Below, one piece after another: positions 1-26,246 of a stretch of DNA of 26,246 nt. The stretch lies in the IMG/VR virus record IMGVR_UViG_3300043119_000276, positions 1-26,246 of that record. The stretch is one strand, 5' to 3'. A program made the translations under genes and the position numbers. The notes under the pieces were generated by a model. It had not been told where the DNA came from and made no database searches. It saw only the letters and a program-made list of their open reading frames with translations. How positions within the stretch are numbered: the stretch's first letter is position 1; each line of letters starts with the position of its first letter. The stretch comes from a virus.

Positions 1-196
1 GTGCCGATACCGTCCATTTCTTCGGGGGCCCCAGGAAGATGGTCGAAGCCGCCGTGGTATTGACGATCAAATCCAGCAGCAATCCGACATTCCAAGTGAT
101 GTATTCGCAACCCACTGCCGACGCGGGGAGGGTTGCGCCATCTGGTATTACTGAAAAGTCATAAGCAATGCCGTTGATGGTGAGCGTGTCGTTCAT
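1..196 (-). CDS. Small phage tail-end protein, incomplete at the window edge
   Basis: Reading from the ATG at 196, 65 codons run off the left edge without a stop. The protein starts MNDTLTINGIAYDFSVIPDG. From memory, this beta-strand-rich opening with a 'YDFS.lPDGA.LPA' pattern resembles small hypothetical proteins encoded near the tail fibre and lysis genes of Burkholderiales prophages; I cannot confirm the family. After about residue 34 the sequence (TWNVGLLLDLIVNTTAAST) no longer looks like that family, and another frame is also open, so a frameshift is possible. The stop codon of the 52-residue gene upstream overlaps the ATG (CTATGA), which supports this start and suggests translational coupling. 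Function unknown. Confidence 0.55.
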   Translation of the reverse strand, partial: MNDTLTINGIAYDFSVIPDGATLPASAVGCEYITWNVGLLLDLIVNTTAASTIFLGPPKKWTVSA

Positions 197-351
197 AGGT
201 TTCCTGTGTTAGTGGTGGTAGGTGCCAGTACCTTGGCACTGGCTTGCTCAATCTGAATTGCGGCGACAGTCTTCACGATCTCGTCCATGCGCTTTTCTCC
301 CGCTCTCAGCTTGCGGCGCAGAGTGCTGGTCGGTTCTTGGTGTTCTGTCAC
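193..351 (-). CDS. 52-residue hypothetical protein in the fibre-lysis interval
   Basis: A GTG-initiated ORF of 52 residues starts VTEHQEPTSTLRRKLRAGEK and continues with an amphipathic helix (about residues 18-42). The GTG overlaps the TGA of the upstream lysozyme-like frame (GTGA), an AGGA lies seven bases before it, and its own TGA overlaps the ATG of the next gene, so both junctions look translationally coupled. There is no ATG start in frame. I do not recognise the family. The basic, helical make-up would suit a small structural or assembly helper, but that is only inference. Confidence 0.45.
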   Translation of the reverse strand: MTEHQEPTSTLRRKLRAGEKRMDEIVKTVAAIQIEQASAKVLAPTTTNTGNL

Positions 352-499
352 CGCCAGGTCCTCATAGTGAGACGCACGGTTTCAGGATGGCCCGTGTCGT
401 TCATGCGGCCGACGCCGATGGTCCAGTAGCCGAGGTGGTCCTGGTACGCGTCGGGCACGCGGTCTTCGTCGGACTCGAGGAGGGTGGGAGATTGGGCAT
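348..499 (-). pseudogene. Frameshifted remnant of a GH24 (T4-type) phage lysozyme
   Basis: The ATG at 499 has a good ribosome-binding site (AGGGAG nine bases upstream) and codes for MPNL. Shifting by one base in the C-rich stretch at about 481-488 lets the reading continue as LLESDEDRVPDAYQDHLGYW then TIGVGR. This carries the family-24 lysozyme signature: catalytic Glu, eight residues, Asp, five residues, Thr, followed by IGxGR. After TIGVGR the lysozyme likeness ends and 18 unrelated residues lead to a TGA at 348. What is left is the N-terminal catalytic hairpin only, out of frame with its own start, so it should not make an active muramidase. A sequencing error could explain the shift but not the missing two-thirds of the domain. 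Confidence 0.6.
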
Positions 500-520
500 A
501 GGGTTCTGCTCCCTGGTTGA

Positions 521-2359
521 CTATCGCGTGTACGCCGTGATTACCGGCACCACGGTGTAGGTCACTGTCATGGCATCCCCAGGCGATAACCTGAACATAC
601 CGGCCGGCGTTGTTACTACGTCCCCGGCGAATCTCGTATAAACCAACTGGCTGATCGCCCCCCCGGCAACGAGCAAATCAACCTCATTACAGGTCGTGTT
701 CGTGTAGGTGTACGGACTAGCCCCGACCACCAGTGCGGTTCGCGCCCGTGGGGTGTTTTCCACGATTGCCGTGCCTTTGTTTCGCAGGTCACGGAATCTT
801 GTCGATGTGCTGCCATCAGTAATTGATCCAGATGAAAATCGGTTGTACGTAACACCACTAAGCAGCGTGCGGGCAGCGCCCGCGATTGTGACGATGTTCT
901 CAGTCACCCCGCCGATCATGGAGCAGTTGACCGCATTGGCCTGGAACGTGATTTTCTTTTCAAGGTCGCAGCCAATAAACTGGCTTTCCCGCGCATCACA
1001 TTCAATGTCGCCGTTCGTATTAACTTCGAAATCCGTTCCGATGAATTTGTTTTCCCATGCGTTTGCCGTTTGCTGCACCCCTACATTCGTGCAGCCCTGA
1101 ATGGCCCCGCCAAGAAACACATTGCCCAGCGCACCATCCATATAGACGCCAACCGGCATTCCCGAGCATTCCGCATTAAAGAAATTGTTGTAACTCGATT
1201 CCTCGTTTGCGGCGCGGCTCGTAAGCGTGATTCCCCGATTTGGCGTGTTGTATAGCCCACCTTCATTGACATTCATGATGTAATACATCGTGTTCGATAC
1301 GCACCACTCCATGTACAGGCCGCTGCTTGCGCCACCGGCCCCTCGGCAGTTTATTTCCAGGTGCGAGCGATGAACGGCGCGCAGGTAGTAGCCGTGGGTT
1401 GTCAACGCCCCACCGTACACTAGCGGATAGCCCTTGATTTTCAGGCCGTAGACGCCCGGCCCGGTAGCGCCGCCGTCGATCTCGAAGGAGGCCCACGTTC
1501 CGGTATTGATTAGCCACACTTCGCCCTGGAACTCCAGATCAAGCCGGCTTATTGCCCAGTTTGGTGATGCGCTGAATTGATATCGCCCCGGCGGGAATAT
1601 AAGTTTCCTGCGGTTTCCAGCGGCCAGCGACGCCGCGATATAATCGCGGGCAGCATGTATCGCGCCGGTATCATCGGCAACGCCATCCCCAACAGCCCCA
1701 AAATCCTTGACACTGACAAACTCCCGCAGCTTGCTCTGCACAGTCGTCGGAACTGCCCCCGTGCCTGCTTGTTGAAAGCCTACCATCGAGGCGCCCATCG
1801 TCGGGGCTGCGCCGTTGGCCAGGTCTCTTTTATCGACGGCATTCCCGACCATCAGTGCCCCGTTCTCCGTGCTCAGGTCCAGCCGCAACTGGTCCAGGTT
1901 GACCACAAACACCAGCGCTCCCGCCTGCACTTTGTAGCGTGTGCGCGCGGCTGCGCGTGTTTCGTCTTGCGATATTTCGATGATGTCGCCATTGGCCATA
2001 GTTCCGATGGCGGCGTCGGCCAGGGCCTTGGTGTCATAGAACTTGACCGGCCCGATGGCGCTGGCTGCCGCCTGCGCGTCATTGCGCGCTGCCAGCGTCT
2101 CGTCTCTGTAGCCAGCGGCGGCAGCACTGGCCGAGGCGGCGGCAGCACTGGCCGAGGCGGCGGCAGCACTGGCCGAGGCGGCAATATCAATTTCCGCCTT
2201 GTCCTCGATTCCCTTCCATGTTTGGCGTGCATTACCAAGACGATCAGTCCATTCTCCGGCAGTCTGCGAGTTGATCGCAACATCCAGATTCTCGGCGTTG
2301 TCATACAGGTCTTTTACGGTGGCAGAGCCGACAGGGTTACCGGTGTTGTATGTGGTCAT
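521..2359 (-). CDS. Tail fibre / tailspike protein with pectate-lyase-like beta-helix
   Basis: This 612-residue protein is the receptor-binding or depolymerase component at the tail tip. The N-terminal 55 residues (MTTYNTGNPVGSATVKDLYD onward) are the usual virion-anchoring segment of fibres in this phage group. An Ala/Ser-rich helical stretch (about 59-82) follows, made of three seven-residue repeats. From about residue 217, VSVKDFGAVGDGVADDTGAI is the classic start of a Pectate_lyase_3 right-handed beta-helix, with Gly/Asn-rich coils to about 520 and a beta-strand C-terminus. Start: ATG at 2359 with AAGAGG upstream. It lies after the TipJ-like gene but behind two terminator hairpins, so its expression may be set separately. 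The target glycan cannot be read from the sequence. Confidence 0.88.
   Translation of the reverse strand: MTTYNTGNPVGSATVKDLYDNAENLDVAINSQTAGEWTDRLGNARQTWKGIEDKAEIDIAASASAAAASASAAAASASAAAAGYRDETLAARNDAQAAASAIGPVKFYDTKALADAAIGTMANGDIIEISQDETRAAARTRYKVQAGALVFVVNLDQLRLDLSTENGALMVGNAVDKRDLANGAAPTMGASMVGFQQAGTGAVPTTVQSKLREFVSVKDFGAVGDGVADDTGAIHAARDYIAASLAAGNRRKLIFPPGRYQFSASPNWAISRLDLEFQGEVWLINTGTWASFEIDGGATGPGVYGLKIKGYPLVYGGALTTHGYYLRAVHRSHLEINCRGAGGASSGLYMEWCVSNTMYYIMNVNEGGLYNTPNRGITLTSRAANEESSYNNFFNAECSGMPVGVYMDGALGNVFLGGAIQGCTNVGVQQTANAWENKFIGTDFEVNTNGDIECDARESQFIGCDLEKKITFQANAVNCSMIGGVTENIVTIAGAARTLLSGVTYNRFSSGSITDGSTSTRFRDLRNKGTAIVENTPRARTALVVGASPYTYTNTTCNEVDLLVAGGAISQLVYTRFAGDVVTTPAGMFRLSPGDAMTVTYTVVPVITAYTR
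2121..2182 (-). repeat. Three tandem 21-bp repeats in the tail fibre gene
   Basis: The 21-base unit gcagcactggccgaggcggc plus g occurs almost exactly three times in a row (2121-2141, 2142-2162, 2163-2182). It encodes ASASAAA three times in the helical linker of the fibre. Identity is perfect at the DNA level, so the copies are recent and the copy number is probably variable by slippage without loss of frame. Confidence 0.9.
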
Positions 2360-2373
2360 GGGGGGCCTCTTGA

Positions 2374-2404
2374 AAACAAAAAGGCCCGCGCAATGGCGGG
2401 CCTT
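2374..2404 (-). terminator. Intrinsic terminator between tail-tip and tail-fibre genes (proximal to the fibre)
   Basis: On the minus strand AAGGCCCGCC pairs with GCGGGCCTT around a short ATTGC-containing loop and is followed by TTTTTGTTTT. It lies just upstream of the fibre start codon, so it would cut fibre expression unless it is read through. Confidence 0.75.
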
Positions 2405-2413
2405 GGTGGGGCG

Positions 2414-2436
2414 AAAGAAAACCCGCGCTAGGCGGG
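2414..2436 (-). terminator. Second terminator hairpin after the tail-tip gene
   Basis: On the minus strand ACCCGC, loop CTAG/C and GCGGGT form a six-pair stem followed by TTTTCTTTC. It starts eight bases after the TAA of the tail-tip gene at 2444 and sits in tandem with the hairpin at 2374-2404. Confidence 0.65.
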
Positions 2437-2443
2437 TGGCTGG

Positions 2444-5143
2444 TTACGGTGGCAGGTTGTCGTCGTCGGCAAAAATGCGGGCGTCGTAGTTGACGGCCTG
2501 AATCTCCACACTGTGCTCGCTCTGCGGCTTCACTGCCTTCACGATGGCCGGGAAGGCCCACTCTTCGAGCGTGCCGAAATACAGGTGCGGCGGCTCCATG
2601 GCCAGGGTGGGCGTGGGCATGGGGGCTGTGCCTGCGACTTGCAGCACGTTGTCATCGATGCGCGTGGCTGCGTAGGGGCCTGACAGGCTGCCATTGGGGT
2701 TGCGCCATGCGATGACATGGCTGCGCCCGTCTTGCCAGGCCAGGGCCTCGCTGCTGGTGATCTCGCGCCCTTGCACGCCCACCACGATGGCGGACTGGCC
2801 GAAATCGGGCACATCGGGCACCAGCGGCACGTAGTCGCCATACCGCGCCACCAGGCCGTCCAGCTCGGTCGAGAGTGTGTAGGCCCAGCGCCGGTACACC
2901 ATTTCACGCGCGGCGCGCATGCCGATGCGCCATGCGCGCGTTTTGCTGGTAACGCCTGCCAGTTTTATCTTTTGCAGCTTCACGCCCAGGCTGCCGGGCA
3001 GCTTGCAGTCCACGGTTTTTGCCGCGTAGTTTTCGGCTGCGTCGTTGTATTCGACTTGCACACCATCGTTGTCGTCGGGTCGGCGCGTGGTGAATGTGCG
3101 CGTGATCCCGCTGGTAGTGTTCTGCGCGCTGAATGGCGGGCCATCGTAGGCCGTGCGCACGCCTTCGCGCACGGGAGTCAGCAGGCCATCGGCCAGCGTC
3201 AGGTCGGCCATGCCAGCGGCCAGGCACACCTCAAGAGCGCTGCGCACGGTGGTCAAGTCGAATACGTTGTCGAGTGTTTCGCCACGGGCTGTCCAGATGT
3301 CATGCAGGCGCTTGAGTTCACTCATATCGATCTGCGCATCGCTGTAGCCCACGCTGTTGACGATGTGCCGAAAAAATGCCGACACATCGCGCGTAGGCTG
3401 TGGCGCGCTCCATGATCCATCTGCAAGCAACGTTGGAAGCAGCCTCGTGGCCAGCACGTTGATGCGGTTTTCTGAGCTAGCGCCAATGTCTCCCAGTCCC
3501 TTGATGCGCACGGCAATGGTCGTCCACCCTGCATAGCTGGTGGGACTTTGCAGCAGGGTGCGTAGGCCGTACCACTGCACCTTGTCATTCGTGCGCGTAT
3601 CAGCCTGCGCGGCGGTGGTGCGGCGCAAGCGGAACTCGCGGCGGCTGCTGCCTGCCACTGTGACGCGCTCGGTGTACCCGATCTGGTCTAGCGTGGCGGC
3701 GGAATAGGTTTTGCTGATGCTGACCCATGCGGGCGAACCCACTTCACGGTGCTGCAACTCAACTTGCACGCCGCGCGCCTGCAGGTCGCCGTTGTCTGCG
3801 ATGGTGCTCAGGCCAGACGGGAAGAAAAGATCGTATTCAAACGTAGTGCTGGCCTCACCCACCGGGCAGGCCACATAAGGCCCGGCCCACTTGCCGTATA
3901 CGCTACCACCAACCACGGCCAGCTCAGAGTATTCAACCGACCATGCACCGGACGGGAATGTCAGCCATGTTGGATCAGGCTCCCATGCGTCGCCCAATCC
4001 ATACAGCGCTTGCACGGTGGCCGCATTGCCGGTGATCGCGGTCACGCTGTAACGGCGGTTGGGGTAGCGGAACTTGATGTCACGGGTTCCTCCGGTCGTC
4101 ACGAAATCGGAGTATGTGATGACCTCGCCCATGGTTTCGTTCTGAAACGTCACCTGCCTTGCGCCAGCCACACCGCCCACGGTTTTAACGATCAGCACAA
4201 CCGCCTCGCCGCCGTCTTTCATAGATACCCGCGCGCCCACCCCCAGCGGCTCCAGCTCGGTGAATGCTCCACTGAAACGGCTGATGCTGGTGGGGGGTTC
4301 GCCCTCCACAACAAGCGTTGTGACCGTGTATGTCTCAGGCAAGAATACGGAGAGATGCGTGCCTAAGCCAATGCCCTCTGACCAGCCGTTGCTGGCCGTA
4401 ATGGTTTTGCCCGAGAACGCCAATGACCCGGTGGGCAGTTGCGCGCCAGCCACCACGTCCGAACTCAGCTCAAGCCCTGCCGTGCCCGCCGATGTGCCAC
4501 CCACTTCGGGTGCGGTGTACCAGTTTTCGTGCATGCCATGGGCCGCCACGTAGGCGCCGGGGGCGTAGAGATGGAACTCGGCACCGGTCAGCCCGGCCAG
4601 GGCGGTGTTGCCGATCTTGACGCTGTTTCCGTCCACCGCGTATTGCCCAGGGCCAAGGCACAACAGCGTCTCCATGTACTGCGTGCGCGGGTCGGCAAAG
4701 TAGCGGCGCGGGGGCGTCAGGTAGTCGGGGTAGCGCAGGTAAGCGCCTGCCAGCTCGGGGACAATATCATTGAGCTTTGCCACGTTGCCCGTGGCGTCTG
4801 CGGTCTGCAGGTTCTTGCCCTGCGGCGTGTTGTTGCGGCCAGGAATTTTTGGACGCATCAACAGCGACACACCGACTGCGGCAACAACAGCAATGATTGC
4901 CCAGGTGAACGGGTCAAAGCCGTACGCAGCAACGCGCAGCTGCACGCGGCTGTGAGTTACGGTGGTGGCATCCCACCCAGCGGGCGCAACTTGGACCCCA
5001 TCCACGAATGCCGCGATGGGCTGCTCTTGGCGCCCCTCAAAGGCCACTCCCTGCGCACGCATGAAGTCGCCCAGCGTGCCAACCCATCCATGCACCTCGG
5101 TCGGGTCTTGAGACACAGCGTCGGCGTAGATCTCAATCGTCAT
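2444..5143 (-). CDS. TipJ-family tail tip / host-specificity protein
   Basis: This 899-residue protein holds the position of lambda I/J and should form the tail tip that contacts the host. The N-terminus (residues 1-72, MTIEIYADAVSQDPTEVHGW onward) looks like the small ubiquitin-like tail assembly domain. A single hydrophobic segment follows (about 79-96, FTWAIIAVVAAVGVSLLM), as is common in this family, and then a basic MRPKIPGRNN turn. The rest is the long, beta-rich hub with fibronectin-like patterns. Start: the ATG at 5143 lies inside the 3' end of the peptidase gene (11-base overlap); a frame extension upstream of it is only the shadow of that gene. The recognised family features are strong; the receptor is unknown. 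Confidence 0.85.
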   Translation of the reverse strand: MTIEIYADAVSQDPTEVHGWVGTLGDFMRAQGVAFEGRQEQPIAAFVDGVQVAPAGWDATTVTHSRVQLRVAAYGFDPFTWAIIAVVAAVGVSLLMRPKIPGRNNTPQGKNLQTADATGNVAKLNDIVPELAGAYLRYPDYLTPPRRYFADPRTQYMETLLCLGPGQYAVDGNSVKIGNTALAGLTGAEFHLYAPGAYVAAHGMHENWYTAPEVGGTSAGTAGLELSSDVVAGAQLPTGSLAFSGKTITASNGWSEGIGLGTHLSVFLPETYTVTTLVVEGEPPTSISRFSGAFTELEPLGVGARVSMKDGGEAVVLIVKTVGGVAGARQVTFQNETMGEVITYSDFVTTGGTRDIKFRYPNRRYSVTAITGNAATVQALYGLGDAWEPDPTWLTFPSGAWSVEYSELAVVGGSVYGKWAGPYVACPVGEASTTFEYDLFFPSGLSTIADNGDLQARGVQVELQHREVGSPAWVSISKTYSAATLDQIGYTERVTVAGSSRREFRLRRTTAAQADTRTNDKVQWYGLRTLLQSPTSYAGWTTIAVRIKGLGDIGASSENRINVLATRLLPTLLADGSWSAPQPTRDVSAFFRHIVNSVGYSDAQIDMSELKRLHDIWTARGETLDNVFDLTTVRSALEVCLAAGMADLTLADGLLTPVREGVRTAYDGPPFSAQNTTSGITRTFTTRRPDDNDGVQVEYNDAAENYAAKTVDCKLPGSLGVKLQKIKLAGVTSKTRAWRIGMRAAREMVYRRWAYTLSTELDGLVARYGDYVPLVPDVPDFGQSAIVVGVQGREITSSEALAWQDGRSHVIAWRNPNGSLSGPYAATRIDDNVLQVAGTAPMPTPTLAMEPPHLYFGTLEEWAFPAIVKAVKPQSEHSVEIQAVNYDARIFADDDNLPP

Positions 5144-5525
5144 AAAACACAACCTTTGTGAAGCTGGCGGCAAAACCCGCCAACGTGTGCAGCCGTGGGC
5201 CTGCGCCCACGTTCGTATCCAGCACGCGCAAGCGGCCATCAATATCAACCACGATGCCGACATGCGGGCAGGTTCTGCCACGCCAGGCCGTGGCGATGGC
5301 GCCGGGGCGTGGATCGCAGGGCGCAAAGCCAGCAGCGCTGGCAGCGCGCACCACCTCTTTCGTCATGGCCCGTACATCGCCTGATGCCACCTCGCAGAAC
5401 GCGGGCAGCAGCGGCCTGCCGAACAAGTGCAGGCGGGCGAGCCGCACTTGACCCCAGCAGTCGAGCGCCTGCGGCCCCCTGGCGTTGCGCTCGTAGGGCA
5501 CGCGCAGCAGTTCATCCAGCGTCAT
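5133..5525 (-). CDS. NlpC/P60 (C40) tail-assembly peptidase, lambda K position
   Basis: The protein has 130 residues. LDCWGQVRLARL supplies the catalytic Cys23, and CPHVGIVVD supplies His88 in the usual Cys...His order of NlpC/P60 cysteine peptidases, with a polar third residue expected in the strand near 100-104. Members cut peptide cross-links in peptidoglycan; in lambda-like tails the K protein is needed for tip assembly and local wall digestion. It sits between the L-position protein and the tip protein, exactly as in lambda. The start ATG at 5525 shares an ATGA overlap with the upstream stop. It lacks the JAB/Mov34 domain that lambda K carries, so it is a minimal single-domain form. Confidence 0.85.
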   Translation of the reverse strand: MTLDELLRVPYERNARGPQALDCWGQVRLARLHLFGRPLLPAFCEVASGDVRAMTKEVVRAASAAGFAPCDPRPGAIATAWRGRTCPHVGIVVDIDGRLRVLDTNVGAGPRLHTLAGFAASFTKVVFYDD

Positions 5526-6001
5526 AGGTACTTGGTGCCGGGCGCCTTGTCCACGGTGTAGCGCTCGCGCGGCCAGGCAAAGTTGAGCATGTCGAAATAT
5601 TGCGCCTCCACCTGCACACTGAGCGCGCTGCACTCGCCGCCCACCACCACCATGGTGATGGGCGTGCGCGCGGGCGTGGCCTTGTCCGCCTCCAGATACT
5701 CGGTGTAGGTGAGGTACACCACCGAATCGGCATCGATGGCGGTCTGGATGATCTTTTGCGCGCGTGAGTCCACCAGCGCGATGGCAAAGTTGATCTTTTG
5801 CTGGCCGCTGGCGTCTTTGTCGGGCAGCTTGTAGCTGATCTGGCAGGGCTCGTGCAGCACGCCGCCCAGGGTGTGCTCTACAAAGTCGTGCGCCAGACTT
5901 AAAGGCGTGATGCCGTCGCCATGGATCCGGAATGAGCGCAGGATCAGCGCATCAGCCGGGGCGCTGGCATAGGCCACCTTGAGCAGTTCGGAGGTTGCCA
6001 T
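5522..6001 (-). CDS. DUF1833-family minor tail protein, lambda L position
   Basis: The 159-residue protein (MATSELLKVAYASAPADALI...) has the look of the DUF1833 family found in lambdoid and N15-like tail modules: an early 'A.ap....ll.tlei.H' strand pattern, a central FAIALVDSRAQKII segment and a C-terminal NFAWPRERYT motif. In lambda the protein in this position (L) carries an iron-sulphur cluster in the tail tip; here only two cysteines are present (CQISYK and GECSAL), too few for such a cluster. Ends in an ATGA overlap with the peptidase gene. Role: tail-tip ring component, inferred from position and family. Confidence 0.8.
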   Translation of the reverse strand: MATSELLKVAYASAPADALILRSFRIHGDGITPLSLAHDFVEHTLGGVLHEPCQISYKLPDKDASGQQKINFAIALVDSRAQKIIQTAIDADSVVYLTYTEYLEADKATPARTPITMVVVGGECSALSVQVEAQYFDMLNFAWPRERYTVDKAPGTKYL

Positions 6002-6002
6002 G

Positions 6003-6470
6003 CTATGCCTCCGGCCACTGGCTGTTTGCCGCCCGGTCGATGATGTCGGAGTGCACCAGGTAGTCTGGCAGCAGGCCCCAGCCTGGCGTCACGAGTGGGC
6101 GCTCCCATATTTCCAGCGCAGCAGACACCCGCCACCTGTCGCGGCCCACCAGGTCAGGCCCGGCGTACATGTCCTGAAACCGGCACACCAGCGCCGTCTG
6201 CCCCAGCGGCGTGCGCGATGCCATGTTGAACCACTGGGCGCCGTCTTGCAGGGCGTCCCTGAACCATGCTTCAAACGCGAGGCACTGGACTTCGGTGAAT
6301 ATCCACGAGAACTGCTGCGTGCTGGGCACGCTGCTGAACTTGCGCCGCTGTCGGGCGCGGCCCGAGTCCATCGTCGTGCGCGTGAACGGCGTGGCGTGCT
6401 GGGTGCTGTGCCCTTCGCGCAGGGCGCAGGGCAGGCCAGCAGGCCAGTTGATGGTGGTGGTGATAGCCAT
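6003..6470 (-). CDS. Minor tail protein, lambda M position
   Basis: This 155-residue protein follows the tape measure gene after a three-base gap and precedes the L-position gene with a one-base gap, so it is co-translated with the tail tip module. It is rich in Trp and Phe (FSWIFTEVQCLAFEAWFRDA, WRVSAALEIWERP), a pattern typical of the distal-tail proteins in this position that bind the end of the tape measure. I do not recognise a named domain. A second small protein in the same span in another frame is a shadow. Likely a tail-tip or distal tail protein. Confidence 0.7.
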   Translation of the reverse strand: MAITTTINWPAGLPCALREGHSTQHATPFTRTTMDSGRARQRRKFSSVPSTQQFSWIFTEVQCLAFEAWFRDALQDGAQWFNMASRTPLGQTALVCRFQDMYAGPDLVGRDRWRVSAALEIWERPLVTPGWGLLPDYLVHSDIIDRAANSQWPEA

Positions 6471-6473
6471 GGA

Positions 6474-9071
6474 TCAGCGCCCCGCGCGGCTCAGGCCATA
6501 CGCGCCTTGGAGCGCCTCGGCAGCATCGCCGCCGCTGCGGATGTTGCGCACGAACACGTTGATGATCTGGCGATCCATGTCGTCGGTTTTTTGTTCCACT
6601 TTGCCCGCCTTGCTGTTGTCTTCGATGATGTTGACGATGGCCGGTGCCGACTTGCTTTCGCCGCTGTACCCAGGCTGCGCTGCGCTGACGTAGCCGCCAT
6701 CGGCATAGCCGGTGTGCAGCGATGCGCGAAACGCCTCAAAAGCGGACGGCCCGCCCATGGCGCCAATGTCGCGCTGGCTCAGAACGCCCTCGCCTTTGTG
6801 CACCATACCGGCCACGTCGAACTTTCCGCCCGCGCCGGTATAGCCGCCGTCTGCAAAACCGGCCAGCGCCATGCCTTGGCTCAGTGCAACAGTGCTGGCA
6901 ATGCCCAGGCTGGCCGGTGCCGCATTGGCACCGAAAGATGCGAGAGACGCCATGGCTGCCGCAGGTGCCCACGCTGCTGCCGTTGCAGAGCCTGCTGCTA
7001 CCGCAGTGGCTACGCCCGCTGCCTGTAGCGTGTCGCCCAGCAGCTTGTGCAACACCATCTGCGTGCCCATCTTGATCAGCATGCGCAGCACGTCTTCAGC
7101 GATGCCGGAGAACAGCCCTTGCATATCCAGCTTGCCGGTCTTGACAAACTCAACCAAGGTGTTTTCCATCGCTCCAAAGGCATCTACCACAAGCTGCTGT
7201 GTCTGACCGTACACATCTCGAGAACTCTCCATGTAGCTCTGAAGGCCAGCCATGGCACCGGCCTGCCAGTCTTCTTCCTTCAGGCGCTTTTGCGCGATGT
7301 ATTCGTCATACATAGCGAGTTCTTGCGCCAGCGCCTCTTTGGTCAGCTCTAGCCGCTCGGCATACTGGGCATTGATGCGCTCCACATCGCTGTCAGAACC
7401 AGCGCCCGCAATCGCGTTGGCCTGATCCTGGCGCATCTTGTCCATCTTCTGCTGGTACTGGTCCTGCAGGCCGATGCGCTCGCGCATTTCAGCGACGGCC
7501 TTGGCGCCCAGGCCATAGCCTGCCAGCTCCAGCGCGTACTGGTTTTGTTTGCCGAGCAGAACGTCTTGCACTTCATACAGCGCGTTCTGGCGTTCGATCT
7601 GTGCGGCCTTGGTCTTCTCGGACTCTTTGGCCATGTCGATCGCCGTCACCAGTCCGATGGCCTTATCCATCTGGCCTTCTGATAGATTCAAGCCCTTGAG
7701 CTGCAGGTCAAAGAACAGTTGTTCGTAGGCTGTTTTTTCCTGAATTTTGAACGCCTGCGCCTGCAGTTGCTGGACAAACTTTTCTGCCGCGTCCGCGTCT
7801 TTTTCGGCCTGGCTTTTGCCGCTGGCGCGCCCGCCCTTCTTGTCGCCGTCCTTGAGATTGACGATGCCGGGGGAGCGCGGGGCGAGGTCGGGGGCGAGGA
7901 TGGGTGCTAAATCTGGCGTAGTTGTCTGGTCCAAAGTAAGGCGCGCTTTTGCCCCTTTGAGCTTTCCTTCCAAGACGCTGATCTGCCTGTCCAGATCGCC
8001 AACATCACCGAATAGAAAGTCGTTCAGCTTATTGGTTACGGACTTTGACGGGTCTAGCTCATCCCGCTGCTTTTTCAGCCGGTCGATTTGGCTGGTTACG
8101 GTGTCTACCGTGCCTTTGATGTCGTCAGCTTCTTTATTGCTGACAGACAACCACCCCCAAATTCCGCCGCTGTTCAATACTGCCGCTGTCCTGGCGGCTT
8201 GCGTGGCAAGGCCTGCCATGAACGAGATCAGCGTCTGAAATGCAGCGCGTGTTTCTTCAGATGACAGCGTGGCGTTCAGCCCATCCACGCTCTTCTTCAT
8301 CTGCGCCATGCTGCCGCTGTCGCCGGTCAGCAAGTCATTGATGGTGTTTTGCAGCGCCGTCAACGCGCCGCCGAACGTGTCGCGCGCAGCTGCTGCCGCG
8401 CCGCCATAGCTTTCGTTCAAGGCATCCAGCACCATCTGCTGCGCCTGGGCAATCTGGCCGGTACGCTCCAGCTCGCGCGCCACTTCGATTTGCGATTCGG
8501 AGAACTTGAACCCCTGCTTTTGCAGCGAGGCCATGCCCACACTGGGCACATCGAGGGCGCGGCCCATGATCTCGGCAGATGCCTGGATGGTGGAGCCGGT
8601 GCGCGCAGCGTGGTCGGCTGCGGCCTGCAGTGCTGCGGGCAGCTTGTCGCCCACGATGTTGGTGAAAGCCAGCAGCACGGTTTGCGCGCTGTTGACGTCG
8701 CCAGCAGCCACGCCGAGCGATTGCTGCATGGCGTCTGCCATCTGATTCAGGCGCTCCTGGCTGTAGCCTGCGGCGTTGCCTGTGGACTTGAGCACGGCCT
8801 GCAGTTGCGCCTGTTCCTGTTCGGCCTGTTTGGTTTCAGCAATAAACTTTTGGAACACCGCGCCCACGGCGATGCTGGAGAACACCGCGCCAATTGCCGT
8901 GCCCACATTTGCCCAGGCTTCCTCTGTCTCCTTCGCTCGTTTGCGTGCGGCTGCAGAGATTTCCCGGCCCTTTCGGTCTGCAGTGCGGGCGGCGCGGTCC
9001 ATGCCCTGCTCGAAGCCGCCGATCTTGGCGATAAGGTCGAGCGTAAGGGTGCCCAGGCTTCTTGATGCCAT
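6474..9071 (-). CDS. Tape measure protein
   Basis: The 865-residue protein sets tail length. N-terminus SLGTLTLDLIAKIGGFEQGM is the standard opening of the TMP_2-type (lambda H-like) prophage tail length proteins. The segment at about 60-260 is a conserved helical domain (SIAVGAVFQKFIAETKQAEQ ... TGSTIQASAEIMGRALDVPS), followed by long charged coiled coils (about 300-600). A hydrophobic Ala-rich stretch (about 690-735) can insert in the membrane at DNA entry, and the Gly-rich C-terminal region is typical of tape measures. The start at 9071 has only a weak ribosome-binding site, and a terminator hairpin lies 14 bases upstream, so its level may be held below that of the tube protein. Confidence 0.93.
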   Translation of the reverse strand: MASRSLGTLTLDLIAKIGGFEQGMDRAARTADRKGREISAAARKRAKETEEAWANVGTAIGAVFSSIAVGAVFQKFIAETKQAEQEQAQLQAVLKSTGNAAGYSQERLNQMADAMQQSLGVAAGDVNSAQTVLLAFTNIVGDKLPAALQAAADHAARTGSTIQASAEIMGRALDVPSVGMASLQKQGFKFSESQIEVARELERTGQIAQAQQMVLDALNESYGGAAAAARDTFGGALTALQNTINDLLTGDSGSMAQMKKSVDGLNATLSSEETRAAFQTLISFMAGLATQAARTAAVLNSGGIWGWLSVSNKEADDIKGTVDTVTSQIDRLKKQRDELDPSKSVTNKLNDFLFGDVGDLDRQISVLEGKLKGAKARLTLDQTTTPDLAPILAPDLAPRSPGIVNLKDGDKKGGRASGKSQAEKDADAAEKFVQQLQAQAFKIQEKTAYEQLFFDLQLKGLNLSEGQMDKAIGLVTAIDMAKESEKTKAAQIERQNALYEVQDVLLGKQNQYALELAGYGLGAKAVAEMRERIGLQDQYQQKMDKMRQDQANAIAGAGSDSDVERINAQYAERLELTKEALAQELAMYDEYIAQKRLKEEDWQAGAMAGLQSYMESSRDVYGQTQQLVVDAFGAMENTLVEFVKTGKLDMQGLFSGIAEDVLRMLIKMGTQMVLHKLLGDTLQAAGVATAVAAGSATAAAWAPAAAMASLASFGANAAPASLGIASTVALSQGMALAGFADGGYTGAGGKFDVAGMVHKGEGVLSQRDIGAMGGPSAFEAFRASLHTGYADGGYVSAAQPGYSGESKSAPAIVNIIEDNSKAGKVEQKTDDMDRQIINVFVRNIRSGGDAAEALQGAYGLSRAGR

Positions 9072-9084
9072 GTCGATTGCCCAT

Positions 9085-9108
9085 AAAAAAACCCGCTCGA
9101 AAGCGGGT
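9085..9108 (-). terminator. Intrinsic terminator just upstream of the tape measure gene
   Basis: On the minus strand ACCCGC, loop TTTCGA and GCGGGT form a stem followed by TTTTTT. It ends 14 bases before the tape measure ATG, inside the tail operon, and would attenuate the distal tail genes unless antiterminated. Confidence 0.75.
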
Positions 9109-9128
9109 CGGGTGGTTTACGTCTGCGG

Positions 9129-9302
9129 CTATTCTTTTGACAGCCATTCATAGCCGCGCGCACCGAGAATCAGTAGCAGCCCCGGTATCCAGGTCGCTTT
9201 GAAGGTGCTGAAATCGCTGGCCATGCAGCCAAACATGCCGATGCTCAAAAGCACGACAGCGAATATTTGCACGATGCGCGTGATGCGGATTCCGGTTTTC
9301 AT
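9129..9302 (-). CDS. 57-residue two-helix membrane protein next to the tape measure
   Basis: ATG at 9302 with GGAG six bases upstream opens MKTGIRITRIVQIFAVVLLS. The protein has two hydrophobic segments (about residues 9-26 and 37-49) joined by a short polar loop, and ends GARGYEWLSKE. The size and topology suit an inner-membrane phage protein: an unusual holin, a superinfection-exclusion factor, or an accessory membrane protein. A Cys at position 26 after a hydrophobic stretch (IGMFGC) could even be a lipobox-like site, but the match is poor. It is encoded between the chaperone region and the tape measure, where lambda has nothing. I do not recognise the family. Confidence 0.65.
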   Translation of the reverse strand: MKTGIRITRIVQIFAVVLLSIGMFGCMASDFSTFKATWIPGLLLILGARGYEWLSKE

Positions 9303-9329
9303 GGCAGCTCCAAAAATGAAGCCGACATG

Positions 9330-9500
9330 TTATCGAATCGGCGTGCCGTCCATGTAGCTAGTCGGTGCCGGCATGTCCTGCGGATCGTCCACTTCGCCCA
9401 TCAGGCCGCGAATCGTCTCGGCCTGCGCTTGTATCGTCTTCGCCTGCACCGCTACTGTCTCCAGCAGCAGGCGCAGCGAATCGTTGCTTGAATCGCTCAT
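9330..9500 (-). CDS. 56-residue coiled-coil hypothetical protein
   Basis: The ORF from ATG 9500 encodes MSDSSNDSLRLLLETVAVQA then KTIQAQAETIRGLMGEVDDP and ends at TAA 9330. The residue make-up is natural, with a heptad-like helix over residues 8-38 and an acidic, Pro-rich tail. A GGAG lies 11 bases before the ATG, which is far. It overlaps the 67-residue cysteine-containing ORF (9358-9561) out of frame for most of its length. It may be an assembly helper or spacer in the tail module; no family is recognised. Confidence 0.55.
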   Translation of the reverse strand: MSDSSNDSLRLLLETVAVQAKTIQAQAETIRGLMGEVDDPQDMPAPTSYMDGTPIR

Positions 9501-9561
9501 ATGCGAGTTCGCTCCATTGTTTGAGCCATGCGCGCCGCTCTGCGCAGCCTTTACAGCTCAT
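9358..9561 (-). CDS. 67-residue protein with N-terminal CxxC motif
   Basis: [20 protein letters not shown] begins at ATG 9561, whose ATGA overlaps the stop of the chaperone fusion and has AAGGAA upstream, so translation coupling is well supported. CKGC followed by a basic Trp-containing helix recalls small metal-binding proteins often found after tail chaperones or in lysis modules. Past about residue 28 the sequence becomes Gly/Asp/Arg-rich and disordered-looking, where it overlaps another ORF in a different frame. A longer start at 9567 is possible. Function unknown. Confidence 0.55.
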   Translation of the reverse strand: MSCKGCAERRAWLKQWSELAYERFKQRFAAPAAGDSSGAGEDDTSAGRDDSRPDGRSGRSAGHAGTD

Positions 9562-10162
9562 CGCCATTCCTTCATGGCCCTGTCCAGCGCGGCTTCTTCG
9601 TCTGCGGTGCGCTGGGGCAGGTAGTCGGACAACTGGCCGCGCCCGCCGTTGGCAAAGTAGGCCGTCAGCCCTGCGCCCTGCTCTATGCGCAGGCCCAGGT
9701 TCAACCCGCCATGCTTGCGCCGGTATTGCACCCAGGTTTGCAGTTCGTCTTGTGGCATGCGCTCCTTGGCCTCCGCGATGGTGGCGCCGCCGATGCCGTT
9801 AAGCACCAGCTCGCACCACAGTTCGTCGTCGGCCGTCAGGCTTTTGGGGCGCCGACATCCTTCACGGCTTGCACCAGCGCGAAAGCCAGGCTGGGATCGA
9901 GCTGGTAGGCCTGTTCGTAGCTCAGGGCTTCTTGCTCTTCTCCCAGCAAGATGCATTCGCTCAGCATCTTGGCGGACTTGCTGCGGTCTTCGCCCAGCAT
10001 TGCCACACGCTCCAGGGTGCCAAACGAGCGGCGGCGCACCCACACGTCGAACGTGGTGGTGATCTCTTCGCCCGCCGCATTGGGGCGCGCCCAGGTGACG
10101 GAGGTTTTGACGGGCGCGGCCTCCACAAAGGCGCCCGCTGCCTGCAACTGGGCGAGGTTCAT
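9558..10162 (-). CDS. Tail assembly chaperone fusion (GT-like) made by -1 frameshifting
   Basis: Reading begins with the G-like chaperone at 10162 and slips one base back at the heptamer C CCA AAA (9848-9842), three codons before the G stop. It then continues as [20 protein letters not shown] to the TGA at 9558, giving about 201 residues. The second ORF has no plausible start of its own between the slip site and MPQDELQ, which argues that it is made only by frameshifting. In lambda and many siphoviruses the G and GT products hold the tape measure in solution and recruit tube protein in a fixed ratio. The position between tube protein and tape measure is canonical. Confidence 0.82.
9836..10162 (-). 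CDS. Tail assembly chaperone, G-like short form
   Basis: The 108-residue product ([20 protein letters not shown]...) is the zero-frame chaperone. It has a beta-strand N-terminal half and a helical C-terminal half ([20 protein letters not shown] ... [13 protein letters not shown]), as in the lambda G family. The ATG at 10162 overlaps the stop of the tube protein gene (ATGA). Its last codons GCC CCA AAA GCC TGA hold the slippery site for the longer fusion. A frame extension upstream of 10162 is only the shadow of the tube gene. Confidence 0.85.
9842..9848 (-). promoter_or_regulatory. -1 ribosomal frameshift site (CCCAAAA)
   Basis: Read on the minus strand, the heptamer C CCA AAA fits the X XXY YYZ rule: both the P-site (CCA to CCC) and A-site (AAA to AAA) tRNAs can re-pair after one base of slippage. 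The zero-frame stop follows one codon later (GCC TGA), and the -1 frame is open for about 95 codons. Confidence 0.85.
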
Positions 10163-10653
10163 ACCTTGGGCACCCAGGCCGAGCCGCCGCTGCGCTGAAT
10201 GGCGACAGCGGTGGACACCACGGCATTGCCTGCGAAGTCGAACGGGAAGTCGCTCACGTAGCCCTGGAAGGTGAACCAGGTGCGCGTGGCGGGCAGGGTG
10301 AAGTCGGTGCCACCCACGGCAATGGTAGGTGGAACGCCCACGCCATCGCTCCAACCGATGGCCCACTTGATGGGGGTGGCATCGTCGGACTCGCTGAGCT
10401 GGTGCAAGCGCACATGGCTTGCATTGCGCGGGTCTGCGTTGATGGTCAGGCTTGCCTGGCCGGGCGTGCGCAGGCCGCGCAGGTAGCTACGGGCGTTGGT
10501 TTCTTCCAGGCAGGTGTCTTCGATCTGTTCTGCGGGCGAGCCGCCTGGGTTGAAGGCGGTGGCGCATTCAACGTTCAGAATCTCGAACACAGCGGGGTCG
10601 GCAACGGTTGGCACCAGCGCATAGACCTGGGTGCCTTGGGTAAGCATGCTCAT
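10159..10653 (-). CDS. Major tail tube protein (lambda V type)
   Basis: The 164-residue protein ([20 protein letters not shown]...) forms the tail tube. It has the recognised tube pattern: an early 'T.Q..vyal' strand, an acidic loop with [14 protein letters not shown], a '[13 protein letters not shown]' strand and the C-terminal [20 protein letters not shown] segment that resembles lambda V and N15 tube proteins. The order (DUF3168 protein, tube, chaperone, tape measure) matches U-V-G/GT-H in lambda. A strong terminator hairpin lies upstream (10675-10696). Overlaps the chaperone start by ATGA. Confidence 0.88.
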
Positions 10654-10674
10654 GGGACGTTTTCCTTTCGGATG

Positions 10675-10696
10675 AAAAAACCCGCCAGGTGGCGGG
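10675..10696 (-). terminator. Intrinsic terminator upstream of the tail tube gene
   Basis: On the minus strand CCCGCC, loop ACCT and GGCGGG form a stem followed by TTTTTTC. It separates the head-completion genes from the tube gene and faces late transcription. Confidence 0.75.
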
Positions 10697-10718
10697 CGGG
10701 TTGAGAAGCGGTGAAGGG

Positions 10719-11084
10719 CTAGCGCTGGACGATCCAGTCAAGCCGAAATGTGGCGCGCCAGCGCCCGCTGGCCGCATCGCGCGAGGTGCCAAGCCACAGC
10801 GTGATGTGCGCGTGCGGCTCGATGGCATCGCGCAGGGCCAGGATGGCGGCGGCTGCGCTGTCGGTGTCTGCTGCATACACATCCACCTGCACTGTGCACA
10901 CGTCTGCATCGGGCAGGTTGCCGAGGTAGTTCTCGGGCGCGCCGTCCACTGTTTGCCACACGGCATAGGGCAGCGCCACGTCTTGCGGCGCAGCGCCGAA
11001 CGGAAAGAACCGCACGGGCGCGGCGCCCAGCGCGGCCTGCGCGGCGGCACTGGCAGCGACGATGGGAAAGATGGGCGGCATCAT
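10719..11084 (-). CDS. DUF3168-family tail completion protein
   Basis: The 121-residue protein has the DUF3168 pattern: [20 protein letters not shown], then a Phe/Pro loop ([20 protein letters not shown]), central strand [20 protein letters not shown] and C-terminal FRLDWIVQR. Family members cap the tail tube at its head-proximal end, like lambda gpU, and their position before the tube gene agrees. The ATG at 11084 overlaps the preceding gene's TGA by four bases. Confidence in family is good; the detailed role is from relatives. Confidence 0.82.
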
Positions 11085-11533
11085 GGGAGCTTGTCCAGTC
11101 GCTTAGTGGCCTCTGCTGCGAACGTGGAGACGGCGGCGTCAATGTTGCCCGTGAGGGCTGGCAGCATGAAAGGCGTGGCGCGCATCGTTTCCGTGCCCAG
11201 CTCCAGCAGGTGCCAGTGCGGCGTGGGGCCTTTATCGCCTTCGTCGGGGTTGCCCTTGGGAATCGCGCCCTTGGGGTTGGCCACGCCGATGCGGTACATC
11301 ACATCGCCCGTGGCCTTGTAGGTCTTGCTGCCAAAACGCGCCTGGATATTGCTGGCAATCTTGCGGCCCGTGGCCGGATCGTCGTGCCGCATGGCGTTGG
11401 CTTTGGCGGCCTTCACCACCAGCGTGGCCGACTTGCGCAGCGCACCCATCACCACCTTTTTGCGCACATCGTTGGGCAGAGCCTTGATGCGGTCGATGGC
11501 CTTTTCCATGCCCTTGAGATCAAATTGCGTCAT
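11081..11533 (-). CDS. HK97 gp10-type head-tail connector / tail completion protein
   Basis: The 150-residue protein (MTQFDLKGMEKAIDRIKALP ... NDVRKKVVMGALRKSATLVV) matches the HK97-gp10 family: an N-terminal helix, a conserved 'a.r.gA..v...ak...' helix and the C-terminal HWHLLELGTETMRATPFMLP motif, which is near-diagnostic. It belongs to the connector between head and tail, equivalent to lambda Z by position. Its start overlaps the end of the closure protein gene by 14 bases. Confidence 0.88.
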   Translation of the reverse strand: MTQFDLKGMEKAIDRIKALPNDVRKKVVMGALRKSATLVVKAAKANAMRHDDPATGRKIASNIQARFGSKTYKATGDVMYRIGVANPKGAIPKGNPDEGDKGPTPHWHLLELGTETMRATPFMLPALTGNIDAAVSTFAAEATKRLDKLP

Positions 11534-11858
11534 GAGGCAACTCCGCGCATGGCAGCGTTAGGTATTCGCGCCCGCTGTCTTTGTCGGCCAGCACCCCGGT
11601 GATGCCGTACACCTTGCCATCGTGCAGCAGGCGCATGGCGGATGTGATGCCAGGGCGGTATCTCACCGTAATGCGCACGGACACGTTGGACTGCACCGCC
11701 TGAGCGGCCACGAACTCGCGCGCGCTCAGGGGTTCTACTGCGGCCGGCACGGTGGCCTCGGTGACCCAGGTGGTGACCATGGCGCCCGTTTGCGGGTTTT
11801 GCGTTTGCTGTTTTCGCTGCAGTGCGATGCGGTGGCGCAGGTTGCCGGCTTTTAGCAT
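11520..11858 (-). CDS. Head closure protein (HK97 gp9 / SPP1 gp16 type)
   Basis: The 112-residue protein (MLKAGNLRHRIALQRKQQTQ...) carries the head-tail adaptor pattern: 'aG.LrhRi.lq', NPQTGAMVTTWV, then VPAAVEPLSAREFVAAQAVQ, a VSVRITVRYRPGIT strand and a KVYGITGV strand. Members form the stopper ring that closes the filled head. The ATG at 11858 lies one base after the upstream TAG; an in-frame extension beyond it would overlap the connector gene and is not needed. Confidence 0.88.
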   Translation of the reverse strand: MLKAGNLRHRIALQRKQQTQNPQTGAMVTTWVTEATVPAAVEPLSAREFVAAQAVQSNVSVRITVRYRPGITSAMRLLHDGKVYGITGVLADKDSGREYLTLPCAELPHDAI

Positions 11859-11859
11859 G

Positions 11860-12204
11860 CTAGACCCCCATTCCTTTGCGGTAGGGCGCAATGAGTGCGC
11901 GGGCGCCGGTGGGCAGCTGCACAGGGGCGCCGGTGGTCACGTCTTCGCGGTTGGCGTAGAGGTGGCCCACGATGAGCAGGATGGCAGAGCGCACCAGGTC
12001 GTTGACCACCATGGGCTGGGTGTCCCACACGGTGCCGGCGGCGATCGCGTCGTCCATGGCCTGCTGGGTGTCGAAGATGGTGCGGCCTGCGTATTCCTGC
12101 GCCAGCAGCTCGGCGGCGTTGACCTTGAGCTGCAAGTCGGCATCGTCAGGCACGCCCTGGGCGAGCACGTGCTCGCGCGCCTGGTCAAGCGTGAGCAGCG
12201 GCAT
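11860..12204 (-). CDS. Head-tail connector protein (HK97 gp6 type)
   Basis: From ATG 12204 the protein has 114 residues (MPLLTLDQAREHVLAQGVPD...). It has the all-helical gp6-like connector pattern: an N-terminal 'Lt...ak.hL.v..d.dD..l...i.aA', a middle helix QAMDDAIAAGTVWDTQPMVV, NDLVRSAILLIVGHLYANRE and a C-terminal LIAPYRKGMGV tail ('l..pyR'). Twelve-fold rings of such proteins attach under the portal. A GTG at 12213 would add MSP; ATG 12204 has GGTGAG at a better distance. It overlaps the preceding gene's end. Confidence 0.85.
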   Translation of the reverse strand: MPLLTLDQAREHVLAQGVPDDADLQLKVNAAELLAQEYAGRTIFDTQQAMDDAIAAGTVWDTQPMVVNDLVRSAILLIVGHLYANREDVTTGAPVQLPTGARALIAPYRKGMGV

Positions 12205-12556
12205 CGGGCTCACCCGCCGGGGCGGCTGGGTCTGCGGCTGGTGCGGGCTCGGCTTCTACCGCAGAGGGTGTGGCCGGGTCGGTGGCGGCGTCGGGGGCCG
12301 GTGCCGTGGTTGGCTCTGTAGCGTCGGCTGCGGCCTTGTTGTCGGGCTCAGGGGCCTTTTTGTTGCTGGGCGCGCGGGCGGCGCGCTGGGTGCGCTGGGC
12401 CGGTGCGGGCTGTTCTGCCTGCGGGGCCGAGGCTTCGCGCACCAGGCCATGGGCGGCCAGGGCGGTGAAGGTGGGGGGCGAGAACTCGGCCTCTTCGCCG
12501 CGCCGCAGGTTGAGCGGGCCATGCGTGAAGGCCGCGAGGGCAATGGCTTTGATCAT
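12185..12556 (-). CDS. Ala/Pro-rich small protein downstream of the capsid gene
   Basis: The 123-residue protein has a short folded-looking start (MIKAIALAAFTHGPLNLRRG, then EEAEFSPPTFTALAAHGLVR) followed by about 80 residues of Ala, Pro, Thr, Glu and Asp repeats that should be disordered. The first 40 residues recall small phage proteins encoded after the capsid gene, which bind or decorate the head or help connector assembly. The tail looks like a linker that varies freely. ATG 12556 has AGGA eight bases upstream. Family uncertain; position suggests a head accessory protein. Confidence 0.7.
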   Translation of the reverse strand: MIKAIALAAFTHGPLNLRRGEEAEFSPPTFTALAAHGLVREASAPQAEQPAPAQRTQRAARAPSNKKAPEPDNKAAADATEPTTAPAPDAATDPATPSAVEAEPAPAADPAAPAGEPDAAAHA

Positions 12557-12586
12557 GGGGATGGTCCTGAAATGTGGGGTAGGTAT

Positions 12587-12616
12587 GCGCCCAGCGCCGG
12601 GGATGGCACTGGGCGC
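12587..12616 (-). other. Hairpin after the major capsid gene
   Basis: GCGCCCAG (12587-12594) and CTGGGCGC (12609-12616) form a perfect eight-pair stem around a 14-base loop, 23 bases past the capsid stop. No T-run follows on either strand, so it is not a usual terminator. A role in protecting the capsid mRNA 3' end or in RNase processing is possible. Confidence 0.55.
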
Positions 12617-12638
12617 GTGCTGGCCTCAAGCGCCGGGA

Positions 12639-13970
12639 TCAGGGAGGCGTGAGGTCGCCCTTGACGAAGGCCTCGGGACGGTACAGCGCCATGGCCAGGC
12701 GCTCTTCGCCACGGATGGTGATCATGTTCTTCACGAAGTCGTCTTCGTTCTGCGTGGCCACCACCACGTTGGCTTGCTCGCGGTCGAACACCTGCGCGCC
12801 CAGCTGGAAGGCGCCCACCAGGAATTCGTCTGCCGTCATGGCCGGGGTGGTGACCACGGGGCGGCCCCACAGGCCGGGCTGGGCCAGGCTTTGCGGGTTA
12901 GCGAAGATGTAGGCGCCGGTGGTGTCCTTGAGCAGCTCGATGGCGGCCCAGTCGCTGGGGTGCAGCACGATGCCGGTGCTGGGGTATTCGGCCAGCTCGG
13001 CCTGCAGCAGCGCCAGGCGCAGGATGTCGATGCGCGTGGCGCCGGCCACCACGATGGGGGCCACGTAGGCGGTGGCGCCGGTGCGGATGCCCAAGATGTT
13101 GTTGCCCACACCCGAGCCGTTGAGCAGCTGGGCTTCTTCGGCCAGCTCCAGGCCGTAGCGCAGGCGGCCGTCGATCTGGCTTTGCAGCTGTGCGAAGTCG
13201 TCGAGGATCTGCTTGGTGGCCTTGATGAAGTGCGCGATGGTGACCACGTTCGCGTTCTTCAGGTCGTAGGTGATGGCCGATTCGGGCTTGCGCACGTTCT
13301 CGGCCACGGTGGCAGCGGCGTTGGTGAAGCCGGTTTCCTGCAGGTACTGGATGACGTTGCTTTCGGTGCGGCCGGGGGTGAGCAGCTGGCGCACCGTCAT
13401 GCGGCGCATGGGTGAGGCCTGCACGCCGGGCAGGCGGTTGGGGGCGATGCCGTCGCCAGCGCTGGCGGGGTCGCTGGTGATGGCCTTGACGCCAAAGGCG
13501 AAGGCATCGCGCGAGGTTTTCATGCCGCCGCCAGAGTGCCAGGACTTGTAGCCCTCGGACTCGATGAACTGGGCGCCGATGGACTTGATTTCGGCATCGC
13601 CTTGCGCGCCACGGCGGTCGGCCTTTTGCTCCACTTCTTGCAGGCGGGCCTGCAGCTCGCCTTGTTTGACCAGCAGTTCGTCGACCTTGCCTTTGGTCTC
13701 GGCCGACAGGGCGCCGGCATTCTTGGCTTCTTTGAGCGCCAGCTCGCCAGCGGACTTGACTTCGTCGCCGATGCGCTTGAGTTCGCGGGTAACGGCTTCG
13801 GGGTCCACGTCTTTGATTTCACCGGCCAGGGCCAGCATGCCGATGGCGGCGAACACGTCGGGGTAGGCTGCGACGATGCCGGCGACATCCAGGCCAACAG
13901 CCTGGGCGCCGATGGACACAGCAGCCAGGGCGCAGGCGGCCAGGGCGATAAGGGTGCGGGAAGTTTTCAT
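12639..13970 (-). CDS. HK97-fold major capsid protein
   Basis: The 443-residue protein forms the head shell. Residues about 45-125 are the charged coiled-coil delta/scaffold domain (DPEAVTRELKRIGDEVKSAG ... KVDELLVKQGELQARLQEVE). After SWHSGGG comes the HK97 fold: the MTVRQLLTPGRTESNVIQYL segment, AHFIKATKQILDDFAQLQSQ, LLNGSGVGNNILGI, IVLHPSDWAAIELLKDTTGA and a C-terminal strand with RGEERLAMALYRPEAFVKGD. The protease gene directly upstream should remove the N-terminal domain. Unusually, the first 24 residues (MKTSRTLIALAACALAAVSI then GAQA) look like a Sec signal peptide. An internal ATG at 13838 lacks a ribosome-binding site. Confidence 0.93.
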   Translation of the reverse strand: MKTSRTLIALAACALAAVSIGAQAVGLDVAGIVAAYPDVFAAIGMLALAGEIKDVDPEAVTRELKRIGDEVKSAGELALKEAKNAGALSAETKGKVDELLVKQGELQARLQEVEQKADRRGAQGDAEIKSIGAQFIESEGYKSWHSGGGMKTSRDAFAFGVKAITSDPASAGDGIAPNRLPGVQASPMRRMTVRQLLTPGRTESNVIQYLQETGFTNAAATVAENVRKPESAITYDLKNANVVTIAHFIKATKQILDDFAQLQSQIDGRLRYGLELAEEAQLLNGSGVGNNILGIRTGATAYVAPIVVAGATRIDILRLALLQAELAEYPSTGIVLHPSDWAAIELLKDTTGAYIFANPQSLAQPGLWGRPVVTTPAMTADEFLVGAFQLGAQVFDREQANVVVATQNEDDFVKNMITIRGEERLAMALYRPEAFVKGDLTPP

Positions 13971-13999
13971 GGGGTGCTTTCTGAAAAAAGTGAAGGGAT

Positions 14000-14674
14000 T
14001 TAGAAACGCAGGGATTGCAGGGATTGCAGGAGGCTGGGCACGCTGGCGGGGTCGGACTCGCTCCGCTCCATCAGGTGCTTGTAGCCACGCCCGGCAATGG
14101 CCGTGGCTTGGCTTTTCGAGAACCCTGCCTCGCGCAGGAAACCCTCGAATTCGGTGAGGCTCAGCACATCGCCACGCACGATGCGCGACTTGACGGACTC
14201 GACCCTTGCGGAATCGTTGGCCGGGAAGGTGACCAGGCTGGTTTCTTCCAGGTCCACCGCTGTCAGGGTGCGGATGCGGTCCTTTTCGTTCCAGCTTTCG
14301 CCAGTGACGTAGTAGCCAATGGACAGACCCGTGACGGCGCCGGCTTTCATGAGGGCGTGTGCCTCGCGGGCTTGCACCACGTCGTCGACCAGCAGGCGCC
14401 CTTCCAGGTACAGGCCGGTGCCGTCTTCTTTGGCCAGCTCGTACACGCCCAGCGGCTGGTCGCTGCGGTGCTGCCACAGCACGGGCAGCTTGCGGCCCTT
14501 GGCGCTGCGTGCGGCCAGGCTGGCAGCGAAGGCGCCGGGGGCGACGATTTCGCGGTAGCTATCGACCACGCCGAAGACGCTGCCGTAGCCAGAAAAAAAG
14601 CCGTCTTTCTCGACGGCCTTGATTTCAAAGTGAAAGTCGCGCGACTTCATCGCTTGCGCGTGTTTGTGCTTCAT
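14000..14674 (-). CDS. HK97-type prohead protease (peptidase S78)
   Basis: The 224-residue serine protease processes the capsid precursor inside the prohead. Catalytic His69 is in VLWQHRSDQPLG, Ser118 in AVTGLSIGYYV, and acidic residues lie in DLEETSLVTFPAN (about 141-153); these are the standard S78 blocks in order. The ATG at 14674 overlaps the portal stop by four bases (ATGA); a second ATG at 14650 is possible but less well placed. The gene contains a terminator-like hairpin at codons 20-28. The long tail after residue 160 is usual for the family and includes a helical SKSQATAIAGRGYK segment. Confidence 0.93.
   Translation of the reverse strand: MKHKHAQAMKSRDFHFEIKAVEKDGFFSGYGSVFGVVDSYREIVAPGAFAASLAARSAKGRKLPVLWQHRSDQPLGVYELAKEDGTGLYLEGRLLVDDVVQAREAHALMKAGAVTGLSIGYYVTGESWNEKDRIRTLTAVDLEETSLVTFPANDSARVESVKSRIVRGDVLSLTEFEGFLREAGFSKSQATAIAGRGYKHLMERSESDPASVPSLLQSLQSLRF
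14594..14618 (-). terminator. Terminator-like hairpin inside the protease gene
   Basis: On the minus strand GCCGTC, loop GAGAAA and GACGGC are followed directly by TTTTTTT, the full architecture of an intrinsic terminator, although it encodes AVEKDGFFS of the protease. Whether it acts when the message is being translated is unknown. Confidence 0.5.
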
Positions 14675-15996
14675 GGCTTGGGGTCCTTGTCTGTGATGCC
14701 GAGAAATGTGCGCAGCGCATCTTGCGCAGCGGCGCCGCCGGCGTTGACGCCCAGCATGTCAATGGGCAGCAGGTTGGACTGCACGGTGAGCACGTTGGCG
14801 TTGCCGCCCATGAGGGGCAGGTTCTCCAGGCGGCGCACGTCGTCGCGCGTCATCACGCCGTTTTGCACCATCTGGCTGTAGAAGGCCGAACGGGCGGCGC
14901 TGTCGCCGCGCAGCAAGCCTTCGAGCGCCCATTCGGCGCTGTGCGTGATGCGCTCGACCGGGGTGAGCAGGTTGCGGCGGATGGATTGCTCGATGCGCAC
15001 GCACCAGGGCCGCAGCACAAAGATGATGAAGCCGATCATTTGCTGCTCGATGCCGGTGCCCCAGCTGGTGCTCTTCTCGCTGTGGCCTACCATGAAGGGT
15101 GGCACGCGGAACCAGCGACACACCTCCTCCACGTTGAAGCCGCGCGTGGCCAGCAGCTCGGCGTCCTGCGGGTTCATGTTGAGCTGCTGGTAGCCCATGC
15201 CCATCTCCAGCACCATGACGCCCCCGGCGTCGCTGACCTTCTTGACGTGCTGTCGAATGTCTTCGCGCTGGTCTGGCTTGAGCACGGTCGCGCCCGTGGT
15301 GACCAGGCCGCTGCTCTTCATGCCGCTGCTGAAGGTGTGGGCGCTGGCCTTGTCGGCGGCGATGGCGCCCCCGATCACGTTGGCCCCCATGCGGATGGGC
15401 GAGACGCCCACCTGGCCATCAAGGGTGAAGGCGGGCGTGTGCCACATGGCCGCCTCGGTGATGATGCGGTCTTGCCCGGTGGCGGGGTCGTTGTACTTCC
15501 ATTCAATGGCGCCGGACTTGAGCAGCCGGCGGCTGACGCGCTCGGGGTTCAGGAAGTCGATGCTGGTGATGACGCCGCCAGCGCTGGTGCGCTTTTCGGC
15601 ATAGGCGTTGCCCCACAGCAGCAGGCTGGCCAGGTAGGCCTGCCAGAAGTCCACCGCCGACATGTAGGCGTTGGGCTGGGTGCGCAGCAGCTGGTAGAGC
15701 TGGTGGTTGGTGGCCAGATCTTTCGCCCCATCGGGGCGGCTGCGGTACAGGCCCATGGGCAGGGTGGAGAGCGTCTCGCTGATCAGGCGCACACAGGCCC
15801 AGGCGGCGCTGAGCTGCAGGGCACTGCGGGTGTTGACGGTCTGCCCCGACCAGTTGTTGCCCGCCAGCCAGGCAGACCAGAAGTCGCCATCGGTCAGGCG
15901 AATGGTCTGGCCCAACCAGTCGCCCACGGTGGCCTTGAGGCCGCGCCCCGGTGCGGCACCCAGGGCCAGCACTTCACTGAGGGTTTTGTTGCGCAC
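14671..15996 (-). CDS. Portal protein (HK97 family)
   Basis: The 441-residue protein forms the dodecameric DNA gate of the head. HK97-portal features are clear: SALQLSAAWACVRLISETLS then TLPMGLYRS near residues 57-85, NAYMSAVDFWQAYLASLLLW, GNAYAEK, the stem and crown region and VEEVCRWFRVPPFMVGHSEK, then GIEQQMIGFIIFVLRPWCVR. I chose the GTG at 15996 because GAGGA lies seven bases upstream; the frame is open further but only within the 61-residue gene. It overlaps that gene by 23 bases and the protease by four. Confidence 0.93.
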   Translation of the reverse strand: MRNKTLSEVLALGAAPGRGLKATVGDWLGQTIRLTDGDFWSAWLAGNNWSGQTVNTRSALQLSAAWACVRLISETLSTLPMGLYRSRPDGAKDLATNHQLYQLLRTQPNAYMSAVDFWQAYLASLLLWGNAYAEKRTSAGGVITSIDFLNPERVSRRLLKSGAIEWKYNDPATGQDRIITEAAMWHTPAFTLDGQVGVSPIRMGANVIGGAIAADKASAHTFSSGMKSSGLVTTGATVLKPDQREDIRQHVKKVSDAGGVMVLEMGMGYQQLNMNPQDAELLATRGFNVEEVCRWFRVPPFMVGHSEKSTSWGTGIEQQMIGFIIFVLRPWCVRIEQSIRRNLLTPVERITHSAEWALEGLLRGDSAARSAFYSQMVQNGVMTRDDVRRLENLPLMGGNANVLTVQSNLLPIDMLGVNAGGAAAQDALRTFLGITDKDPKP

Positions 15997-16159
15997 GGTG
16001 CAGTCCTCGCAAGATGGTGGCGGCCAGCAGCAGCAGCGGCATAGCGCCGGCAATCAGCGCCCAGCCCAGGCCGGCGAGCTGGTACACGCCAGCAATGGCC
16101 AGGCCTGCGCCGGCCAGCAAGGCCAGCAGCGCGGCGGCTTGGGGGGTGAGGTGCTTCAT
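15974..16159 (-). CDS. 61-residue two-helix membrane protein between terminase and portal
   Basis: MKHLTPQAAALLALLAGAGL starts at ATG 16159, overlapping the terminase stop by ATGA. The rest is strongly hydrophobic with two likely transmembrane helices (about residues 9-29 and 31-50) and ends in a basic ILRGLHRAQQNPQ tail facing the cytoplasm. Its codons overlap the portal start by 23 bases. Small membrane proteins in this position occur in related Burkholderiales prophages; none that I know has a proven role. It could attach packaging to the membrane, but this is inference. Confidence 0.75.
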   Translation of the reverse strand: MKHLTPQAAALLALLAGAGLAIAGVYQLAGLGWALIAGAMPLLLLAATILRGLHRAQQNPQ

Positions 16160-17847
16160 ACGATGATGGGGTTTTTCAAAAAGTCGTCCAGCGCTGCGCT
16201 GTGGTCTTGCTTCAGTGCCCTGCCCAGCGCCATCAGCATGGCGATGGGGCCGTCGATCTTGTTTTCTGGCCGCTCTTTTGTGGGCGACATCAGCTCGTTG
16301 AACTTGCTCACCTTGACCACCAGGTTGCTGACCATCCAGGCCAGCACGGGGTTGCCCTCGTGCTGCAGCTTGCCTTCGAGCACCAGGTTTTCCACCTGGA
16401 TCAATGCCGGGGTGAAGAACATGGCGCGTTGTGCGATCTCGACCAGCGGCAGGCCTTCTTCGATCAGCTTGCCAGCGAAGTACATGGACAGGGCCGGGTC
16501 GAAGGCGATCTCTTGCACATCAAAGCGCCGGCAATATCTGCGCATGTCGTCGGCCACCACATCGAAGTCGGTGAGGTCGCCATCGGTGACCACCACGTAG
16601 CCTTGTCGCGCCCAGCCGGCCAGGTGGGCGTTGCCGCTTTCCTGTATGGCCAGATCGTTCAGGTACAGACGTATGCACACCCCCCACTTGCCCGTGGGCG
16701 CGTCGTGCCATGCAATGGCCAGGGCTGCAAAGTCCTTCTTTTGCGCAAGATCGAGGCCCATGTAGACCTGAGCGCCATCAGGGATGGCTTCCACACTCAG
16801 GCCCTTGGTGCCGCAGCGCTCCCAGGCGCGCATGTCCATCCACGGGCTTTCGCCGCTCACCCACACGTTCAGGCGCTTGGTGAGGAAGTTGTTCAGCGCG
16901 CTGGGCATGGCGGAGGCCTTGCTGGCCTGGGCCTGCAGCTCATCGAGCTGGACCGACTTGCCCAGGTTGGGATTGGCCTTGATCCAGTTGGCGCTGTCCA
17001 TCGGGTCGTCGCCATCGTCCAGCGTGTAGATGATGCCGAACACGCGGTCGTCCTGGACCACGTTGTCCAGTATCTTGGTGACGTGGGTGCGCCGTTCGTA
17101 GCAGATGCCGCTGCGGTCGGTGCCTGCCGTGGTGATGGTCCACAGCAGCGATTGTTCGCGGGCACCGCGGGCGCTGTCGATCACGTCATAGACGGCGCGG
17201 GTCTTGTGCGCGTGCAGCTCATCGAGCAGGGCGAAGTGCACATTCAAGCCGTCGAGCGTGCTGCCTTCGGCGGCCAGTGGCGCGGCCTTGCTGCTGGTGT
17301 GCGCTACCGTCAGGCTGTGCTGCATGATGGCCACGCCCAGGTGCGTGCGCAGGCCGGGCGAGCGCTCGGCCATGGCCTTGGCATCGTCGAACACGATGCG
17401 CGCCTGGTCGCGCGTGGTGGCGGCGGTGTAGCACTCGGCGCCGTGCTCACCATCGGCGGCCAGCATGTAGAGCAGCAGGCCGGAGCCCTTGGCGCTCTTG
17501 CCGTTCTTGCGGGCCTCTTCCTCGTAGGCTTCCAGGAAGCGGCGCAGGCGCGTCTCGTGGTGCACCCACCCGAATACGCTGGTGAGAATGAAGCACTGCC
17601 AGGGCTCCAGCTCCAGGCGCCGACCTTCGCGTGCCCACTTGCCCTTGATGTGGGGCAGCAGCTCGATGAAGGCGCAGGGGCGCGATGCCATCTCGGCATC
17701 GAACACCCACGGCCAAGTCTCGCTGGGCTCGCGCAGCAGGTCGTCCGCCTGGCGCTGCACGGCGAGGCGGGTCCATTTGCAAGTGGGGATCGTGCCGCCG
17801 AGGACATCGCGCATGTAGTGCTGCGCGCGCTCGACGTATTCGGTCAT
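16156..17847 (-). CDS. terL: Terminase large subunit (HK97-like)
   Basis: The 563-residue DNA-packaging motor has an N-terminal ATPase and a C-terminal nuclease. The Walker A-like loop is EARKNGKSAKG (about 111-121) and Walker B is VHFALLDELHAH (about 203-214, acidic pair DE). The coupling motif lies near LLWTITTAGT (235-243). The RNase-H-like nuclease has Asp366 in YMGLDLAQKKDFAA and Asp450 in EIAFDPALSMY. The length and motifs match Terminase_1. Its start at 17847 overlaps the small subunit stop by four bases. With the HNH protein and small terminase next door it should form the packaging complex of a cos-type phage. Confidence 0.95.
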   Translation of the reverse strand: MTEYVERAQHYMRDVLGGTIPTCKWTRLAVQRQADDLLREPSETWPWVFDAEMASRPCAFIELLPHIKGKWAREGRRLELEPWQCFILTSVFGWVHHETRLRRFLEAYEEEARKNGKSAKGSGLLLYMLAADGEHGAECYTAATTRDQARIVFDDAKAMAERSPGLRTHLGVAIMQHSLTVAHTSSKAAPLAAEGSTLDGLNVHFALLDELHAHKTRAVYDVIDSARGAREQSLLWTITTAGTDRSGICYERRTHVTKILDNVVQDDRVFGIIYTLDDGDDPMDSANWIKANPNLGKSVQLDELQAQASKASAMPSALNNFLTKRLNVWVSGESPWMDMRAWERCGTKGLSVEAIPDGAQVYMGLDLAQKKDFAALAIAWHDAPTGKWGVCIRLYLNDLAIQESGNAHLAGWARQGYVVVTDGDLTDFDVVADDMRRYCRRFDVQEIAFDPALSMYFAGKLIEEGLPLVEIAQRAMFFTPALIQVENLVLEGKLQHEGNPVLAWMVSNLVVKVSKFNELMSPTKERPENKIDGPIAMLMALGRALKQDHSAALDDFLKNPIIV

Positions 17848-18407
17848 CGGTTGGGGTTCACAAACATGGAGAAGCCTGCTGGCTTCGCCTCGGGTTTAGG
17901 GTCGATGCCGGGCAGCGTGGGCTGCACGTAGTTGCTGGCCTGCACACGGCCACGGGCCGCAGGGCTGAGGCCGAAGTGCATGAGGTAGCGGTTGAGCTGC
18001 TCGCGGTGCTTGCCGATCAGCTGCACGATCACGCTCTGCTGGGCGTAGCCAGAGGGCGTCACGGCATAGCTGGCCTTGTAAACCGCGTCGGCGTAGTCGC
18101 TGCCCTCGGCCACCAGGCGGGCCACCTGGCCGTTGAATGCCGTCTCCAGCTCGGCCAGCCGGCCAGCTGCCTGGCAATACAGCGCCAGTGCGGCGCGGTC
18201 CAGGCCGCTGATCAGGCCCAGCTCTTCCAGCAGCGGGGTGATGCGCTTCCACTCCTTGCGCGCTTCGACCCCGAGGTGTTTTGGCGGGCTGGGGGTCTCG
18301 ATGCGCGGGTTCACGCCTGCGGTGAGGTCCAGTGAGCGCTTGCCAGGGTTGCCTTCCAGCACCCGCAGTGCCGCAGGCTTCGGCAGTGGTCCGCGAGTTC
18401 CGGTCAT
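17844..18407 (-). CDS. terS: Terminase small subunit, P27 family
   Basis: The 187-residue protein starts MTGTRGPLPKPAALRVLEGN, the typical P27 opening (RGP.PKP...lk.leGnpgkr). A central helical core follows: GVEARKEWKRITPLLEELGL, then ISGLDRAALALYCQAAGRLA. The C-terminal NRYLMHFGLSPAARGRVQ helix is the usual oligomer segment. It recognises phage DNA and recruits the large subunit. ATG 18407 has GGAG seven bases upstream; the frame upstream of it is open but lacks features. The gene begins right after the putative cos interval. Confidence 0.93.
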   Translation of the reverse strand: MTGTRGPLPKPAALRVLEGNPGKRSLDLTAGVNPRIETPSPPKHLGVEARKEWKRITPLLEELGLISGLDRAALALYCQAAGRLAELETAFNGQVARLVAEGSDYADAVYKASYAVTPSGYAQQSVIVQLIGKHREQLNRYLMHFGLSPAARGRVQASNYVQPTLPGIDPKPEAKPAGFSMFVNPNR

Positions 18408-18522
18408 GTTCAATCTCCAATGGTCAGATGGGGAGTACCCCCCCTCCCGAAACCTGCGCGCACAAAAATTCGAGGAACCGGTCGGTTTCCGGCGGAGGGC
18501 TGTGGACTTTTGACTCCCCCCC
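18408..18522. other. Gap between HNH and small terminase genes: candidate cos region
   Basis: This 115-base gap holds two C-runs (seven C at 18438-18444 in GTACCCCCCCTCCC and eight C at 18516-18523 in ACTCCCCCCCCTACC) and a short inverted repeat AACCG-GT-CGGTT at 18476-18487. No gene fits. In HK97-like phages the cohesive-end site lies in this place, between an HNH gene and the terminase genes, so it is a candidate for cos. The nick positions cannot be read from sequence alone. Confidence 0.4.
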
Positions 18523-18882
18523 CTACCCTCGCGCCCGTCGCCGGCCGCGCAGGGATTCAGCCAGGCTCTTCGCCTCGTGGCAGGGCTCACACAAGCCCTG
18601 CACATTCGTGTCGTCGTCGGCGCCGCCCTCAGCCAGCGGGACGATGTGATCGCGCTGCGTGGCTAGCGTCACACGGCCCAGGCGCTGGCACTCTGCGCAC
18701 AGCGGCTCACGCGCAAACAGATCCGCGCGCATCGCCTGCAGCCTGCGTCCAGTAATGCGCTTGGTGGCGGCGACGGGCTTTGCCCATGCAGGCTTCGGGT
18801 GCCTGGCACAACGGCCTGAGCCATCGCGCACCAGGGCACTGCAGCCGGGGTGGGTGCAAAGGCGTGGGGCAGCAATGGGCAT
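18523..18882 (-). CDS. HNH endonuclease, packaging-associated
   Basis: The 119-residue protein has an N-terminal cysteine cluster (CTHPGCSALV...GRCARHP, residues 9-28) and a C-terminal HNH domain: LCAECQRLGRVTLATQRDHI, VPLAEGGADDDTNVQGLCEP, CHEAKS. The two CxxC pairs bind structural zinc, and the DH...N...H residues make the beta-beta-alpha metal catalytic site. In HK97-type phages an HNH protein beside terminase stimulates cos cleavage by the large subunit. ATG 18882 is the first start with the cysteine cluster. It is the first gene of the late operon in this arrangement. Confidence 0.92.
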   Translation of the reverse strand: MPIAAPRLCTHPGCSALVRDGSGRCARHPKPAWAKPVAATKRITGRRLQAMRADLFAREPLCAECQRLGRVTLATQRDHIVPLAEGGADDDTNVQGLCEPCHEAKSLAESLRGRRRARG

Positions 18883-19151
18883 GAATAGTTGCCGGTTACG
18901 TCATCCGGCGCCCATTGCGGGCCGTGCTGGTGGAAGGCTTGATTGATGTGTTAAGGGTTCGCCAGGCCCAAAGTACCCCGCGCCATGACGGCCTTCTTTG
19001 TCCGGGTAACTCGCCTATCGACAAAAGAAAAACCCCGACAAGCGCAAAGCCTGCCGGGGTTCCCACCGTGTGCATCGCGGGTGGAGGCGCAATACACACA
19101 CAGTGCCTGTAATGTACCGAGAAAGTCTAAGGTGTAGAACTCTCTTTTTGT
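18883..19151. other. Late-operon leader between Q and HNH genes
   Basis: A 269-base gap without a convincing gene. A minus-strand ORF that would translate the terminator as 'TPAGFALVGVFLL' is an artefact. The stretch just after the Q stop (19095-19151) is richer in A/T than its surroundings and is where the late promoter should be by analogy with lambda pR', although I find no clean -35/-10 pair. It also holds the terminator at 19025-19061. Confidence 0.5.
19025..19061 (-). terminator. Intrinsic terminator in the late leader (tR'-like position)
   Basis: On the minus strand AACCCCGgCAGGC pairs with GC-TTGTCGGGGTT around a short loop and is followed by TTTTTC. It lies between the Q-like gene and the first late gene, the place of lambda tR', which Q overcomes. 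Confidence 0.8.
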
Positions 19152-19574
19152 CTATAGCGCTTCTGCCTTGCGGGCGGATGCTTCGGTTGCCACACGCCTG
19201 CGCTCCTGCTCTTCGGCCTTCGCATCCAGCCAGGCGGCGATGGCGTGGTCTGCCTGCTCCAGCTGCGCCTTGATGGTGGAGGGCGCGCGGCGCATGCGCA
19301 GGGCTGTGGCACTGATGCCCAGGTCTTTCAGGTAGATGCACTCCAACGTGACGAACAGGTGGCCCTTGCCCAGCTTGAGCGCACGCACCGCTTCGTCGGT
19401 CTGCGCTGCCTCTTCATCTTCCACCGGGATGGCAATGTGGTTGTACGAACCACGCGACCACACCTCACTGGCCAGCACCGACCGGGTGGCATAGCCGCGC
19501 CCACCACTGGCACCGCGTGACGACCAGATGGCCCAGTTCTCCAGTCGCCGCTGAATGCGTTTAAGCCGCGCCAT
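19152..19574 (-). CDS. Q-type late antiterminator
   Basis: The 140-residue protein resembles the phage antitermination Q family: N-terminal RIQRRLENWAIWSSRGASGG ('L..WA.W...'), a charged linker, then EAVRALKLGKGHLFVTLECI ('v..L.....l...l...Y') and a C-terminal helix-turn-helix (LGISATALRMRRAPSTIKAQ, LEQADHAIAAWL). Q proteins load RNA polymerase at the late promoter and let it pass terminators. The gene sits directly before a terminator and the packaging genes, as in lambda, and the late operon contains several hairpin terminators that would need such a factor. ATG 19574; overlaps the previous gene by 14 bases. Confidence 0.8.
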   Translation of the reverse strand: MARLKRIQRRLENWAIWSSRGASGGRGYATRSVLASEVWSRGSYNHIAIPVEDEEAAQTDEAVRALKLGKGHLFVTLECIYLKDLGISATALRMRRAPSTIKAQLEQADHAIAAWLDAKAEEQERRRVATEASARKAEAL

Positions 19575-19899
19575 GGGTTCCACCTTGTGGCCGTGCAAGG
19601 CCGGTGATGGGCGCCTGGTCGGGCCAGATGCACACGTATGCACAGCCAAACTCCACCAGCGCCTTGCCCACCTCGGTCATCACCGGGTGGCCATAGAACG
19701 GCGTGCCCACCACGCGCCCGCCCTCCAGCGCCCAAAAGCAACCCGGCTCACCGCGCAGGCCCCGGCGCACCAGCTCGAATGCACCGTTGCCCACCACCGC
19801 TGCCCGCGCCTTGATGGCCGCATACACGGCGGGCATGTAGTCCTTGATCTCATTGATCATGCCGCTCACATCGGCCTTTGCTGGGTTGACTGTGTCCAT
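19561..19899 (-). CDS. Conserved hypothetical phage protein before Q
   Basis: The 112-residue protein starts MDTVNPAKADVSGMINEIKD at ATG 19899 with AAGGA eight bases upstream. The middle is hydrophobic and Gly-rich (AAVVGNGAFELVRRGLRGEP, GCFWALEGGRVVGTPFYGHP) and ends with a Cys-Trp segment (CAYVCIWPDQAPITGLARPQ). The style is typical of small conserved genes before Q in Burkholderiales prophages, but I know of no function. The overlap with Q suggests co-expression as the last gene of the delayed early operon. Confidence 0.75.
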   Translation of the reverse strand: MDTVNPAKADVSGMINEIKDYMPAVYAAIKARAAVVGNGAFELVRRGLRGEPGCFWALEGGRVVGTPFYGHPVMTEVGKALVEFGCAYVCIWPDQAPITGLARPQGGTHGAA

Positions 19900-20075
19900 C
19901 TGTCCATCCTTTTTCTATGGAGGTAATAGGTAGGTGTAGCGGGTTGCGCACATGCTCGGCGGATGCGTGCCTGTGCCCGCCCGCCTTGGTGCAAGCGCTC
20001 TGGCCGTGCCCTTCAGTCCGGTAGGGCAATGCAGCAGCTTCAACCCCCTCAATAGGGATAGCAGGGCCACTGATG

Positions 20076-20117
20076 GCGTCCATAGAAAAACGTGGACGCG
20101 TGGACATATTTGGACGC
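20076..20117. repeat. TGGAC repeat cluster, possible regulator site
   Basis: GCGTCCA (20076-20082) is inverted relative to TGGACGC at 20093-20099 and TGGACGC at 20111-20117, with a further TGGAC at 20101-20105. Four copies of one pentamer in 42 bases, at 8-10 base steps, is more than expected in coding-like DNA. It could be a binding site upstream of the pre-Q gene. Confidence 0.4.
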
Positions 20118-20278
20118 TACCCGGTCGGGGCGCCCAGTGACGTCCCCGCAACCGCGCCGCAATGGGGGCGTGTAGCGCCCTCCAGCCCTTCGGGCACGCT
20201 GGCGCGAATCACGCCTCCCCCAGCGTTTGCGGCACGGCGCGTTTGTTGCGCCGAGACCGTTTGGTCAAAGCGGCGCAT
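20117..20278 (-). CDS. Possible 53-residue small protein
   Basis: ATG 20278 with AGGA nine bases upstream opens MRRFDQTVSAQQTRRAANAG, which runs for 53 codons to TAG 20117. It lies 48 bases after the antirepressor gene on the same strand. The sequence is short, Ala/Gly/Arg-rich and not recognised, so it may be chance; the ribosome-binding site and the position are its only support. Confidence 0.3.
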   Translation of the reverse strand: MRRFDQTVSAQQTRRAANAGGGVIRASVPEGLEGATRPHCGAVAGTSLGAPTG

Positions 20279-20326
20279 GGTCACCGTTCCTGTGTTGTTG
20301 AACCATATGCATCACAAGGCCAGGGC

Positions 20327-20974
20327 TCAGCCCTGCAACGCCTCAAGGTGCGCCTGCATGCGTGCCATGCGGCGCGCATAGGCAAATGCCATCACTTCCT
20401 CAGGGGCGGCGTAATGCACGACACCCTGCACATCCCAGTCATGCACGTAGTCCGGGCTGTGCTCGCCGCCGCTCTGGGTGTGGCCTGCCAGCTCCCACAG
20501 CAAATAGTCCCGGCACGTCTCTGCCAGCTCGCGCCCCATGGAATTGGCCTTCTGGTTCACCACCCGCTGCTGGTGCCGGTTCAGGTGCGGCAAGCCGCGT
20601 TGCTGTGCAAACTTCTCCAACAGCTTCGATCCCAGGAACCCCGGGCGCTGGTAGCCGCCCGTTTTGCGGATGGAGGGCAGCACCTCACTGGTCACCCACC
20701 GCTTAAACCGCTTGGCTTCGGGCTTGGTGCTGCCGAAGATCAGCGCGTAGAGGCCGGACTCGTTGATGTGGTTGGCCATTTGCTTGCCGCCGTTGCCAAG
20801 GACCTCCAATTTCTGGAGGTCCTCCCCATCGACGTGCGTCGAGATGGCTTGCCAAGGATTTCCGAAGCCCAGCACATTACAAATCTCGTTGGCGTTAAAC
20901 CAAGGGCTTCCGGATTCATCCATCACAACACGGATGGACTTGTTTTCAAAATTGAATGGGGACAGTTGATTCAT
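20327..20974 (-). CDS. BRO-N domain antirepressor
   Basis: The 215-residue protein has an N-terminal BRO-N domain (about 1-105): SIRVVMDESGSPWFNANEIC, NVLGFGNPWQAISTHVDGED, LINESGLYALIFGSTKPEAK-type block and RFKRWVTSEVLPSIRKTGGY. These are hallmarks of phage Ant proteins. The C-terminal half is charged and helical and probably carries the partner-specific part. Antirepressors inactivate the prophage repressor to trigger lytic growth. The ATG overlaps the previous gene's stop (ATGA) and there is no strong ribosome-binding site of its own, so its translation should depend on that gene, which is where the C4-like RNA acts. Confidence 0.9.
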   Translation of the reverse strand: MNQLSPFNFENKSIRVVMDESGSPWFNANEICNVLGFGNPWQAISTHVDGEDLQKLEVLGNGGKQMANHINESGLYALIFGSTKPEAKRFKRWVTSEVLPSIRKTGGYQRPGFLGSKLLEKFAQQRGLPHLNRHQQRVVNQKANSMGRELAETCRDYLLWELAGHTQSGGEHSPDYVHDWDVQGVVHYAAPEEVMAFAYARRMARMQAHLEALQG

Positions 20975-21309
20975 CGATCGCTCCGGTTGAGGTTAAGAGA
21001 GGGCGTCCAGTTTCTGGACGCCCCTTGCACAACTGCCCGCTGCTGGGCAACCATGTACTGGGATCGCGCCTCCTGCAGCAACCGCTCGCAGGTTTGCACG
21101 AAGGTGCGGGCTTGCTCCATGGAGGCGTGCGCATCGACAGGCTTGGCTTTGGCCGAAAACTTGCGATCGAGCTTCCAGCGGCTCAGGTTGATGATGTGGG
21201 GCGGCCTGCGCCCCGGCCCGCGCTGCTGCAGCACCGGGTGCGGCGCTGCGCTGGGCAAGGCAATGACCCGCGCAGCTGTGCGCGCAGGCAATGAAAGAGA
21301 GTGAGCCAT
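20971..21309 (-). CDS. 112-residue leader ORF coupled to the antirepressor (Icd position)
   Basis: MAHSLSLPARTAARVIALPS starts at ATG 21309 behind a strong GGAGG. The middle is basic (RRPPHIINLSRWKLDRKFSA) and the second half helical (ASMEQARTFVQTCERLLQEA). It overlaps ant by ATGA. The position equals icd in phage P1, where translation of icd is needed for ant translation and both are blocked by C4 antisense RNA. I do not see similarity to Icd itself beyond layout. The same frame is open upstream through the RNA, as in other Icd/Ash-type loci, so a longer protein is possible. Confidence 0.65.
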   Translation of the reverse strand: MAHSLSLPARTAARVIALPSAAPHPVLQQRGPGRRPPHIINLSRWKLDRKFSAKAKPVDAHASMEQARTFVQTCERLLQEARSQYMVAQQRAVVQGASRNWTPSLNLNRSDR

Positions 21310-21319
21310 GAGTGGCCTC

Positions 21320-21329
21320 CAAGCGGTGC
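21320..21329 (-). promoter_or_regulatory. Target site for the C4-like RNA at the leader-ORF ribosome-binding site
   Basis: On the minus strand GCACCGCTTG lies directly before the GGAGG Shine-Dalgarno of the ORF starting at 21309. It is perfectly complementary over ten bases to CAAGCGGTGC in the structured RNA (21404-21395). The next target bases GGAGGCC can pair with GGCCTGCC of that RNA (21420-21413) with one bulge, which would mask the Shine-Dalgarno. Confidence 0.65.
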
Positions 21330-21368
21330 GGTTTGCTACAACCACCTCACCCCCTGCTAAAGGGTGGC

Positions 21369-21446
21369 GGTGGCTCGAACGGGTAGCAGACCGGGCACCG
21401 CTTGCGCGAACCGGCAGGCCCTCGCGGGCCTCCCGTCCGAGCCACC
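21369..21446 (-). ncRNA. c4: C4-type antisense RNA controlling the antirepressor
   Basis: Read on the minus strand, 78 nt fold into a three-way junction. The closing helix is GGTGGCTCGGACGGG with CCCGTTCGAGCCACC (15 pairs including one G-U). Hairpin one is AGGCCC-GCGA-GGGCCT with a GNRA loop. Hairpin two has CCGG pairs and TCGC-GCAA-GCGG, again a GNRA loop. C4 RNAs of P1/P7 are about this size, lie before icd/ant on the same transcript, and bind the ribosome-binding region to silence ant. Here the unit lies downstream of the primase gene and 60 bases upstream of the leader ORF of ant, with a ten-base complement at that start. Family call by structure and context; not checked against a covariance model. 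Confidence 0.75.
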
Positions 21447-21586
21447 AAAAACTGGAGGCACAGACAACGAAGCCGCATGAACTGCGGAACAGAACTGCGG
21501 CTTGCGTCGCAGCGGTGCTTCGGGCTGCTAACCCGGTCACGCCCATGTTGGACGCGACCGAGCAAGTGTACCCCAGCTGGCAACCA

Positions 21587-24298
21587 TTAAAACGGTTCAT
21601 CGTCAGCGTCCTGTTCTTCAACTGGTTGCGCGGCTGCAGGTGCTGCAGGCGGCACAGCGCCGGGGGGCGATGGCAGTGCATCCAGCCCGCCAGAGTCGTC
21701 CTCGGTGGGCGGCCAGTTCTTGGGGCGTACATATCCCCAGGCGCGCGCGCCGTTCACCTGCTTCTTCACCCGCTCCCAGCCCTCATGCTTGAGCCATGCC
21801 GTGATCTGGCCCTGCAGTCCCGGCGTGCTCTTGGCAGAGTCCACGCCCAGCGCCAGGGTGATCTGTGCCAGCGTCACAAACTCAGCCAAGGTGTTCACGA
21901 TGGCGCCAATGCCCGCCGCCACCGGTGGCCGCGTCAACACATGCAGCAGGTCACTCTCCACCGCCGTCTCCACCAGGCGGCTTTCCTGCATGGGCACAAA
22001 CAGCCGGCGCTCTTGCTCTGGCGTGGGCGTGTAGGCCACCCCTTGCTGATACAGCACAAACGCCTCTGCCAGCAGCTGCTCACGGTACTTCGCCACAAAC
22101 TCGGTGTTGATCACATGCCGCACCGGTATGGGCCAGAAGCGCCGGTTGCCCGTGCGGTCCCGCAGATAGGTGTTTTCGTTCGTGGTGCCCACCAGAATGC
22201 ACTGGCGTGCAAAGCTCTCGGTGGTGGTGCCATAGGCCACCCGGTAGCGGTCCACCTTGCTGCTGATGAACGCCTTGATCGCGCCCACCTCGGCCTTGCT
22301 GAAGTGCGTCAACTCGGCAATCTCATACAGCCACAGGCCTTGGACTTGCTCCTGCGCTTCCTTGCCACGGCCCACCTCAAAAGGCGTGTCGCTGAACCAC
22401 TGCGAACCCGCCAGCACTTCCACCAGGGTGGACTTGCGCAGCCCGCCCACGCCCTCCAGTACCGGGCAATAGTCAAACTTGCAGCCGGGCTCCATCACGC
22501 GGTACACCATGCCCAGCAGCCAGCAGCGGCCCACAATCTGCAGGTATTCCAGCAGCGCCGGGTTCAGGGTTTCAGGGCTCTCGCCCAGTGCATGCACCAG
22601 CCACTTGTCAATGCGGCTGGTGCCATCCCACTGCAGGCCCACCAGCATCTCGCGAATGGGGTGAAACCGGCGCGTGTGCGCCACCGTCTGGATGGCCTCC
22701 GACAACGACGCCCGCGAAATGCTGGGCAGCCCATAGGTGTCGGTGAGGTACTTACCCAGCAGCAGATCCACCGCATTGGTCACATCGCCCACCTTGGCAT
22801 GCGGCCACGGCCACACCATGCGCGCCTGGATGTTGTTGCTCAGCTCGTTGAAGGCCAGCACATCCTGCAGCACTGGGTCGCGCTCCAAGATCAATATGAC
22901 CATCTTGCGGCTGGCGAGCCAGCGCTTGTTCGCCTTGTCGTAGTACGGCACCAGCCAATCCGGCACCATGTACGCGCCAATGCGGGTCAGGCCCGTGCTG
23001 TCGTCGCCGTCGTCGCCATCATCGTGGCCTGCGCTGCCGCCTGGGGTGTTGCCACCGCCACCAGCACCACCACCTGCGTTACCACTGCCCCCGGGGCCAC
23101 CGGGGCCATCGATTTTTTTACCGCCCGCCAGATCGGCGCTGGCGTCCTGCGGCAGTGCATGCGCCTGCGCAAAGAAGGCTTGCACGCGGGCAAAGTCCCA
23201 GCCATCCGTCTCGATGGCGTCACGCGCGTCCCAGCCATCGACCACAGCACCCGGCGCAGGAATGGGCAGCAGCTGCACCTTGCAGAAGTGCGCATCCCGC
23301 AGCAGCGCGCCAATGCCCAGCATCGCGGCCATGCCTGGTTGCTTGTGCACTGGCAGCAAGGGCTTGGCCTGCTGCAGCACCAGCTGCGCGGCCTTGTCGG
23401 GGGTGGCCTTGCGCTCGGCCGCGGTCAGGGGTTCGCGCTTGGCATCGCAATCTGCCCAGGCCAGCACCGTGCAGCCCTGCAGCCACGCCCAGTCGGCCTT
23501 CTGCCACGCCTTGCTGCCACCGGGCCAGCTGGCCACGCAATACACGCCGGGCGCACCGGCATCCAGCAGCTGTTGCAGGGCCTCGCCCTTGCGTTCACCC
23601 TCTACCAGCACCACCGTGCGGTCACCCGGCAGCTGGTGGCCCGGCAGGTACAGCGGGCGGGGTTCATCCCACTGCCGCCAGTGCCACTTGGCTGCACCAT
23701 CGCGGGCGCTCTGGCACCAGGTGTAGGGCAGCGTTTCCTTGCCGCCATCGCTGGTGCGAAACCGCACCACATAGCCGTGCAACTCATCGCCCACCTGGTA
23801 GGTGGCCGTGTGCTCAATCGTGTCTGCCGCCCGGTGAAAATGCTTGAACGTGGGGGCCACCGCATGGGCTGGCACCGGCAGCACCGTGGCCCAGCCCTCG
23901 GGCTCTGCCATGGGCTTTGTTGCAGGTGCGGGACGTGCGGGCGCTGGTGGCGGCGGCGTGCCACCGGCCGCAGCCTTCACCAACCCGGCCACACTCTCCA
24001 GGCCCTCTTCGCGCGCCACCTGAATGGCGGCCTTGGCTTGGCTCAGGCCATGGATGGCGGCATACAGGCTCAGCAAGTCGCCGCCCTTATCATCGCTGGC
24101 AAAGTCGGCCCAGCAGCCATTGGTCAGGTTGACAGAGCAGCTGCTGCCCTTGCCACCACTGAGCGAACCGCACACATATTCATGGCCCCGCTGTTCGCCA
24201 TCAGGCAACCACATCGGGACCAGTCGGTCAGCGCTGGCCAGCAAAGCATCAGCCAGCGCCGCAAAGTTGATTGGAGGCAACGGTGGGCGCAGCATCAT
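21587..24298 (-). CDS. Primase-helicase: TOPRIM domain plus VapE-type ATPase
   Basis: The 903-residue replication protein starts MMLRPPLPPINFAALADALL. The N-terminal region (about 35-90) has the 'G.....CS.N..tg.W.DFasddkGGDlisLya' block of phage primases. TOPRIM motifs are VVLVEGERKGEAL (about 229-241) and VLAWADCDAK (about 277). A Gly/Asp-rich linker (about 393-430) leads to a virulence-associated E ATPase: Walker A GVGGLRKST (about 615), Walker B LWLYEIAEL, then TNENTYLRDRTGNRRFWPI with the arginine finger. The Pro-rich C-terminus ends DADDEPF. It should prime and unwind phage DNA. A TTG at 24316 could add six residues; ATG 24298 fits better. Confidence 0.92.
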   Translation of the reverse strand: MMLRPPLPPINFAALADALLASADRLVPMWLPDGEQRGHEYVCGSLSGGKGSSCSVNLTNGCWADFASDDKGGDLLSLYAAIHGLSQAKAAIQVAREEGLESVAGLVKAAAGGTPPPPAPARPAPATKPMAEPEGWATVLPVPAHAVAPTFKHFHRAADTIEHTATYQVGDELHGYVVRFRTSDGGKETLPYTWCQSARDGAAKWHWRQWDEPRPLYLPGHQLPGDRTVVLVEGERKGEALQQLLDAGAPGVYCVASWPGGSKAWQKADWAWLQGCTVLAWADCDAKREPLTAAERKATPDKAAQLVLQQAKPLLPVHKQPGMAAMLGIGALLRDAHFCKVQLLPIPAPGAVVDGWDARDAIETDGWDFARVQAFFAQAHALPQDASADLAGGKKIDGPGGPGGSGNAGGGAGGGGNTPGGSAGHDDGDDGDDSTGLTRIGAYMVPDWLVPYYDKANKRWLASRKMVILILERDPVLQDVLAFNELSNNIQARMVWPWPHAKVGDVTNAVDLLLGKYLTDTYGLPSISRASLSEAIQTVAHTRRFHPIREMLVGLQWDGTSRIDKWLVHALGESPETLNPALLEYLQIVGRCWLLGMVYRVMEPGCKFDYCPVLEGVGGLRKSTLVEVLAGSQWFSDTPFEVGRGKEAQEQVQGLWLYEIAELTHFSKAEVGAIKAFISSKVDRYRVAYGTTTESFARQCILVGTTNENTYLRDRTGNRRFWPIPVRHVINTEFVAKYREQLLAEAFVLYQQGVAYTPTPEQERRLFVPMQESRLVETAVESDLLHVLTRPPVAAGIGAIVNTLAEFVTLAQITLALGVDSAKSTPGLQGQITAWLKHEGWERVKKQVNGARAWGYVRPKNWPPTEDDSGGLDALPSPPGAVPPAAPAAAQPVEEQDADDEPF

Positions 24299-24375
24299 GC
24301 CAACACCCCCGTGCAAATTTCACAGAAACCGGCGTCTCCACCGCCAGCGGCATCGTGCATCAAGGTCATGAGGTG

Positions 24376-24669
24376 CTAGCCGCCCCATGCCCGCAGCACG
24401 CTGCCAAGGTCTACAAAGCCCGCCTGCTCATCCGGCATCAGGCCGGCGGGCACGTATTCGGCCACGGGCCGGTTGCGGTATTCCACCTCGCGCTTGCGTG
24501 CAATGCAAAGCTGCCCCGCGCGGCTCATGTTCTTTGCGGTCTGCGTGGCCGCCTTCAGGCCCACGCAAGCCACCGCTGCCATCTCGCGCAACGTGGCGCC
24601 CCGCTCAGGCGTTGCCAGCTCGCTGCAGGCGTTCAACAGCGCCACGCGCACTTCACCCGCCGGCCTCAT
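24376..24669 (-). CDS. Small helix-turn-helix-like protein in the replication operon
   Basis: The 97-residue protein starts MRPAGEVRVALLNACSELAT at ATG 24669, which overlaps the previous stop (ATGA). Residues 2-55 read like a winged helix: VALLNACSELATPERGATLR, EMAAVACVGLKAATQTAKNM and SRAGQLCIARK, followed by a strand (REVEYRNRPVAEYVPA). A role in DNA binding, perhaps at the origin, is inferred from this and from the neighbouring primase; I recognise no named family. The 77 bases after its stop contain no gene before the primase. Confidence 0.75.
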   Translation of the reverse strand: MRPAGEVRVALLNACSELATPERGATLREMAAVACVGLKAATQTAKNMSRAGQLCIARKREVEYRNRPVAEYVPAGLMPDEQAGFVDLGSVLRAWGG

Positions 24670-25163
24670 GCTGCAAACCCTTCGCGCGCCTTCCAGCGCT
24701 CCATGGTGCGCTGGTGTTTGGCATCCAGGTGGCGCATCAGGCCCTGGCCATCGGCCACCAGCGCGGCCCACTTGGCGTGCACATCGGCCAACTCGTTCTT
24801 GCTGATCTGGCCATCGGCATCGGCGCTTGTGGCCGCCGTCACCAGGTCGGCAAACTCGCGCATCAGCTGCGCCAGCGCCTGGCCCGTCACGGCATCACTG
24901 CCATCCTGCCCGGCGGGCAGCAGCACCAGCATGCCGCCCACCGCCTCAGCCACGCGGGTGGGGTATTCCACCCCGTGCGCGCCACCCAGCTCCACACACA
25001 TGGCGGCAATCTCGGCAGCATCCACCGCGCCCATCTTGTACTGCGGCGCACCACGCAACTCTTTCTCCAGCGTGCTGGGCGACTTGCCCAGGCGTGCGGC
25101 CACGGCATCGGTGCCACCAGGGTAATGGCGCACAGCGCGCCGCAAAGAATCAAGCAAGTCCAT
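24666..25163 (-). CDS. CII-type phage regulatory protein (CP76 family)
   Basis: The 165-residue protein opens MDLLDSLRRAVRHYPGGTDA then VAARLGKSPSTLEKELRGAP, the helix-turn-helix block typical of the Phage_CP76 regulatory CII family, followed by an Asp/Glu-rich pocket (AAEIAAMCVELGGAHGVEYP) and the GGMLVLLPAG strand. The helical C-terminus should oligomerise. CII-like proteins switch lysogeny promoters. I prefer ATG 25163, eight bases after AAAGG; an ATG at 25172 has too short a spacing. It is the first gene of the replication operon. Confidence 0.85.
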   Translation of the reverse strand: MDLLDSLRRAVRHYPGGTDAVAARLGKSPSTLEKELRGAPQYKMGAVDAAEIAAMCVELGGAHGVEYPTRVAEAVGGMLVLLPAGQDGSDAVTGQALAQLMREFADLVTAATSADADGQISKNELADVHAKWAALVADGQGLMRHLDAKHQRTMERWKAREGFAA

Positions 25164-25418
25164 CACATCCACCTTTCAAAACGCTATCGACCGGCGGCCA
25201 CCGTGCGCAACACACTGCAGCCATGCAAAAAAAGCACCCCACCACGCCACCATGCAAAGCGCCGCGCACCTGCCCGCGAGCGGCGCACCTTGGTTATGGG
25301 GAGGAGGTAGGCCCCGGCAGCACAGCCGTGGGCGTGGGGGGTGGCAAAGGGTGGGCGCCCGCAGGCGTGGCAGCACAATGGAGTTCTCACACAACCACTT
25401 GCCATGAGAGGGGCGCCC
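25164..25418. other. 255-base divergent control region between CII-like and plus-strand gene
   Basis: No gene is convincing here. A seven-pair inverted repeat GCGCCGC (25259-25265) and GCGGCGC (25280-25286) could form a hairpin in early transcripts. A run of seven A at 25227-25233 gives a T-run on the minus strand but lacks a clear stem before it. TTTGCATGG occurs twice on the minus strand. The region should contain the promoters of both flanking genes, or an antitermination site in a transcript started at the Cro-like promoter. Confidence 0.45.
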
Positions 25419-25685
25419 ATGAAAAACGAAGAAGTCACAGCCACGTTGATTGGCCTGCGCGCGCAGATCGACGCTTTAAACGCGCTTGTTCTTGCATTGC
25501 TGCAATCTGCTCCCCCAGCCGCAAGGAATCAGGTGCAAGCCCACTTTTCAGACTACTGTCGTTCCACGGAAAATCACGCCTTCGAGCGCGACGATCCGCC
25601 GCCGGCGTTCGACATTCAGATGCAAGTGCTGGAAGAGATGCACCAGAGCCTTCAGGCTGTTGTGGCACAGGATGCAACCACTTAG
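25419..25685 (+). CDS. 88-residue hypothetical protein, plus strand, within the immunity region
   Basis: MKNEEVTATLIGLRAQIDAL starts at ATG 25419 with AGAGGGG five bases upstream; a second ATG at 25404 in frame would add five residues. Residues 5-32 form a long amphipathic helix (LRAQIDALNALVLALLQSAP), then a His/Cys-containing loop (VQAHFSDYCRSTENHAFERD) and a C-terminal helix (QMQVLEEMHQSLQAVVAQ). The size and helical nature would suit a small regulator or partner of the nearby switch proteins. It reads against the Cro-like and CII-like genes, so any minus-strand early transcript is antisense to it. No family recognised. Confidence 0.75.
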   Translation: MKNEEVTATLIGLRAQIDALNALVLALLQSAPPAARNQVQAHFSDYCRSTENHAFERDDPPPAFDIQMQVLEEMHQSLQAVVAQDATT

Positions 25686-25714
25686 CCAGTTGCTCCAGCG
25701 CTGAGGCTGCGGCC

Positions 25715-26017
25715 CTACGCATGCGCCACCCCCTGCGCTACGGGTTCAGTAGCTACTCGCGCTTGATGGGCAAGGGCTGTGGTGCTATTTGGCTCAAACT
25801 TCACCAGCTCGGGCCAGATGCGCCAACAGCTTTCAGGCCAATACTCCCGTCGCAAAAAGGCGCCGGCCGTGAATAGCTCGATTGCCGCGCCATGCTCCAC
25901 GGGCACGGGCTTTTCGCCCGACGCCATCTTGGACACGAACGACGGCGGCACCTTGAGGTGCGCCGCCAGACGCATGGTGCGGCCGCGTTCTTCGGAAAGC
26001 CATGATTTGAGTTTCAT
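25715..26017 (-). CDS. Cro/YdaS-type helix-turn-helix regulator
   Basis: The 100-residue protein starts MKLKSWLSEERGRTMRLAAH at ATG 26017. The HTH is RTMRLAAHLKVPPSFVSKMA, then SGEKPVPVEHGAAIELFTAG; this and the final WRIWPEL are typical of YdaS/P22-Cro-type regulators. Such proteins bind the operator between themselves and the repressor and help start the lytic programme. A strong promoter places the transcript start at about the A of the ATG, so the mRNA is probably leaderless. An upstream frame extension would run over the operators and is not real. Confidence 0.85.
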   Translation of the reverse strand: MKLKSWLSEERGRTMRLAAHLKVPPSFVSKMASGEKPVPVEHGAAIELFTAGAFLRREYWPESCWRIWPELVKFEPNSTTALAHQARVATEPVAQGVAHA

Positions 26018-26024
26018 GGGCGAG

Positions 26025-26054
26025 ATTGTATTGCCCAATGGGTCATATTTACAA
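26025..26054 (-). promoter_or_regulatory. Promoter of the Cro-like gene (leaderless transcript expected)
   Basis: On the minus strand -35 TTGTAA (26054-26049), an 18-base spacer and -10 TACAAT (26030-26025) match the sigma-70 consensus in four and five of six positions. Only seven bases separate the -10 from the ATG, so the transcript should start at or next to the start codon. Confidence 0.65.
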
Positions 26055-26088
26055 CCACCCTTTGGAAAATTCTCACCCCACCCTTTGG
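26055..26088. repeat. Paired 11-bp direct repeats, candidate operators
   Basis: CCACCCTTTGG occurs at 26055-26065 and 26078-26088, 23 bases apart start to start (about two helical turns). The first abuts the -35 of the Cro-like promoter and both lie upstream of the repressor start, so they are good candidates for the repressor or Cro operators. A looser inverted repeat GGGC...GCCC (26018-26036) lies over the -10. Confidence 0.6.
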
Positions 26089-26105
26089 TGCCGAGAATCG
26101 GAGTC

Positions 26106-26246
26106 ATGCAAACAGTGCATGAAACACGCCGCGACCGCCTCAACCAGTTGCTGAAAAAGTACAGCACCTACGCGGCGTTGAATGATGCGCTGGGCTGGTC
26201 CCGTACAGACTCCAAGCTGTCGCGGATCAAGAATGCAAACACGCGG
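26106..26246 (+). CDS. CI-like prophage repressor, N-terminal part only
   Basis: From ATG 26106, 47 codons run off the right edge: MQTVHETRRDRLNQLLKKYS, then TYAALNDALGWSRTDSKLSR. This is the typical start of XRE-type repressors with an S24 (LexA-like) C-terminal domain in Burkholderiales prophages ('tiHe.RR..L..L...yg..aaln.alg.srtds..sqik'). The C-terminal peptidase half is outside the window, so autocleavage cannot be judged. It is divergent from the Cro-like gene across an 88-base operator region. It is the presumed target of the antirepressor encoded at 20327-20974. Confidence 0.75.
   Translation, partial: MQTVHETRRDRLNQLLKKYSTYAALNDALGWSRTDSKLSRIKNANTR

Follow-up and report, generated by a model that had tools for sequence, protein, structure and literature searches.

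Genes and reading frames of the tail chaperone locus

The stretch of DNA analysed here, called the window throughout, is a 26,246-base IMG/VR virus record on whose minus strand lie, in this order, tail tube, G-like tail assembly chaperone, T-like frame and tape measure (Table 1). Both outer neighbours are recognised by their Pfam families (PF16460 and PF09718), which places the two chaperone frames between tube and tape measure, as originally predicted. The start ATG of the G-like gene (hereafter G) overlaps the tube stop codon (ATGA), and the end of G reads, on the minus strand from 9850 to 9836, GCC CCA AAA GCC TGA. Past a −1 slip on C_CCA_AAA, translation would continue as AGC CTG ACG GCC GAC GAC GAA CTG TGG (SLTADDELW) through the T-like domain (hereafter T) to a stop at 9560-9558. 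The original prediction had set the end of the heptamer three codons before the zero-frame stop; it is the CCA codon that starts there, and only GCC separates the heptamer from TGA.

Table 1. Features of the tail chaperone locus and its neighbours in the window.
Feature	Coordinates	Strand	Evidence
Tail tube protein	10159..10653	-	PF16460 E 2.5e-67
G-like tail assembly chaperone, zero frame, 108 aa	9836..10162	-	PF16459 E 2e-18; phrog_1749 E 9e-23; dN/dS 0.25 vs L003
SD-like AAGGA, putative 5' stimulator	9858..9862	-	anti-SD duplex -5.5 kcal/mol; synonymous shuffle
Slippery heptamer C_CCA_AAA	9842..9848	-	direct reading; kept in L002, L003, L146, L005, L229
Zero-frame stop TGA	9836..9838	-	one codon past heptamer
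67-nt RNA hairpin, putative 3' stimulator	9768..9834	-	shuffles; dS 0.26 vs 0.80 outside (L003)
T-like domain, -1 frame, 94 aa	9558..9842	-	phrog_337 E 4.6e-16; dN/dS 0.17 in -1 frame
Tape measure protein	6474..9071	-	PF09718 E 1e-21; phrog_339 E 2e-55

Direct reading of the frames also bears out the claim that T is open to 9558 and has no start of its own nearby, the closest start codons in its frame being ATG 9956 upstream and GTG 9806 downstream. Upstream of T, the −1 frame of the window is accidentally open to 10256; the near-identical relative L008 has a stop in this frame 99 nt upstream of T. From its sequence, T is classed as T-like through its phrog_337 match and its position, and not as a member of PF06223, against which it scores 18.7 bits (E 0.0025), below the curated cut-off of 25.9 bits. 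A 69-aa minus-strand ORF (9358-9567) starts just inside the end of T, running across the T stop; it is without a Pfam match, and its PHROG matches are weak only (E 0.014 and 0.022). Elsewhere in the window, the plus strand from 20162 to 25310 holds three long ORFs (380, 1023 and 307 aa) with no Pfam match at E 0.001.

The heptamer is more than a chance match. Among 5037 codon positions in 12 chosen minus-strand ORFs, only six carry an in-frame X_XXY_YYZ, and C_CCA_AAA at 9848-9842 is the sole one of these with a shifty lysine codon. When the codons of G are shuffled, the probability of V_VVA_AAR within the last 15 codons is 0.005 and that of any X_XXY_YYZ is 0.026.

Slip motifs at homologous junctions

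Scans with G, T and their alignments, together with phage records, gave 304 homologous loci besides the window. Records could be parsed for 302 of these 305 (L057, L061 and L235 could not) and yielded 206 unique junctions after exact copies were dropped; the window served as seed for this set, which also contains repeats from the same contigs, and for both reasons it should not be read as an unbiased census. At 202 of the 206 unique junctions T is in the −1 frame relative to G, and either a slippery heptamer or the A_AAG tetramer is present at 201 of those 202. The remaining four were called same-frame by the script, yet GGGAAAG or AAAAAAC is visible in them by eye.

Across the unique junctions, GGGAAAG is found 100 times (and twice more with a second heptamer), AAAAAAC 56 times, GGGAAAA eight, CCCAAAA five, AAAAAAG and AAAAAAA three each, CCCAAAG once and GGGTTTC once (far upstream and doubtful), and 22 junctions have the A_AAG tetramer without a heptamer. 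At the tetramer junctions (L013, L017, L034, L059, L145, L159, L160, L165 and others), which read GCA_AAG_AGC/AAC_TGA or similar, the tetramer occupies the place of the A_AAA_AAC of relatives. One locus, L119, has the T motif but no slip motif at the junction, and its upstream sequence seems unrelated. The later junction tests use 201 of the 206, leaving out the four same-frame calls and L119.

Many siphoviruses use a −1 slip at their tail chaperones, usually at GGGAAAG-like heptamers. CCCAAAA is indeed the rarer form, at 5 versus 100-102 of the 206 unique junctions. A frame-blind pattern scan for CCCAAAR followed by a gap of 6-30 bases and the T motif returned 62 stretches and 51 unique CCCAAAA/G junctions, and in all 51 T is open in the −1 frame. 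The branch of the window itself retains CCCAAAA: loss of the heptamer in close homologues, named beforehand as the observation that would speak against frameshifting, was not seen in L002, L003 or L146, and the heptamer is also present in the diverged L005 and L229.

A Burkholderiales host is likely for the window phage: the best genome relative, L146, is recorded as Pantoea sp. 18069, but family searches around it and around an Acidovorax MAG list the same genomes. The close-relative search with the family of L146 matched 2 of 399 genomes, one being G001 itself, and that around G003 likewise matched 2 of 399, one being G003 itself.

Sequences flanking the slip site

The original prediction did not include two parts of the site, an SD-like element upstream and an RNA hairpin downstream. 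The AAGGA at 9862-9858 lies 9 nt before the heptamer, within the 6-17 nt given for SD-like sequences by Sharma et al. 2014 (PMC4066793), and its predicted duplex with the anti-SD amounts to −5.5 kcal/mol. Such elements recur across the family: in 90 representatives, anti-SD pairing energy peaks for the 8-mer ending 6-10 nt before the slip site, and 67 of the 90 have a 4-base SD core 5-20 nt upstream of it, whereas the other tested offsets give between 1 and 26 of 90. Shuffling G synonymously never gave SD pairing as strong, either over all 90 representatives (0/300) or within the AAAAAAC class (0/300); for the GGGAAAG class alone this test is weak (23/300). All five CCCAAAA junctions among the representatives have an SD-like element (−5.5 to −10.8), and several in the wider CCCAAAR set are weak.

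Downstream, a 67-nt hairpin closed by a GGCC/GGCC base begins 7 nt after the heptamer, and agrees with the description in PMC4066793 of a 17-140 nt hairpin 4-10 nt after the motif that starts with a G-C pair followed by at least three pairs. Dinucleotide shuffles give z −3.2 for a 100-nt segment, and only −1.2 and −1.4 for segments of 60 and 135 nt. Under permutation of synonymous codons, which keeps the protein, the folding excess is z −4.4 in the window, −3.5 in L003 and −3.0 in L146 (0/150 in each), and two control windows further downstream have none. Synonymous divergence is low in the hairpin, with dS in the hairpin codons (T codons 1-24) at 0.26 versus 0.80 beyond them for L003 and 0.19 versus 1.16 for L146; dual coding cannot explain these low values, as the zero frame has already stopped there. 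Constraint at the nucleotide level on this segment is evident from these comparisons. By synonymous permutation, no significant hairpin excess is seen in L005 and L229, both relatives with CCCAAAA (z −0.5 and −0.3); L347 and L369, from the same contigs, gave z −1.8 and −1.4 when the segment and the shuffle were slightly changed.

Covariation is clearest in a related fold. In 43 non-GGG sequences of the His10 type (alignment A4, 43 of 45 selected, leaving out L012 and L333), GCCGCCGA pairs with UCGGCGGC, and this stem scores 0.166 versus 0.120 ± 0.007 in shuffles that leave the relatedness of the sequences in place (0/500), slid controls reaching at most 0.100. The window-type fold was also tried on 49 sequences, nearly all Cys10 (alignment A5, without L071, L321 and L345 of 51, the window standing in for L002, and L003 being added), and was set aside as a common fold: it scored 0.128 versus 0.119 shuffled, reached by 15/500, with 0.115 when slid by −3, and on the five closest sequences its score was reached by 54/500, which is no clear support. 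A related Cys10 core fold fared likewise (19/500). RNAalifold found no common structure on the His10 or Cys10 homologue alignment, and an Rfam search of 9600-10200 returned no match at E up to 1. The exact fold drawn for the window comes from three related sequences and is put forward only weakly, its covariation in the wider set being weak.

Conserved protein sequence and GC content could by themselves have produced the hairpin, which would then have no role in an otherwise real frameshift. The hairpin does sit in the most conserved part of T, and both the RNAalifold result and the weak window-type covariation would fit such an origin. However, none of 150 protein-keeping shuffles folds as well in the window, L003 or L146, both relatives show suppressed synonymous change over T codons 1-24, and the related fold covaries in the 43 His10-type sequences; we therefore regard a by-product as unlikely, and a stimulatory role of the SD-like element and the hairpin as likely.

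How strongly the downstream segment folds differs between classes of slip motif. Among the representatives, excluding the single GGGTTTC case, the 34 non-GGGAAA sites have a mean fold z of −1.72 versus −0.68 for the 55 GGGAAA sites (Mann-Whitney p 6e-4), and a control window downstream shows no difference between the classes. For the AAAAAAC class, the fraction of synonymous differences rises from 0.17-0.27 over T codons 0-26 to 0.50 over codons 38-50, and for the GGGAAA class it stands at 0.51-0.55 over codons 8-26. Many CCCAAAR sites lack a clear hairpin, as only 10 of 26 CCCAAAR representatives have z below −1.64. A trade-off between SD strength and hairpin strength was considered and rejected, the two being uncorrelated over the 90 representatives (Spearman 0.07, p 0.51).

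GGGAAAG is among the shiftiest motifs in E. coli. We tentatively suggest, at somewhat less than even odds, that slip motif and stimulators evolve together, GGGAAAG sites being mostly without a hairpin and AAAAAAC, A_AAG and CCCAAAR sites more often with one, and that pairing partners have been rebuilt between the His10 type and the Cys10 type of the window, possibly under the influence of a host with a separate tRNA-Lys(CUU) for AAG. A pattern search for tRNA-Lys found three CTT and one TTT forms in the Burkholderiales-type genomes G001 and G003 and only TTT (five matches) in an Enterobacter genome; neither form was matched in the Pseudomonas genome G403. As a reason for AAA over AAG, host lysine tRNA provides no strict rule, since L216, which is located in G003, has CCCAAAG.

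Proposed mechanism and known systems

Selection on T follows the frame that slippage would open. Compared with L003, the first 68 codons of T have a dN/dS of 0.17 when read in the −1 frame, as opposed to 1.23 and 1.84 when read in the two other phases, and G compared with the same relative gives 0.25 in frame and 2.38 in the T phase. T is under purifying selection in the −1 frame only. Together with the frames, the heptamer, the protein families and the homologous junctions, this supports the original prediction that a −1 frameshift joins the two tail chaperone ORFs.

Based on the above data, we propose that a lambda/HK97-type programmed −1 frameshift yields two tail assembly chaperones from a single start, a reading to which we give a probability of about 0.92 from the sequence comparisons. 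The frames, the heptamer with its conservation and the −1 selection on T are read from the sequences themselves; for the occurrence and rate of slippage at this site, the effect of the stimulators and the part played by the products in tail assembly, we infer the following. Most ribosomes would read G until they reach TGA 9838. The minority that slip would hold CCA in the P site and AAA in the A site, re-pair one base back on CCC and AAA and go on with AGC CTG, producing a fusion of about 201 residues. The slip frequency is probably set or increased by the AAGGA 9 nt upstream and by the strong hairpin that begins 7 nt downstream. By analogy with lambda gpG/gpGT, G may coat the tape measure and the T part of the fusion may recruit tube subunits. 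On the same analogy, G should greatly outnumber GT in the cell, with neither protein present in virions.

T could instead be a separate gene, started at GTG 9806 or at ATG 9758, in front of which lies an AAGGAG, or be reached by termination and reinitiation at CTG 9839, which overlaps the TGA. The deposited annotations of the phage records L058, L059, L062, L064 and L065 do treat T as an ORF of its own that starts later and is not joined to G. However, the strongest conservation of T precedes both GTG 9806 and ATG 9758, a start codon stands at the 9758 position in just 74 of 201 junctions, and CTG is the leucine codon that overlaps the stop in 74 of 201, most of the others having CTC or CTA. 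A T-frame start codon from −30 to +6 nt around the T entry point occurs at only one of the 201 junctions. Independent initiation of T, which the original prediction had named as contrary evidence, is very improbable on account of this scarcity of start codons near the slip, at the 9758 position and at the overlapping leucine codon; no start codon is conserved for T. Transcriptional slippage or a +2 shift could yield the same frame at a site with a short A run, but the window site has only four A residues, the conserved elements are different heptamers (GGGAAAG, CCCAAAR) without long homopolymers, and the codon-phased motif, SD-like spacing and hairpin suit ribosomal slippage, which leaves these routes the least probable of all.

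The −1 ribosomal slip proposed here has clear counterparts. With lambda gpG/gpGT and the HK97-type chaperones (PF16459) the locus shares the order tube-G-T-tape measure, the −1 relation, a heptamer near the end of G and a start-less T. The lambda slip site is G_GGA_AAG, whereas in the window the site is C_CCA_AAA, flanked by an SD-like element and a strong hairpin. Upstream SD-like element, slippery heptamer and downstream hairpin are also combined in E. coli dnaX (PMC3711429); dnaX, however, slips on A_AAA_AAG to a shorter product, whereas the fusion in the window is longer. The function of G/GT and slippage on A_AAG are treated in a 2016 review (PMC5009743), the GeneTack study of 2013 (PMC3711429) gives 6-7% frameshifting in two genes belonging to an HK97-like chaperone cluster, and frameshift prediction is addressed by PRFect (PMC10885494).

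The original prediction had called the CCCAAAA heptamer worth measuring. This is partly right, but Sharma et al. (PMC4066793) had already measured all 64 heptamers in E. coli, and C_CC.A_AA.A is placed there above 0.10% without stimulators, in the efficient V_VV.A_AA.R group. Those reporters carry the same heptamer as the window, in a synthetic context with other stimulators and another host. The same study predicts a conserved hairpin in three of five phage clusters. In a search that fell short of most subscription journals, no publication describing either a tail chaperone with CCCAAAA or the window hairpin came up. With earlier measurements available and many relatives using it, the heptamer itself adds little.

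The locus is thus best described as a genuine −1 frameshift of the ordinary lambda type. Its coding switch is well supported, and a conserved RNA hairpin and a ribosome-binding-like sequence probably tune the slip; the class-dependent distribution of these likely stimulators is the part worth following. For annotation, the reading corrects to one fused tail chaperone what deposited records of relatives give as two genes. The homologue set also makes testable whether weaker slip motifs are accompanied by stronger stimulators that keep the G:GT ratio in range. If motif and stimulators do evolve together, the family would offer a natural experiment on how a steady product ratio is achieved via different signals.

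Follow-up and report, generated by a model that had tools for sequence, protein, structure and literature searches.

The C4 RNA and its operon

The window, a complete IMG/VR record, is a linear fragment of 26,246 bases, and all coordinates of the locus described here refer to its minus strand. It encodes a C4 antisense RNA (21452-21363), followed by a leader ORF of 112 amino acids (21309-20971) at the position that icd holds in P1, and by an antirepressor gene (20974-20327) whose product has a Bro-N domain (PF02498, E 2.7e-24; PHROG 130 anti-repressor Ant, E 3.1e-46). The two ORFs overlap by ATGA, as a preliminary description of the sequence had read them, and we infer from this overlap that their translation is coupled. 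Pfam and PHROG searches with the leader ORF gave no match. Its full length, frame and stop are kept in three relatives, and third-position changes prevail in comparisons with L004, with a weak signal in the closest pairs.

The Rfam scan returned a full-length match to RF01695 (C4) at 21452-21363 (49.9 bits, E 5.4e-07, cut-off 45), the sole RNA family above cut-off in the window. Our own covariance model scores the same RNA at 66.2 bits, the window sequence being part of that model’s training set. Folded alone, the RNA is a three-way junction closed by a helix of 16 pairs, and each of its two hairpins ends in a GNRA loop (GCGA and GCAA); its minimum free energy of -56.6 kcal/mol (z -4.85) was equalled by none of 200 shuffles. 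The preliminary description had the strand, the junction and the hairpins right, and its closing helix exists at 16 rather than the 15 pairs it gave. For the family, a GGW motif at the C4 5' end has been described as the site of RNase P processing to about 77 nt (PMC5320573): the GGT at 21446-21444, near the 5' end of the window C4, corresponds to this site by prediction, and the predicted mature RNA, placed by offset from the P1 c4 gene, spans about 21446-21366.

The locus thus joins the known C4 family as a clear additional member. This family has been predicted in many Proteobacteria including Burkholderiales (PMC2864571, PMC5320573), and C4 RNAs ahead of antirepressors were already known; what this analysis adds is the full covariation of a1, b1, a2 and b2 and the link between isrK and C4, both described below.

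Pairing of the C4 RNA with its targets

The second hairpin of the RNA contains the segment b', CAAGCGGTGC (21404-21395), which is perfectly complementary over 10 nt to b2, GCACCGCTTG (21329-21320), just 5' of the ATG at 21309. This is the first of the two pairings that the preliminary description had proposed. b2 covers the first G of the leader ORF’s Shine-Dalgarno sequence GGAGG (21320-21316) and so lies at the ribosome-binding site; its 10-mer is unique within the window, and when the downstream DNA was shuffled 5000 times, a 10-nt match to the b' loop arose in just 21 cases. A second proposed pairing, between GGCCTGCC and the Shine-Dalgarno region GGAGGCC, did not hold up: no more than five of its pairs are contiguous, its GGCCTGCC side belongs to the 3' strand of the first hairpin, and a change on one side only (GGCCC) breaks it in the relative L092.

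The earlier reading missed a second downstream target and both upstream ones. The segment a', CTGCTA (21389-21384), lies in the strand that links the second hairpin to the closing helix; it pairs with a1 and a2 and covaries with them. Its downstream target a2, TTTAGCAG (21361-21354), lies immediately 3' of C4. The a'/a2 pairing of the window has 6 pairs, not 7, because a' lacks one base: it reads CTGCT-A, with one A fewer than in relatives, where the window’s own a1 and a2 would expect CTGCTAA. Upstream, a1 is the loop TTAGCAG (21531-21525) of the hairpin CGGGTTAGCAGCCCG (21535-21521), a target or mimic, and b1, GCACCGCT (21518-21511), is an 8-nt complement of b'. The b1 complementarity is not rare alone (299 of 5000 shuffles), yet it covaries among relatives; complementarity and covariation together support a1 and b1 as upstream elements of the same transcript. 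The stretch GTAGCAAACC (21339-21330) was also considered as a target of the a' strand and rejected: in L085 the target is constant while a' differs, which means that the two do not covary.

Covariation was scored in an alignment of four sequences (the window, L085, L086 and L092), three of which cover the upstream side. With a'/a2 and b'/b2 as the structure, 98.5% of cells were paired, a value that none of 500 shuffles equalled, and pairing dropped to 30-51% when the segments were slid by one to three columns. Both sides had changed in 8 of these 17 pairs, so that the RNA and the start region vary in a compensatory manner, and in 4 of the 10 b'/b2 pairs taken alone. Such changes and a C4-model match above cut-off were the two computable conditions on which the preliminary description could have failed, and it passed both. 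The alternative structure, a1/a' with b1/b', was 88% paired with 8 double-changed pairs (0 of 500 shuffles). Few change events could be counted because the alignment holds just four sequences; still, double changes occur at both target sites. Among these close relatives 18 of the 34 columns in the pairing segments are variable, compared with 29 of 137 elsewhere. At the level of the aligned sequences, covariation demonstrates the pairing of C4 with its targets. The four closest C4 members carry four distinct a' sequences and are therefore predicted to represent separate immunity types, as with P1 and P7.

A P1-type antirepressor operon

The P1 record, which together with later papers is our source for this phage, annotates a1, b1, c4, a2, b2, icd and ant1, the last two of which share 4 bases. 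The window has counterparts of all these elements in the same order, with its leader ORF in the position of icd, which agrees with the P1-like switch (c4-icd-ant) that had been suggested for it. The window shares with the immI loci of P1 and P7 the fold, a' and b', a1/b1 upstream, a2/b2 at the ribosome site and the ATGA overlap between leader ORF and ant. It differs from them in that the leader ORF has no family match, the unit follows a VapE-like primase gene, the upstream terminator has lost its U-run and a' is one base shorter. Given its folded structure, the compensatory changes in all four pairings (two downstream, two upstream), its gene order and the Ant domain, we are highly confident that the window locus is a P1-type C4 antisense RNA operon, one that would silence a Bro-N antirepressor.

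In such an operon a1/b1, C4, a2/b2, the leader ORF and ant would be made as a single transcript, from which C4 would be excised as an RNA of about 80 nt, as RNase P does in P1. Its a' and b' segments would pair with a2 and with the Shine-Dalgarno-overlapping b2 on the downstream message and would block translation of the leader ORF and, through the ATGA coupling, that of ant, probably along with premature termination. The prophage would then stay silent unless the C4 RNA is out-competed. Processing by RNase P, repression, an action of Ant on a CI-like repressor and a role in maintaining lysogeny are what the P1 system leads us to expect (PMC5320573, PMC12197685). With this locus, Comamonadaceae phages gain a well-supported example of a C4 antirepressor switch.

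Survey of C4 loci

Three sets of sequences were searched for C4 loci: viral contigs (C4 in 14 of 80) and genomes (11 of 42) that have a Bro-N relative, and 200 genomes belonging to a single order (27 above cut-off). Once near-duplicates had been dropped, 69 nonredundant loci were obtained, 66 and 65 of which were scoreable for target matching. The C4 RNAs are much better matched to the targets at their own locus than to those elsewhere: a' matched its own a2 over at least 7 nt in 83% of nonredundant loci and its own upstream stretch in 86%, the corresponding figures for loci that differ in a' being 1.3% and 5%. These first-pass a' matches contain some chance hits (for example upstream in L091). 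For the P3 loop, matches of at least 8 nt were found with the locus’s own b2 stretch in 63% (1.1% for other loci) and with its own upstream stretch in 37% (0.9%).

The genes around C4 are less uniform. Because only those 14 of the 80 viral contigs with a Bro-N relative have C4, its combination with this kind of Ant is lineage-specific, and a general association of C4 with Bro-N genes was rejected. A Bro-N-like ORF lies within 1.5 kb downstream of C4 in just 14 of the 69 loci, as judged with a profile built in this analysis. ATGG occurs at the C4 5' end in 47 of 69 loci, but no more than 28 keep an open frame across C4, so that an ORF at C4 is not a general feature.

The gene downstream of C4 encodes AntA in L096 and Rha in L217, and C4 lies ahead of primase genes (zinc-ribbon primase, PriCT-2, Toprim) in L179, L187 and L213, as in P4-like satellites. 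Pseudomonas sp. M47T1 (G109; L248-L267, L180, L202, L208) has 25 C4 hits in one genome. All 20 of those examined match their own a1/a2 over 6-9 nt, with the own target strictly best in 16, and several precede genes for DUF3077 small proteins; the set apparently consists of orthogonal C4-like switches outside antirepressor operons.

The upstream leader and its link to isrK

At a relaxed threshold the leader ahead of the window C4 matches RF03163 (c4-a1b1) at 21571-21517 (21.5 bits, E 0.0027), below the cut-off of 46.7, and RF01394 (isrK) at 21558-21466 (21.4 bits, E 0.013), below the cut-off of 50. A hairpin occupies the usual place of an intrinsic terminator (21503-21470). It is kept in the window and its close relatives, which have lost the U-run that should follow it (degenerate in the window, CTTCGTTGTC). 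With its score below cut-off and the U-run of a Rho-independent terminator absent, the window leader falls outside isrK. A consensus promoter scan ahead of a1 in the window found none; alignment with relatives points to a weak candidate, TTTTAA-16-TACACT (21592-21565), roughly 40 nt ahead of a1, close to the spacing in P1.

At other C4 loci the leader is recognizably isrK. Matches above cut-off occur at L179, L215, L226, L186, L181 and L091, and across 27 genomes an isrK match lies at most 51 nt upstream of 55 of the 72 C4 hits (median gap 26 nt). Conversely, C4 adjoins 30 of the 36 isrK hits of at least 35 bits; the other six, strong matches beside which no C4 hit was detected, are all in the multi-copy genome G220. 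This genome has 20 C4 hits, and G195 has 12 (order of G087). A terminator-like hairpin with a U-run is present within 100 nt ahead of C4 in 49 of 68 loci, compared with 10 of 345 and 8 of 340 control stretches.

Gifsy-1 provides a published counterpart, the IsrK-orf45-anrP locus (RF01394). As in the window, a leader is followed by a C4-model RNA and an antirepressor; unlike in the window, no separate leader ORF lies between C4 and anrP. The C4 match (69.0 bits) comes directly after isrK (79.3 bits), with c4-a1b1 likewise above cut-off (P1 has C4, c4-a1b1 and a weaker isrK match). At L240 34316-34131 (-) IsrK is thus followed by an unannotated C4 RNA inside which the published "orf45" starts. 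In the numbering of PMC4825925 this start is 4 bases inside the C4 match, and about 26 of the 45 codons lie within C4; the published model assigns the greater part of the C4 stretch to this 45-codon ORF, whose stop codon overlaps the start of the antirepressor. G28 and G31 of that work map to a1, and C159 and C162 to a'. Changing C159 or C162 raised antirepressor translation from 4 to 926 and 484 units, more than 100-fold, and a northern blot showed that the C4 stretch gives rise to a processed RNA about 80 nt long (PMC4825925). The authors raise P4 CI as a parallel, and the term "c4 RNA" is absent from their text.

The identification of the orf45 stretch as a C4 RNA is well supported. A C4 role in Gifsy-1 is less so, because activation by IsrK dropped when the start of orf45 was altered or a stop was introduced, and co-expression of orf45 RNA made IsrK-mediated growth arrest stronger (PMC4825925), results that oppose a simple repressor reading. 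Reading orf45 as C4 amounts to a specific and directly testable reinterpretation of the published Gifsy-1 mutants.

These observations bear on how the window switch is set. One possibility, which we hold only tentatively, is that its a1/b1 leader is a functional IsrK-like small RNA, a target mimic that titrates C4, such that the ratio of leader to antisense sets the switch. The close association of isrK with C4 fits this, as does the 139-fold rise in antirepressor translation when Gifsy-1 IsrK is supplied in trans (PMC4825925). The window leader, however, scores below the isrK and c4-a1b1 cut-offs and has no clear terminator, and in Gifsy-1 additional orf45 RNA strengthened rather than weakened the growth arrest caused by IsrK.

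It is somewhat less probable still that the locus works chiefly by transcription attenuation, with C4 pairing to its upstream and downstream complements causing premature termination. This has been proposed for P4, where CI pairs with the upstream seqA and the downstream seqC and termination results (PMC4825925). The P4 CI region is matched by the same C4 model (74.9 bits), with upstream matches to isrK (60.8 bits, above cut-off) and c4-a1b1 (44.1 bits, just below), and like the window it has complements on both sides of the RNA; unlike the window, it is described as terminating the transcription of replication genes and not as controlling an antirepressor. The covariation of a1/b1 with C4 and the frequent U-run hairpin ahead of C4 also favour attenuation. 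Against it, that U-run is lost in the window and its close relatives, and b2 overlaps the Shine-Dalgarno sequence of the ant-coupled ORF, which fits translational control, although the two modes are not exclusive. Because the terminator is degenerate in the window’s lineage, we regard the block on the downstream message as the more likely main mode of the P1-type operon proposed here. It is very improbable that the window C4 is a decayed remnant losing function: its a' lacks one base and its terminator is degenerate, but b'/b2 still pairs perfectly over 10 nt, nothing disrupts the closing helix, the leader ORF and ant have open frames that three relatives conserve, and the missing a' base could be a metagenome sequencing error.

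For C4-type loci in general, we lean towards a three-part RNA switch: a terminated a1/b1 leader (IsrK), a C4 RNA that would be made through read-through only, and an a2/b2 target, of which the window would be a terminator-decayed variant. The comparison unites RNAs that have been described separately, namely P1 C4, P4 CI and Gifsy IsrK/orf45.

Host and genomic context

Among 201 genomes from the same family as a Comamonadaceae MAG, two encode terminases 79% (G375) and 74% (G461) identical to that of the window. A Comamonadaceae host is supported by these sequence identities, in keeping with the betaproteobacterial prophage that had been proposed. The prophages of G375 and G461 are colinear with the window around the terminase and primase, and between the primase gene and the next shared gene they gave no Ant match and no convincing C4 hit. 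The C4-leader-ant unit therefore behaves as an optional cassette. Stretches of colinear Comamonadaceae prophages with the cassette absent after the primase gene are L246 10500-11900 and L247 1-1300.

In the relative G002, about 4.6 kb separates C4 from an S24-type CI-like repressor gene and a Cro-like gene, and the order on the contig is Cro-like, CII-like, primase, C4. The window itself encodes YdaS-like and CII-like (CP76) regulators at 25715-26167 (-) and 24666-25172 (-), upstream of the primase gene and on the same strand as C4.
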